From Thermoflexibacter ruber (GTDB lineage Bacteria; Bacteroidota; Bacteroidia; Cytophagales; Thermoflexibacteraceae): a DNA stretch of 55,037 nt. The DNA lies in NCBI RefSeq assembly GCF_900113045.1, contig NZ_FONY01000036.1:1-55037 (forward strand), in the 5' to 3' direction. The position numbers were made by a program, and so were the translations under genes. The notes under the pieces were generated by a model. It did no database searches and was not told the origin of the DNA. It was given only the letters and a program-made list of their open reading frames with translations. Shown here in pieces: positions 1 to 55,037 of this stretch; within the stretch, counting starts at the first letter, position 1; every line of letters starts with the position of its first letter.

Positions 1-315
1 CCTGACAAGGAAAAGATTTATGTGATTTGTGATAATGCACGATATTACAAAAATAAGCACTTACAAGAAAAATTGGCAAGTAGCAGGATAAAACAGCTTT
101 TCTTGCCTGCTTACTCGCCTAATCTTAATTTGATTGAAAGATTATGGAAATTTATGCGTAAAAAGGTCATTGATACTTGTTTTTATAGGAAGTTTCAAGA
201 TTTCAAGGAAAAGGTCTGTGAGTTTTTTACCCATATTGCCCAATATAAGCAGGAATTAGAAACCTTAATTTCTTGGAATTTTCATATCCCTAAAACCAAA
301 ACCAATTTTTATTGA
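1..315 (+). CDS. IS630-family transposase, C-terminal part (cut by window edge)
   Basis: The reading frame is open from the first base and ends at a TGA at 313-315, so only the C-terminal half of a transposase is visible. It shows the DDE catalytic core typical of the IS630/Tc1-mariner superfamily: a VICDNARYY segment carrying one Asp, then LPAYSPNLNLIERLW, whose Glu is the last catalytic acid. These enzymes cut and rejoin IS ends at TA targets. The intact 3' half suggests a recent or complete element, but the N terminus and left inverted repeat lie outside the window. No convincing right inverted repeat was recognised before 457. It borders the polysaccharide gene block, a common setting for IS elements. 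Confidence 0.85.
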   Translation, partial: PDKEKIYVICDNARYYKNKHLQEKLASSRIKQLFLPAYSPNLNLIERLWKFMRKKVIDTCFYRKFQDFKEKVCEFFTHIAQYKQELETLISWNFHIPKTKTNFY

Positions 316-362
316 GTATATTATTGTTTTTTCTGTGTTTTTTCTATTTACATTACTATATG

Positions 363-389
363 AAGGTGTTATTAAGCACTTTCAGCTAA
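363..389. repeat. Short hairpin repeat, copy 1
   Basis: A GTGTTATTAAGCAC hairpin followed by TTTCAGCTAA. A related copy, GTGTAGTAAACAC then TTTTAGCTAA, lies at 46217-46242, and the stem is kept by G-T for A-T exchange. Two copies only, so a repeat family is a tentative reading. Confidence 0.3.
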
Positions 390-456
390 CTCGGTTACTA
401 TTTGGGTTAAAAGTAAATAGAGAAGCAAGCTAAAACTTTATGAGGCTTCGTAAATA

Positions 457-1953
457 ATGTCAAAATCAAGCATAAGAAGTAAAGTAATTAGTAGCCTTTT
501 TTGGACTACGGGAGCTACTTTAATCAATGTATTTTCTCAAATAGCCTACACGTCTATTATGGGGCGTCTGTTAGACCCGTCTGCTTATGGATTAATGGCT
601 ATGGGAGATATTGTCCTAAGGTTTGTAAGCTATTTTTCAGGTATGGGATTATCCCAAGCCTTAGTACAAAAAGCAAATATGACTACAGAGGACATTCGTG
701 CAGCCTTTACTTCAAGTATCATGCTTGGTTTGTTTTTGTACTCACTCTTTTGGATTCTATCTCCTTTTTCTATTTACATTTTTCCTGTCGAAGAATTAGT
801 GCCTGTTATTCGTACTATGGCTTTATCTTTTGTGATAAGCAGTCTGTTCCTTACTGCCAATGCTTTACTCCGAAAAGAGCTAAAATTCAATATTACAGCC
901 AAAATTACTGTTATATCTGGCTTAATAGCTTCTTTTGGCATAGGATTACCATTAGCTTATCTCGGCTATGGTGTATGGAGTCTGGTTGTTTCTTCTCTTG
1001 CCCAAAGTATGATTTCTGGAGTTTGGGCATACTTGATAGTAAGGCACGATATAAGGCTAAGTTTTATTTGGAAGAATTATAAGCCTTTATTAGGTTTTGG
1101 TTTAAAAATAAGCATCAATAGTTTCTTAATTTTTTTAAGCTATAATTTAAATACAGTTCTTATTGGTAATCTATTGGGTAGTAAAGCATTAGGCTATTAC
1201 AACCGAGCTTCCTATATGGCTCAACTTCCTATCCAATATTTTACTCAAAGTATTTCACAAGTACTTTTTCCCGCAATGAGCAAGCTACAGCATGATACTG
1301 AAAAACTGAGAAAAGCGTATCTCACCTCAAGCGGGTATTTAGCCTTTGCTATTATTCCTACATGCGTAGGCATGAGTATTGCTGGAGAACCACTTATATT
1401 AGTATTTTTAGGGACCCGGTGGGAACCAAGCGTTCCTATTTTTCAAGTATTGGCGTTTGCCCCTATTTTTAACTTTTTGGCTATCTTTGGCAACTCAAGT
1501 CTTGATGCTACTAATCGCGTAGGGTTAAAAATCAAAATTACTCTTATTCATATTGCTATTATGCTCATCGGGATTGGTAGTTTTTATAGACTGGGTTCTA
1601 TCGGATTGGCTTTTGCAATAGTTATAGCTGATTTTGTTAAATACGTCATACTACTTTTTATTACTAAGAAGTATTTGCAATATACTACTCGCCAATGGTT
1701 TGAAACTTACCTACCTGCTTTTATTAATCTTTTATATCTTACACCCATTTTTCTGCTAATTCGCTTTTTTACAAATTATTGGGATATTGCGCATCTGATT
1801 TCTTTGATATTGTTTATATTTGCTGGGGGACTATGTATCCTTTTAGGATTTCTCAGCTCGCCACGAGTGTTAATCATTTTGGAAATAAAGAATCTCATAA
1901 GACCCATTGCTGGTAAGCCAGGTTTGGGTATGCTTAAATTTTTAATTAAATAA
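457..1953 (+). CDS. Polysaccharide flippase, MOP/Wzx-type
   Basis: A 498-residue, almost wholly hydrophobic protein with roughly 12 to 14 predicted membrane helices, the usual size of the RfbX/Wzx/TuaB branch of the MOP exporter superfamily. The N terminus (RSKVISSLFWTTGATLINVFSQIAYT) and the following GRLLDPSAYGLMAMG stretch match the family's first helices, where 'LxPxxyGlva' is typical. Such proteins flip undecaprenyl-linked oligosaccharide repeat units across the inner membrane. It opens a plus-strand run of five glycan genes ending at 6073, with only 26 bp to the next gene, so co-transcription is likely. No polymerase (Wzy) or chain-length regulator is visible, so the rest of the locus probably lies to the left beyond the transposase. 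Confidence 0.88.
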   Translation: MSKSSIRSKVISSLFWTTGATLINVFSQIAYTSIMGRLLDPSAYGLMAMGDIVLRFVSYFSGMGLSQALVQKANMTTEDIRAAFTSSIMLGLFLYSLFWILSPFSIYIFPVEELVPVIRTMALSFVISSLFLTANALLRKELKFNITAKITVISGLIASFGIGLPLAYLGYGVWSLVVSSLAQSMISGVWAYLIVRHDIRLSFIWKNYKPLLGFGLKISINSFLIFLSYNLNTVLIGNLLGSKALGYYNRASYMAQLPIQYFTQSISQVLFPAMSKLQHDTEKLRKAYLTSSGYLAFAIIPTCVGMSIAGEPLILVFLGTRWEPSVPIFQVLAFAPIFNFLAIFGNSSLDATNRVGLKIKITLIHIAIMLIGIGSFYRLGSIGLAFAIVIADFVKYVILLFITKKYLQYTTRQWFETYLPAFINLLYLTPIFLLIRFFTNYWDIAHLISLILFIFAGGLCILLGFLSSPRVLIILEIKNLIRPIAGKPGLGMLKFLIK

Positions 1954-1979
1954 GAAATATTATATTTTATTCAAAATAT

Positions 1980-3011
1980 ATGAAACTACTTTATCTACCT
2001 AATGAAGCGGCCTTAGACAAGATGCAAATAGGACCAAGAAAAGCGTTCAAATGGCTATTAGATAGAGGCGATTTATCTGCTCTTGAAATTTTTTCTTTCT
2101 TGCATGAGTCTATCCAATATGGATTGGAATTAACAAGAGAAAAAATTACTCAATTGGTAGAGAAATTTCAGCCAGATGTCATTTTCTGGCAGCATATAGA
2201 CAGATTTGATATTTCTGATGACTTCATACATAAGCTCAAAAAGAGCACATCTCAACCTAAAATAATTTATCATGAGGCTGACCCTTACTCTAAATACATA
2301 AAAGTCATTAATAACAACATGCGAATTATGTTTCGTAATTCAGATGCAGTATTTATGGTAGGAGCGGGTTCTTTTGCTAATTTGGCAATAGAGGCAGGTG
2401 CAAAAAGAGTCTATTTCTCTCCTCATGTTTTTGATAGTATTCGTTTTGGGACTGATTGGGAACCTACCTTACAAAGAGAAAATGATATAGTAATGATTGC
2501 TAACGCTCAAGGCTATGTCCGAATACCCGGACGTTATTTCCCGGGTAGCCAGCGTCGCAAAGAGTTAGGCAAAAAACTGAGCATGATTTTTGGTAAACGT
2601 TTTGCCCTTTACGGCAAAGGATGGGATGGTTTAGAAGCATCAAGAGGTTTACTCCCTTTTAATCAACAAGAAAATGCCATACGTTCTGCTTGGATAAGTA
2701 TTAATTGGGACCATTTTGATAAGGAACCATTTTATTTCTCAAATCGCTTACCCATATCCTTAGCCGCAGGTGTGCCTCATATTACCTCATGGCATCCAGG
2801 GTATGATATCGTTTTTAAAGAGTGTAAGGGAGGACTTTACGCTGCAAAAACAGTAGATGAAGCAATAGAAATAGCCCGATATTTACTGAGCCAACCTAAG
2901 GAGTTTTTGATAGAGGAAGGGCATAAAGGCAAAGAGTTTGTATTCAAGCACTTAGAGGCAAACATAGTATATAGTAATATTATCAATAAGGTAAAAGAGG
3001 TTTTCTTTTAA
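1980..3011 (+). CDS. GT-B glycosyltransferase, CgeB / Glyco_trans_1_2 type
   Basis: 343 residues. The C-terminal third has the Glyco_trans_1_2 (CgeB-like) pattern: 'SINWDHFDKEPFYFSNRLPI' followed by LAAGVPHITSWHPGYDIVF and an AKTVDEAIEIARYLL segment, equivalent to the donor-binding part of GT-B enzymes. The N-terminal half is a Rossmann-like domain (FQPDVIFWQHID). No signal peptide or membrane helix is apparent, so it probably acts at the cytoplasmic face on lipid-linked intermediates. It follows the flippase by 26 bp. The sugar donor and acceptor cannot be read from the sequence. Confidence 0.75.
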   Translation: MKLLYLPNEAALDKMQIGPRKAFKWLLDRGDLSALEIFSFLHESIQYGLELTREKITQLVEKFQPDVIFWQHIDRFDISDDFIHKLKKSTSQPKIIYHEADPYSKYIKVINNNMRIMFRNSDAVFMVGAGSFANLAIEAGAKRVYFSPHVFDSIRFGTDWEPTLQRENDIVMIANAQGYVRIPGRYFPGSQRRKELGKKLSMIFGKRFALYGKGWDGLEASRGLLPFNQQENAIRSAWISINWDHFDKEPFYFSNRLPISLAAGVPHITSWHPGYDIVFKECKGGLYAAKTVDEAIEIARYLLSQPKEFLIEEGHKGKEFVFKHLEANIVYSNIINKVKEVFF

Positions 3012-3045
3012 TTCAGGCTTTTGAAACTCAAAAATTCCATATAAA

Positions 3046-3077
3046 GCCTCTCAGAAGGAGAGGGGCATGGGTGAGGC
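3046..3077. repeat. Intergenic GC-rich hairpin resembling a dispersed Bacteroidota repeat
   Basis: CCTCTC AGAAG GAGAGG forms a 6-bp stem at 3047-3063, followed by GGCATGGGTGAGGC. The pattern resembles a 'CCTCTCC...GGAGAGG...GTGAGG' repeat that I recall from other Bacteroidota genomes. It could act as a weak terminator after the upstream glycosyltransferase. Confidence 0.45.
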
Positions 3078-3194
3078 AATAAAAAAACACTTTCGCAAGA
3101 AGTCTATTAGATACCTTCATTAATCAACAATATCAAAAGTTAGTAAAATATTGTATATTTGAATTAGTATTATAAACAAAAATTCATTAATTTT

Positions 3195-4214
3195 ATGGTA
3201 AAAGAGAGTGATGTAAAGTTTGACATAGATTTACTGGATAGTAAATCAAATATCAATAAGACACCTTTGATAGGGGTATTAAATCCTGCTATCACAACTT
3301 CTAATCTTGGAGACCAAATTATTTCAGATGCAGTATATCGTGAACTCAACAAGATGTTTCCTATGCATTTTTTCATAGATTTTCCTACAACTCTTAGCCT
3401 CACAAAAAAAGTATATAAGAGAATGAAAAAAACTAAGTACTCCTTTGTAGGAGGTACCAATATTCTATCCTCAAACTTTTTAAAATATAAGCAATGGCAG
3501 TTAGGCATTAAAGATGCGTTAAGAGGTAATGACGTGGTTTTAATGGGGGTAGGTTGGTGGCAATATCAAAAAAAACCAAACTTATATACGGCAACTATTC
3601 TGAAAAGGGTTTTGCACAAAGAGATTCTACACTCAGTGAGAGATGAGTACACTCGGCAACAATTACTATCTATAGGGATTAAAAATGTTATTAATACAGG
3701 CTGCCCTACCACATGGGAACTTACCCCAGATTTTTGTAGTACAATTCCTTCAACAAAAGGAGATTCTGTAGTTTTTACGCTAACAGACTACAATAAGGAC
3801 AAGGCAAATGATAAAGAAATGATTCGTCTGTTAGTCGAGCATTATCAAACCGTGTATTTCTGGCCTCAGGGAATTAGTGATATTGAATATTTTAAGAACT
3901 TTCGGCAAGATTTCCCAAATATAGAAATAGTACCTCCACTTCTTAAATCTTATGATAAACTATTATCAAATTTGGAATCCTTAGATTATGTAGGGACTCG
4001 CTTACATGGAGGAATTAGAGCTCTTCATCGCGGCAAACGCTCTATTATTATTGGAATCGATAATAGAGCTAAAGAAATGGCAAAAGACATTAAACTTCCT
4101 GTAGTGAATAGAGGAGATATTCAAACTTTAAAAAGTCAAATACTCTATCCAATGGATTGCCAATTGAATATACCCATTTCTTCTATTGAACAATGGAAAT
4201 CTCAATTTAAATAG
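3195..4214 (+). CDS. Polysaccharide pyruvyl transferase family protein
   Basis: 339 residues with the layout of the polysaccharide pyruvyl transferase family (WcaK/AmsJ/CsaB): an early NLGDQIISDAVYREL segment (the 'GN.GD' turn), SFVGGTNIL, VVLMGVGWW, SVRDEYTRQQL (the conserved S-x-RD) and YVGTRLHGGIRALHRGK near the C terminus, where the RLHG motif is the family hallmark. These enzymes add pyruvate ketals to sugars of exopolysaccharides or cell-wall glycans using phosphoenolpyruvate. Upstream lies a -7-like TATATTTG at 3154-3161, but no clear -33 element, so it may have its own weak promoter. Neighbours are glycan genes on the same strand. Confidence 0.83.
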   Translation: MVKESDVKFDIDLLDSKSNINKTPLIGVLNPAITTSNLGDQIISDAVYRELNKMFPMHFFIDFPTTLSLTKKVYKRMKKTKYSFVGGTNILSSNFLKYKQWQLGIKDALRGNDVVLMGVGWWQYQKKPNLYTATILKRVLHKEILHSVRDEYTRQQLLSIGIKNVINTGCPTTWELTPDFCSTIPSTKGDSVVFTLTDYNKDKANDKEMIRLLVEHYQTVYFWPQGISDIEYFKNFRQDFPNIEIVPPLLKSYDKLLSNLESLDYVGTRLHGGIRALHRGKRSIIIGIDNRAKEMAKDIKLPVVNRGDIQTLKSQILYPMDCQLNIPISSIEQWKSQFK

Positions 4215-4310
4215 AAAATCAATACTAATATGCTCCGAAGATAAGGACAATCTTCTTTTTTCAGATTCTTTAAAAATGTTATCCATACTCACTTATACAT
4301 TTTCTACCTT

Positions 4311-5450
4311 ATGAACATATTGTGGTTATCCCCTAATAAAAGTGCACCTTGGATTGATAGCTTAGCCAAAAAATTATTAGAGATTACTAATATTAATTTG
4401 ACTATTTTAGAATATAGTTATAGCCAAAAGGAAGAAGTAGTCGAAGAGATGAAAAACGGAATTCGCTATATCACATTAAAAGTCCCCTCAAAAAAAATGG
4501 ATTTATTAAGTTTCTTTTGGATTAGAATAAATATTATAAAATCGTATTTGAATAAAATTTATAAGGAGTATGATTTAATTCATATACATGGTTCAGAACA
4601 TGAGTTTCACGTGAGTTCTTACCATCTTGATATACCACAAGTATTATCTATACAAGGTATTTTAGATGAGTGTAGAAAAGTACTCAATAATGAACATATT
4701 TTTTCTGATTGGCGTGTAACAAGATGGAACTTAGGAGCATATTATGAAAGAAGATACTTGACTAAAATAAAAAATTTTATTTGTCGTACACACTGGGATA
4801 AACAATTTGTAAAAAAGATTAATCCTAAAGCCAATATATTTCATAACTGGGAACCACTGCGCGAGCCGTTCCAGACTTATATATATCATTCGCAAGCTCT
4901 TAATATAGCCTTTGTCGGTGGAGATAATCCTATCAAAGGATTGCGAGAGTTGCTTATTGCATTCAATTTAGTAAAAAACGAATTACCTTCTAAGTTGATA
5001 GTCATGGGAAGTTGTAAGTATAGTACAGTAAAAGAAATTATTGAAAAAGGAAATTTGTATAACATTAATGAAGGAGACGTAGAAGTTGCTGGTTTTCGTA
5101 ATGCAGAACAAATGTTGGAAGTATATACCAATTGCTTTTGTTTAGTACACCCTACTTACATTGACAATAGTCCAAACTCAGTCTGTGAAGCCCAATTAGC
5201 AGGTCTGCCCGTAATTGCCAGTAATGTAGGAGGAGTAAGTTCCTTAATTGACCACATGGAAACAGGTCTTTTAACAAGTCTGCACCCAGAAGAAATTGCT
5301 GAAAATATCAAATTATTATATCATAATACTAATTTGAGAAAAGCTATCTCAGAAAAAGCACGTATTTTGGCACAAAAGCGGCATGATTCAAACGAAATAG
5401 CTCAAATAACACTTAATATTTATCAAACTATTATGAAAAATCATGTATAG
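4311..5450 (+). CDS. Glycosyltransferase family 4 protein
   Basis: 379 residues with a GT-B fold. The C-terminal half contains the GT4 elements: NIAFVGGDNPIKGLRELLIAF (donor-site glycine loop and the KG pair), SKLIVMGS, then 'HPTYIDNSPNSVCEAQLAGL' with the E-x7-E-type Glu in SVCEAQ, and PVIASNVGG. The N-terminal half has 'DLIHIHGSEHE', typical of the acceptor domain. It is soluble or membrane-associated and transfers a nucleotide-activated sugar with retention in the family. Specific substrate unknown. It is separated from the preceding gene by 96 bp and from the acyltransferase by 35 bp. Confidence 0.85.
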   Translation: MNILWLSPNKSAPWIDSLAKKLLEITNINLTILEYSYSQKEEVVEEMKNGIRYITLKVPSKKMDLLSFFWIRINIIKSYLNKIYKEYDLIHIHGSEHEFHVSSYHLDIPQVLSIQGILDECRKVLNNEHIFSDWRVTRWNLGAYYERRYLTKIKNFICRTHWDKQFVKKINPKANIFHNWEPLREPFQTYIYHSQALNIAFVGGDNPIKGLRELLIAFNLVKNELPSKLIVMGSCKYSTVKEIIEKGNLYNINEGDVEVAGFRNAEQMLEVYTNCFCLVHPTYIDNSPNSVCEAQLAGLPVIASNVGGVSSLIDHMETGLLTSLHPEEIAENIKLLYHNTNLRKAISEKARILAQKRHDSNEIAQITLNIYQTIMKNHV

Positions 5451-5485
5451 CGATTAAGTTTGTTACTAAAAAATAGAATACAACT

Positions 5486-6073
5486 ATGTTTTACCGTTGG
5501 TGGGGTCTCAGAACTATACAATTAAAAATAGAAAACACTTGGTTCAATTTTTTGTATAAAAAGAGATTAGGGAATAAACTACAAATATTTGGATTCCCTT
5601 TTATTTTCATGCCTAAGGGAGCCGAGGTAAAGTTTGGTACAGGAATTAGGCTTATTTCTGATAGCTACTTTAGCGAACCGGGTATCAATCACCCCGTCAT
5701 GATTAGGCTAATGAATAAAAATGCTAAACTCACTGTAGGTAATAATGTTGGTATCAGTGGAGGAGGAATTTGCGTGCAAACAGAGGTAGAAATAGGAAAT
5801 GATGTAATGCTTGGAGCTAATTCCTTTATTACAGATACGGATTTCCATCCGGTTGGCCCGGAGAATCGGCGAAGAAGCAGGGAAGGAGTAGGAACAAAGA
5901 AAGTAACTATAGAAGATAATGTGTTTTTAGGAATGAATGTGATTGTTCTGAAAGGTGTTACTATAGGCAAGAACTCCATTGTTGGCGCAGGAAGTGTAGT
6001 AGCTACAGATATACCACCCAATCAAATCTGGGCTGGTGTGCCTGCTAAGTTTGTCAAAGAAATTAAGTCATAG
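5486..6073 (+). CDS. Left-handed beta-helix acyltransferase (WcaF/Maa-like)
   Basis: 195 residues dominated by hexapeptide repeats of the left-handed beta-helix type: VGNNVGISGGGICVQTEVEIGNDVMLG, then VTIEDNVFLGMNVIVLKGVTIG and NSIVGAGSVVATDIPPNQIWAGVPAKFVK. The DTDFHPV loop supplies the catalytic His expected in O-acetyltransferases of the WcaF/Maa/NodL group, which use acetyl-CoA. The C-terminal 'GVPAKFVKEI' is the standard end. As last gene of the polysaccharide run it most likely O-acetylates a sugar of the same glycan. Confidence 0.86.
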   Translation: MFYRWWGLRTIQLKIENTWFNFLYKKRLGNKLQIFGFPFIFMPKGAEVKFGTGIRLISDSYFSEPGINHPVMIRLMNKNAKLTVGNNVGISGGGICVQTEVEIGNDVMLGANSFITDTDFHPVGPENRRRSREGVGTKKVTIEDNVFLGMNVIVLKGVTIGKNSIVGAGSVVATDIPPNQIWAGVPAKFVKEIKS

Positions 6074-6166
6074 TTCTTATGTACAGCTATCTATTTAGCT
6101 ATATGAGATTTAATATAATTATTTGTAAAAATTCTTTCCTAAAAAGAAATTTTTATCCCCCTTACT

Positions 6167-8134
6167 ATGAGAAAGTTTCTTTTTTTTATCCTGATTTGCC
6201 TAATCCTTATTGCTGGTTTCCTCTATTTCACTAAGCAGTTAGGCTATACAAGACTGATTTACTTTATTCCCAAAGATGCCATTTATATTTTAGAAACTGA
6301 CGAGCCTATCAAAACTTGGGAAAAGCTAAGCAGTAGTGCCGTCTGGAAGCATCTGCAATCCCAAGCTACTTTTGCCGAGCTTACTAAAAGTGCCAATTCC
6401 TTAGACTCGCTCATCAAGCAAAACAAAGAAATTTTTGACCTTTTGGGCAGTCGCAAAGTGATGGTTTCCGCACATCTATACAAAGCCAAAGACTATGATT
6501 TTCTCTTTGTGGCAGACCTTCAGCATGCCGCCGTGCTAACTTTCTTAGAAAACTACTTGGGTGCTTTACCCATGCAGCAGTACAAGTACAGCAGGCGCAC
6601 ACTCAGCAAATTTACTATTCACGAACTCCAAGACAAAGCAAGCAAAGAAACTTTACATCTGGCTTTTGTCAATAACGCACTGATTGGCAGTTGGAAAGCA
6701 AAGTTAGTGGAAGATGCCCTCACACAATTTGAATCACCTGAAATAGGGAAGAATCCTCATTTTACTGCCATTAGCGAAAAAGTGAGTGAGAGAGGTATAT
6801 TTCGGCTGTATTTGCAATATGCGTATTTAGACGAGTTTATGCGTTGCTACATGGAAGAAGACAATGAGTACGTCCAAGACCTTAGCGAAACTATTTTATA
6901 TACGGGTTTGGACTGTAACGTCATAGAGGACAGCCTTATCCAAATGAAAGGTTATACCAATATTAATGATTCCGTAGCCTCATACTTGCAAGCACTCGCC
7001 CAAGCAGGGAAGGGACGCTTTTCTGCTTTTAATGTTATTCCTCAGCGGAGTGCTTTTAGCATGAGTTTGGGGTTTTCGGATTTTTCCAAATTCTTTCAAC
7101 AATGGAAAGAAGTGTATCAAAAAGACAATCCTGAAAAGTGGGCAGAATACGAAGCTGATATTTTAAAAGTAGAAAGTTTTTTAAAAATCAGTTTGGAAAA
7201 AAACTTTTTTTCTTGGATTGGAGAAGAAATATGCTTTGTGCAAACGCAACCCAAAGGTTTGGGTAGGGACAGTGAAATAGCCGTAATTATCACCGCCCAA
7301 GATATTGGAGAAGCCAAAGGCAATCTGGACTTTATCAGCGAGCAGATTCGCAAGCGTTCCCCAGTCAAGTTTAGAGAGGTAGAATACGGAGGCTTTACGA
7401 TTAAGTACATGGCAGTCAAGGGTTTCTTTCGTTTATTCTTAGGCAAATTCTTTGAAAAATTAGAAAAACCCTATTATACCATCATTGGCGAGCATGTTAT
7501 CTTTAGCAATCACCCCCAAACACTTAAAGACATCATCAATGACTATAATGAGCGAAAAACATTAGCCAAATCAGAACGTTTTGATAGATTTTTTGAGGAG
7601 TTCTCCTCAGCTGGCAGTATTTTTATTTATTGCCAAACGCCTGTTTTACAGCAAACTATCAGACCTTTGCTACAACCTACCACTTGGCAAGCTATGCAAA
7701 CCAATCGCAATTATATTCAGTGTTTTGACCAGATAGGCTTCCAACTCATCGGTAATGGGCAAATCTTTGAAACTAATTTACTTTCTACTTTCACTAATCC
7801 TGTCCTTTATCCTGAATATTTTGCAAAATTTTATGAAAGGAATATACAAGTCGTTGATAGTTTGATAGATATAGAAGCCCCCTTAGAAATTATATTAAGC
7901 GATTTGGACATAAAAAAATATACTGAGAAGTATGCTAACGGCAAGATAAAAGTAGAGGCAGAGATAAAAAATGGATTAAAGCATGGCACTTATAAAGAAT
8001 ACTACCCCAATGGAGAAATAAAAATCAAAGGAGAATACTATAAAGACCTACAAGATGGGACTTGGCGATACTATGACGAGAAGGGAAAACTCACCAAAAA
8101 ACGTAGATTCAAGCGGGGGCAGGAACTGTTTTAG
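6167..8134 (+). CDS. DUF3352-like membrane-anchored protein with C-terminal MORN-type repeats
   Basis: 655 residues. A single N-terminal hydrophobic helix (residues about 3-22) acts as signal anchor. The large middle part begins FIPKDAIYILETDEPIKTWE and resembles the DUF3352 family of exported proteins of unknown function. The last about 65 residues hold MORN_2/YwqK-type repeats: YANGKIKVEAEIKNGLKHG, 'YKEYYPNGEIKIKGEY' and DGTWRYYDEKGKL. Such repeats are beta-hairpins found in many Bacteroidota surface or antitoxin-like proteins. The combination is odd and no enzymatic motif was found. It starts 93 bp after the polysaccharide block and may not belong to it. Confidence 0.6.
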   Translation: MRKFLFFILICLILIAGFLYFTKQLGYTRLIYFIPKDAIYILETDEPIKTWEKLSSSAVWKHLQSQATFAELTKSANSLDSLIKQNKEIFDLLGSRKVMVSAHLYKAKDYDFLFVADLQHAAVLTFLENYLGALPMQQYKYSRRTLSKFTIHELQDKASKETLHLAFVNNALIGSWKAKLVEDALTQFESPEIGKNPHFTAISEKVSERGIFRLYLQYAYLDEFMRCYMEEDNEYVQDLSETILYTGLDCNVIEDSLIQMKGYTNINDSVASYLQALAQAGKGRFSAFNVIPQRSAFSMSLGFSDFSKFFQQWKEVYQKDNPEKWAEYEADILKVESFLKISLEKNFFSWIGEEICFVQTQPKGLGRDSEIAVIITAQDIGEAKGNLDFISEQIRKRSPVKFREVEYGGFTIKYMAVKGFFRLFLGKFFEKLEKPYYTIIGEHVIFSNHPQTLKDIINDYNERKTLAKSERFDRFFEEFSSAGSIFIYCQTPVLQQTIRPLLQPTTWQAMQTNRNYIQCFDQIGFQLIGNGQIFETNLLSTFTNPVLYPEYFAKFYERNIQVVDSLIDIEAPLEIILSDLDIKKYTEKYANGKIKVEAEIKNGLKHGTYKEYYPNGEIKIKGEYYKDLQDGTWRYYDEKGKLTKKRRFKRGQELF

Positions 8135-8160
8135 ATACAAACTTTTCCCACAAAACAAAA

Positions 8161-8192
8161 TTGTAAATCATGCAGTTACTTTGCTATCTTTG
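8161..8192 (+). promoter_or_regulatory. Candidate promoter for gcvP (TTG...TATCTTTG)
   Basis: TATCTTTG at 8185-8192 matches the Bacteroidota -7 consensus TAnnTTTG; TTG at 8161-8163 lies 21 bp upstream in -33 position. Transcription would start near 8199, giving a leader of about 120 nt before gcvP. Confidence 0.6.
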
Positions 8193-8318
8193 CAGAAAAT
8201 TTGAAAAATGCAACTTGGTGCCGCATGGCTTGTTGCTTGTGCTGAGTTGCAAGCAATAAACAAATAACAAAGAATCATAAACCATAAACAAGGAACAATA
8301 AGCGAGAAAGATAAATCA
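8193..8318 (+). promoter_or_regulatory. gcvP leader with two competing hairpins
   Basis: Two perfect 7-bp stems cannot both form: TGCAACT (8209-8215) with AGTTGCA (8245-8251), and TTGCTTG (8233-8239) with CAAGCAA (8250-8256), because they share 8250-8251. The rest up to the start codon is A-rich and unstructured. No resemblance to the glycine riboswitch was recognised and there is no U-tract, so any control would more likely be on stability or translation. Confidence 0.35.
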
Positions 8319-11219
8319 ATGAAAATCAACGTAAACAACACTGAAAAATTTGAAAACCGCCACATCAGTGCAGATGAGGCACAAATCGATGCAATGCTAC
8401 GTACTGTTCAAGCCAATTCTATTGATGAACTCATCGAGCAGACTATACCAGCAAATATTCGTTTAAGCAAATCCCTGAACCTGCCATCAGCACAAGGGGA
8501 ATACGAATTTTTGAAAAACTTTAAGGCTTTGGCACAGAAAAATAAGGTTTTCAAATCGTACATAGGTTTGGGCTATCACCCTTGTATTACACCTCCTGTG
8601 ATTTTGAGAAATATCTTGGAAAACCCAGGGTGGTACACCGCTTATACGCCTTACCAAGCAGAAATTTCTCAGGGAAGGCTGGAGGCAGTTATCAATTTCC
8701 AAACCATGATTATAGATTTGACACAAATGGAAATTGCTAATGCTTCCTTGCTGGACGAAGCAACTGCCGCCGCAGAGGCAATGCACCTACTTTTGGCAGT
8801 AAAGAGCAAAGCAAAGAAAGATGCCAACCAATTTTTTGTTTCAAATCGTTGTTTACCTCAGACTATTGATTTACTTCGTACTCGTACTGCTCCGTTAGGA
8901 GTAGAGTTAGTTGTTGGCGACCACTTGACCATAGATATTACTAATCCTAATTTGTTTGGTGTATTGTTGCAATATCCTGCCAAAGATGGGGAAGTAATTG
9001 ATTATACAAATTTTATAGAGGCAGCGCATGAGCATGAGGTAAAAGTAGTGGTGGCTGCTGACTTGCTTTCTTTGACAGTTTTAAAAGCTCCAGGCGAAAT
9101 GGGGGCAGATGTAGTGGTAGGTTCGGCACAGCGTTTTGGCGTGCCTATGGGCTATGGAGGACCTCATGCAGCATTTTTTGCCACCAAAGATGAGTTCAAA
9201 AGACAAATGCCGGGTCGCATCATTGGGCTTTCCAAAGATGCACAAGGCAACAATGCCTACCGCATGGCTTTGCAAACCAGAGAGCAGCACATTCGCAGGG
9301 AAAAAGCTACTTCCAATATTTGCACGGCTCAGGTGCTTTTGGCTGTTATGGCAGGAGCGTATGCAGTTTATCATGGAGCAGAAGGCTTAAAGAAAATTGG
9401 GGAAAGAGTCTATGGAATGACGCAATTATTAGAAAAAGGGCTTAAAATTTTAGGATTCAAAACAAAAAATACCACTTATTTTGATACTTTAACTATTGAA
9501 GTAGAAAATAAAGAAGTCCAACAGAAAGTCCAAAAATTAGCCCTTTCCCAAGAAATTAACTTCCTTTATGAAGGAGAGAAATACATTGGTATTTCGTTAA
9601 ATGAAACTACTACTATAGTAGATGTAAGCCAAATTTTGGCAATTTTTGCATTAGCTATGCAAAAAACTATTGCTTTTGATGTTGATGAATTAGCAGAAAA
9701 TATTGAAAACTTGATTCCTGAAAACTTGCAGAGAAAAACGCCTTATCTTACTCACCCTGTTTTCAATACGCATCATTCCGAACACGAAATGCTCCGCTAC
9801 CTCAAATACTTAGAAAATAAGGACATTTCTTTGGTTCATTCTATGATTTCTTTGGGTTCTTGCACCATGAAGCTAAACGCCACCACGGAGATGATTCCCG
9901 TAACTTGGGCAGAGTTTGGCAATTTGCACCCTTTTGCACCTAAGGAACAAGCTCTCGGCTATCAAGAATTATTTACTAACTTAGAAAAATGGTTAAGTGA
10001 AATTACTGGCTTTGCAGGGGTTTCTTTACAGCCTAATTCAGGGGCGCAGGGTGAGTATGCAGGGCTTATGGTCATTCGTGCCTATCACCTGGCAAACGGC
10101 AATGGGCATAGAAATATTGCCTTAATTCCTTCCTCAGCACACGGTACGAATCCTGCAAGTGCGGTCATGGCAGGTATGAAAGTCGTAGTAGTGAGATGTG
10201 ATGAAAATGGCAATGTGGATTTAGATGATTTGAAAGCAAAGGCAATAGCACACAAAGACGATTTGGCTTGCCTCATGGTTACTTACCCTTCTACGCATGG
10301 GGTTTTTGAGGAAGCTATCACCGAAATTTGCCAACTAATCCATGAAAATGGAGGCTTGGTCTATATGGACGGTGCAAACATGAATGCCCAAGTGGGATTG
10401 ACAAGCCCAGCCAATATTGGGGCTGACGTGTGCCACCTAAACTTACACAAAACTTTTTGTATTCCTCATGGTGGCGGGGGACCTGGCATGGGACCTATTG
10501 GCGTAGTGGAAAAGTTAGTTCCTTTCTTGCCCAAGCACCCCTTAGTAGAAGTAGGAGGAAGTCAAGGAATTACGCCAGTGAGTGCTGCTCCTTATGGCAG
10601 TGCAAGTATCCTTGCTATTTCCTATGCTTATATTGCGATGATGGGGGCGGAAGGGCTTACTAATGCGACTAAAATGGCGATTCTCAATGCTAACTATATC
10701 AAAGATAGATTAAAAGAGCATTATCCTATTTTGTATGTAGGGAAAAATGGACGTTGCGCCCATGAGATGATAGTCGACTGCCGCCAATTTAAGCAAAGTG
10801 CAGGTATAGAAGTGGAAGATATTGCCAAGCGACTAATGGATTACGGCTTTCATGCCCCTACAGTTTCCTTCCCCGTAGCAGGGACACTGATGATAGAACC
10901 TACTGAAAGCGAAACCAAAGAGGAACTTGACCGCTTCTGCGATGCGATGATTCAGATTCGTGAGGAAATCAGAGAAATAGAGCAAGGCATTTACGACAAA
11001 AACAACAACGTTCTCAAACACGCCCCACATACTCAAAATGTAGTGATTGCAGATACTTGGGACAGACCCTATAGCCGAGAAAAAGCGGCATATCCTCTTC
11101 CTTGCTTGCGTCGCAATAAGGTCTGGGCAACAGTAAGCCGCATAGACGGAGCTTATGGAGATAGAAATTTGGTTTGCTCTTGCGCCCCGATAGAGGAATA
11201 TGAAGCTATCAATGCCTAA
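8319..11219 (+). CDS. gcvP: Glycine dehydrogenase (aminomethyl-transferring), P protein
   Basis: 966 residues, the full length of the fused (homodimeric-type) P protein of the glycine cleavage system. It decarboxylates glycine with pyridoxal phosphate and passes the aminomethyl group to lipoylated GcvH, ultimately giving NH3, CO2 and methylene-tetrahydrofolate. The N-terminal half begins '[16 protein letters not shown]' and contains [21 protein letters not shown]; the C-terminal half carries the PLP lysine in [18 protein letters not shown] (Lys711), [15 protein letters not shown] and [11 protein letters not shown]. gcvT and gcvH are not adjacent, a common arrangement in Bacteroidota. The ATG at 8319 follows a 120-nt leader. 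Confidence 0.97.
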
Positions 11220-11232
11220 AATATAAAACAAA

Positions 11233-11281
11233 AGCCTATGGGTTTTATGCTGATAATCCATGTATTTCAAACTCATAGGCT
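11233..11281. terminator. Hairpin between convergent gcvP and the lectin/PKD protein gene
   Basis: AGCCTATGGGTTT (11233-11245) pairs with AAACTCATAGGCT (11269-11281), a 13-bp stem with one G-T pair and a 23-nt loop. The U-tracts are weak (CTTTATG on plus), but the position between two convergent genes suits a bidirectional terminator. Confidence 0.6.
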
Positions 11282-11310
11282 CTTTATGTAACTTATTTAA
11301 TTTTTTATCT

Positions 11311-14300
11311 TTAATCCCTCAATACCTGCACCCAACCTTTTAGCTGGTTAGTCAGTGTTTGTCCTGAAACGGCATCTAAGCGTTCGGTATAGAGATAGTA
11401 AAAATATGTACCTGTGGGTAGATTGCTTGCCTGCCAATTTTGTTGATAGTTATTCGTTTTGAAAACTTCACTGCCTAAGCGATTGTAAATCACCAGCTCA
11501 TGCTTAGGATATAGCGATAAGTTGCTAATGATAAAGTTGTCATTTTTGCCGTCATTGTTAGGGGTAATGACGTTAGGTATCGTGATGTCGTGCTTGAAAT
11601 CTATGCAAATCTCATTTGACCATGAAACACTTGGCAAAGCATTATTTTCTACTGCTCTGATTTTAAAGCAATGCCTAAAACCATCTTTGGCAGAGTTACT
11701 ACTGAAAGTAAGAGCATTGGTATTATTAGTAAAAAGTTTAAAATCAGATTCATTATCTATTTTTCGCCAAACCTCGTAACGTCTTACTCCACTCGCCCAG
11801 TCCTTATATTCATTCCAACTAAGTTGAATTAGACTTTGCTCTTCATTGCCTATACCTCTCATCACAATAGAGTTATGTTCCATAGAGCTTACTGAGCAGT
11901 CAGTATTTTGCCTGCCTCCTTCTATTTTATACTGAAATGAAATATTATCAGTGTCTAATTGATTATCTACAAACAAGGTATCATTTTTATTCACAGTCCC
12001 TAAGGATTGCCAAGCACTTTGCGTAGGTAGAAAATTCCTACGGCTAATGGTAAACGTTTGTGGTAAGTTAGGCGTATTGCTGATGCGAAAACTTACGTTG
12101 ATATTGCGTTCATTGGTAGGCTGTACGCTTACGCTCCTTAGAGTAATATTTGTACCGTCGTAGTAAATTGGAAAATTTAAGGGCTTGCTTAGGCAACCAA
12201 TAGGCGTTTTTTCTATTACAAATAGCTGTTTTACAGGGGCTTGTGGATTCCAATTCACAAAAATAGTAGCACTATCCACACTTGGAGAAACTATACTTCC
12301 CCCTACTACCGCCCAAGTATATCTCGAGTTAGGAAAACCCGATACAGCGTATCTTAGATTGTTGGGAGAAAATTGGCATATTACTGAATCACTGTGGGCA
12401 ATTTTAGGATTAGGTGTAGGGTATATATTTACCAAAGAATCTATTACCTTGCCTTCGCACCCAAAAACAGTGGTTTCCTTGACTGAAATTCTGCCCTGTA
12501 AGACTTTTCCGTTATCTGTTCTTCCCCAATTAACAGTAATGCTATTCCCTTGATTACTAATAATTTCTCCACCTATGACCTTCCACTCGTACTTAGATTG
12601 ATTAAATCCTTGATAGGTATAAGTCAAATTATTTTCTAACTCGCAAACCTCAAATTTGCCATTAATTTTGTTGATATTAGGTGGTGGAGCAATCAATACA
12701 AAAAGCGTATCTGATGCGCCTGAGCATATATTAGAACTTGTATTTGTGCGTTCGGCAATCCATACTTTGCCTATGCCTGCATTGAGCCAATTTACTGTAA
12801 TTCTGCTTGTTCCCTGTCCTGAAACAATCCTTCCATGATTAGAAATTCCCCAAGTATAGATAGAGCCATTGGCAAAAGGAGTTTCATAGACGATGTTGCT
12901 TGCTTTTTCTAAGCAAAGCGTATCTGCGTGTTGTGGGCTATTGGGTTTTTGCGTTTTTAAAATCACTTCTATATTTACTTTCAACTCGGCATCTAACTTA
13001 GCACAAGGCGAAGCATCGCTTACGCTTACTTTTACGCTGGCATTGGGGTTAGTATTTCCCCAATTTACTGTAATAGAGGAACTTCCCTGTACGCTTGCAA
13101 TCGTTCCGCCTGCTACCGTCCAAGTATATCGCAGACCTGCTCTCGGATTATTGATTCGATAAGTAATACCTTGCACGTTTGGACATACCGAAGCCGTCCC
13201 CACTATTTGTGGAATATCCAATTTTTGAAAAACTCGCACTCTTACCGTGTCTATGCTTCTGCAACTTCCCGAGAGCGTAGTGAGAAGATAGGTAGCAGAA
13301 AAGGTAGAATCTTTGGCTTCCAAATTTAGTTCAGGATTGGAAACATTAGGATTAGAAAGCCCTGTAGCAGGACTCCACGAGTAGCGATTGCCTGCAATAG
13401 GAGGCGTTCCGATGTTTACTTTCTCCCCAGAACATACCAAAATTTGTTTTGCTCCTTTGAAGCTAAAACGAGGTGTTACGCTGACCACTACTGTATCTCT
13501 ACTTACACAATTTGCTGAATTTCTTACAGTTAAAAAATAAGTATAATGAGCCACCGTATCCGATTCGTTGGTAAGCAAAAACTCGGGATTAGCAATATTT
13601 GCATTGGAAAGTCCTCTGCTGGGCGACCAAGCATAAGTTGCATTGGCTACTGGGTTAGTGCCAAGTCTTGCCCTATCTCCAGAACAAAGTGTAGTATCTC
13701 GCCCTGCATTTGCCCTAATTCTTGGGAAAACAGTGATATTGAAAGTGTCTAAAACTAAACAATTTCCTTGTATGCTACTTAGTACATAGCGGAATCGCAA
13801 GGAATCTCTCTCTACATTTGGAGCGTTGAAGGTAGCATTAGAATTTGGAATAATACCTAAGTTTAGGTTTTCCGTAGGACTCCACCGATAAGTAAAACCT
13901 TGTAAGGGTGCATATCCTATGGGAACTCTGTCCCCACTACAAACCCTCAAATTCCGATTAGCTGACCGCCGTCCCGAGGGGGCTACAGTAATCTTCACTG
14001 TATCTCTGTCTATGCAACCCGAAGAAACCGTAGTGGCAGTTACTATGTATTGTCTTACCAAAGGAATCGTGTCATTATTGGAGAGTTGCAATCTTGGATT
14101 AGGGATATTGGGGTTGCTCAGCCCCGTGGCAGGCGACCAAGCATACGTAACGCCTCCAATGCCTGCAAAACCCAAGTTCACTTCCTGTCCTGAGCAAATA
14201 TTGAGGTCATCTCCCGCAAAGGCTGTACGCCCCAACACGGTAATTCTTACCTCATCTGAATAAGCACAAAGCGTATCGTTTACCAAAGAATCCTTAGTAA

Positions 14301-15255
14301 CAAAGTATTGAAAAGTTTGAGGAGTAAAAGAATTATTCACCAAACGGATTTTAGGGTTAGGAATCCTTGGATTGCTCAATCCCGTGGTAGGAAACCAAGA
14401 GTAAACATAAGGGTCATTAGGCACAGGAGGTACGCCAATCTCTACTTCTTGTCCACTGCATACCACTCTATCAGACCCTGCATTAGGTGGAGAAACGATT
14501 GGCTTGAAAGTATAAAGGGAAAAATCGCGGATAGAATGTCTATCTACTCCACCGCCCGTTCCCGCCGTAAAACCAAAGTATCCGGGAAAAGTAATCCTAA
14601 AAAAGCCAGATAAGCGGAGCATATTATTGACAAAAACACGAATATTGCCAAAATTGTATTCTATTCTCATTCTCACATAGTTATTTTGTCGCAAATCGAA
14701 CTGCCCAAAAGCAGTAGGTTGGGAAGCTACACATTCCCGATAGCCTGAGCCATCGCTATTGTAGCGAATTTGCAATTGGGGCATTATGCCGCACCCTTCA
14801 TTATTCCAAGTATCCACTACTACCATTAACCCTCTGGCATTTCTCGGGATACCAATGCCTCCCCCTGTAACAAAACCTGTGGGAGGGTCTTGCAAAAAGC
14901 AAAAAGCCAAGCCATCAGCCAAGCCAATATTTCCGGGAGCAGGAACGTAATCAAAAATTCTGTATTCAAAATCTGCTACCCAACGCTGACACTCGGAAAT
15001 GTTCACAGGTTGGCGAAAAAAGGCAGCACCACTTTGGTTGGTAATAGGGTCAGTTAGTATCAGTTCACTACTCTCCGCTGTTCCTATGGGAGTTCTTCCG
15101 ATTCTTGTAGCTCCCGCCAGATTCCAGCCATTGGTGTTCATAGGCGTACCTTTGAGCGTAGCAAAAAGATAGTTTTGGGCAAAGTTTGTTTGTTGAGCAA
15201 GTAATAAGATGCTGAAGATCAAACAGCATTGTTGTAAAGATTTTTTCATTTTCAT
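11311..15255 (-). CDS. Large exported lectin / PKD-like repeat protein with type IX (type B) C-terminal domain
   Basis: 1314 residues. A signal peptide (about 1-27, ending NFAQ) is followed by an L-type lectin-like domain (about 30-250; 'GLADGLAFCFLQDPP', GLMVVVDTWNNEGCG). Five tandem modules of about 90 residues follow, each opening with CSG and carrying 'YxWSPxxGLSNxNIxNP'. Then come four PKD-like modules ending ITVNWG or similar, a fibronectin-like segment and, in the last 90 residues, the CHU_C/gliding-associated domain (ITIPNVITPNNDGKNDNF, IYNRLGSEVF, LPTGTYFYY). That C-terminal domain directs export by the type IX system and surface attachment in the type B class. Likely a surface adhesin or glycan-binding scaffold; it has no obvious catalytic domain. 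MKK at 15249 is an alternative start. Confidence 0.85.
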   Translation of the reverse strand: MKMKKSLQQCCLIFSILLLAQQTNFAQNYLFATLKGTPMNTNGWNLAGATRIGRTPIGTAESSELILTDPITNQSGAAFFRQPVNISECQRWVADFEYRIFDYVPAPGNIGLADGLAFCFLQDPPTGFVTGGGIGIPRNARGLMVVVDTWNNEGCGIMPQLQIRYNSDGSGYRECVASQPTAFGQFDLRQNNYVRMRIEYNFGNIRVFVNNMLRLSGFFRITFPGYFGFTAGTGGGVDRHSIRDFSLYTFKPIVSPPNAGSDRVVCSGQEVEIGVPPVPNDPYVYSWFPTTGLSNPRIPNPKIRLVNNSFTPQTFQYFVTKDSLVNDTLCAYSDEVRITVLGRTAFAGDDLNICSGQEVNLGFAGIGGVTYAWSPATGLSNPNIPNPRLQLSNNDTIPLVRQYIVTATTVSSGCIDRDTVKITVAPSGRRSANRNLRVCSGDRVPIGYAPLQGFTYRWSPTENLNLGIIPNSNATFNAPNVERDSLRFRYVLSSIQGNCLVLDTFNITVFPRIRANAGRDTTLCSGDRARLGTNPVANATYAWSPSRGLSNANIANPEFLLTNESDTVAHYTYFLTVRNSANCVSRDTVVVSVTPRFSFKGAKQILVCSGEKVNIGTPPIAGNRYSWSPATGLSNPNVSNPELNLEAKDSTFSATYLLTTLSGSCRSIDTVRVRVFQKLDIPQIVGTASVCPNVQGITYRINNPRAGLRYTWTVAGGTIASVQGSSSITVNWGNTNPNASVKVSVSDASPCAKLDAELKVNIEVILKTQKPNSPQHADTLCLEKASNIVYETPFANGSIYTWGISNHGRIVSGQGTSRITVNWLNAGIGKVWIAERTNTSSNICSGASDTLFVLIAPPPNINKINGKFEVCELENNLTYTYQGFNQSKYEWKVIGGEIISNQGNSITVNWGRTDNGKVLQGRISVKETTVFGCEGKVIDSLVNIYPTPNPKIAHSDSVICQFSPNNLRYAVSGFPNSRYTWAVVGGSIVSPSVDSATIFVNWNPQAPVKQLFVIEKTPIGCLSKPLNFPIYYDGTNITLRSVSVQPTNERNINVSFRISNTPNLPQTFTISRRNFLPTQSAWQSLGTVNKNDTLFVDNQLDTDNISFQYKIEGGRQNTDCSVSSMEHNSIVMRGIGNEEQSLIQLSWNEYKDWASGVRRYEVWRKIDNESDFKLFTNNTNALTFSSNSAKDGFRHCFKIRAVENNALPSVSWSNEICIDFKHDITIPNVITPNNDGKNDNFIISNLSLYPKHELVIYNRLGSEVFKTNNYQQNWQASNLPTGTYFYYLYTERLDAVSGQTLTNQLKGWVQVLRD

Positions 15256-15352
15256 TAGATATTGTTAAACAGACGTTTGATAAGATAAAGATAAAACAGG
15301 AATGTCTGCAATCAAAATTAGAAGTGTTAATAATCAAATAGGTTATACATGT

Positions 15353-16633
15353 TTACTTAAAAGCAAACCTCTCAACAAACACTGTCAATAACTGAAATAA
15401 GTTTTCATAATGGCTCAAAGGTAAGGCTTCTGCCTTATCATAAATGTCGTGATAGGCTTGTATGCCTCCCAAAGTGTATATAAAAAAAGATTTTACTCCC
15501 TTTTCTGTAAAAAAATAATGGTCTGAGTTTGCCGCTTTTCCCCGCTTTCGTACTTGTGAAAAAAGATTTTTCTCCTGATTGATTTGCTCTAAAATGGAGA
15601 ACTCTTGAGAAAAAACGGTAGCATTGACTATGGTAATCCCTTCTATTCCTGTCCCCACCAAGTCCAAGTTAATTAAGAACTTAATCTGAGAAAGCGGAAA
15701 CAGAGGGTTTTCAGTATAAAACTTTGAGCCAAGCAAACCTGCTTCTTCGGCTCCAAAAAATAAGAAAGCTACAGAATAAGTTGGTCTGTTTTGCTTGTAA
15801 TACTCCAATAATTCCAATAACAAAGCAATTCCACTGGCATTGTCGTTTGCCCCTGCAAAGTATATTTTCTTTCCTATCCCCCCTAAGTGGTCATAATGTG
15901 CTGTAAAGACAATAAAGGAATCTGCCTTTGCTGTTCCTTCCCAATAGCCGATTACATTTTGAGTAATATAGTTTTCTACTAACTTAGCTTCTAAGGCAAA
16001 CTTTATCTTCTTTGCGTTAGAAGGCAACTTACTCTCTAAAACAGAAAAAGTAGGTTTGGAAAGTTGCGTATTGGCTAAAGACATAGTGAGTTTGTTTTCT
16101 ATGCTGATAAAAGCCTTCGCTTCGTAAAATTTCCTGACCAAAGAAGTAGGTAGGTCTGCTATTTTAGGGTAGTCTTTCCCATTAAAAATAATAATTCTGT
16201 TGGTTAAATCTTCTTTTAAAAAGGCTTGTCTTGCCTCTACGTTTTCAGTAAAAATCAAACTGTCCAAAAAGTAAGCCTGACCACTTCCAGAACCTGAGGT
16301 AGAAATAGGGCTAACAATGAACTCTGCTCCTAAATCAAGTTTTTTCCCATCTATCTCTAACTGCACCTTGTCAGGGAAAGTATTGATATTCAAAGAGAAA
16401 TTTTGAAAATAGCTATCGTTAAACTTTTTTGCACCAGCCTTTTCCAAGCGATTGGCAATATACTTAGCAGCGATTTTATCTCCATTGGCAAGGTAGCCTC
16501 TTCCATACATTTGTGGAGAACAGAGGTCTGCTACCGTTTGCTTTGCTCTTTGCATGTCTTGAGCAGAGGCATCATTAGCTAACAAAAGCAAGGTATAAAA
16601 TAGGATAAAAAGAATTTCTCTGTATTTTTTCAT
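15353..16633 (-). CDS. Exported M28-family zinc peptidase
   Basis: The ATG at 16633 (MKKYREILFIL...) was chosen because it begins a standard signal peptide cut near NDASAQ; an in-frame ATG 24 bp upstream would put non-signal residues in front. The mature protein has the M28 aminopeptidase zinc site: TAHYDHLG (His), GANDNASG (bridging Asp), FFGAEEAGLLGS (catalytic and metal Glu), INLDLVG (Asp) and a late His in SDHYFFTEKG. M28 enzymes remove N-terminal amino acids or act as related carboxypeptidases. It acts in the periplasm or outside the cell. It lies 97 bp upstream of the lectin/PKD gene on the same strand. Confidence 0.85.
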   Translation of the reverse strand: MKKYREILFILFYTLLLLANDASAQDMQRAKQTVADLCSPQMYGRGYLANGDKIAAKYIANRLEKAGAKKFNDSYFQNFSLNINTFPDKVQLEIDGKKLDLGAEFIVSPISTSGSGSGQAYFLDSLIFTENVEARQAFLKEDLTNRIIIFNGKDYPKIADLPTSLVRKFYEAKAFISIENKLTMSLANTQLSKPTFSVLESKLPSNAKKIKFALEAKLVENYITQNVIGYWEGTAKADSFIVFTAHYDHLGGIGKKIYFAGANDNASGIALLLELLEYYKQNRPTYSVAFLFFGAEEAGLLGSKFYTENPLFPLSQIKFLINLDLVGTGIEGITIVNATVFSQEFSILEQINQEKNLFSQVRKRGKAANSDHYFFTEKGVKSFFIYTLGGIQAYHDIYDKAEALPLSHYENLFQLLTVFVERFAFK

Positions 16634-16736
16634 AGGATTTAAGATAATTACATACAAACAAACACACCAAGTAAATTTGCATTAAAAACTGTTAAAAGCA
16701 TATAGAGGAATAGTTTTGACAAACTAATACTTATTT

Positions 16737-16988
16737 TTGAGTGTTTCAAAATTGTTAAAATTAGATTTAAAGCAAGTGTCAAAAATAAAAGTAAACATAG
16801 AGCAACCTGACCCTGATGTTCAGACGATACAAAAGTATAAGAATTTTAATAGATTTATTACAACCTATCACCAACTTCATACACCAGAGGGCATTAGGAA
16901 GATGTGGTACAGAGATAGGAAAACTTTAGCTTTCATCATTGTAGTAATTTGCTTGTTGCTGATATGGATATTGGGGGGCATAGACTAA
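16737..16988 (+). CDS. Small single-helix membrane protein, unknown function
   Basis: 83 codons from a TTG start at 16737; no ATG is available in frame near the beginning, so the start is uncertain. Residues 1-60 are polar and rich in Lys; residues about 61-81 (LAFIIVVICLLLIWILGGI) form one membrane helix at the very C terminus, giving a tail-anchored topology. I do not recognise the family. Its TAA stop overlaps by 4 bp the stop of the convergent gene on the other strand. Low to moderate certainty that it is translated. Confidence 0.4.
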   Translation: MSVSKLLKLDLKQVSKIKVNIEQPDPDVQTIQKYKNFNRFITTYHQLHTPEGIRKMWYRDRKTLAFIIVVICLLLIWILGGID

Positions 16989-17434
16989 GCAAGTTCTAAT
17001 TCTGCTTTTAGGTTATCTATCATTTCTTTTTCTGCTTTGGATATATCATTAGAAGCATCAGCAAACATATACATTACATCAAAAACTATTTCTTTGACTT
17101 CAGGCATCTCTTTAAGATAACTTTTCAGTCCTATCGTAAATTTTTCAGACCACCTGTCCATATTTTTCAAGATAAAAGAAAGTTCCTCCTCGTAGGTATG
17201 TTGCAAGTCTATAAGTTCGTACCTATTTGGAAGTTCATCTTTGTAGGTTTCTGCCATAGATTTGGCAATATACTGAACGTAAACCCACTCTTCCCTGTCT
17301 ATTTCTCCGTCAGCAGTAAGTACCTGAACAGCAGGGAAAAAAGTTAGAAGCGTAATAAACTTATCTTGACTAAGTTTAGTATTACTGTGTTTTTGGTAAT
17401 TTTCGTATAATAGCTCAACTTCTTGGTTGCTCAT
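16985..17434 (-). CDS. TerB-like small helical protein
   Basis: About 149 residues from the ATG at 17434; an upstream in-frame TTG at 17455 is less likely. The protein is all-helical and acidic. Two segments, VLTADGEIDREEWVYVQYIA and 'MFADASNDISKAEKEMIDNL', have the repeated 'xADGxIxxEE' character of the TerB/TerB-like fold, which binds divalent metal and occurs in tellurite resistance and DnaJ-linked proteins. No signal peptide, so cytoplasmic. Function unknown; similarity judged by eye only. The gene ends in a 4-bp overlap with the convergent small membrane protein gene. Confidence 0.55.
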   Translation of the reverse strand: MSNQEVELLYENYQKHSNTKLSQDKFITLLTFFPAVQVLTADGEIDREEWVYVQYIAKSMAETYKDELPNRYELIDLQHTYEEELSFILKNMDRWSEKFTIGLKSYLKEMPEVKEIVFDVMYMFADASNDISKAEKEMIDNLKAELELA

Positions 17435-17816
17435 AATGCTCGGGACTTTAATCAAAAACAGTAGGAAAAATGTAATTTTTTGGGAGTAATTCAGTCTAAA
17501 ATTTTACTCTGCAAATCAGCTAAAACTCTGCAAATATTAGACTACAAATTTAGAAGTAAATTTATATTTTGCAACCAGTTCAAAAAATTAGGTCAAAATT
17601 TGTCTATTTCAGAAAGTTAGATGAAACGAGCCTTTCTTTTCATCAAAATTAAGAATAAGCTTTTTTCTTTTACATTTTTCCTTACAAAAACCTAATTTTT
17701 CTTTTCTCTTTTCGTTCTAAATACTAATTTCACAGCAGTTTTCTGTAAATATCTTGTTTAGAGAGGCTTATTTATTTACTGATTTTTTATGTTATTCTAC
17801 AAACTATCCATAACCA
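17435..17816. other. Intergenic AT-rich region
   Basis: 382 bp between divergently oriented genes. Very AT-rich with several A/T runs; no coding frame, strong hairpin or repeat was found. It presumably holds the promoters of the TerB-like gene and of the penicillin-acylase-like gene, but no good TAnnTTTG element with a spaced -33 box was recognised. Confidence 0.5.
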
Positions 17817-20273
17817 ATGAAATTTATCCGATTTTTCTTTTTTTTAGCTCTGACTGTTACCCTAATTTATTTGCTTGATAACCGCCAAGTAGCAAGTAAT
17901 ATACCCGTCCCCCCACTTGGTAAGTTGCTTGACCCTTTTGCAGGCTTTTGGCATAATTCCGAACCAAAAAATTTTGCTAAGGACAACCCCACTCAAAACT
18001 TGTCCTTAGAAGGATTGAAGGGGAGGGCGACCATAGTATATGACGACAAATTAGTTCCTCATATTTTTGCTGAAAACGATGAGGACATTTATTTTTTGCA
18101 GGGTTACGTTACCGCTCAGCACCGCCTTTGGCAAATGGAGTTCCAAACTCATGCAGCGGCAGGGCGGGTAAGCGAAATTGTAGGAGAACTTGCCGTAGAG
18201 TTTGACCGAGAAAGAAGGAGAATAGGCATGGTCTATGGGGCGCAAAACTTTTTGAAAGCCTTAGATACGCTGCCTCAAATGAAAGCCGTTGGTGAAGCAT
18301 ACAATAGAGGAGTAAATGCCTACATTAAAACTCTGACTTACAAAGATTTCCCTGTAGAATATAAAATTTTAGACTATGCTCCTGAGGAGTGGACACCTAT
18401 TAAAAGTGCTTTATTACTTAAAAATATGGCACTCACGCTAAACAGAGGCGAGGCAGATTTTGAGATGGCAAATGCACTTAGGCTTTTCGGGAAGCAGTTT
18501 ATAGATGTACTTTACCCTGATATGCAACCCGAACAAGACCCCATAGTCAATCAACCTAAACAGTGGAATTTTACGCCTGTGCCTGTGCAAACACCTAAAC
18601 TTAGCCCTAACATCATTGGGGAATATATCCAACAACGCTACAATACACGTCCAGAAAAAGGGGTGGGGAGCAACAACTGGGCAGTAGCAGGTACAAAAAC
18701 GGCTTCGGGCAACGCTATTCTCTGCGATGACCCTCACTTAGCACTGAGCCTGCCCTCTATTTGGTACGAGATGCAGCTGCAAAGCCCAACTATGAATGTT
18801 TATGGTGTTACCTTGCCGGGTGCCCCTTCGGTCATCATTGGCTTTACCGATTCTATCGCTTGGGGTGTTACCAATGCCCAAAGAGATTTGGTGGACTGGT
18901 ATCAAATCAAATTCCGAGATAATACGAAAAACGAGTACGTGCTTGATGACAAGTACGTCCAAACCAAAAAAGTAGTAGAAGAAATAAAAATTAGAGGGAA
19001 AGCAAGTTTGATAGATACCGTATGTTATACAGTCTGGGGACCTGTAACGTATGATGACAAATTTGGCTCTAAAAACCAAAAAATTCCTTTTGCTATGCGT
19101 TGGATTGCCCATGACCCGTCTGCGGAACTGCTGACTTTTTACAAGCTAAATAGAGCAAAAAATTATGCTGACTTTTTAGACGCTTTGCAATATTATAGTT
19201 CCCCAGCCCAAAATTTTGCTTTTGCTTCTGTCAAAGGGGAGGTAGCTATGTCTATTCAAGGCAAATACCCGCTCAAATGGAAAGGGCAAGGCAAATTTCC
19301 TCTGGACGGTACGCAGTCCTCGCAAGCATGGCAGGGTTTTATCCCTACTAAGCATAATGTAAACCAGTACAACCCACCTCGCGGTTTTGTTAGCTCGGCA
19401 AATCAACACCCTGCGGATAGTACTTATCCGTACTATGTCAATGCCTCCAATTTTGAGCATTACCGCAATCGCCGCATTAACAAAGTATTAGACAGTTTGA
19501 AAAATATTACCGTAGATGACATGAAACGCTTGCAAAACGATAATTATAACCTGCAAGCCTCAGAAAGTTTACCTTATTTTTTAACACAGCTAAATCCCGA
19601 AACCCTTACTCCCGAAGGCAAAGAGGCTTACAAAATCCTTTTAGAATGGAACTTTTATAATGACCCTATGCTTTCTGCCCCTGTGTATTATGAGGTATGG
19701 TGGCGAAAACTCAAACCCTTGATTTGGGACGAGATGCAGAGAAAAGACATTATGCTCAATCTCCCTGATAATTTCAACTCCATTAAATTGTTGAAAGAAA
19801 AGCCTACTTTTGAGTTCATGGACATCAAAGATACACCTGAGAAAGAAACAGCTAAAGAACTTATCCAACTCTCTTTCAAGCAAGCTCTTGACAGCATAGC
19901 CAACTGGAAAAAAGCCAACCCTAACGTGCCTATGCAATGGACTTATTTCAAAAAAACTACTATCAAACACCTTGTTCCTCAATTTAACTCTTTTGATAAA
20001 GTGGCTTTGAATGGAGGGAATGCAGGCATAGTCAATGCCACAAGTAGCCGAAATGGACCTTCTTGGCGAATGATAGTGGAAATGGATAAAAGCGGAGTAA
20101 AAGGCTACGGAGTGTATCCCGGTGGGCAGTCGGGCAATGCAGGCAGTTTTTACTACGACAACATGGTCGACTATTGGGAAAGAGGAGAATACTATCCCTT
20201 GCTTTTCCTAAAATCACCTTCGGAAAAACACAAAAGATTAATTTTTACGCAGTCCTTAGAACCTAAAAAATAG
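17817..20273 (+). CDS. Penicillin acylase family (S45 Ntn-hydrolase)
   Basis: 818 residues, matching the pro-enzyme size of the S45 family. An N-terminal hydrophobic segment (about 4-21) serves as signal sequence or anchor. The alpha-chain part contains GRATIVYDDKLVPHIFAEN and 'YFLQGYVTAQHRLWQMEF', typical of acylases. The self-cleavage site and nucleophile is Ser285 in GVGSNNWAV, followed by ASGNAILCDDPHL and PGAPSVIIGFTDSIAWGVTN. These enzymes mature into two chains in the periplasm and hydrolyse amide bonds of beta-lactams, acyl-homoserine lactones or other N-acyl compounds; the natural substrate here is unknown. A 30-bp gap joins it to the next gene, which in turn precedes bioD. Confidence 0.9.
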   Translation: MKFIRFFFFLALTVTLIYLLDNRQVASNIPVPPLGKLLDPFAGFWHNSEPKNFAKDNPTQNLSLEGLKGRATIVYDDKLVPHIFAENDEDIYFLQGYVTAQHRLWQMEFQTHAAAGRVSEIVGELAVEFDRERRRIGMVYGAQNFLKALDTLPQMKAVGEAYNRGVNAYIKTLTYKDFPVEYKILDYAPEEWTPIKSALLLKNMALTLNRGEADFEMANALRLFGKQFIDVLYPDMQPEQDPIVNQPKQWNFTPVPVQTPKLSPNIIGEYIQQRYNTRPEKGVGSNNWAVAGTKTASGNAILCDDPHLALSLPSIWYEMQLQSPTMNVYGVTLPGAPSVIIGFTDSIAWGVTNAQRDLVDWYQIKFRDNTKNEYVLDDKYVQTKKVVEEIKIRGKASLIDTVCYTVWGPVTYDDKFGSKNQKIPFAMRWIAHDPSAELLTFYKLNRAKNYADFLDALQYYSSPAQNFAFASVKGEVAMSIQGKYPLKWKGQGKFPLDGTQSSQAWQGFIPTKHNVNQYNPPRGFVSSANQHPADSTYPYYVNASNFEHYRNRRINKVLDSLKNITVDDMKRLQNDNYNLQASESLPYFLTQLNPETLTPEGKEAYKILLEWNFYNDPMLSAPVYYEVWWRKLKPLIWDEMQRKDIMLNLPDNFNSIKLLKEKPTFEFMDIKDTPEKETAKELIQLSFKQALDSIANWKKANPNVPMQWTYFKKTTIKHLVPQFNSFDKVALNGGNAGIVNATSSRNGPSWRMIVEMDKSGVKGYGVYPGGQSGNAGSFYYDNMVDYWERGEYYPLLFLKSPSEKHKRLIFTQSLEPKK

Positions 20274-20303
20274 AGTTATAAGACTTAGACTATCTTGAAT
20301 ATA

Positions 20304-20897
20304 ATGAAAGGCGCAAATAACATTAAAGAGGTGAGCAGTTCTCCTTCGTTTTATAGACAGACACAAAGCAACTATTTGCCAAGTATTATCGGAAATCAGG
20401 TCAGTTTTTTCCATAGTGCTATTAACAACATCGCCTATGATGGCTTATATCCTGTTTCTCTTTTTGCAAAAAATATAGATGATGCTTCTATCAATACGAT
20501 TTCTTTTCAGCAATTTATTCAAAAACATATAGTTGATTTGGAAAAGATAGTGCTTACTTCGCCTCATCTCAACAATGTTATCTCCATTAGCCAATCATTT
20601 TTGCGTCAGTTTGCAGACTTATTTATACAAATTTTTTCCTTGCATTACCAAGCCCCTAAGTTAGTCATTCATGTAGAAGAATTTTTGCATGAAGTAAATT
20701 TTGAATTTACGCTTAGTCCACAAACCAAGATTTTTATTGTTTTTACTACTGAGAATAGCTTGCTTTCATATAGACATGAAAATAAACTGCATAAGCAGTT
20801 AGTGGATAAGGAAAATTTTTTAGATGGTTTTGCAGACCTTTTCGCTCAATACGGAATCCAATACGACCTTACTGTAAGAAGTAGCATATTTGCTTAG
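20304..20897 (+). CDS. Unknown protein in operon with bioD
   Basis: About 197 residues from the ATG at 20304; an in-frame TTG at 20295 is possible. No signal peptide, membrane helix or recognised motif. A mixed alpha/beta pattern is visible (KLVIHVEEFLHEVNFEF, QTKIFIVFTTENSLL), and the sequence is low in Cys and Trp. It lies between the acylase gene (30 bp before) and bioD (19 bp after), all plus strand, so the three are probably one transcript. I do not recognise the family. A biotin-related role would be a guess from position only. Confidence 0.6.
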   Translation: MKGANNIKEVSSSPSFYRQTQSNYLPSIIGNQVSFFHSAINNIAYDGLYPVSLFAKNIDDASINTISFQQFIQKHIVDLEKIVLTSPHLNNVISISQSFLRQFADLFIQIFSLHYQAPKLVIHVEEFLHEVNFEFTLSPQTKIFIVFTTENSLLSYRHENKLHKQLVDKENFLDGFADLFAQYGIQYDLTVRSSIFA

Positions 20898-20916
20898 TAA
20901 CAGTTTAATTTTATCA

Positions 20917-21543
20917 ATGATGCGACTTTTTATCACAGCAATAGGAACAGACAGCGGCAAAAGTCTTGTGAGTGCTATCATTACAGAAGCACTGCAGGCA
21001 GATTATTGGAAGCCTGTGCAGTCAGGACTTCCGAGAGATACAGATACTGTTCGTTCTTTGGTAAGCAATCCTCGTTCCTACTTTCACAAAGAGGCTTACT
21101 GTCTTACGCAACCTCTGTCCCCTCATGCTTCTGCTGATATTGACGGAGTAAGGATTACGCTTTCACACATTCATCTTCCTGAAACCAATAATCATTTAGT
21201 CATAGAAGGAGCAGGAGGTTTGTTAGTCCCCCTGAATGAGCAGGACTTTGTGATAGATTTAGCCGACAAGTTTGAGGCAGAGGTAGTTTTGGTTGCCAAT
21301 CTTTACTTAGGTAGCATCAATCACACTTTGTTGTCTATCAATGAGCTAACTCGTAGAGCATCATACCAAAAATTTAGCATCAAGGGCATAGTATTCAATC
21401 AATCGCCTGTCGCAGCCTCAGAGAGTATTATATTGAAGCACTGTCCTTTTCCTCTTTTGTTTAGTGTAAAAAAGGAGGAGAAAATTGACAAAGAGGTAGT
21501 AAGCAGGTATGCAAGCCAGATAAAAAATATTTTTGGTAAGTAA
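20917..21543 (+). CDS. bioD: Dethiobiotin synthetase
   Basis: About 209 residues from ATG at 20917; a second ATG follows immediately at 20920. BioD closes the ureido ring of 7,8-diaminopelargonate with CO2 and ATP, the penultimate step of biotin synthesis. Visible motifs are the P-loop ITAIGTDSGKSLVSA, ADYWKPVQSG (Lys for substrate carboxylation region) and 'VIEGAGGLLVPLNE'. The P-loop has Ala where most BioD proteins have the first Gly, and Ser instead of the usual Val before GK, a mild variation. No other bio genes are in view. It is the last gene of a three-gene plus-strand run. Confidence 0.88.
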   Translation: MMRLFITAIGTDSGKSLVSAIITEALQADYWKPVQSGLPRDTDTVRSLVSNPRSYFHKEAYCLTQPLSPHASADIDGVRITLSHIHLPETNNHLVIEGAGGLLVPLNEQDFVIDLADKFEAEVVLVANLYLGSINHTLLSINELTRRASYQKFSIKGIVFNQSPVAASESIILKHCPFPLLFSVKKEEKIDKEVVSRYASQIKNIFGK

Positions 21544-21595
21544 GCTAAAACTTTTGCCCAAGTCCTGAGTAGCTAAATATAGGCTTTTAGAAAAT

Positions 21596-23545
21596 TCATG
21601 CTTTCATGTTCAACTCCTCTATGTGTAGCATGACTTTCTCCCATTCGCCGCTGAGTTTTTCTAACTGCTGAGAAGTTTGCTTAAACTTTTCATTGGTACT
21701 GGCTAATTTTTTCCCATCGTTAAAAATCTCAGGCTTAGTCATATCCAACTCTAAATTTTTCTTTTCTTCTTCTAATGCACTGATTTGATTCTCAATATCT
21801 TCTAATTGCTTTTGCACCTTCTTTAGTTCTTTTTTTACCTCATCTGAGGTGTTGTTATTAGCCGCCCCATTTTTACTTGTACTATTATTCTGCTGGGTTT
21901 TCACTTGGGTTTCAGGCTTGTTATCTTTGGGAGAGTTGATGATATTTTTTTGACGTTGGCTATCCCAATACTTGAACTCCTCATAAGTCCCTAAATATTC
22001 TTTCAACTCTTGATTTTCAATCCACCAAATTTTATTGGCTATTTGAGAAACAAAGTGCCTATCGTGAGAAACTACCACAAAAGAGCCTTCGTACTGCTGT
22101 AAGGCTTGGACTAAGATATTGACAGATTGCATATCCAAGTGGTTGGTAGGTTCATCTAAGAGCAAGAAATTGGAGGCAGAAATCAAGGTCAAAGCCAAAG
22201 CCACACGCGACTTTTCTCCACCTGAAAGCACCTTGATTTTTTTGAAAACATCTTCACCAGTGAAAAGAAAGCAACCTAAGATAGTCCTTAACTCTGTCTC
22301 TGTACGTTGCGTACCAGATTCTTTGAGTTCATCTATAATTGTATTTTCTAAATTCAAGACTTCTAACTGATGCTGAGCGTACATAGCAATTTTTACATTG
22401 TAGCCAAGTTTGCTTTCTCCCTCAAATTGCTCTGTCCCGTTAATAATCCGAAGGAGAGTAGATTTTCCTCTGCCGTTTGCTCCTATCAAAGCAATTTTGT
22501 CCCCTCTCTCGATGACCAAATCCGTGTTTTTCAATAAGTGCAAATCTCCGTAAGACTTTGATAGGTTTTTGACTTCAAATAATCTGCGCCCCGGTTGTTG
22601 GTCAAAAGTAAAGCGAAAATGCACGGTAGCGTTCTCATCTTCCACCGCCTCAATTAATTCCATTTTCTCTAAGGCTTTTACTCTTGATTGCGCCTGAGTC
22701 GCCTTAGATGCTTTTGCCTTGAAACGCTCTATGAAACGCTCCATTTGGCGGATTTGCTGTTGCTGATTTTCATAGGCATTTTGCTGAATTTCTCTCCGCA
22801 AAGCTCTCTCTTCTAAGTAAAAAGAATAGTTCCCTGCATAGACATTTAGCTTGCCTTGCGAAACCTCGACAGTAGTTTTTGCTACATTGTCTAAAAACTC
22901 CCTATCGTGGGAAACTACAATATATGCTCCCTCATAGGTTTGCAAATACTCTTCAATCCACTGAATAGAGGGCAGGTCTAAGTGGTTAGTAGGCTCGTCA
23001 AGCATGAGCAAAGAGGGCTTCATCAGGAGCAACTTAGCCAGCATTACGCGCATACGCCACCCTCCCGAAAACTCCCTCAAAGGTCTCTGCAAATCTTTGG
23101 TCGCAAAACCCAAACCTTCTAAAATAGCTTCTGCCTCTGACTGAATTGTGTACCCTCCCAAATGCTCAAACTCCTCTTGCAACTTGCCTAATTTTTCTAT
23201 GAGTTTGTCATCATAGTTTGTTTCTATCTGATGTAAAATACTATCTATTTGATGCTGTAACTCATTTTGGCGAGCAAAAGCCTCCATTGCCACCGAGAGA
23301 ATGCTATCCCCTGTATCATAAGAAAGCAAGTCTTGGTTCAAGAAGCCTATCGTACAATCGTTGGCTTTGGAAATACTACCCGCATCGGGTTGGTACTCAC
23401 CCATGATTAGTCGCAAAAGTGTAGATTTGCCTGTGCCGTTCGCCCCAATCAGCCCTATTTTGTCTTTGGGCTTAATGTGCAAGGAAGCCTCTTCGTACAT
23501 CACTCGGCTACCAAAATAAAACGAGATGTTATTTATCGCAATCAT
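21596..23545 (-). CDS. ABC-F family ATPase (Uup/YheS/EttA-like)
   Basis: About 649 residues starting at ATG 23545 (MIAINNISFYFG); the frame extends upstream only to a TTG. Two ATP-binding cassettes without membrane domains: Walker A GANGTGKST and GANGRGKST; signatures FSGGWRMR and LSGGEKSR; Walker B 'LLMLDEPTNHLDL' and LLLDEPTNHLDM. An arginine/lysine-rich linker (MERFIERFKAKASKATQAQ) joins them, and the last 80 residues form a coiled coil as in Uup. ABC-F proteins bind the ribosomal E site and relieve stalling; some protect against antibiotics, but nothing here identifies a resistance subtype. Cytoplasmic. Confidence 0.93.
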   Translation of the reverse strand: MIAINNISFYFGSRVMYEEASLHIKPKDKIGLIGANGTGKSTLLRLIMGEYQPDAGSISKANDCTIGFLNQDLLSYDTGDSILSVAMEAFARQNELQHQIDSILHQIETNYDDKLIEKLGKLQEEFEHLGGYTIQSEAEAILEGLGFATKDLQRPLREFSGGWRMRVMLAKLLLMKPSLLMLDEPTNHLDLPSIQWIEEYLQTYEGAYIVVSHDREFLDNVAKTTVEVSQGKLNVYAGNYSFYLEERALRREIQQNAYENQQQQIRQMERFIERFKAKASKATQAQSRVKALEKMELIEAVEDENATVHFRFTFDQQPGRRLFEVKNLSKSYGDLHLLKNTDLVIERGDKIALIGANGRGKSTLLRIINGTEQFEGESKLGYNVKIAMYAQHQLEVLNLENTIIDELKESGTQRTETELRTILGCFLFTGEDVFKKIKVLSGGEKSRVALALTLISASNFLLLDEPTNHLDMQSVNILVQALQQYEGSFVVVSHDRHFVSQIANKIWWIENQELKEYLGTYEEFKYWDSQRQKNIINSPKDNKPETQVKTQQNNSTSKNGAANNNTSDEVKKELKKVQKQLEDIENQISALEEEKKNLELDMTKPEIFNDGKKLASTNEKFKQTSQQLEKLSGEWEKVMLHIEELNMKA

Positions 23546-23549
23546 GCCG

Positions 23550-23557
23550 CAAAGGTA
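23550..23557 (-). promoter_or_regulatory. Candidate -7 element directly before ABC-F start codon
   Basis: Read on the minus strand this is TACCTTTG, followed by CGGC and the ATG. Transcription would start at or within a few bases of the start codon, implying a leaderless or nearly leaderless mRNA. No TTTG at -33 spacing was found, so the call is tentative. Confidence 0.35.
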
Positions 23558-23647
23558 AGGCAAAAATCCATATTTTTAAAAAAAGATAAAATGAAAGTAT
23601 TGAGTATTTGACAAATTGATTGTCCAAAGCCTTTAACTTTTTTTTGC

Positions 23648-23677
23648 TTGACAAAAGTGCTTTTTGTATTATATTTG
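23648..23677 (+). promoter_or_regulatory. Promoter for TPR gene (TTGAC...TATATTTG)
   Basis: TTG of TTGACA at 23648-23650 and TATATTTG at 23670-23677 are separated by 19 bp, a good Bacteroidota housekeeping promoter. The start site would be near 23684, about 20 nt before the ATG. Confidence 0.65.
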
Positions 23678-23704
23678 AGGTTGATTTGGTAAAAGACAAG
23701 AAAG

Positions 23705-24550
23705 ATGATGAAAATACTTTTGTATGTATGCGTGCTATTGTGGGCAGAAGCCGACTTTGATATTGGGAAAATAGCTAAAATTAATCGGTTAAAAGAGGAG
23801 GCTGAGGCAGCCTACAAAAGCGGACAGTATAATGTAGCGATTAATCGATACAAGCAGTTGGTAGATATGGGGGTAAATGATGAGCCTGTACTGCTCAATC
23901 TCGCTCATGCTTATTTTATGAACAAGGACACCACAGCTATCAATGCTTATAGCAAATTGATGCTTTCTAAGGATAATCATATCAAATCAGTAGCTTATCA
24001 GCAAATGGGCGTCATCAAAGCTAATGGGAAAAAATACGAAGAAGCCCTGAAATTTTTTAAGGAATCTTTGAAAGCCGAACCCAACAACGAAGAAGCAAGG
24101 CATAACTACGAACTGACCAAGAAACTCTTAGAAGAACAAAGAAAGCAACAACAGCAAGACAAACAAAACCAGCAGAATAAGGATAAACAACAGCAGGACA
24201 AAGAGCAACAACAAAAGCAACAGCAACCAAAAGAACAACAGCAAAAGAAAGAGCAAGACGAAAAAGGCGAGCAGAAAGACAAGGGCGATAAGCAGGAAAA
24301 AGACGGAAAAGATGACAAAGCTGATGGGAAAAAAGAGCAAGGGGAAAAAGATGACGAGAGCGACAAAAAAGGCAAAGAAGAAGAAAAAGAAGCAATGGAA
24401 AGACGCGCTCAACGCTTGCAACAAATGAACCTCACAGAGGAGCAAGCCAAAATGATTTTAGAAGCTATGAAAAATAACGAAGTGCAATACCTTCAGCAGA
24501 ATAAGAAAAAGCCAACGAAAAAAACAAATAAAAACAAACCTGACTGGTAA
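23705..24550 (+). CDS. BatC-like TPR protein with Lys/Gln/Asp/Glu-rich tail
   Basis: 281 residues with two adjacent ATGs. A short hydrophobic start (MKILLYVCVLLWAEA) looks like a signal sequence. Residues about 28-140 hold three TPR-like repeats (EEAEAAYKSGQYNVAINRYKQL, EPVLLNLAHAYFMNKD, and one ending ALKFFKESLKAEPNNEEAR). From about 142 to 235 the chain is almost only Q, K, E, D and G, then a short ordered end (LTEEQAKMILEAMKNNE). This layout matches BatC of the Bacteroidota 'aerotolerance' bat operons, but no MoxR, BatA, BatB or BatD gene is adjacent. The tail is presumably disordered. The stop overlaps the next start codon, implying translational coupling. Confidence 0.65.
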   Translation: MMKILLYVCVLLWAEADFDIGKIAKINRLKEEAEAAYKSGQYNVAINRYKQLVDMGVNDEPVLLNLAHAYFMNKDTTAINAYSKLMLSKDNHIKSVAYQQMGVIKANGKKYEEALKFFKESLKAEPNNEEARHNYELTKKLLEEQRKQQQQDKQNQQNKDKQQQDKEQQQKQQQPKEQQQKKEQDEKGEQKDKGDKQEKDGKDDKADGKKEQGEKDDESDKKGKEEEKEAMERRAQRLQQMNLTEEQAKMILEAMKNNEVQYLQQNKKKPTKKTNKNKPDW

Positions 24551-25041
24551 TGGGAAAAATCCCGCGCCTGCTACTTTTTGTGCTGTTTTCTAATATTGTT
24601 TATGCCCAAAATGACGTTTTATTCAAAGAAGTACACATTATTTTTTATGAATTAGGTAAGATTCCTTGTTCGAAAGGCATTCGTTATGAAAATGGAAAAT
24701 ATTATTACTTGCGATGCGAATATGGGACTGAGGCACAAGTAAAGAAAGCAGGCAGAGCCAAAATAGACATTACTACCAATCTTGAAGTAGTCAATTTGAT
24801 TAGAAAAATGAATATGAGTGATTTGGAGTGGCTATGTGGAGTAGGAGAGTTTCACAAGAAAAAACATCGCTGTAACAGTAATACCAAAAAAGAGTTTTCT
24901 ATTACCCTCAAAGAAAGAAATAAAAATAAAACAATTAGGTACGAATTTCCCCTTGTATTGAACTGCGAAGGCAAGAGTCCTTTCCAATTAGTAGATAAAC
25001 TAAATTTGATTTTTAGCAGATTAGCCAAAGAGTTTCCTTGA
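24550..25041 (+). CDS. Small exported protein, unknown family
   Basis: 163 residues. The first 20 (MGKIPRLLLFVLFSNIVYAQ) form a signal peptide with cleavage before or at the Gln. The mature part is Lys-rich with five cysteines (for example LRCEYG, WLCGVGEFHKKKHRC, VLNCEGKS) that could form disulfides in the periplasm. No known domain recognised. Its ATG overlaps the stop of the TPR gene (TAATG), so the two are very likely co-translated and may work together. Confidence 0.65.
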   Translation: MGKIPRLLLFVLFSNIVYAQNDVLFKEVHIIFYELGKIPCSKGIRYENGKYYYLRCEYGTEAQVKKAGRAKIDITTNLEVVNLIRKMNMSDLEWLCGVGEFHKKKHRCNSNTKKEFSITLKERNKNKTIRYEFPLVLNCEGKSPFQLVDKLNLIFSRLAKEFP

Positions 25042-25100
25042 AGAAAGGCAATGATTTGCCCAAAATCGTTGCAATATTAATATTAATATGCTAATTCCTA

Positions 25101-25131
25101 TTGATTTATTGAAAAAAAATTTGTAATTTTG
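25101..25131 (+). promoter_or_regulatory. Promoter for the half-GlgA gene
   Basis: TAATTTTG at 25124-25131 fits TAnnTTTG; TTG at 25101-25103 is 20 bp upstream. The start would fall near 25138, about 36 nt before the ATG. Confidence 0.6.
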
Positions 25132-25173
25132 CACCGTATTTGAAATTTCCACAAATAAATCCATATAAAGAAT

Positions 25174-25992
25174 ATGTCAAAGTACAAGATTCTCTATGTT
25201 TCCAGTGAAATAGACCCTTTCCTGAAAACAACATACGTGTCTGACTATGTGCGCAAACTGCCACAAGCAATGCAAGAAAAAGGTATGGAAATCAGAATAT
25301 TAGTGCCGAGATTTGGACTAATCAATGAGCGGAAAAACCGACTGCATGAAGTAGTTAGACTTTCAGGAATCAATATTACCGTAGGAGATGAAGAGAAACC
25401 CTTGATTATTAAAGTAGCTTCCATTCCCAATGCCAAACTCCAAGTATATTTCATAGACAACGAAGATTATTTTCACCGCAAATCTGTATTTACCGACAAA
25501 GACAACAAATTTTACGAAGACAATGATGAGCGTGCTATTTTCTTCTGCAAAGGAGTGATAGAAACTATCAAAAAATTGGGCTGGTCGCCTGACATAGTTC
25601 ACTGCAACGATTGGATGACAAGTTTGATTCCTATGTATTTGAAAACTACTTATAAGAATGACCCTGTTTTCAAAGATGCAAAGACTGTATTTACTTATTT
25701 TGATAATGACTTTAATTATAAGTTTGACCAAAGTTTACTTTGGAAAGCTAAAATGCTCGATATAGACGATGAGGCACTCTCTCCTTTGCAAACCGCAGAT
25801 TACAGCGGATTTATCAATATTGGAGCAGCTTATGCAGATACCGTGATTAAGATAAATAATGGCAATAGTAGTCGCTCTGATGATGTACTTCCTGCAACGG
25901 GGCATACCAAATTTGCGTCATTAGAAGATGATGATTCTGATGAGTTTTCTGAAAGGCATTATCACATCTATAATGAATTAGTTAGCTGTTAG
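25174..25992 (+). CDS. GT5 catalytic-domain-like half protein ('glycogen/starch synthase' of Bacteroidota)
   Basis: 272 residues resembling only the N-terminal Rossmann domain of GlgA (Glyco_transf_5): KILYVSSEIDPFLKTTYVSDYV, EIRILVPRFGLINERKNRLHEV and 'DIVHCNDWMTSLIPMYLKT'. The full enzyme is about 480 residues, so the C-terminal ADP-glucose-binding half is missing. The essential KTGGL motif has become KTTYV and the usual TIHN after the beta strand reads TYFD. It is therefore unlikely to be a working glycogen synthase despite the common annotation. In other Bacteroidota I recall this short protein next to DUF4270, as here, which points to a conserved but undefined role. The C-terminal 40 residues are polar and probably disordered. 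Confidence 0.7.
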   Translation: MSKYKILYVSSEIDPFLKTTYVSDYVRKLPQAMQEKGMEIRILVPRFGLINERKNRLHEVVRLSGINITVGDEEKPLIIKVASIPNAKLQVYFIDNEDYFHRKSVFTDKDNKFYEDNDERAIFFCKGVIETIKKLGWSPDIVHCNDWMTSLIPMYLKTTYKNDPVFKDAKTVFTYFDNDFNYKFDQSLLWKAKMLDIDDEALSPLQTADYSGFINIGAAYADTVIKINNGNSSRSDDVLPATGHTKFASLEDDDSDEFSERHYHIYNELVSC

Positions 25993-26100
25993 TTGTGATT
26001 ATTTCGCTTCTAACTTAACACAGATTAACACAGATTTCTTGTCAAATCTTCTTTTAAAAAAGAAATTTGTACGCAATATACCAATAGATTGAAAATTCTA

Positions 26101-27465
26101 ATGATTAGAAATATGACCACATCAGGATTATTGCTTGCAGTAATCCTGATTTTATTTGCTTGTGATGACCCTATAAAATTAGGACTTGACTTACAAAGAG
26201 AAGACCAGCGTATTAGTGCCTTTTTTACAGATACATTTACGATAGAGTCCAGTGTCAAATTATTTGATACTATCAATACTACTATCAATGATGCTTCTGG
26301 GAGAGCCATCGTAGGCTCATTGAACGATAAAAACTTTGGAAAAATTACTTCTTCCGTCTTTGGTAGTTTTCTCGTTCCTACCAATGGTCTTAGCTTCACA
26401 GATGCCCAGAATCCGACAGTATTAGCTGATTCCGCCACTATTGCCCTTTATTTGTTCATAAGTAGCAGTTATGGAGATACCTCCAAAGCAGTAACTATCA
26501 ATGTACATCAGATAACTGAAGCCCTCTCCTCCAAAAAGTTTAACTATCATAGCAGAGATAAATTTCCAATAGCAAGATTATTAGGAAGTACTCAAACCAA
26601 AGTAAAGGCAGGAACTACCATAGAAATCAAGTTAGCCCAAAGTTTTGCAAAAGAAATTATTGGTAAAAATGATACAGATGCTTTAAAAACCCAAGAAGGC
26701 TTTGAGCAATTTTTTAAAGGACTACGTATTTCTATGGAAGGCTCAGCAAATCTCATTTTTGCCTTTGACCCCAATGACCGCAATAATTCTACTCGTATGA
26801 CGATTACCTTTAAAAATAATACCTCTGATGCCTCTGCCAAAGTACGCAATTTATTTTTCTCTGGATTAAATGGAGTAGGTATTATCTTCAGCAGTATGCA
26901 GTATGATTTTTCGCAAACTCCACACTTAAAAAATTTGAGAGTAAACGCTCCTGTGCCTACTTCTCTCTTGGATAATCAATGTTACGTCATGGGAGGCATA
27001 GGTATAGCTACGCTTATCAAGTTCCCTTCTTTGTATGGATTTAGTAAAGATAAAAATATCATTGTCAATAGAGCGGAGTTAGTCATAGAGCCTTCGCAAC
27101 AAAATTTTCAAAACCTTCTTACCAATCAGACGCTTCCCAATCTTAGGTTCATAGTAGCTAACAAAGCGGGTTTGTTTGATACCTATCCCAATACAACTAT
27201 TCCGCGTTTCTTGCTTTTTGAAACTGCCAGTAGCTTCAGTTCACAAAGCATTTTAACTATGCCTTATATCAGTAACGGCAGGTCGTATCAGCCTGTGATT
27301 ATCACCTCTTATGTGCAGGCTTTGATGAACAAAACTATCGAAGATACAGGGCTATTTATTATTCCAGAACGCTTGCTTTCTTCTATTGATTATGCAAGTT
27401 TTGGAGATAGCAAAGCTCCTAATAAGATGAAATTGCTGGTGTATTACACCGTAATTACAAGGTAA
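26101..27465 (+). CDS. DUF4270 lipoprotein
   Basis: About 454 residues from ATG 26101; a TTG 12 bp upstream is in frame. The signal peptide ends in LILFAC with the lipidated Cys at about residue 21, and the mature protein starts DDPIKLGLDL, the hallmark opening of DUF4270 ('D.xxiGlDLq'). The rest is beta-rich (SATIALYLFISSSYGDT, 'NRAELVIEPSQQNFQ'). Family function is unknown; it is an outer-membrane or periplasmic lipoprotein. Placed 108 bp after the half-GlgA gene. It converges on the phosphatase gene with only 23 bp between stops and no visible terminator. Confidence 0.8.
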   Translation: MIRNMTTSGLLLAVILILFACDDPIKLGLDLQREDQRISAFFTDTFTIESSVKLFDTINTTINDASGRAIVGSLNDKNFGKITSSVFGSFLVPTNGLSFTDAQNPTVLADSATIALYLFISSSYGDTSKAVTINVHQITEALSSKKFNYHSRDKFPIARLLGSTQTKVKAGTTIEIKLAQSFAKEIIGKNDTDALKTQEGFEQFFKGLRISMEGSANLIFAFDPNDRNNSTRMTITFKNNTSDASAKVRNLFFSGLNGVGIIFSSMQYDFSQTPHLKNLRVNAPVPTSLLDNQCYVMGGIGIATLIKFPSLYGFSKDKNIIVNRAELVIEPSQQNFQNLLTNQTLPNLRFIVANKAGLFDTYPNTTIPRFLLFETASSFSSQSILTMPYISNGRSYQPVIITSYVQALMNKTIEDTGLFIIPERLLSSIDYASFGDSKAPNKMKLLVYYTVITR

Positions 27466-27488
27466 AAAATAAGGGTTTCATCCTCTTT

Positions 27489-29303
27489 TTATCGGTTAAA
27501 TAGCACCTTTACAATTTTATCAAAAATGGCTGTATTGGGGTAAATTCCCGCAAAATTCTCTGCTCCACAACCGTATGCAAATACAGGAATCATTACTGCT
27601 GTATGTTGCTTGGTGGTAAATTTACCTTCAAAAGTCCCTTTCTCGAAATTACCATCATTAATTGTTAGACCTCCTGTTTCGTGGTCAGCAGTAATGACAA
27701 CCAAAGTATTCCCATCTTTTTCTGCAAAATCTAAGGCTATACCTATTGCTTGGTCAAAATCGACCATTTCTTTGGCAATGTACTCGGCATCGTTGAAGTG
27801 TCCGCCCCAATCTATTTGTGAGCCTTCTACTACCAAAAAGAAACCTTCTTCATTCTGATTAAGTATTTGAATGGCGGTTTGCGTGCCTTGGCTGAGTTGG
27901 TTATCTCTGCCGTCTTTGATACTTTTAGGATGTTCCTCAGCAGTGAAAGCTACCAATTTACCTTTGGAATATTGAGTAAAATCATCATTCAAATCTGCAA
28001 TTTGATATTTTTGTTCTTTTAATTGTGTTAATAAATTTTTTCCGTCTTTTCTATTGGTGAAACGCTTTTTCCCTCCACCAATTGCCACGTCTATATTGCT
28101 TTTCAAAAAATCCAGCGCAATTTCCTCTTCCATTTCTCGATAAGGCTGATGTGCATAAAAAGCGGCTAATGTAGCCTCAGTAATGGCACAGGAGGCAACC
28201 AATCCTGTGGCAAGGTTGTATTTTTCAGCAATTTCTATCAAAGTAGCAAGTGGTTGCTTTAAAGTATCTACGCCTATTGCTTTGTTGTAAGTTTTTTGCC
28301 CTGTGGAAAAAGCGGTTGCTCCTGCTGCTGAATCAGTAATGAAGCCTGAAACAGGGGCTGGTTGGGACAGATGAAATCCAAATTGCTGACAACGCATCAG
28401 ATTCAGTTGCCCATGATTAGCCGTCAATCCTGCAAATATTTGAGCTGTTCCCATGCCATCTCCTATCATTAGGATTACTTTAGTCGGTTTTTTATTCAAA
28501 AAGGCACTTAAAGCAGAGAGTCTATCTGTATTGATGAAATCTACGCCTGCCTTGAGCAATGTATTCCAAACATTGGCTTGGTCGGGGATTGCCCAAAACC
28601 TTAATTTTTTGCCTTCTAAATGCACTTTATCTGCTAAGTTTTTAATTTTTTGCCATTCACTTGCAGGTATTTCGCCTTTTCCATTCCAATTACAAACAGC
28701 CGAGAACCTATCGCTAATCACAGGCATAAAATTGTAAGAATAATCCTTGCCTAAGTCCTCTGGTCTGCCGTCAATACCTGCATATCTAAGTGCTTCATTT
28801 CTAATTTCCTCAAAAGGGCGATTTCCTGAAATAAAAATTTTAAAATAAGGATTGTTAAGCAATTCAGGAAATTGTTTGAGCTGCTCCTTCAGCACCTGAT
28901 AAGTACGAGAAGCCTCAGTTTTAATATCAATCATTAGCAAGAATGTCCCATTCCAATCAGGATAAATACGCCCTTGATTTTTCTTTAAGATTTGCTGTAA
29001 GGGCTTGAGATATAAATCTTTAAGTAGAGAGGCACTACTTTTAGGTCTATCGTGAGAAACATACAATTCTCCATTGACCAAATGAATATCCGCTTCTATG
29101 TTAGTAAAGCCTTGTTGTAGTGCATCGAACAAAGGACGCTCATGCTCGTAGTCGTTGTGGGCAAAGGCATTAGGAAGTGGTATTTGTGATTGGGCTGTTT
29201 GATAGGTCAGAAAGAGAAAAAAACAACACAAAAAAATACACATAGACCTACGCACTAACCTGAACGGATAGCAATAAAAGTATAATAGGGTATTATTTTT
29301 CAC
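27489..29303 (-). CDS. Fusion: GDPD/PI-PLC-like phosphodiesterase + alkaline phosphatase
   Basis: 604 residues from a GTG at 29303, giving a signal peptide with RLVRR before the hydrophobic core and cleavage near TAQSQ; ATG 29243 is an alternative. Domain 1 (about 41-268) is a PI-PLC/glycerophosphodiester phosphodiesterase-like TIM barrel: His49 in AHNDYEH, Glu70 and Asp72 in NIEADIHL, His84 in YVSHDR. Domain 2 (about 272-604) is an E. coli PhoA-type alkaline phosphatase: MIGDGMG (Asp282), nucleophile Ser325 in ITDSAAGAT, EGSQIDWGGH and ITADHETGG for the metals. One chain could split a glycerophosphodiester and release phosphate. It follows SusD by 82 bp on the same strand, suggesting an organophosphate-use operon. 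Confidence 0.85.
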   Translation of the reverse strand: MKNNTLLYFYCYPFRLVRRSMCIFLCCFFLFLTYQTAQSQIPLPNAFAHNDYEHERPLFDALQQGFTNIEADIHLVNGELYVSHDRPKSSASLLKDLYLKPLQQILKKNQGRIYPDWNGTFLLMIDIKTEASRTYQVLKEQLKQFPELLNNPYFKIFISGNRPFEEIRNEALRYAGIDGRPEDLGKDYSYNFMPVISDRFSAVCNWNGKGEIPASEWQKIKNLADKVHLEGKKLRFWAIPDQANVWNTLLKAGVDFINTDRLSALSAFLNKKPTKVILMIGDGMGTAQIFAGLTANHGQLNLMRCQQFGFHLSQPAPVSGFITDSAAGATAFSTGQKTYNKAIGVDTLKQPLATLIEIAEKYNLATGLVASCAITEATLAAFYAHQPYREMEEEIALDFLKSNIDVAIGGGKKRFTNRKDGKNLLTQLKEQKYQIADLNDDFTQYSKGKLVAFTAEEHPKSIKDGRDNQLSQGTQTAIQILNQNEEGFFLVVEGSQIDWGGHFNDAEYIAKEMVDFDQAIGIALDFAEKDGNTLVVITADHETGGLTINDGNFEKGTFEGKFTTKQHTAVMIPVFAYGCGAENFAGIYPNTAIFDKIVKVLFNR

Positions 29304-29385
29304 TGTTTTAATTGGATTTATAGTACAAAAATATGATAGTGGAACGTTGTATTACAACATTTTACTATCATATTTTCACAAAAAC

Positions 29386-31071
29386 TTAGTACCCAGGATT
29401 CTGCACCAAATAATTAGGAATATTGGATGCTCCGTCTATGGCAGTTTGTGGAATCGGGAAAATGCGTTTGTTTTTGTCTGAGTTTGTTTTCTCAGTCCAT
29501 CTGTCTTCGTATTTCCCAAAGCGAATCATATCTGTACGGCGTACCATTTCCCAATACAATTCAAAGCCTCTTTCTCTGTAAAGCAATTCCAAAGACATAG
29601 TATTCAGCGGAGGCGGAGGAGTTGTTAAGCTACGAGAGGCTCTTAATGTATTTACATCGGTCAAAGCCCCAGCCGCATCATTACTTTTTCTCAACTTAGC
29701 TTCTGCTCTCATCAAATAAATATCTGCTAAGCGGAGAATGATGATGTCTGCATCTCCCAAATTTCTACCTGAGGAGGATTTTCTGCTAAACTCGTATTTT
29801 AGCACTCTATAGCCTGTGTTGTAGTTGCTACCGGCTACTGTAAAGTCTATCTGTTCGGTAAAATCCACAGGCAGCGTAGGTCTATTACGCGTGTCATGAA
29901 AAAGTCTGCCTACTTTGAAACTACCATTACCACATCTAACAAAAACGCCATTTCTGCGAATCAGTCCGTATTGTTGCCCTCTAAGAATACCACGATTCAT
30001 GTTGAAATTGGCTTCTGATACGCAAGAGTCTGCAGGATTAGAGTAGATAGAGAGATTTTGTCTGTAAAATCTTGGGTCGACAGTAGGGTCTTGGGGAGCA
30101 TAGGCATTTACCCAAGTTCGGTAATAGTCTGGCGTAATACCCGGTCCGTCTGTGCCATTTGCGGCTGGGAAGGCGGGAAGTGGGAATTGGTCGCCAGAGA
30201 GCGAAAAATACGCCATACGGTTGTGTCCGTTTAATTCAGCACGTTGGTCGACTGCGAAGATTAACTCCTTATTATCATGGTTATCAGAGTTAAAAATGGC
30301 GAAATAATCTCTTGAAAGTTGGTATTGACCTGAGTTAATGATTTTATCACAGTATTCTATCACCTTGTCCATGTCTTCTGTTTTAAAGTCAAAGCTGTTT
30401 CCATAGACATTGCGATAAACGGCGGCGTTGAGGTGAAGTCTTGCCAACAAGCCCCAAACTGCTCCTTTGGTCATTCTACCAGGTCCCACATTGGTCAGTA
30501 AATCTCCCTCAGCAGCTAATAGTTCATTTTTAATATAGTTTACAGCCTCTTCACCTCTGATGATTTTAGAAGTTTCGCCCAAATTTTCTTTTACAAAGCT
30601 CAATCCGAACATATCCAATAAAAGTAGATTGTAGTAAGCTTTCATTGCTTTTGCCTCTGCCAAATAAACTTTTGACTGCTCATCTTTGCTTGTTTTCAAT
30701 ACATCTATTGCTGTAACTGCTCTTGATATACTTTGCAAAATTAAATTCCAAGTATTTCTAATGTTAGGGTCAGTACTGGTGTAGGTATGCGTGTGCATAG
30801 CAATATAAATCCCGTTATCTCCCCAATCTGTACCCCCTCTGTAAGGTAAAATTGCCTCATCAGTAGAAATTTCTTGCAAGGCAAAATAGTTGGTATGCAG
30901 GAAAATATTAGGTAAAAGTGCATAAACAGGCGCAATGATGCCATCAGCGATTTGACGCTCTGTTAGCCCTGTGGCAGAGGTTTCGTCTAAAATAGTTTCA
31001 TTCAGTTTAGTACAAGCATTAGTTGTAAGTAAGATGCTTGCTATCAATAATGTATATAGTGTTTTTTTCAT
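29386..31071 (-). CDS. SusD/RagB-family lipoprotein
   Basis: 561 residues with lipobox LTTNAC (Cys20). Family landmarks include NETILDETSATG near the start, the helical TPR-like part (SISRAVTAIDVLKTSKDEQSK, EAKAMKAYYNLLLLDMFG), a 'AVWGLLARLHLNAAVYRN' helix and the C-terminal 'IILRLADIYLMRAEAKLR' and FPIPQTAID segments typical of SusD. SusD proteins are surface lids that deliver ligand to the partner SusC pore. Its start lies 12 bp after the SusC stop, so the pair is one operon. The ligand is not evident from sequence; the downstream phosphodiesterase/phosphatase suggests a phosphorylated compound. Confidence 0.95.
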   Translation of the reverse strand: MKKTLYTLLIASILLTTNACTKLNETILDETSATGLTERQIADGIIAPVYALLPNIFLHTNYFALQEISTDEAILPYRGGTDWGDNGIYIAMHTHTYTSTDPNIRNTWNLILQSISRAVTAIDVLKTSKDEQSKVYLAEAKAMKAYYNLLLLDMFGLSFVKENLGETSKIIRGEEAVNYIKNELLAAEGDLLTNVGPGRMTKGAVWGLLARLHLNAAVYRNVYGNSFDFKTEDMDKVIEYCDKIINSGQYQLSRDYFAIFNSDNHDNKELIFAVDQRAELNGHNRMAYFSLSGDQFPLPAFPAANGTDGPGITPDYYRTWVNAYAPQDPTVDPRFYRQNLSIYSNPADSCVSEANFNMNRGILRGQQYGLIRRNGVFVRCGNGSFKVGRLFHDTRNRPTLPVDFTEQIDFTVAGSNYNTGYRVLKYEFSRKSSSGRNLGDADIIILRLADIYLMRAEAKLRKSNDAAGALTDVNTLRASRSLTTPPPPLNTMSLELLYRERGFELYWEMVRRTDMIRFGKYEDRWTEKTNSDKNKRIFPIPQTAIDGASNIPNYLVQNPGY

Positions 31072-31083
31072 TTTTTTAGGATT

Positions 31084-34000
31084 TTAGAAAATTACATTTA
31101 GTCCAAAGATGAAAGATTTTGCCTTAGGATAAGCCAAGTAGTCTATCCCATAAGAAAGCACTCCATTAATGGTTCTGTCGATGTTTACTTCTGGGTCATA
31201 ACCATTGTATTTGGTAATGACAAAAAGGTTTTGACCTGTCAAAGACAATCTAATGCGAGAGACCCACCTATCCAAACTAATGATTTTAGGATTTAAGTCA
31301 TAGCCAAGTATTAGGTTGTTGAGCCTTAAAAATGAGCCATCTTTCAAATAGCGAGAGGAAACAGGTGCAGCATTACTGACCGATTCGTTGGGGAAGGCTA
31401 TAGCCTCAGCTGTAGTATTAATACCTCTTGACAAATTGAGCTTATAGAAAATAGCGTTGGCAGTATTGTCGTATATCTTATTGCCAGATACACCATTCAA
31501 GTTAGCGGTCAAATCCAATACCTTATAGGCAAGATTTAGATTAAAGTTATACTGCATAGTAGGCAAGGCACTTCCCAAGGCAACCCTATCTTTGTCTGTA
31601 ATGATTCCATCACCGTCCAAATCTCTGAAAGTACTTAGTCCCTTTTCATCAAAGCCCGTAAACTCCCTCATAAAAAATGTACCTATAGGTTGGTTATTGA
31701 TATAACCATTGATAGTAGCCGAAGTAAGTCCGGAGCCAGAGGCAGAACCCGAAGGAATCACTGAATAAGGTGAATTTTTGACCACATTACTGATAAAAGT
31801 AGCATTTCCACCGATTTCATAGCTAAAACCGCTTTCACTTTTGCGTTTGTAAGTCAATTCTACTTCCAAGCCTCTATTGGTGATGGTCATGTCTTTTACG
31901 TTTGTCCAAAACGTTCCCGCAGGCTGAACAGGGTCAGCAGGGATAACTTCTAACAAAATATTATTGGAAACTTTGTTGAAAAAGTCTAAAGTACCGCTCA
32001 AAGCACCTCCTAAAAATGCAAAGTCAAGTCCAATGTCTGTTTGCGTAGAAACTTCCCACTGAATATCAGGGTTTGCCAAGCGAGAGTAAGATGTACCAGC
32101 AGGATAGTTGGAGGTATTGTCCAAGGGATAGCTTGTCGTAGCAGAAACCTGAGAAGTAAATAGAGCTTGTGTAATTTTCGCAGGAATTTCCTGATTCCCT
32201 GTTTGTCCCCAGCCTGCTCTTAGTTTGAGGTCTGTGAGGAAGGAATTTTTCAGGAAATTCTCTTCTGAAATTCTCCAACCTGCAGAAATAGAAGGGAATA
32301 TACCGTATTTATTGTTTGCTCCAAATTTAGAAGAACCGTCTGCCCTTACCGTAGCAGTAAGCAAATACTTATCTTTGAACTGATAGTTTACTCTGGAAAA
32401 GAAAGATTGCAGTTCATTGATAAGTGCATAGCCTGTGGGTTTATTATTTGCCAAAGTGAGTTCCTGCCCAAGTCCAGGGTTATAAATAGGCTCTATGTCT
32501 GTAATAGGAAATCTATTGACGCTGTAGGTTCTTCCTTGCACAAAAATTCTTTGGTAAGAATGACCTGCCAAAGCCACTAAGTTGTGGTCAGTATTTGACC
32601 AAGAATAGGTCAAGTAGTTCTCAATCAGTCTGTTTCTATTGTAGGTATTCCTGGTTTCCAAACGTCCATCTTGGCGAGGGACAGCATTAGCCAACGATTG
32701 CAAATCTCTGGCAGAATTAGAATTATCTATACCAAAATTGAGTTTATAGACCAAACCTTTAACGAGAGTAAGCGAAGGTGAGATATTGCCGATGATTCTA
32801 TTGATAGTCGTTTGGTCTTTTTCCAAACGCAAGGTAGTGAGTGGATTCGTGCCACTGACAAACTGGAAAGGTTGCCCATCAGAACCATAAGCAGGATAAG
32901 TCGGGTTGCCAGAGAGTGCGCCACCTACCAAACTCCCAATGGGAGGTCTTACATTACTTGTACTTGTCGCATTGAGGTTTAAGTCTATGCTTAACTTCCC
33001 TTCCCATAGCTTCTGGCTTACATTAATCCTTCCTGTGTAAATATCCAACTGGCTGTTTTTCAATATACCTTCTTGCTTTTGCATACCTACCGAAGCATAG
33101 TAAGAAAGGTTATTAGCTCCACCATTGAGTGAAACGTTGTAGTTTTGTGTAATAGCAGTTCTGCTAATTTCTTTTTGCCAATCAGTATTCGCTCCCAAGT
33201 CTTCTAATCTGCCTCCAATATTGCGAACCTCTTGGCGGTATTGGTCAGCAGAAAATACCTCGATAGGACGAGCCATGTTAGAAATACCTACATTAGAAGA
33301 GAAGTTTACCGAAGAGAAGCCTGCTTTTCCTTTTTTAGTGGTAATCAATACGACCCCGTTTGCCCCTCTCGCCCCATAAATAGCAGTGGCAGAGGCATCT
33401 TTGAGTACATCTATGGATTCAATGTCTTGTGGGTTCAAGAAGGTCAAAGGATTGATAGCTCCCCCTGTACTGGAGTTGTCTAAGGCAAAACCATCTAATA
33501 CAAACAAAGGTGTACTTCCTGTACGAACGCCTCCAGGTCCTCTAATTGTAATATTTTGCGTGCTACCAGGCTCCCCACTTGCAGAAACCACGTTTACCCC
33601 AGAAACTTTCCCTTGTAGCATTTGCTCAGGTGAGGTAATAATTCCTCTGTTAAAATCAGTTTCTTTGATAGACTTTGCTGCGCCAGTCATGTCTTTCTTG
33701 GTCGTACTGCCATAGCCAACTACTACTACCTGAGCCAATTCCGCTACTGAAGGCTTCAATGCCACATTAATCTCACGCTTGCTCTCTACTACTATCTCTT
33801 GTTTTTCGTAGCCAATAAAGCTAAAGACTAAAATTGCTTTTTCATCAGGTACTCTTAGTGAGTAGTTGCCGTTAGCATCTGTGGTAGTACCCGTGTTAGT
33901 GCCTTTAATTACCACTGCACAGCCGAGCAGAGGCTCGTTGGTACTGGCATCAAAAACACGCCCTGAGACATTAAAGTCCCTGCGTTTTACTTCCCCTGCT

Positions 34001-34092
34001 TGGGTATCAAAACTCCAAACAAGCAGAAACATCATCATAAAGGTTGTTAGAAACAAACCTCTTTTCTTTGGAAAAAGTAAGTTTTTTTGCAT
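31084..34092 (-). CDS. SusC/RagA TonB-linked outer-membrane transporter
   Basis: 1002 residues. After the signal peptide comes a carboxypeptidase-regulatory-like domain (about 40-115; VSGRVFDASTNEPLLGCAVV, GTTTDANGNYSLRVP, FSFIGYEKQEI), a TonB-box-like 'VVVVGYGSTTKKD', the plug (GANGVVLITTKKG) and a 22-strand barrel ending in FIFGLNVIF with C-terminal aromatic Phe. It imports a ligand captured by the SusD lid, driven by TonB-ExbBD. First gene of the minus-strand operon SusC-SusD-phosphodiesterase/phosphatase. Upstream a 6-bp inverted repeat (ACCTAC...GTAGGT, about 34116-34140) may be a leader hairpin. No sigma/anti-sigma pair is adjacent. Confidence 0.95.
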   Translation of the reverse strand: MQKNLLFPKKRGLFLTTFMMMFLLVWSFDTQAGEVKRRDFNVSGRVFDASTNEPLLGCAVVIKGTNTGTTTDANGNYSLRVPDEKAILVFSFIGYEKQEIVVESKREINVALKPSVAELAQVVVVGYGSTTKKDMTGAAKSIKETDFNRGIITSPEQMLQGKVSGVNVVSASGEPGSTQNITIRGPGGVRTGSTPLFVLDGFALDNSSTGGAINPLTFLNPQDIESIDVLKDASATAIYGARGANGVVLITTKKGKAGFSSVNFSSNVGISNMARPIEVFSADQYRQEVRNIGGRLEDLGANTDWQKEISRTAITQNYNVSLNGGANNLSYYASVGMQKQEGILKNSQLDIYTGRINVSQKLWEGKLSIDLNLNATSTSNVRPPIGSLVGGALSGNPTYPAYGSDGQPFQFVSGTNPLTTLRLEKDQTTINRIIGNISPSLTLVKGLVYKLNFGIDNSNSARDLQSLANAVPRQDGRLETRNTYNRNRLIENYLTYSWSNTDHNLVALAGHSYQRIFVQGRTYSVNRFPITDIEPIYNPGLGQELTLANNKPTGYALINELQSFFSRVNYQFKDKYLLTATVRADGSSKFGANNKYGIFPSISAGWRISEENFLKNSFLTDLKLRAGWGQTGNQEIPAKITQALFTSQVSATTSYPLDNTSNYPAGTSYSRLANPDIQWEVSTQTDIGLDFAFLGGALSGTLDFFNKVSNNILLEVIPADPVQPAGTFWTNVKDMTITNRGLEVELTYKRKSESGFSYEIGGNATFISNVVKNSPYSVIPSGSASGSGLTSATINGYINNQPIGTFFMREFTGFDEKGLSTFRDLDGDGIITDKDRVALGSALPTMQYNFNLNLAYKVLDLTANLNGVSGNKIYDNTANAIFYKLNLSRGINTTAEAIAFPNESVSNAAPVSSRYLKDGSFLRLNNLILGYDLNPKIISLDRWVSRIRLSLTGQNLFVITKYNGYDPEVNIDRTINGVLSYGIDYLAYPKAKSFIFGLNVIF

Positions 34093-34364
34093 TTTGAAAT
34101 TTGTTAGTTTAAAAAAGTAAACACCTACAAATTAACTTGGTAGGTAAGTCAAATAAAAGCCACTCATGCACAATTCATAATTAAATAAAGCATGCCTTTC
34201 TATAACTTTTGATTAATTAATATTTATTTAAAATTGCAGTAATGAATAGAAACATCTGAGACGTTTTTTTCCAGAAAAATACCTTATATTTGAAGGGATA
34301 ATCAAAATAGAAGGTACACTCTGCTTTTTAGCACCAATTTATCACAGAACAATATAGACGGCTA

Positions 34365-36818
34365 ATGAAGTATCAAAACGTAAGAGAAGGTGAGATAAAG
34401 AACAAAGTAGCACAAGACTACTTTTGGATTTATGACTGTACAAAAGAAATTGGGAACATAGATTTTTGTGTAGGTATGCACCAAAGTCAAAAAGGATTAG
34501 CTGAACAAGAATCTTTACTTTGGGCAGAGGCAAAAAAAGGCTCGTCAGACATTTATAAATCTATTGTTCAACTCATCTTGACTATTGGAAAGGCAAGAAC
34601 TTTTGACAAATACTTACCTCCCACTTTTTTAGGTGCTTTTGATGCTGAGAAAATTGCTTTTATTCCTTACAATGACATTCAAGAGATTTTTTACCTCAAT
34701 GACTTCAACTGGAATGTTACACCTTCAAATTACGACACCAAAGAGTTTAAACTCATACATGAAAAGGTGAAAACAGTCATTGACAATCAAGCACTACTCT
34801 TTAATTTCCTCAAAGACGACCAAGAAATTAAAAAGTTTATTAAGAACAATTTTACGGTCAGTAAATTTGGCTTGACCAAGACCAAAATTGATAAAAACAA
34901 TTTCATTTCAGTATTTAACAAATGGCTTCAAATAGTCAAACCCACTATCATTATGAATTGGGAAATGGCAAAGCAAAAAAGTATCATAGAAGCCGATTTT
35001 TATCTTGCAGACTTGATTTCATCAGAAAATCAAACGCTTAAAGAAAAATTATTTGTCATACTCAAAAAGGATATTTATGAGTTAGATAAAAGGCTCAACG
35101 ATATGGGTATGTTTGATATTATTTATACCAAGTTCAAAGATAATCAAGTAGCCCATACGCAGTTTTGGAACAGATACGAACGGCCTCCCAAAGAAGAATA
35201 TTGGGATTACATAGTAGAACGCAGAGATTTACTTGTACCGCAAGACGTAAGAGAACGCAAGGGGAGTTTTTTCACTCCTCAAATCTGGGTAGAACTTTCT
35301 CAAAAATACCTTGCTGATGTCTTGGGGGTGGATTGGCAGGATGAGTATTATATTTGGGACTGCGCCGCAGGAACAGGCAATCTGCTTGCAGGACTCACAA
35401 ATAAGTATCATATTTGGGCATCTACGCTTGACAAACAAGACGTAGAGGTGATGAAAGACCGTATCCAAAATGGGGCAAATCTTCTTCAAGACAACGTTTT
35501 CCAATTTGACTTCCTCAATGATGAGTTTGCCCCAAAATCCAAAGGCGGGAAAATGCCCGATAACTTGTACAATATTATTTCTCACCCTGAAAAAAGAAAA
35601 AAGTTAGTTATTTACATCAATCCGCCCTATGCCGAAGCTGGTTCTACAAAACAAAGAGCAGGAACGGGCAAAAACAAAAGGAAACTTACCGTTGAAAATA
35701 AGGTGTATCAGCGATACAAAGAGCTAATTAGCAAAGCATCAAATGAGCTTTTTGCACAATTTTTAATTAGAATTTCCCAAGAAATTCCTAACTGTAAGAT
35801 TGGCAATTTTTCAAAAATAAAAATCCTTCAATCAGCAAATTTCTCGCAGTTCAGAGAGGTTTTTCGCTTTAAACTGAAAAAGATTTTTCTTGTCCCATCC
35901 CATACCTTTGACAATGTAAGCGGAAAGTTTCCTATCGGATTTTTTGTGTGGGACGGTATGTACTCGGAGGAGTTTCAAGAAATAGAAGCCGATGTATTTG
36001 ATACATTTGGTAAGAAAATTGGCGTTAAATCGGTATTTAGCCTCAACCGCTTTATCCCACTAAGTTCTTTTGGAAAAGAAGAACCCAATGGAAACGGAAA
36101 TACTGAGTATATCGGGCATTTTGCGGCAAGAGGAAATGATTTTCAAAATCAGAACGCTGTTTTTATTGATAATATAACCAAGCAGTGGAAAGGTGGCGGC
36201 GTACATATTTTAATATCATCAAAAAACTTGCATAAAGTAGCCATATCTTTTGCTGTTCGGCATTGCATAGAAGCTACTTGGCTCAACGACCGCGACCAAT
36301 TTTTGCACCCCAACGATGGTTGGCAGAAAGATATAGAGTTTCAGAACGATTGCTTGGCTTTTACTTTGTTTCACAGTCAAAATCGCATTTCAAGCAAAGA
36401 GGGAACTAACCACTGGATACCCTTCACCGAACAGGAGGTAAATGCCAGAGCGATGTTTGAAAGCAACTTTATGAGCAAGTATATCAAAGGGAAATTGAAA
36501 CCTAACGGCAATGGAACTTTATTAGAGCCTGAAAAAATAAGGACAACCCCCTTAGACTTTTCACCAGAAGCTACATCGGTTTTTAATGCAGGTCTTGAGC
36601 TGTGGAAATACTACCATAGACAAGAAAACTGTGATGTAAATGCTTCCCTTTACGATATTAGAGTGTATTTTCAAGGCAGAAATGAAGCAGGGAAAATGAA
36701 CAATAAAAGTGCTGATGAGACCTACCATCAGTTCATGGCTGACTTGCGGAAGGCATTGAAACTTTTAGCTCAAAAAATTGAACCCAAAGTTTATGAATAT
36801 GCCTTTTTGAAACAATGA
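34365..36818 (+). CDS. Type IIG-like restriction-modification protein (N6-adenine methyltransferase with PD-(D/E)XK-like N terminus)
   Basis: 817 residues. The N terminus has a nuclease-like pattern: GNIDFCV (Asp33) followed by LLWAEAKKG (Glu55-x-Lys57), the spacing of PD-(D/E)XK enzymes. A helical linker leads to the methyltransferase core: VRERKGSFFTPQIWVEL, motif I DCAAGTGNLL (from Asp332) and motif IV INPPYAEAG (NPPY from Asn419), the gamma-class signature for adenine-N6. The C-terminal 350 residues would hold the target-recognition part. All functions in one chain with no separate R or S gene nearby point to a type IIG-like system, but an orphan methyltransferase is possible if the N terminus is inactive. 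A -7-like TATATTTG lies at 34285-34292. Confidence 0.7.
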   Translation: MKYQNVREGEIKNKVAQDYFWIYDCTKEIGNIDFCVGMHQSQKGLAEQESLLWAEAKKGSSDIYKSIVQLILTIGKARTFDKYLPPTFLGAFDAEKIAFIPYNDIQEIFYLNDFNWNVTPSNYDTKEFKLIHEKVKTVIDNQALLFNFLKDDQEIKKFIKNNFTVSKFGLTKTKIDKNNFISVFNKWLQIVKPTIIMNWEMAKQKSIIEADFYLADLISSENQTLKEKLFVILKKDIYELDKRLNDMGMFDIIYTKFKDNQVAHTQFWNRYERPPKEEYWDYIVERRDLLVPQDVRERKGSFFTPQIWVELSQKYLADVLGVDWQDEYYIWDCAAGTGNLLAGLTNKYHIWASTLDKQDVEVMKDRIQNGANLLQDNVFQFDFLNDEFAPKSKGGKMPDNLYNIISHPEKRKKLVIYINPPYAEAGSTKQRAGTGKNKRKLTVENKVYQRYKELISKASNELFAQFLIRISQEIPNCKIGNFSKIKILQSANFSQFREVFRFKLKKIFLVPSHTFDNVSGKFPIGFFVWDGMYSEEFQEIEADVFDTFGKKIGVKSVFSLNRFIPLSSFGKEEPNGNGNTEYIGHFAARGNDFQNQNAVFIDNITKQWKGGGVHILISSKNLHKVAISFAVRHCIEATWLNDRDQFLHPNDGWQKDIEFQNDCLAFTLFHSQNRISSKEGTNHWIPFTEQEVNARAMFESNFMSKYIKGKLKPNGNGTLLEPEKIRTTPLDFSPEATSVFNAGLELWKYYHRQENCDVNASLYDIRVYFQGRNEAGKMNNKSADETYHQFMADLRKALKLLAQKIEPKVYEYAFLKQ

Positions 36819-36856
36819 AAAATAAGTAATTCAACAATTCTGAATATTCTTATTTT
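36819..36856 (+). terminator. AT-rich hairpin after the methyltransferase
   Basis: AAAATAAG plus AATTCA (36819-36833) pairs with TGAAT and CTTATTTT (36841-36856), directly after the stop codon and ending in TATTTT. Low GC content makes it only a fair intrinsic terminator. Confidence 0.45.
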
Positions 36857-36915
36857 CTGCCTCCTATCTACATCTTGACTTTTGAGGGTAAGACCGCATA
36901 ATGGTTATTATGCAC

Positions 36916-37749
36916 TCACTTTTCTTTTTTCTTTTGGATTTTTCTAAACTGATAGGTCAATCCGATATGATGTGAAGGTAGTAGCTGAGGGTGCGTACTA
37001 AGTGTATAGAGAAATCCAAAGGCATAGTAAGTAAATTCTACCCCATAGCTACTGATAAAGGGTTGGGTACTAATCCCTGTGCGAATAGTCAGAGGAGGTA
37101 GTATTTTGTATGCTAAACCTGCTTTGAATGTTTGTGGAAAATCTATGTCTTTTTCTGTTTCTATGTTGAGCATGAGTTTTTCTGTTGGGCGATAAGAAAC
37201 CCCTGCTTTCATTACTACGGGCAGTCTTTCATCTTGGAAATCTGCTACTCTTGCTTGGTTAAAGTTGTAGATATGCGCTCCCAGCCAAAGGGAAGAAGTT
37301 AGCTGCATTACTCCCCCAAACTCTAAGATTATCCTGCGTCTTGTCCCAAGTCCCTCTATAGCCATTTGGAAGTAGTTGGCTCTCAGCCCTATGCTTACAT
37401 TGCCCAGTTTGTGGCTTAGCCCAAGCGAAAAGTTAGTTTCCCTATACTGCTCGCTACCAAACTGTGAGATAGTAAGTCCGTTGGCTATTCCCCACTTATT
37501 TATACCTACTATGCCCGCAGAAACTGTATTGAAGCCTATCATGCCAAAGCGATTGTCAAAAGAAGTCATCGCAAAGGTTTTATCTATCCATGCCAGCCCC
37601 CCTATGTTATTGAATATTGACCAGTAATCGTTGAGTGTAACTGCGGCATTGGCTAAACCTGTAGCACTGCCTATGCCTAAAGTACGAACTTGTGCGTGAG
37701 CAAAGCCGTAGATTAGCCATAAACCAATAATAAGAGAAGAAACTTTCAT
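36916..37749 (-). CDS. Outer-membrane beta-barrel protein (PorV/PorQ/UPF0164-like)
   Basis: 277 residues with a signal peptide (about 1-19, ending HAQ) and alternating hydrophobic strands throughout (for example FSLGLSHKLGNVSIGLRANYF and 'LWLGAHIYNFNQARV'). The start 'GIGSATGLANAAVTLNDYWSIFNNIGGLA' resembles PorV/PorQ and UPF0164 barrels, where N-terminal 'NPAGLA'-type motifs are typical. PorV and PorQ work in type IX secretion, and this genome encodes a type IX substrate in the window, but this protein may be only a relative. It precedes the neighbouring purA on the chromosome and is transcribed after it, 46 bp downstream. Confidence 0.65.
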   Translation of the reverse strand: MKVSSLIIGLWLIYGFAHAQVRTLGIGSATGLANAAVTLNDYWSIFNNIGGLAWIDKTFAMTSFDNRFGMIGFNTVSAGIVGINKWGIANGLTISQFGSEQYRETNFSLGLSHKLGNVSIGLRANYFQMAIEGLGTRRRIILEFGGVMQLTSSLWLGAHIYNFNQARVADFQDERLPVVMKAGVSYRPTEKLMLNIETEKDIDFPQTFKAGLAYKILPPLTIRTGISTQPFISSYGVEFTYYAFGFLYTLSTHPQLLPSHHIGLTYQFRKIQKKKEK

Positions 37750-37795
37750 ACCACTTATAAACAGGTTTTGTGGTTACTTAATGTTCTATACCTTC

Positions 37796-39070
37796 CTACC
37801 AGTTTCCCTTCATCAAAGTATCTTTTCTGTCTGGACTATAAGAAACTAAGGTAATCGGTACATGAAGTTGGCTTTCAATAAACTGAATGTAGTTATGCAA
37901 AGCCTCTGGCAAGCGGTCAAAATCCTGAAGATTTTTAAGTTTACATTTCCAACCTTTGAGTGTTTGGTAAACAGGTTTGACAGGGGTTTGTGCAAAATCA
38001 TAAGGGACTTCCGTGGTAAGTTCTCCATTAGGAAGTTCGTAATGTGTGCAAACCTTAATTTCCTCAAAGCTATTCAATACATCGGTCTTCATCATAAAGA
38101 GCTGCGTAACCCCATTGAGCATGACCGCATAACGCAAAGCAGGAATATCCAACCAGCCACAGCGGCGAGGTCTGCCCGTAGTTGCTCCAAACTCTGCCCC
38201 TAACTGCCTGATTATCTCGCCTACTCGGTCATGAAGCTCAGTTGGGAAGGGTCCACTGCCTACTCTGGTGCAGTACGCCTTAAAAATACCAAAAACTTCT
38301 CCTACGCGACGCGGAGAAACGCCCAGACCAGTGCAAGCCCCTGCTACTGTGGTATTGGAACTCGTTACAAAAGGATAAGAGCCAAAATCTATGTCTAAAA
38401 GCGAACCTTGCGCTCCTTCCGCAAGCACTTTTTTTCCTTTGCTTATCTCTTCATTGATGAGGTATTCACTATTGCAAGTCTGATAATTTTTAACAAATTC
38501 CACTGCTTCAAAGAAATCCAGTTCCAACTCCTTTAAATTATCACAAGGATAATGAAGATAGTGAAGAATATCCAAATGACGCTTTTTGGCTTCATTGTAT
38601 TTGTCTGCAAAATGAACATCAAACAAATCGCCGACTCTGATTCCTTCCCTACGCATTTTGTCTGTATAGGCAGGGCTGATACCTCTCAGCGTAGAGCCTA
38701 TTTTTTTATCTCCTTTTAAGGTTTCATAAGCCGCATCAAGCAAGCGATGAGTAGGTAAAATCAAATGTGCCTTTTTGGAGATAAATAAAGAGTTTTTGGG
38801 AAAAACATTGACGTTTTCTAAGGCAAGTAGCTCTCTTTTCAAAGTAACTAAGTCTAACACTACACCATTCCCAATGATATTTTTGATTGTTGGGTGAAAA
38901 ATACCTGAAGGAATCTGATGAAGTACGTGTTTAATACCATCAAAGTTGAGAGTATGCCCCGCATTAGGTCCCCCTTGAAAACGCGCAACCACCTCATATT
39001 TTGGTGCTAAAAAATCTACAATCTTGCCCTTGCCTTCATCTCCCCATTGCAAACCAAGTAATATATCCAT
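37796..39070 (-). CDS. purA: Adenylosuccinate synthetase
   Basis: About 424 residues from ATG 39070 (MDILLGLQWGDEGKGK); the frame extends 6 bp to a TTG. PurA joins IMP and aspartate using GTP, the first committed step to AMP. Signature motifs are all present: QWGDEGKGKIVD with the catalytic Asp and GTP loop, 'GGPNAGHTL' with the catalytic His, GISPAYTDKMRREGIRVGDL, VLAEGAQGSLLDIDFGSYPFVTSSNTT, TRVGSGPFPTEL and GRPRRCGWLDI. Length is normal for the family. Cytoplasmic. Confidence 0.97.
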   Translation of the reverse strand: MDILLGLQWGDEGKGKIVDFLAPKYEVVARFQGGPNAGHTLNFDGIKHVLHQIPSGIFHPTIKNIIGNGVVLDLVTLKRELLALENVNVFPKNSLFISKKAHLILPTHRLLDAAYETLKGDKKIGSTLRGISPAYTDKMRREGIRVGDLFDVHFADKYNEAKKRHLDILHYLHYPCDNLKELELDFFEAVEFVKNYQTCNSEYLINEEISKGKKVLAEGAQGSLLDIDFGSYPFVTSSNTTVAGACTGLGVSPRRVGEVFGIFKAYCTRVGSGPFPTELHDRVGEIIRQLGAEFGATTGRPRRCGWLDIPALRYAVMLNGVTQLFMMKTDVLNSFEEIKVCTHYELPNGELTTEVPYDFAQTPVKPVYQTLKGWKCKLKNLQDFDRLPEALHNYIQFIESQLHVPITLVSYSPDRKDTLMKGNW

Positions 39071-39309
39071 ATTCAAATGAAAAATTAATCACATAAAAGT
39101 TTATGGAGTCTATTTAGTCATTAAACAGCAACTCCAAACTCACAAATTACGCAACTATTTAGGTACTTTCAAAAATTGAGGAAAAATTTAATTTTGTTCA
39201 GTAGAAGTATTGTGAAATAAAAATGGCTTTCAAAAAACCCTAATACTAAAGTTCCTTTCTCTGATGGGAGGTTCTTCTGACTTTTTAGCGTAGAAGTAAA
39301 TTTAAAAAA

Positions 39310-39420
39310 GCACCGTAGGAGCGAAATACATTACCATCTCGAGGTTTTGGGGTATGGTATCACTTATTTTCTATCAATACCCCATGCCCGAAGGCATTTA
39401 TTTTATTTATGGCTATGGAT
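39310..39420. repeat. Structured intergenic repeat-like element
   Basis: Within the 496-bp gap between purA and tRNA-Val, this piece starts GCACCGTAGGAGCGAAAT and carries two hairpins: GGGGTAT (39349-39355) with ATACCCC (39377-39383), and ATGCC-CGAA-GGCAT (39384-39397). 'GCACCGTAGG-GCGAAAT' resembles dispersed intergenic elements I recall from Bacteroidota genomes. No gene was found in the rest of the gap (39071-39309, 39421-39566). Confidence 0.4.
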
Positions 39421-39566
39421 TATTATAAAAATTAATATTTGAAAAAGCAAAAAATATTGTCATCTTATATGCAAGGGAAAGTTTCAAAGGAGAGCAATTA
39501 ATTCTTTCGTAGAGCATAAAAATATATTCTCTTAAATAAATGAAAATAAATAAGATAGAAAAAAAT

Positions 39567-39640
39567 GGAACATGAGGGATTCGAACCCACGACCCCCGCC
39601 CTGTCAAGGCGATGCTCTAAACCAACTGAGCTAATGTTCC
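39567..39640 (-). tRNA. tRNA-Val (anticodon GAC)
   Basis: 74 nt on the minus strand. Acceptor stem GGAACAT pairs fully with ATGTTCC; D arm GCTC/GAGC with AGTTGG loop; anticodon stem CGCC/GGCG extended by a T-G pair, loop TTGACAG giving anticodon GAC (Val, GUC/GUU codons); variable GGGTC; T loop TTCGAAT. The T stem has one T-T mismatch (GTGGG/CCCTC). CCA is not encoded. A run of T follows on the minus strand and could end transcription. Confidence 0.93.
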
Positions 39641-39659
39641 GTTTTGACTGAAAGGATAG

Positions 39660-39691
39660 CAAAATTAATAAACAACTTGCAAACTTCCAAA
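39660..39691 (-). promoter_or_regulatory. Promoter of tRNA-Val
   Basis: On the minus strand: TTTG (39688-39691), 20 bp spacer, TAATTTTG (39660-39667), ending 19 bp before the mature tRNA. A textbook Bacteroidota promoter. Confidence 0.7.
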
Positions 39692-39723
39692 ACTTTCTAA
39701 GCTAAAACCAGCTAAACTTGATT

Positions 39724-40953
39724 TTATCTTTGCAAAATCAAATGCCCTAACTTATCTCTTTTAGTTTGTAAGTATTTCTCATTGTGCGGATTAGGGGCTA
39801 TTTCTATGGGCAAAGTTTCTACTATCTCCAATCCATAGCCTATCAATCCTGCTCTTTTCTTTGGGTTATTAGAAATCAAGCGAATTTTGCTTACTCCTAA
39901 GTCCCTTAGAATCTGCGCTCCTACCCCATAATCCCTCTCGTCCATTTGAAAGCCTAATGCAAGATTTGCTTCTACTGTATCGTATCCTTGCTCTTGTAAC
40001 TTATAGGCTTTCAACTTATTAAGTAAGCCTATTCCCCTACCTTCTTGGTTCATGTAAAGCACTACACCCTTTCCCTCATTCTCTACCATACGCATAGCAT
40101 TATGTAACTGATTGCCACAATCACAACGACACGAACCAAAAATATCGCCCGTCATACAAGAAGAATGAACGCGTACCATGATAGGCTCATCTTTTTTCCA
40201 TTCTCCCTTGACCAAAGCTAAGTGTAAATCGCCTGTATTGGTTTGCTGATAAGCCACCAATTGGAAATCGCCATAAGTAGTAGGCATTTGTACAGTTTCT
40301 TCTCTTTTTATCAAAGATTCTTTTCTCAAGCGATAGGCTATTAGGTCTTTGATAGATACAAGTTTAAGCCCGTTTTCATCTGCGATTTTGCGAAGTTCAG
40401 GAAGTCTTGCTGCTTCTCCGTGTTCGTTTAGCACCTCTATCAGCACTCCTGCTGGGTACAGACCTGCTAATCTTGCCAAGTCCACGCTTGCCTCTGTATG
40501 TCCTGTACGTCTTAGTACGCCTCCATTTTTAGCTTTAAGCGGATTGATATGACCCGGACGAGCTAAATCCTCAGGTTTAGTTTCTGCATGGACTAAGGCT
40601 CTAATAGTTTTCCAACGGTCTGATACAGAAATTCCTGTAGTTACGCCCTGCCCTATTAAATCCACTGTAACCGTAAAAGGAGTTTCAAAAGTCGCTGTAT
40701 TGTTATTAACCATCATGTCAAGTTCAAGCTCTTCGCAGCGTGCTTCTGTCAATGCTACGCAAAGCGTTCCCCTGCCTTTTAAGATAAAATTAAGTTTTTC
40801 AGTAGTGAGTAATTCCGCAGAACAAATAAAATCACCTTCGTTTTCTCGGTCTTCGTCATCTACTACAATGACCACTTCTCCTTGGCGTATCGCCTCAATT
40901 GCCTCCTCTATAGTGTCTAATCTAATTGGATTAGCATGATTAATTTCTAACAT
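39724..40953 (-). CDS. ribBA: Bifunctional DHBP synthase / GTP cyclohydrolase II
   Basis: 409 residues. The N-terminal half (about 10-210) is 3,4-dihydroxy-2-butanone-4-phosphate synthase (RibB): [19 protein letters not shown] and [31 protein letters not shown] are intact. The C-terminal half is GTP cyclohydrolase II (RibA) with the zinc cysteines in [32 protein letters not shown], and the '[12 protein letters not shown]' segment. Both starting reactions of riboflavin synthesis are thus in one cytoplasmic protein. No FMN riboswitch was found upstream and no other rib genes are adjacent. Confidence 0.96.
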
Positions 40954-41114
40954 AATTTTGGATGGGATAAACAGCGATTAATTCAACAAACTTATTGATA
41001 ATAAATAAGTTATTTCACTGCTTAAAATATTTTATTAAATTTTTTACAAAACTAATCAATTTTGTTTTGTCTTTATATTAAAAACTAATGAATAAGAAAA
41101 ATAGTTTACCTTTG

Positions 41115-41256
41115 CTAAATCAGGTAGAAATAGGAAAATAAGCACCATAAAACTTGGAGTTTTGGAACATTTTGTGTTAATTTGTAGTTATACTCATTAC
41201 AAATAAAAAACAACGGTTTACACCAGTACGTAAGCCGTTATTTTTTGCTGTTTTTT
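41115..41256 (+). ncRNA. Candidate small RNA / attenuated leader upstream of greA
   Basis: A -7-like TACCTTTG (41107-41114) without a clear -33 box is followed by about 97 bp with no open frame and then a strong intrinsic terminator. The terminator cannot serve ribBA, which runs the other way, so a plus-strand RNA should end here. It could be a free small RNA or a terminated form of the greA leader, comparable in layout to GraL of E. coli. The 500-bp gap (40954-41452) holds nothing else I can name. Confidence 0.4.
41212..41246 (+). terminator. Strong intrinsic terminator 200 bp before greA
   Basis: AACGGTTTAC (41212-41221) pairs with GTAAGCCGTT (41230-41239), a 10-bp stem with one G-T pair and an 8-nt loop, then ATTTTTTGCTGTTTTTT. 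The A-run before the stem extends pairing with the T-run. Confidence 0.75.
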
Positions 41257-41452
41257 AGGAAGTCCTTTTTTAAGATTCTATTCTTCAAATTAATTCTAAG
41301 ATTTTAATAAGTAAGTGAAGATATTTGTTGCGAAACAAATGACTTTGCAAGTTTTTTCTTTCTTTATAAAACTTATAATGAATCTGTAAGAAATATCAAA
41401 TAAGGATGGAGAGTAAAATTTATTATTTAACCAAACATAATTTACTAACACT

Positions 41453-41923
41453 ATGGCAGTATCTTATTACACACAGGAGGGTTTCAATCGGTTAAAGGAA
41501 AAACTCCAAGAATTAAGAACTAAAGGCAGGGCAGAAATCGCGCGACAAATTGCAGAAGCGAGAGATAAAGGCGATTTGAGTGAGAACGCTGAGTACGATG
41601 CCGCCAAAGATGCACAAGGATTGTTGGAATTAGAAATCTCTAAGTTAGAGGAACTAATAGCCAATGCACGAATTTTAGATGAGTCTAATATCGATATTTC
41701 CAAAGTTTCTATTCTTTCTAATGTGAAAATTAGAAATACAGCCAATAAAATGGAAGTAACCTATACCTTAGTTGCTGAGGAAGAGGCTGACTTGAAACAA
41801 AATAAAATCTCAGTAAAGTCACCAATTGGTAGCGGCTTGCTTGGGAAAAAAGTAGGAGAGAAGGCAGAAATCACCACGCCAAGAGGCAAAATGACTTTTG
41901 AAATTTTAGAGATTTCGCGATAA
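41453..41923 (+). CDS. greA: Transcription elongation factor GreA
   Basis: 156 residues, the usual length. An N-terminal antiparallel coiled coil (about 1-75) carries the acidic tip in 'GDLSENAEYDAAKDAQ', whose Asp/Glu residues enter the RNA polymerase secondary channel and stimulate cleavage of backtracked RNA. The C-terminal FKBP-like domain includes VSPIGSGLLGK-type sequence (SVKSPIGSGLLGKKVGE) and ends TPRGKMTFEILEI. Monocistronic, with a strong terminator right after and an upstream terminator that may attenuate it. Confidence 0.95.
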   Translation: MAVSYYTQEGFNRLKEKLQELRTKGRAEIARQIAEARDKGDLSENAEYDAAKDAQGLLELEISKLEELIANARILDESNIDISKVSILSNVKIRNTANKMEVTYTLVAEEEADLKQNKISVKSPIGSGLLGKKVGEKAEITTPRGKMTFEILEISR

Positions 41924-41930
41924 GTACTGA

Positions 41931-41966
41931 AAAGTAACCTTGATGTGAGATTATCAAGGTTACTTT
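41931..41966 (+). terminator. greA terminator
   Basis: A perfect 14-bp inverted repeat, AAAGTAACCTTGAT (41931-41944) and its complement at 41953-41966, loop of 8 nt, followed by TTTTATA. It begins 7 bp after the greA stop. Confidence 0.88.
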
Positions 41967-42076
41967 TATATGCTTAATCTTCAGCAAGTAGTTTCCTTGT
42001 AGGTCTGACTTCCCAAGTCTGGCATCTCTGATTTGGAAAATCAAAACCACGTTCACAAAAATTTTTAACTATTAAT

Positions 42077-44332
42077 TTAAAAAATCGCATACCTCACCCC
42101 TACAAAAGCCCTCATTCCTTGCATAGGTGCGTAAATATAGGTAGGGTCAAAAGTATAACCGTTTGGGTTGCTCACAGGGTCATTCGCCGTTTTGTCAAAA
42201 GGGTCAAATGCCCGCAAAATTACATCGCCTTTAGGCATAAAATTGAGCAAGTTTTTCACCCCTCCATAGATTTGCAAGCCATTCCCAAAAGTTTTGGTAA
42301 GTTGCAGGTTTTGGATACTATACCAAGGCGATTTTTCTGGACGATAATCATTAGGCACTACAGGCAGGTGCATGGGGCTAAAAAAATTCCCTGTCCAATC
42401 CAAAGTAATTTGTGGTTTCCTCAATGTATAACTTAGGGCAAAAGTACCTGAAAATGGAGAAGTTTGGATTTGAGGAAGTTTGACTAAGCTACCTGTACCA
42501 TCGTCTTCTTTCTGATACACGTCCATTAGAGTAACGCCTGCATTGATTTTTAGAGGGAAACGAAAAGAAAAATCAGTATTCAACGCAAGCCCTTTGGAAA
42601 CTGCATGACCCCGCAAGTTCTCATAAATAATTTTGTCAGGGTCGGTAAAATAATCCGCAATGATTCTATTAGTAAAATAAGTATAAAATCCACTCACATC
42701 TACGTCAAACTCCCCGATTTCCGTATGTATGTGCTTTTGATAATTGGCATTGATATTCCAAGAACGCTCAGGTTGTAATGCTTCTCGGATTTCGACCCTT
42801 CTTGCCCCTGTGAGTGCGGCGTGGTCTTCGGTAAACAGATTCACTACCCTAAATCCATTTCCATAACTTACTCTCAATGTGTTATTTTCATTCATAGACC
42901 ATTGGTAGTTGGCTCTTGGCGACCATACATTGCCATGCACGGGGTGCTTGTCATAGCGCAATCCTAACAATAGTTTTTGCTTTTTGAATAAACGAATTTC
43001 ATCTTGGGCAAAAATGCCAAACAAAGTAGTTTTATTAGGTTGATTTTCTGTATTTTCTTTGGCAGTGGCAGGCGTATTGTCATCATAATGAGTATATCGC
43101 AAAGTCGAGCCAAGTAGCAAGTCGTGCTTGCCAATTTTTTTATCCCAAAGCAATTGTGCAAAACTTATTTTTTGGTCAGCCAAATAGCTCGTAGTGCCAT
43201 ATTGGGAATCTTGGATATGGCTATTGAAAGAATAATTGAGTACAATTTTTTCTTTGTCAAACGGTAGTTGGTAATTTCCTATCAGTTCAAAACGCTTTGT
43301 AAAAATACTTTCTCCATAAATAGAATCTGTCCCTCTAAACTTTCGCTCCCAAGAGGTTTGCCCGCCCCAACGGTCTTCGTACATATATCGCCAAGCAAGG
43401 TTCATCAAGCGACTATTTTTTCTTTCCACACTCCATTTATTAAAAATAGAAATGCGATTTTGCAAAGTTACATCGGTAAATCCATCACCATTTTTATCCG
43501 ATATTTGATTAAAATTGAAGTAGTTAGCACTAATAAGAGATTGAGTCTTGTTGATGCTGAATTTCCCTGCTAAGTCGAGATTGTACTCCCCGTAGCCTGT
43601 TCCAAAGGCATCTAAGGAGAACTGAGGGGCTTTAGTGGGAGATTTGGTGATGATATTTATCAGTCCTGCGACTGCCTCTGAGCCATACAAAGTCGAGGCG
43701 GGACCTTTGACTACCTCTATGCGTTCTATGATGCTGTTAGGGATTCCACTCAACCCATAAACCGTTGATAAAGCACTGACTATGGGCATTCCGTCTATCA
43801 ATACCATCGTATAAGCACCCGGCATGCCATTTATCCAAATATCTCCCGCATTACACACATTACAGCTCATTTGTGGACGCACTCCATTGACTATTTGCAA
43901 AGCATCAAAAAGGCATTGGGTAGGGTTTTTTTTGAAAAAATGAGGGGTAAAAACCTCTACATGCACAGGACTTTGAATGATAAAACTTTCTTTCATCGTC
44001 CCTGTAACTACTACTGCTTGTAATTCTGACAAATCTTCTTCTAAGTTAGCATTGAGCGTAGCGATTTTATCCTTATTTACACTGACGCTTACTTTAAACG
44101 GTTTAAAACCTACTCCAGAAAATTGGATTTGGTAAGTCCCCCAAGGAACATTTTTAAGCCAATAATTTCCCAAAGAATCTGAAATAGTGCCTAAGTTGGT
44201 ATTGAGCAAGGCAATATTGATAAACGGTAGTGGCTTCCCTTCTGAAATCACCTTCCCTTTGATGCTTCCCTGAGCAAATGATAATACACTAACAAACAAT
44301 AGGATAGTAATAATACATATAATTTTTCCCAT
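42077..44332 (-). CDS. TonB-dependent receptor, probable metal or metal-complex importer
   Basis: 751 residues. Signal peptide (about 1-20, FAQ), a carboxypeptidase-regulatory-like domain (SIKGKVISEGKPLPFINI, about 22-100), plug (about 105-230) and a 22-strand barrel ending VGVRYAIF. The plug contains an unusual CNVCNAGD motif (Cys157-x2-Cys160) and 'WINGMPGAYTMVLIDGMPI', then GPASTLYGSEAVAGLINIITK. The CxxC could bind a thiophilic ion such as Zn or Cu, or form a disulfide. It lies directly downstream of an AztD-like lipoprotein gene but with its own -7 element (TAGTTTTG, 44363-44370 minus) and a terminator between, so it can be expressed separately. Substrate is inferred from the neighbour, not proven. 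Confidence 0.85.
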   Translation of the reverse strand: MGKIICIITILLFVSVLSFAQGSIKGKVISEGKPLPFINIALLNTNLGTISDSLGNYWLKNVPWGTYQIQFSGVGFKPFKVSVSVNKDKIATLNANLEEDLSELQAVVVTGTMKESFIIQSPVHVEVFTPHFFKKNPTQCLFDALQIVNGVRPQMSCNVCNAGDIWINGMPGAYTMVLIDGMPIVSALSTVYGLSGIPNSIIERIEVVKGPASTLYGSEAVAGLINIITKSPTKAPQFSLDAFGTGYGEYNLDLAGKFSINKTQSLISANYFNFNQISDKNGDGFTDVTLQNRISIFNKWSVERKNSRLMNLAWRYMYEDRWGGQTSWERKFRGTDSIYGESIFTKRFELIGNYQLPFDKEKIVLNYSFNSHIQDSQYGTTSYLADQKISFAQLLWDKKIGKHDLLLGSTLRYTHYDDNTPATAKENTENQPNKTTLFGIFAQDEIRLFKKQKLLLGLRYDKHPVHGNVWSPRANYQWSMNENNTLRVSYGNGFRVVNLFTEDHAALTGARRVEIREALQPERSWNINANYQKHIHTEIGEFDVDVSGFYTYFTNRIIADYFTDPDKIIYENLRGHAVSKGLALNTDFSFRFPLKINAGVTLMDVYQKEDDGTGSLVKLPQIQTSPFSGTFALSYTLRKPQITLDWTGNFFSPMHLPVVPNDYRPEKSPWYSIQNLQLTKTFGNGLQIYGGVKNLLNFMPKGDVILRAFDPFDKTANDPVSNPNGYTFDPTYIYAPMQGMRAFVGVRYAIF

Positions 44333-44399
44333 ATTTTAAGCAATTCTTGATTAATGTTTATACAAAACTAAATAACTATATTTATTTTTTAAAATAAAA

Positions 44400-44415
44400 T
44401 TTAGTTTAGTCTAAA
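44400..44415 (-). promoter_or_regulatory. DtxR/MntR-like operator candidate upstream of the TonB receptor
   Basis: TTTAGTTTAGTCTAAA has TTTAG/CTAAA half sites and matches the DtxR/MntR-type consensus TTTAGGTTAGCCTAAA at 14 of 16 positions. It lies 30 bp upstream of the receptor's -7 element (44363-44370), which has no recognisable -33 box. AT richness makes a chance match possible. Confidence 0.4.
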
Positions 44416-44498
44416 ATATTTTTTTACTATATGCAAAAAGACTTTGTATAATTAAAAGTTCCGCAGGAATGACCTTTTTTGTTAAAATCAAAACAAAA

Positions 44499-44526
44499 AG
44501 CAGAAAACCCATTGAGATTTTCTGCT
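44499..44526 (-). terminator. Terminator after the AztD-like gene
   Basis: AGCAGAAAA (44499-44507) and TTTTCTGCT (44518-44526) form a perfect 9-bp stem with a 10-nt loop. On the minus strand it is followed by TTTTGTTTTG. Confidence 0.75.
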
Positions 44527-44566
44527 GATTTTTTTAAGTTTTCAATAAGATAAGATTCTGCATCAA

Positions 44567-45766
44567 TTAATCATCATGCCCTTTGCTTGTTTCCATACCC
44601 AATACAGTCAAGCGGTAAGGAGTGCCACTGACCTTGATTTTAGTAATATTACTTGGATTAGCTACTTCTACTTGTACAATTTCGCCAGACTTGGGCTGTG
44701 TAATGTATATATACTTTTTAGTAGCTACAAGCTGTGGTTTTTGAGTTTCTGTACGCTCAACTTTGCTGATTACGTTAGCTTTTACTTTTAATGCCCCTGT
44801 TTGCAGATTGTAAATACTTACTTCGCCACTATGCAATAATACTATTAAATTTTCTCCTGAGAAGTCGGTCTTGCACTGCATAATATCCGTATTTTCTATA
44901 ATTGGTGTTATCTTCTCTGTGGTAATATCAATTAGATAAGCCCCTTTAGCAGAAGTGTAACCTACAAACTTTCCTGTACCTTTGGCTTCTAAAATAGTTC
45001 CAAACCAAGCTGTACCAAAGTCAGCAGGATGGCTAATAAGTTTCTGATTACCATTTGGACTTACGACCAAAATACCGCTTGCTGAGCCAAAAGCAGCAGT
45101 TTTTCCGTCTGTTGCGTTTCCGTGAATACCCTTGGTTTGGACAGTAGAGGCAAAAATAGTTTTCCCACTAATGTCTATAATTTTTACTCTCTCGGGAAGC
45201 GTGCCAGCTATAGAGCCATCTTTTTCTGTGATTGCATAGTTGCCATTGTCAAACTTCGCCATGGCACCGTGATGTGCGACATTTCCTGCATTGATTCTTT
45301 TCATTCTCGAGCCAACCACATGAAAATTATTTTCATTAGCAATGTCAAGCGTACCGTCCCCGTCATTAAAAATAGCAATTTCACTTCCATAAGTTTTAAA
45401 GTGAGTAGGCATTTTACCATCACCCACTATCGCTCCAAACTTGGGGGTTCCTTTTACATCTGCATGGTCGCCATGATTTTCAAAGCCCACGTCAAATGTT
45501 TCTACCATATTGTCTGCTCGATGTACTAATACCGCCCAACGACCTGACTGAGTGGTGTAAATTGTAGATTTAGCGAAATTTGCTTCAAAGTTCTGGGTAG
45601 TGCCACTACGAGGATTCACTAAGGAAATTTGTTTGGTGTTTTCATCACTCACTAATACCCTGATGAATTTATATTCCTTGTTGTCATCAGGTCCGATGTC
45701 ATTGTTTTTTGAGCAAGCAGTCAAAAAAGCTATAAAGACAAGTGCATAAAGTAGTTTTTTTAACAT
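44567..45766 (-). CDS. AztD-like metal-binding beta-propeller lipoprotein
   Basis: About 399 residues from ATG 45766, chosen because it starts a lipoprotein signal ending FLTAC (Cys18). The mature protein reads as a repeated beta-propeller with landmarks of AztD-type zinc chaperones: FENHGDHADV (His cluster), 'MPTHFKTYGSEIAIFNDGDGTL', AHHGAMAKFDNGNYAI, GIHGNATDG and WFGTILEAKGTGKFVGY. In known systems AztD hands zinc to an AztABC transporter; here the neighbour is a TonB-dependent receptor, so it may be an outer-membrane partner feeding or sensing metal. Its promoter is overlapped by two palindromes typical of Fur/Zur-type control. The His-rich C terminus (KGHDD) is minor. Assignment is by eye. 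Confidence 0.7.
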   Translation of the reverse strand: MLKKLLYALVFIAFLTACSKNNDIGPDDNKEYKFIRVLVSDENTKQISLVNPRSGTTQNFEANFAKSTIYTTQSGRWAVLVHRADNMVETFDVGFENHGDHADVKGTPKFGAIVGDGKMPTHFKTYGSEIAIFNDGDGTLDIANENNFHVVGSRMKRINAGNVAHHGAMAKFDNGNYAITEKDGSIAGTLPERVKIIDISGKTIFASTVQTKGIHGNATDGKTAAFGSASGILVVSPNGNQKLISHPADFGTAWFGTILEAKGTGKFVGYTSAKGAYLIDITTEKITPIIENTDIMQCKTDFSGENLIVLLHSGEVSIYNLQTGALKVKANVISKVERTETQKPQLVATKKYIYITQPKSGEIVQVEVANPSNITKIKVSGTPYRLTVLGMETSKGHDD

Positions 45767-45792
45767 AACATTTAAGAGATTAAAATAAAAAA

Positions 45793-45838
45793 TGCAACAA
45801 TGTTGCAAATTTATAACAATACGCAACATTGTTGCAAA
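45793..45838 (-). promoter_or_regulatory. Promoter with double palindromic operator (Zur/Fur-like)
   Basis: Minus-strand promoter: TTTG (45835-45838), 21-bp spacer, TAAATTTG (45806-45813). The 15-bp palindrome TGCAACAATGTTGCA (45793-45807) overlaps the -7 box and start site; a second, GCAACATTGTTGC (45823-45835), touches the -33 box. The centres are 29 bp apart and the core is the same on opposite strands. Such placement fits repression by a dimeric metalloregulator, Zur being the natural candidate given the gene controlled. Confidence 0.7.
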
Positions 45839-46007
45839 TATTAAATGTTAAAAAATTTAGATTTTTTATGTTTTTAATCAATAGACTTACTACTACTTAA
45901 AAATCAAGTATTTACAAAATTATTAGAGTTTTTACTCTCTGATTTTCAATAGACTACTTTTCCAATCATACATGGTTCATTCATCTAAATTGCTACTGAC
46001 TATTTAT

Positions 46008-46102
46008 GGAACACGGATAATACTAATTTTACGAATAAAACACAGATTTTTTGAGTAATTCATCAGTGAAAATCTATCCAAATCTGCAAAATCTGTGTTC
46101 TA
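46008..46102. repeat. Dispersed palindromic repeat, copy 1
   Basis: Starts GAACACGGATAATAC and contains AACACAGATTTT (46039-46050) with its exact complement at 46088-46099, a 12-bp stem. The left 45 bp align with 54942-54980 near the window end. A shorter AACACAGATT pair occurs near 26020-26035. The remaining gap sequence (45839-46007 and 46103-46284) holds only AT-rich DNA and the short hairpin repeat at 46217. Confidence 0.6.
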
Positions 46103-46216
46103 AAATTATTATCTAAAAAACTATATATTTAACTTATTGATTATAAATAGGTAACAATTCTAATATCAATGATGCACAATGTGTATTTCCAACTGAACAG
46201 TATCAAGATTTTGAAA

Positions 46217-46242
46217 GAAGTGTAGTAAACACTTTTAGCTAA
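46217..46242. repeat. Short hairpin repeat, copy 2
   Basis: GTGT-AGTAA-ACAC hairpin followed by TTTTAGCTAA, similar to 363-389. Confidence 0.3.
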
Positions 46243-46284
46243 AATTAGTATATTTGATAGACATATATATAAACCATATTTTAC

Positions 46285-46932
46285 ATGATTCAAGTACACT
46301 ATTTTACCTTCAACGCTTTTAGTGAAAATACTTATATTTTAGCAGACCATACCAAAGAATGTGTCATCATAGACCCAGGCTGCTTTGCTGAGAGAGAAAA
46401 AAATAGCTTGAAAAAGTTTATTGAGGAAAAAGACCTGAAAGTAAAACTATTGCTCAATACGCATTGCCACATAGACCATGTGCTTGGTAATCAATTTATT
46501 AAAAATACCTATAAAGTACCACTGTGGATTCATGCCTTAGAGGAAGCCCCTCTGCGTTCAGTGCAGGTGTACGCACCTATCTATGGTATGCCAGAGTATG
46601 AGCCAGCCGAGCCAGACCATTTTATCAGCGAAAAGGACGCAATTTATTTTGGGGAATCTTCTTTGCAAGTCTTGTTTGTGCCTGGACATTCTATAGGGCA
46701 TTTGGCTTTTTACAGTGCGAAAGATAAGTTCTGTATTAATGGAGATGTACTTTTCAATGGGAGTATCGGAAGAACCGACCTGCCCGGTGGGAATTATAAT
46801 ATATTGATGAATAGCATTTTTAATACGATGTATGCACTTCCGGACGATACTGTAGTCTATTGTGGGCATGGCGACCCTACCACTATTGGCAAAGAAAAAA
46901 AATTTAATCCATTTTGTGCGATAGAAGTCTGA
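46285..46932 (+). CDS. MBL-fold metallo-hydrolase (glyoxalase II-like)
   Basis: 215 residues of the metallo-beta-lactamase fold. Metal ligands are visible in order: NTHCHIDHVLGN (His60, His62, Asp64, His65), FVPGHSIGH, FCINGDVLFNGSIGRTDLPGG (bridging Asp) and YCGHGDPTTIG (last His). The sequence resembles the GloB-related 'MBL fold hydrolase' group of Bacteroidota, which hydrolyse thioesters or similar bonds; the true substrate is unknown. Cytoplasmic, no signal peptide. It precedes hisD by 205 bp, so co-transcription is uncertain. Confidence 0.88.
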   Translation: MIQVHYFTFNAFSENTYILADHTKECVIIDPGCFAEREKNSLKKFIEEKDLKVKLLLNTHCHIDHVLGNQFIKNTYKVPLWIHALEEAPLRSVQVYAPIYGMPEYEPAEPDHFISEKDAIYFGESSLQVLFVPGHSIGHLAFYSAKDKFCINGDVLFNGSIGRTDLPGGNYNILMNSIFNTMYALPDDTVVYCGHGDPTTIGKEKKFNPFCAIEV

Positions 46933-47047
46933 GCAAAAAATTTGGTAATTTCTAAGGAAAAACCTTGTTTTACTGATATATTCGTATTTTAAATCCTATG
47001 TCTTGTAACTTTTTAGGTATTCTTAAAACTTATTCCAACAAGATTCC

Positions 47048-47104
47048 TACCACAAGTTCACAAGAAAAAATAAAGAAACTTGTGCTATTTGTGTTCTTGT
47101 GGTA
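47048..47104. repeat. Nested inverted repeat upstream of hisD
   Basis: Outer arms TACCACAAG (47048-47056) and CTTGTGGTA (47096-47104); inner arms CACAAG (47059-47064) and CTTGTG (47079-47084). Looks like a dispersed CACAAG-type intergenic element; it could also terminate the MBL transcript or shape the hisD leader. Confidence 0.45.
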
Positions 47105-47137
47105 AACAATTTCAAAATTTTTATTTACTAAGTATTT

Positions 47138-48442
47138 ATGCAAATTATTAAATATCCTGAAAAAGAAACTTGGGCAAACTTACTGACTCGCCCCACGGCA
47201 CGACTCAAAGAAATTGAAAAAAAAGTAAAACCTATTTTAAAAAAAGTAAAGAAGAAAGGAGATAAGGCTTTGCTCTATTATGCTTTAGAACTTGACAAAG
47301 CAGTTTTGACTGATTTGTTGGTGAGCCAAGAGGAGATAGAAGAAGCCAAAAAGCAAGTCAGCAGACCTTTGAAGCAGGCGATAGCCAAAGCTTATAAAAA
47401 TATAGAGAAGTTTCACTTAGCCCAGCAAGAAAAATTTAAACCTGTCAGTACCATGACAGGCGTAACTTGTTGGAGAAAAAGCGTACCTATTCAGCGTGTA
47501 GGGTTCTACATACCGGGAGGTACAGCACCACTTTTTTCTACTGTGCTGATGCTTGGAATCCCTGCTAAAATTGCGGGTTGTGAGCAGGTAATTATGACCA
47601 CGCCGCCTAATAGAGAAGGAAAAGTACACCCTGCTATTCTCTATACGGCAGATTTAGTAGGAGTGAGCAAAATCATTAAGTCAGGCGGGGCGCAAGCTAT
47701 TGGGGCTTTGGCGTATGGCACTTCGCAGACCCCCAGAGTATATAAAATCTTCGGACCTGGCAATCAATTTGTTACTGCCGCCAAGCAATTAGTGGCTAAG
47801 CAAGGAGTAGCTATAGATATGCCTGCGGGTCCTTCCGAAGTGGCTATTTTGGCTGATGATACCGCTAATCCTGCCTTCATTGCCGCAGACCTACTCTCGC
47901 AAGCCGAGCATGGCATAGATAGCCAAACGCTTTTGGTAACTACCAACGAGGAGATTATCCAAAAAGTAGCCATAGAATTGGTTGCCCAAATAGAAAAATT
48001 GCCAAGAAAAGAAATGGCAAGGATTTCCATGACCAATAGTCGCTGTTTTTTAGTGCGTAACCACGAAGAAGCCTTAGACCTGCTCAACGAATATGCACCA
48101 GAACACCTAATCATCGCTACCCAAGATGCCAAAGTATTGGCAGAAAGAGTCATCAATGCGGGTTCTGTATTTTTGGGTAATTATACCCCAGAAGCGGCAG
48201 GAGATTATGCCTCAGGGACTAATCATACCTTACCTACCAATGGTTTTGCCAAAGCCTATTCGGGGGTTTCTTTAGATAGTTTTATGAAAAAAATAACTTT
48301 CCAGCACATTACAGAGGAAGGACTGCAAAATATAGGAGGCATAGTGGAGAAAATGGCAGAAGCAGAAATGCTTATTGCCCACAAAGAAGCCATATCTATT
48401 AGACTAAGACATTTGCAAGAAAGTAAAGCAAATAATCAGTGA
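47138..48442 (+). CDS. hisD: Histidinol dehydrogenase
   Basis: 434 residues. HisD oxidises histidinol to histidine in two NAD-dependent steps. Motifs include RVGFYIPGGTAPLFSTVLM, KSGGAQAIGALAYGT, KIFGPGNQFVTAAKQLV, 'AIDMPAGPSEVAILADD', LSQAEHGIDSQTLLVT (zinc ligands) and NEYAPEHLIIAT. Length and order are normal and the active site is complete. No other his gene is adjacent. The last 43 bp of the gene plus 10 bp beyond the stop are repeated exactly at 52693-52745, on the far side of an acyltransferase cassette, so the gene end has probably served as an insertion point. Confidence 0.96.
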   Translation: MQIIKYPEKETWANLLTRPTARLKEIEKKVKPILKKVKKKGDKALLYYALELDKAVLTDLLVSQEEIEEAKKQVSRPLKQAIAKAYKNIEKFHLAQQEKFKPVSTMTGVTCWRKSVPIQRVGFYIPGGTAPLFSTVLMLGIPAKIAGCEQVIMTTPPNREGKVHPAILYTADLVGVSKIIKSGGAQAIGALAYGTSQTPRVYKIFGPGNQFVTAAKQLVAKQGVAIDMPAGPSEVAILADDTANPAFIAADLLSQAEHGIDSQTLLVTTNEEIIQKVAIELVAQIEKLPRKEMARISMTNSRCFLVRNHEEALDLLNEYAPEHLIIATQDAKVLAERVINAGSVFLGNYTPEAAGDYASGTNHTLPTNGFAKAYSGVSLDSFMKKITFQHITEEGLQNIGGIVEKMAEAEMLIAHKEAISIRLRHLQESKANNQ

Positions 48443-48452
48443 GATTTAGTTT
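48400..48452 (+). repeat. 53-bp direct repeat, left copy (hisD 3' end)
   Basis: Identical at all 53 positions to 52693-52745. It covers hisD from codon 420 to the stop (48440-48442) and ends GATTTAGTTT-like just past it. The copies diverge immediately on both sides. Confidence 0.95.
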
Positions 48453-48711
48453 TTGCTACTTTATATTAGTGCTTTGCAGTATAAATAAAAAGCACCAATA
48501 AAGAAATAAAGCAAATTCTTTAACATTTATTTATCTTAATCTTAGAACAAAATGTAAAACTTATGCTGATTTACTAAGATAATTCTTGCTAAACCGTTTG
48601 AGGGTGAAATACTTGTTAAGCCGAGGCAAATTCATCAAAATTTTTAAAATTCTATGCAATAGAAAATTCATATTAAAACACCTATTTTAGTTCGTTAAAC
48701 ATGTAATAAAA

Positions 48712-50097
48712 ATGGTATTTGCTAGCCTAAACTTCTTGTATTTTTTCCTGCCTCTCAACTTAATGCTTTATTACAGTTGGAGTAACCAAAACTACCGCAA
48801 CATAGTGCTTACGCTCATGAGTTTTGTATTCTATGCTTGGGGCGAGCCTGTATGGGTTAGTTTACTTATTTTCTCGGCAACCATTGATTATTTTCACGGT
48901 ATTTTGATTGAAAAGTATCTCGGGACTCCCTACCAAAAACTCCCGCTTATCTCATCGCTGGTGCTAAACCTCTCGCTTTTGGGTTCTTTTAAATACTCAG
49001 GCTTTATCACCGAAAACTTGAATGCCCTCACGGGACTTTCGCTGCCCGTCCCTGCGTTTAGTTTACCTATTGGTATTTCATTTTACACTTTTCAAACCAT
49101 ATCGTACGTAATTGATGTACACAGAGGCGAGATACAAGCTCAAAAGAGTTTTATGAAATTTGTGATGTTTGTAAGTCTTTACCATCAACTGGTAGCAGGT
49201 CCTATTGTGCGGTATGCACACATTGCACACGAAATAAACAACAGAGAGCATCGATTAGCAGACCTTAGTCAAGGTATTAGTCGCTTTTGTATTGGTCTAT
49301 TCAAAAAAGTAGGTATTGCCAATGTAGCAGGCGAGCTTGCAACGACTTATCTGGACACCAACATGGCAAGTTTGGCAGTAACCGAGGCTTGGTTTGGTAT
49401 TACGGTATATGCTTTTCAAATTTATTTTGATTTCTCGGGTTATTCGGACATGGCAATTGGTTTGGGAAAAATGTTTGGTTTCCACTATCACGAAAACTTC
49501 AATTACCCTTATACTGCCAAATCTGCCATCGACTTTTGGCGAAGGTGGCATATTTCTTTAAGCTCTTTTTTCCGCGACTATGTATATATTCCTTTGGGAG
49601 GCAATAAGCAAGGGCTTTATCGCAACCTATTAATTGTATGGTTTCTAACGGGTTTGTGGCATGGAGCGAGCTGGAACTTTATTTTGTGGGGACTATTTTG
49701 GGGCTTGCTCATTATGTTAGAACGACTATTTTTAGGGAGAGTTTTGGCGTACCTGCCTCGTTTTGTCGGACATTTCTACCTGCTTTTGGCAATGCTGGTG
49801 GGGTGGGTATTTTTCTATTTCACTGAATTATCTAAAACACTCTGGTTTTTGAAAATTTTGTTTGGTTTTTCAACAAACCCATGGCACGCCCCTGACCTCA
49901 ATATCGTTCTAATGAATCATGTTTTTTGGCTACTTTTCGCAATATTGTTTTCTATGCCTGTTTATATGTGGTTCAAGCAATATCTCAAGCAGAGGTTTGC
50001 CTATGTGGAAATGGCACTCAGTTTTGTGTTTTTACTATTGGCTACTGCCATGTTAGTAGGTAATACCTTCAATCCTTTTCTATACTTTCGTTTCTAA
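48712..50097 (+). CDS. MBOAT-family O-acyltransferase (AlgI-like)
   Basis: 461 residues with about 10 to 12 membrane helices. Family hallmarks: FYAWGEPVWVSLLIFSATIDY near the start, PIGISFYTFQTISYVIDVHRG, 'DFWRRWHISLSSFFRDYVYIPLGGN' and the catalytic His317 in GLWHGASWNFILWG. AlgI-type MBOATs carry an acyl group, usually acetyl, across the inner membrane for transfer to exported polysaccharide or other cell-surface glycan. The next gene, 12 bp downstream, is a DHHW/AlgJ-like partner, the standard pairing. It is the first gene of the cassette bounded by the 53-bp repeats; the 270 bp before it show no gene. Confidence 0.94.
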   Translation: MVFASLNFLYFFLPLNLMLYYSWSNQNYRNIVLTLMSFVFYAWGEPVWVSLLIFSATIDYFHGILIEKYLGTPYQKLPLISSLVLNLSLLGSFKYSGFITENLNALTGLSLPVPAFSLPIGISFYTFQTISYVIDVHRGEIQAQKSFMKFVMFVSLYHQLVAGPIVRYAHIAHEINNREHRLADLSQGISRFCIGLFKKVGIANVAGELATTYLDTNMASLAVTEAWFGITVYAFQIYFDFSGYSDMAIGLGKMFGFHYHENFNYPYTAKSAIDFWRRWHISLSSFFRDYVYIPLGGNKQGLYRNLLIVWFLTGLWHGASWNFILWGLFWGLLIMLERLFLGRVLAYLPRFVGHFYLLLAMLVGWVFFYFTELSKTLWFLKILFGFSTNPWHAPDLNIVLMNHVFWLLFAILFSMPVYMWFKQYLKQRFAYVEMALSFVFLLLATAMLVGNTFNPFLYFRF

Positions 50098-50109
50098 AAA
50101 CAGATACCG

Positions 50110-51339
50110 ATGAAAAAATATGCTCAGTTGATACACAGTTTTTTGTTTGGAATGCTCCTTACCGTTTTGGGAGTGTTGCTATGGGGGCTACCCAAAAAAA
50201 ATATCAGCGAAAGAGAAAAGCGAATACTAACCCAACTGCCTGCTTTTAATTTTAATACGCTTGCCACAGGTCTGTACATGGACAGCCTCGACGCTTTTAC
50301 AGCAGACCACTTTCCTGCAAGAGATTTCTTTTTAACGATTTCGGACTCGCTCAAAAGTTTGCGTGGCATACAGCAAGAAAGTAAAAAAGTGTACACCAGC
50401 CTACCCAGTGTAGATGCCCTTGCAGATGAAGACGATAGCTTGCAAACTTTTAAAGACACCGAACAGGTACGCAATACCAAAGGACTAGTAGTAGCAAGAG
50501 GGCAGGCTTTTCATGTGTTTACCAACGAGCAGTCCCTTGCCTCCGATTTCGCCGCAGTACTAAACTTGTACCCCGTCAAAATAAAAAGTAGTCGCTTTTT
50601 TTGTGTGATTGCACCTACGGTCGGTAGTTACAAAATGCCTGATGAGTATGCCGCTTATGCTACCAAAGAGAGCGAGAACATTCGGGAGATTTATCAAAAA
50701 TTGCGAAAAATAAAAGGAGTTGAGGTAGATAGTATATTGCGAAGCCACGCCAACGAGTATATTTTTTACCGAACCGACCACCACTGGACAGGTTTAGGGG
50801 CTTACTACGCTTACGTAGCGTTTTGCGAGCAGGCACAACTCCAACCTATCGACTTAGCAGCCATGCCCAAACGAGCAGTAGAGGGAGCATTTTTAGGAAC
50901 ACATTTTCTCAAAACCAACGATGCTTCGCTAAAAGCTACACCCGATACCGTCTTTTATTGGATACCTCCCGTTGAAGAGATAGCACAAAAATGGAGCAAC
51001 GGTGAAATGCAGCCCACACCCTCCCTGAAAGTAAACAATATTGAAAAAAATCGCTATTTGGTATTTTTAGGTGGAGACGAGGGGCTTATGAGGCTTTTCT
51101 CAAAGAATGTGAAAAACAAAAAAACGGCTTTGGTCATCAAAAACTCTTACGGAAACCCTTTTGTGCTATACCTCACTGCTAACTACGAACAAGTTTGGGT
51201 AGTCGACTACCGATATTTCAAAGGAAATCTTTTAGAGATTTTTCAACAATACAAGGTAGATGATATAATTTTTATGGGTGGCATATTTGCCGCCAACGAA
51301 CCTACGCACATTAAAAAAATTAAGAAAATTTTGAGATGA
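50110..51339 (+). CDS. DHHW/AlgJ-like periplasmic acyl-transfer partner
   Basis: 409 residues. An N-terminal helix (about 8-27) anchors it in the inner membrane with the rest in the periplasm. The name motif is YRTDHHWTGLGAYYAY (Asp223-His-His-Trp226), which corresponds to the catalytic Asp/His region of AlgJ/AlgX-like SGNH proteins; 'NSYGNPFVLYLTANYEQVWVVDYRY' near the C terminus supplies the Ser-containing block. Such proteins take the acyl group from the MBOAT partner and place it on the glycan. 12 bp separate the two genes, so they are co-transcribed. Confidence 0.88.
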   Translation: MKKYAQLIHSFLFGMLLTVLGVLLWGLPKKNISEREKRILTQLPAFNFNTLATGLYMDSLDAFTADHFPARDFFLTISDSLKSLRGIQQESKKVYTSLPSVDALADEDDSLQTFKDTEQVRNTKGLVVARGQAFHVFTNEQSLASDFAAVLNLYPVKIKSSRFFCVIAPTVGSYKMPDEYAAYATKESENIREIYQKLRKIKGVEVDSILRSHANEYIFYRTDHHWTGLGAYYAYVAFCEQAQLQPIDLAAMPKRAVEGAFLGTHFLKTNDASLKATPDTVFYWIPPVEEIAQKWSNGEMQPTPSLKVNNIEKNRYLVFLGGDEGLMRLFSKNVKNKKTALVIKNSYGNPFVLYLTANYEQVWVVDYRYFKGNLLEIFQQYKVDDIIFMGGIFAANEPTHIKKIKKILR

Positions 51340-51391
51340 CATGCCCTCCTTGTGAGGTCTTGCAGCCCTGACAAAGTTTGAAGTCTGCAAC

Positions 51392-52456
51392 TTACTGTTT
51401 TATTTTCCGAAGTATCTTTTTAAAAATCGGATACAGAAACTCAGCCTGACGCTGCATGCCCAAGTCGCTATGATGTACTAAGTCGACTGTGGCTTCGGTA
51501 TCTTGACCAAGCAGACCATTGCCCTTAATGTAATACAAGTTTTTAAAACCTTCTTTTTTCAATTTTTTCACAATTTCTTGGGTAATAAGCCCCTCCTCCG
51601 TTGGGAAATCACGCTTGGGGTTCGAGCCTTCTATAAGCACAATAGGTGCGTAGGGACGCTTTGCTCTTATTTTTCTGATGGCGGGTTCAGTACGGGTTTG
51701 GGTTTCATCTTTGGTAGTGTTGTGGTGGCAGTCAATCACATACACCGCTGCTTCGACCTCGCTTATCAGTTCTTGCATCTCAGGTTCGAGTTTGGCATTG
51801 CCCGAGAAGCCTAAGTTGATAATGTGTACTCCCAGTTTTCTTCCCAAAATGGACGGGTACGCCATGCCCGCTCGCGACGCACACGCCCCTTGCAAAATAG
51901 ACGTGCCGTAAAACAGAATAGGTTTATGCACAACAGCATGAAAAATAGTATCTTTCTGAATAACATAGCCCATAGGCACACCAATTTCCAACAATTTTGT
52001 GCCATTGTACAGCGGCAAGTAGAGCAAGTACGAAGACAAATGATTTTGTTGGGTATTTGTATTGAAAACCGCCAAATTTTTGACATTCTTAGGAATACCC
52101 GTTCCTAAAAATAGGTATTCTTTTTTGTTATTTAGCACATATACATCTACGCCGCTTACTCCTGTGGCAGGCATGTGAGGCATTGCCAGCATAGTACTCG
52201 TAAGCTCCCAGCGTATATAAAACTGTAAAGCATTGGTGTAAAAACGCACCAAAATCCCTGCCGAGTGCTGCCCTAACTCCCATACAGGATCGCGTACTAA
52301 GCCTTTGGCAGTGGCAGGAAGTCGGTCGTAGTCATTTTCAGTATTGCTGAAACCTTTACCTTCTATCTCCAAAGTATTGGCATTTACCCACAGTGTATCC
52401 TGTCCGAGAGCTTCTAAATAAAAACACAATAGCAAAAAAAATGTATATTTTCTCAT
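51392..52456 (-). CDS. Exported two-domain SGNH/GDSL esterase
   Basis: 354 residues with a signal peptide (about 1-18, EALGQ). The N-terminal beta domain (about 20-175; 'GILVRFYTNALQFYIRWEL', SGVDVYV) is the accessory domain seen before Lipase_GDSL_3 hydrolases, and the C-terminal part is an SGNH hydrolase: FYGTSILQGACAS (Ser186), NLGFSGNAKLEPEM, and DLVHHSDLGM (catalytic Asp/His). Such enzymes remove O-acyl groups from glycans or other substrates. It converges on the MBOAT/DHHW pair with 52 bp between stops, so the cassette encodes both putative addition and removal of acyl groups. Confidence 0.85.
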   Translation of the reverse strand: MRKYTFFLLLCFYLEALGQDTLWVNANTLEIEGKGFSNTENDYDRLPATAKGLVRDPVWELGQHSAGILVRFYTNALQFYIRWELTSTMLAMPHMPATGVSGVDVYVLNNKKEYLFLGTGIPKNVKNLAVFNTNTQQNHLSSYLLYLPLYNGTKLLEIGVPMGYVIQKDTIFHAVVHKPILFYGTSILQGACASRAGMAYPSILGRKLGVHIINLGFSGNAKLEPEMQELISEVEAAVYVIDCHHNTTKDETQTRTEPAIRKIRAKRPYAPIVLIEGSNPKRDFPTEEGLITQEIVKKLKKEGFKNLYYIKGNGLLGQDTEATVDLVHHSDLGMQRQAEFLYPIFKKILRKIKQ

Positions 52457-52692
52457 CTTTTTCTTAAATTTTATGAGTGGTAGTACAAAGTTAAAAACCT
52501 AAGCAATACTTCAAAATCCAAACAGCCTCTGAAATGAGTAAATACCTCTTAATTAGTTTTTTGAATGAAATTCTACATAACCATAAAATAGCAACACTTA
52601 CCTAAAAAAACAGAATGCTTAGTAATAAATGACTTTTAGGCAGAAAAGTGATTTACGACTTATATTGCGAGAACAAGTAATCTCTATATAGA

Positions 52693-52745
52693 TAGACTAA
52701 GACATTTGCAAGAAAGTAAAGCAAATAATCAGTGAGATTTAGTTT
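52693..52745 (+). repeat. 53-bp direct repeat, right copy
   Basis: An exact copy of the hisD 3' end including its stop codon, without the rest of hisD. It lies 237 bp beyond the start of the esterase gene and its last bases supply part of the -33 box of the next promoter. Confidence 0.95.
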
Positions 52746-52772
52746 GGATTTTCATTAAAATTTGTAATTTTG
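52743..52772 (+). promoter_or_regulatory. Promoter for the small basic protein gene
   Basis: TTTG (52743-52746), 18-bp spacer, TAATTTTG (52765-52772). The -33 box straddles the right edge of the 53-bp repeat, implying that the hisD end and this promoter were originally neighbours. The predicted leader is about 135 nt. Confidence 0.65.
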
Positions 52773-52912
52773 CACTCCCAAAAAAGTTATTGAGGAAGTT
52801 TCTCACTATTCCACTTTTAAGTTTGTATTTATTATCAATTACTTACAAGTCTGAATGTGAGATATTGAGAGGAAAATCTAAATTAGTTTTTTATTATCTA
52901 ACAAATATCATC

Positions 52913-53074
52913 ATGGGCATCACGAGATTAAAAAGAAAAGACAGAAAAAACTCTAATCGCGCCAATGCAAGAGTAGCCAAAATAAAATTACTAACTGCAA
53001 AACCTGTCATCAAAAACATTGACGTAGAAGCGATTAAAAAGTCTTTTGAAGAGAAAAAAGCAGCAACAAACTAA
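52913..53074 (+). CDS. Small basic conserved protein of Bacteroidota
   Basis: 53 residues from ATG 52913 (MGITRLKRKDRKN...). The N-terminal third is strongly basic (RLKRKDRKNSNRANARVAK), followed by IKLLTAKPVIKNIDVEAIKK. I recall very similar short proteins beginning MGITRLKRK across Bacteroidota, without a named function; the charge suggests RNA or ribosome binding. The frame continues upstream to a TTG at 52790, but that part lacks the conserved character, so the internal ATG was chosen. It has its own promoter and a good terminator. Confidence 0.75.
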   Translation: MGITRLKRKDRKNSNRANARVAKIKLLTAKPVIKNIDVEAIKKSFEEKKAATN

Positions 53075-53076
53075 AC

Positions 53077-53108
53077 AAAATGCGTGGTGATAAAAAGCTA
53101 CGCATTTT
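53077..53108. terminator. Bidirectional terminator between small basic protein and lnt
   Basis: AAAATGCGT (53077-53085) pairs with ACGCATTTT (53100-53108), then TT ATTTG. The A-run on the left lets it serve the convergent lnt transcript too. Confidence 0.85.
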
Positions 53109-53118
53109 TTATTTGCCT

Positions 53119-54789
53119 TTACTTTTTCAGAAGCCTATCCTTCACCAAAGCAGCTATAAACATGAAAAATGCCAAAAAAGCACAGACTCTGGCGATATAG
53201 TCCCCTGATTGAGCATAAAAGGTCATTTCTTTGTTTGCTTTTATCGTTCCTCGCAAAGCTATCATCTCATCATATTTGGAGGCTTGGATAATCTCTCCCC
53301 TTTGATTAACAAAACCCGATATACCTGTATTTGCCGCTCTTGCTACACTCCTACGCGTTTCTATGGCTCTTAGACTTGCATGAGCAAGGTGTTGCACGTG
53401 TCCCGAGGTATTGCCCCACCATCCGTCGTTGGTAATGATACAGATAATATTTGCACCCTTTTGTATATATTCCGTTACAAATTCTCCATAAATAGACTCG
53501 TAGCAAATCACAGGGGCAAAACCAATACCTTCTTTATTAAAAAAAGCCTCTCTTTCTTCTTGTATGCCCAAATCACCCGCTATTCCTCCTAAGTTAATCA
53601 TAAAAGCCCTGCCAAATAGCTTGAAAATATCTCGCAAAGGATTGGTTTCCACCCCAATCACCAATTTTGACTTGTGATAAAGCGCTATTTTTTCGTTATC
53701 TCCTTTGAAAACAGGCTCCTGATAAAGTTTTTCTTGGTTGCCTACAAAAATAGCCATGTTAAAATAGTCGTAGTAAACGCCATTGGAGTTTCTGGTCGTA
53801 GGTGTAGCATCGGGTTTGTCGTACAAAACGTAGGAATCTGCTCCTGATAAAAAAGAAAGTGCAGGATAGCTACTTTGCAGCTGCATCATTCTTTGCACTG
53901 CCTCTACTCTTAATACGTCAGCTTCATTAAATGCCTCATGCAGAGAGGTTTCAGGGAAAGCAACTAAGGCAGTTTTTTCTGTGATTTGTGGTTGAGAAAG
54001 TTGGAAATAGCGATTGACTTGTTCATGATAAGGCACAAAGGTCTTGGCATTGTCTTGTCCTGTTCTGGCATTATAAGTAAATTTTTCTTCGTAACAATCT
54101 AAATTGGGCTGTACCACTACGATTTCTACCTCTTCGCCTTTTTCCTTGTGAGAGAAATACAAAACGTAGGAAAAAATAATCGGCAGTAAAAAAACAATGA
54201 AGGCAGGAATAATATTTTTTTTCTTGAAAAAGAAATTAAAAATCAAAATATTAACCAATAGTACCCAAACTGCTCCTCCAAAAATCCCTGTGTATTCGTA
54301 CCACTGCACCCATGCAGGCATAAAGCCAAAAGGATTACCTATAAGTAGCCAAACCCAAGACAAAGCCCAATGCAGATGCACATATTCAAAAGCTATCCAA
54401 CATACTAAAAATGCCAAGTAACCAAACTTATCTTTGGAATATTTTTTTGTCCAATGAAAAAATAGCATAGGAAGCGTCATCAGAGCCGCATTAGCTGTAA
54501 AAGCCGCAATGCTTCCTCCCTGTGTGGAGTTCCAAATCCACCAAGTAGAGGTAATATTCCAAATCAGCATAGATAGATAAGTGAATTGCCATAGTTTCCA
54601 AGTAGGTCTTTTGTACTTTTCGCTATTTTCTGAGATGTGTTTTTCTAAGGCTAAAAGAGGGATAAAAGCAAGAAAAATGAACCAAAAGGTATATTTGTAC
54701 CAAGACAAGCCCGCTAATAACCCACTGCTGAGAGATAAAAAGAGTAAGTAATAGGGTTTATTTGAAAGATGCTCAAAAATGTTTCTCAT
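53119..54789 (-). CDS. lnt: Apolipoprotein N-acyltransferase
   Basis: 556 residues with six or more N-terminal membrane helices, a periplasmic nitrilase-like domain (about 220-520) and a C-terminal helix. The Glu-Lys-Cys triad is visible: Glu280 in VAFPETSLHEAF, Lys375 in YHKSKLVIGVE and Cys429 in PVICYESIYGEF. Lnt adds the third acyl chain to the N-terminal Cys of lipoproteins in the inner membrane. 'GHVQHLAHASLRAIETRRSVARAANTGISG' is the conserved downstream block. At least three lipoproteins in this window would be its substrates. A -7-like TAATTTTG lies at 54813-54820 on the minus strand. Confidence 0.95.
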   Translation of the reverse strand: MRNIFEHLSNKPYYLLFLSLSSGLLAGLSWYKYTFWFIFLAFIPLLALEKHISENSEKYKRPTWKLWQFTYLSMLIWNITSTWWIWNSTQGGSIAAFTANAALMTLPMLFFHWTKKYSKDKFGYLAFLVCWIAFEYVHLHWALSWVWLLIGNPFGFMPAWVQWYEYTGIFGGAVWVLLVNILIFNFFFKKKNIIPAFIVFLLPIIFSYVLYFSHKEKGEEVEIVVVQPNLDCYEEKFTYNARTGQDNAKTFVPYHEQVNRYFQLSQPQITEKTALVAFPETSLHEAFNEADVLRVEAVQRMMQLQSSYPALSFLSGADSYVLYDKPDATPTTRNSNGVYYDYFNMAIFVGNQEKLYQEPVFKGDNEKIALYHKSKLVIGVETNPLRDIFKLFGRAFMINLGGIAGDLGIQEEREAFFNKEGIGFAPVICYESIYGEFVTEYIQKGANIICIITNDGWWGNTSGHVQHLAHASLRAIETRRSVARAANTGISGFVNQRGEIIQASKYDEMIALRGTIKANKEMTFYAQSGDYIARVCAFLAFFMFIAALVKDRLLKK

Positions 54790-54894
54790 TTTGATTGTTG
54801 GATTAGGCAGGGCAAAATTAAAAAATAAAATAAATAAGTATGCTTTAATTCAAGGTGGTGCTTTCAAATGTATGATAATTTTATGTGTTTAAAA

Positions 54895-54980
54895 AAATCC
54901 GTTCTCATCGGTACAATCTGTTTCATCAGTGTTCCAAAATAGAACACCGATAATACGGATTTGGCTGATAAACACAGATT
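54895..54980. repeat. Dispersed palindromic repeat, copy 2
   Basis: Nested arms: AAATCCGT (54895-54902) with ACGGATTT (54955-54962), ATCGGT (54907-54912) with ACCGAT (54946-54951), and GTGTTC (54929-54934) with GAACAC (54942-54947). The right part, GAACACCGATAATACGG to ACACAGATTTTT, aligns with 46008-46052. No gene is seen in 54790-55037. Confidence 0.6.
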
Positions 54981-55037
54981 TTTATTCAAAAAAACACTTT
55001 TCTCATCAAATTGATAACAGTAGATAAAATACCATCA

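Follow-up and report, generated by a model that had tools for sequence, protein, structure and literature searches.

Tandem palindromes on the promoter of an AztD-like gene of Thermoflexibacter ruber as probable Zur-type operators

In Paracoccus denitrificans the aztD gene is under Zur control, and nearly half of the known AztD proteins are encoded beside aztABC or another cluster A-I ABC importer (both from the available part of PMC6689063). Enzymes of the GliT type form the disulfide bonds of natural products that chelate zinc in their reduced state (PMC10500201 and PMC11317636, in the parts available), and the Pseudomonas aeruginosa enzyme DnoP is induced by zinc starvation through signalling that the same part of PMC11317636 states to be unresolved. 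For Bacteroidota, a search of the literature outside RegPrecise and most subscription papers found no described Zur box or operator, and none is described in the available parts of PMC2770081, PMC6103462, PMC9976891, PMC10957091, PMC6613475, PMC11960050, PMC12574912, PMC4219657, PMC10500201, PMC6689063 and PMC11317636. The letters of the motif reported below, used as a literature query, matched only unrelated eukaryote papers.

The stretch of DNA analysed here (the window) comprises 55,037 nucleotides from Thermoflexibacter ruber (assembly GCF_900113045.1, contig NZ_FONY01000036.1, positions 1-55,037, forward strand; GTDB lineage Bacteroidota; Bacteroidia; Cytophagales; Thermoflexibacteraceae). 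Two palindromes, recorded without a strand, lie upstream of an AztD-like gene. The gene-proximal one (45793-45807) reads exactly TGCAACAATGTTGCA, and the distal one (45822-45836, CGCAACATTGTTGCA), 29 bp away, has one mismatch to TGCAACANTGTTGCA; the 13-mer GCAACATTGTTGC picked out by an earlier sequence-only reading of the window corresponds to 45823-45835. Both palindromes claimed by that reading exist, but the word it gave as TGCAAC-N3-GTTGCA is better written as a 15-bp, 7-1-7 inverted repeat, TGCAACA-N-TGTTGCA. The promoter elements of Bacteroidota are TTTG at -33 and TAnnTTTG at -7. The minus strand of the window carries a sequence match to both, TTTG-N21-TAAATTTG, in which a 21 bp spacer separates the -33 box TTTG (45835-45838) from the -7 box TAAATTTG (45806-45813). 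This is the sole minus-strand match to TTTG-N17..23-TAnnTTTG within 44300-45900, with 8 matches in the whole window, and the minus strand upstream of the AztD-like gene can be written as TTTGCAACAATGTTGCG-TATTGTTA-TAAATTTGCAACATTGTTGCA. The palindromes are laid over this promoter as had been proposed, each sharing exactly 2 bp with its promoter box: the proximal one spans the end of the -7 box and the predicted transcription start, and the distal one overlaps the -33 box. The likely start codon of the gene is the ATG at 45766-45764, which gives a lipobox LTAC, rather than the start of the longer frame opening at 45829.

Both palindromes also score as terminator-like on the minus strand, and TTTTTTATTT follows the proximal one, features that would suit RNA hairpins acting as an attenuator or terminator in the leader. 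This explanation is very improbable. The distal box covers the -33 element and so precedes the expected transcription start, which would leave it out of any transcript from this promoter; moreover the position of the box is tied to the promoter boxes, and single-box promoters often have the box at or upstream of a TAnnTTTG-like element.

The tie between box and promoter was examined across 106 loci, which contained 40 distinct tandem pairs with boxes within 80 bp of each other and only 14 pairs 200-1400 bp apart. The tandem spacing was 36-40 bp in 29 of the 40 pairs and 28-31 bp in 5, the other 6 having other distances. Orientation was possible for 27 of the 34 pairs in the two spacing classes, the 7 pairs lacking a clear orientation being dropped; it was set by hand after the flanks had been printed, and the zinc-cluster side was taken for five divergent sites. 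TAnnTTTG runs into the gene-side box, with TG common to both, in 23 of the 27 oriented pairs, and the mirror arrangement occurs in 1; leaving out the five divergent sites gave 18 of 22 pairs and 1 of 22, respectively. When single boxes were counted as well, giving 101 site-gene pairs, TAnnTT stood before the box in 22 and on the other flank in 7; the strong TAnnTTTG signal lies in the tandem pairs. In the 28-31 bp class the -33 box can be supplied by the left TTTG of the distal box, with a spacer of 20-23, and in the 36-40 bp class by its right TTG, with a spacer of 17-21. These two possible -33 positions are 11 bp apart by sequence arithmetic, and we infer that both serve as -33 boxes. The pair in the window belongs to the rarer 28-31 bp class, as do the pairs on contig C46 of the source genome and at a Bernardetia locus (L129). 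The conserved promoter overlay with its two spacing classes is new here.

The word is not scattered at random over the genome, a pattern that the sequence-only reading had named as counting against its motif. With the reversed word as the control for motif counts, the exact word was found 3 times in the 5.497-Mb source genome and the reversed word 0 times. Markov models of order 1-3, built from 155 kb of the source genome, predicted 0.02-0.05 exact copies in 5.497 Mb, far fewer than were observed. For one-mismatch sites the count by itself shows no excess (3 observed, 1.1-2.1 expected), but all three of these sites sit 29 bp from another such box; at three mismatches the window held no excess (3 seen, 4.17 expected). 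A dispersed palindromic repeat or a chance duplication might also give two near-identical palindromes 29 bp apart, and is the least credible of the explanations considered, given just 3 exact copies in 5.5 Mb, flanks that differ among the copies and a box that is kept before AztD-like genes across genera. A looser word, GYAAYANTRTTRC, was found at 10 places in the source genome and its control at 4; three extra places of the looser word, used as controls, had no zinc-set gene. A two-mismatch site (C17:812) within a broken-looking coding stretch was dropped.

The exact word was found in 7 of 13 genomes of the family (among them G010, 62% complete, and G001, 89% complete) and the reversed word in none of the 13. 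A relaxed word gave 25 sites (control, 7) in the six family genomes with no exact site, and 63 (control, 10) in all 13. In the order the exact word occurred in 150 of 390 genomes (reversed word, 2), in the class in 58 of 395 (reversed word, none seen) and in the phylum sample in 12 of 296, five of these outside the class (reversed word, 1); these three samples overlap, and their control counts were read off tables by eye. The exact word is rare outside the class.

All six sites in the source genome, 3 exact and 3 with one mismatch, precede genes. Two are at the AztD-like gene. One precedes a MerT/MerC-like gene, behind which a His-rich lipoprotein is encoded; another two, 29 bp apart, precede the gene of a 189-aa lipoprotein. 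The sixth, on contig C118, has a Fur-family gene on one side and an FAD oxidoreductase gene on the other. At locus L020, positions 7661-9231 encode a MerT/MerC-like protein, a His-rich lipoprotein (HDEEHHHHHEGDAHDHDHSREHE) and a 189-aa lipoprotein; a single box stands upstream of the MerT/MerC-like gene, and a tandem pair upstream of the gene for the 189-aa protein. When the surroundings of every exact site in the family were read, all 16 preceded plausible metal genes: AztD-like (4 sites in 3 genomes), COG0523 (4 sites in 4 genomes, in one case following a small CFFCGGAG protein), MerC-like (2 sites, one common to a divergent His-rich lipoprotein gene), MerT-like with a His-rich lipoprotein (3 sites), and a TonB receptor, FolE, and a Fur gene with an oxidase (1 site each). 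The COG0523 genes of the family were assigned by reading, the one scanned copy, from G011, scoring 578.6 bits against the model of the zinc metallochaperone GTPase ZigA (cut-off 600); MerC (two scanned) and FolE exceed their curated cut-offs. Pfam gives no family for the CFFCGGAG protein, for which DUF3299 had served as a working label only, and PF02492 has two matches in the source genome, in frames of 251 and 1038 aa. In genome G012 an exact box (7264-7278 of locus L049) lies about 55 bp before the FolE (GTP cyclohydrolase I) gene (6547-7209, minus strand). ABC-2 type transporter genes stand behind box-led MerC-like, AztD-like or COG0523 genes at four loci (L039, 4036-7965; L040, 9726-12329; L044, 8352-11193; L048, 2871-6470), and the one scanned was a DUF3526 permease.

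The enrichment before zinc-related genes that had been predicted was thus borne out for COG0523, AztD-like, MerC/MerT-like, TonB receptor, FolE and Fur-family genes, the gene types covered by the test. It was scored on 59 loci, the first 30 matches from the order and 29 new ones from the class among the matches listed, with a zinc reference gene set built from the targets of the source family itself. In 41 of these 59 listed loci a zinc-set gene began no more than 450 bp from the box and was directed away from it; the figure was 32 of the 59 when TonB receptors and ABC proteins were excluded. Among 25 control loci (13 stretches of the source genome and 12 classical-Fur loci), 2 held a zinc-set gene, one of them the Fur gene by which the locus had been chosen; the scoring was unequal, control loci being credited for a gene anywhere in the locus. 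Of the 18 of 59 listed loci that missed the strict 450-bp rule, eight (L071, L078, L146, L148, L153, L154, L166 and L170) have a zinc-set gene at a greater distance, beyond another gene or excluded by the rule itself. At L153 and L154 the box faces a lipoprotein gene and the receptor lies beyond the box, and L151, L152, L155 and L156 adjoin lipoproteins resembling these. The exact boxes of L151-L156 stand beside lipoprotein genes in other families of the class; the two proteins scanned (L151, L153) are DUF4625, and the group are candidate new zinc lipoproteins. No recognisable metal gene was seen in 6 of the 59 listed loci (L072, L077, L091, L096, L149 and L172), and the site at L149 falls inside a frame that we take to be FeoB-like.

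AztD-like genes were also sought by protein rather than by motif in named genomes, giving 22 loci from Cytophagales MAGs, Emticicia, Rhabdobacter, Arundinibacter, Bernardetia, Runella, Algoriphagus, Arcicella, a Sphingobacteriales MAG, Pedobacter, Dyadobacter, Flavobacterium, Pontibacter and Larkinella; two of these, L124 and L125, duplicate the G002 and G003 loci. In 12 of the 22, the 500 bp upstream contained a box with no more than one mismatch, compared with 0.002 in random sequences of the same make-up. The box heads a gene run that includes the AztD-like gene at L133, L138, L140 and L145 and also, about 3 kb upstream of that gene, at L139; just a two-mismatch box was seen near the start at L132, and no such box in the upstream DNA examined at L134, L135, L141 and L142. 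In two Flavobacterium loci (L138, L145) the arrangement runs Fur-like gene, box, MerC-like, COG0523, lipoprotein of the 189-aa type, AztD-like and TonB receptor, with a second box before the lipoprotein gene. A similar Flavobacterium cluster has a one-mismatch box (L139), and another is the same apart from having no recognised COG0523 gene (L140). The Fur-like proteins of Flavobacterium are 38-43% identical to the C80 or C118 Fur-family protein of the source genome, two of them falling below the Pfam FUR cut-off when the matched stretch alone was scanned. This cluster, new here, ties the box to a Fur-like gene.

The AztD-like gene occupies 44567-45766 of the minus strand. It had been read as encoding a probable zinc-binding lipoprotein of AztD type, a description that fits its ligands and predicted fold but not the curated family: the NCBIfam AztD model was matched with an E-value of 3.2e-26 and 91.9 bits, below the cut-off of 400, and the protein is for this reason named AztD-like. 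Among the zinc ligands His99, His102, His123, His167 and His216 are kept in 23 of 23 sequences, Asp104 in 22 of 23, and His398 in 22 of 23 with one gap; the motif HGDHAD is at residues 99-104, matching P. denitrificans numbering. As judged from these residues, both AztD zinc sites are kept. The predicted model (pLDDT 90.1, pTM 0.86) gave nine AztD chains as its nine best matches, with TM scores of 0.78-0.86 and 18-22% identity. The AztD disulfide Cys214-Cys231 is absent, the only cysteines being at 19 and 299.

A terminator-like hairpin of 12 pairs (44499-44526, minus strand, a consensus match only) follows the AztD-like gene and separates it from the next gene on the strand, encoding a TonB-dependent receptor (42077-44332, minus strand), across a gap of 234 bp. 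The receptor gene probably shares function with the AztD-like gene, and six Flavobacterium loci have the same AztD-receptor order (44-46% identity). Lower in the list of matches to the predicted model is a Bacteroides B12 receptor complex with a surface lipoprotein (8bmx, TM 0.44), which weakly suggests a lipoprotein lid on the TonB receptor. No aztABC or other cluster A-I ABC importer adjoins the gene; its immediate neighbours encode the TonB receptor and an MBL-fold hydrolase. The hydrolase gene (46285-46932, plus strand) is divergent from the AztD-like gene and starts about 450 bp from the distal box, and its GloB-like score is below the cut-off.

The source genome contains three Fur-family genes, encoding a classical Fur (contig C23), a 142-aa protein (contig C80, locus L022, 5187-5615, minus strand) and a 126-aa protein (contig C118). 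Five genomes with boxes before zinc genes (G001, G002, G003, G010, G011) have only the classical-Fur and C80 types, which makes the C80 type the best candidate; G010 and G011 each have a third FUR hit above the Pfam cut-off, but these hits read like what are presumably BlaI/MecI-type proteins and were set aside. The C80 protein belongs to the Fur family (PF01475, 47.2 bits, cut-off 23.1). Among solved structures it matches Escherichia coli Zur best (E 1.7e-6), with 9ire, a Fur, and 2o03, the Zur named FurB, coming next, and its best NCBIfam model is also Zur, at 38.7 bits, far below the cut-off of 167. The site A ligands of E. coli Zur, Cys103, 106, 143 and 146, correspond to Cys101, 104, 137 and 140, which are invariant in 13 of 13 aligned relatives. 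The site B residues His77, Cys88 and His96 have counterparts in the C80 protein, with no assignment for that of Glu111; by eye, the His77 counterpart is kept in 12 of the 13 relatives and the Cys88 counterpart in 11. The 142-aa protein is most likely the repressor. Counting against it, its own gene lacks a box near the start, as do all but 2 of the 15 non-classical Fur genes read in the family, and six of the 13 family genomes have a C80-type gene and no exact box. The box-led C118 gene may encode an accessory regulator. At L121 (G012, contig C28) a one-mismatch box, TGCATCATTGTTGCA, precedes a second non-classical Fur gene, which suggests self-control of that gene.

The boxes could instead belong to classical Fur, or to a Fur-family protein sensing iron, manganese, peroxide or haem. 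To our knowledge similar dimeric palindromes are bound by all members of the Fur family, and each of the 13 family genomes encodes a classical Fur. The C118 protein scored best with Irr models, in every case far under the cut-off, and PerR and Fur gave weak scores for the Fur-like proteins of Flavobacterium. We nevertheless regard this as improbable. The targets point to zinc, namely the ZigA-type COG0523, the AztD-like protein with intact zinc sites and FolE, and the recognised targets include no siderophore, haem or peroxide genes, with one site in the presumed FeoB-like frame. The dithiol oxidase type found among the targets also has a P. aeruginosa relative induced by zinc starvation (available part of PMC11317636). 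A zinc-responsive regulator from outside the Fur family is less probable still. There is no box near the start of the C80 gene, as would suit such a regulator, but Fur-family genes adjoin the box in 7 of the 59 loci (among the matches listed), at C118 and in the Flavobacterium clusters, and the 7-1-7 symmetry is one reported form of Zur boxes (PMC6103462, in the part available).

An FAD oxidoreductase gene stands beside the box in 9 of the 59 loci among the matches listed (L067-L071, L085, L093, L094 and L168) and on contig C118 (L019). On C118 the oxidase gene (334-1338, minus strand) is divergent from the Fur-family gene (1441-1821, plus strand), and L094 has a similar divergent pair. The motif CPYCHGYE is invariant in the 10 aligned oxidases. 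The closest solved relatives are 3fbs, DepH, 4fk1, 4ntd (which we take to be HlmI) and GliT, with E-values of 3e-55 to 3e-40, the next thioredoxin reductase being 3cty at 1e-19. By this similarity the enzymes are classed as DepH/GliT-type dithiol oxidases, and their place beside the box is a further new lead. A predicted zinc-type operator directly at their genes fits a zinc-controlled defence against zinc-chelating dithiols, which is possible. The oxidase of the C118 contig (6058 bp) shares 80% identity with the one in genome G362, which belongs to a different family, and the contig may be acquired DNA or a contaminant.

The same word precedes zinc genes in many relatives and neighbours Fur-family genes, so the proposal that it is the Zur motif of this lineage is very probably right, the box being the site of a zinc-sensing repressor. 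We are confident, short of certainty, that the two palindromes of the window are tandem Zur-type operators at which a zinc-responsive Fur-family repressor, most likely the C80 protein, occludes the promoter of zinc-capture genes. With zinc present as co-repressor, one dimer would bind directly to each box, so that the -33 and -7 elements are covered and RNA polymerase is blocked from starting. Once zinc is exhausted the repressor would release the boxes, and the AztD-like zinc-binding lipoprotein, probably together with the TonB receptor encoded downstream, would be made and capture zinc.

More tentatively, and with somewhat less than even confidence, we propose that Bacteroidota have a zinc-control code of their own. 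Its 7-1-7 Zur box would reuse the promoter TTTG, placing two dimers exactly on the -33 and -7 elements, with one of two spacings that differ by about 11 bp, or one helical turn. The regulon would include an AztD-like propeller lipoprotein that serves a TonB receptor, not an ABC importer, as its surface lid or feeder, and a DepH/GliT-type dithiol oxidase that protects the cell from zinc-stripping dithiol toxins at zinc shortage. Bacteroidota are a major phylum of gut, soil and water, and the 15-bp word with its strict promoter layout leads to a testable list of zinc targets, with MerC/MerT-like proteins and uncharacterised lipoproteins among them. In addition, it provides a concrete path by which zinc starvation may be linked to bacterial dithiol oxidases, a link left open for P. 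aeruginosa in the available part of PMC11317636.

Compared with the Zur boxes and regulons of other phyla, as far as these are covered by the available part of PMC6103462, the system described here shares the 7-1-7 palindrome, the position of the box near the promoter and the targets COG0523, TonB receptors, FolE-type and uptake genes. It differs in its letters, TGCAACA-N-TGTTGCA, in the tandem boxes on -33 and -7 in two fixed spacings, and in the addition of AztD-like lipoproteins with TonB receptors, MerC/MerT-like proteins and dithiol oxidases to the targets. The C80 protein shares with E. coli Zur (PDB 4mtd; PMC4219657, part available) the four site A cysteines and, as far as aligned, appears to have counterparts of His77, Cys88 and His96, while its overall similarity is low (E 1.7e-6) and the operator letters differ. 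The AztD-like protein resembles AztD of Paracoccus and Citrobacter (PDB 6ck1, 6cmk, 6n01; PMC6689063, part available) in its predicted beta-propeller and in keeping the zinc ligands of both sites, whereas it is a lipoprotein encoded beside a TonB receptor, with no adjoining ABC importer and no conserved disulfide. Finally, the oxidases resemble DnoP of P. aeruginosa, a member of the DepH group, in being DepH-like enzymes with a CxxC motif and a link to zinc starvation; what sets them apart from DnoP, as presented in the available part of PMC11317636, is the predicted zinc-type operator directly at the gene and, at L094 and C118, the divergent Fur-family gene.
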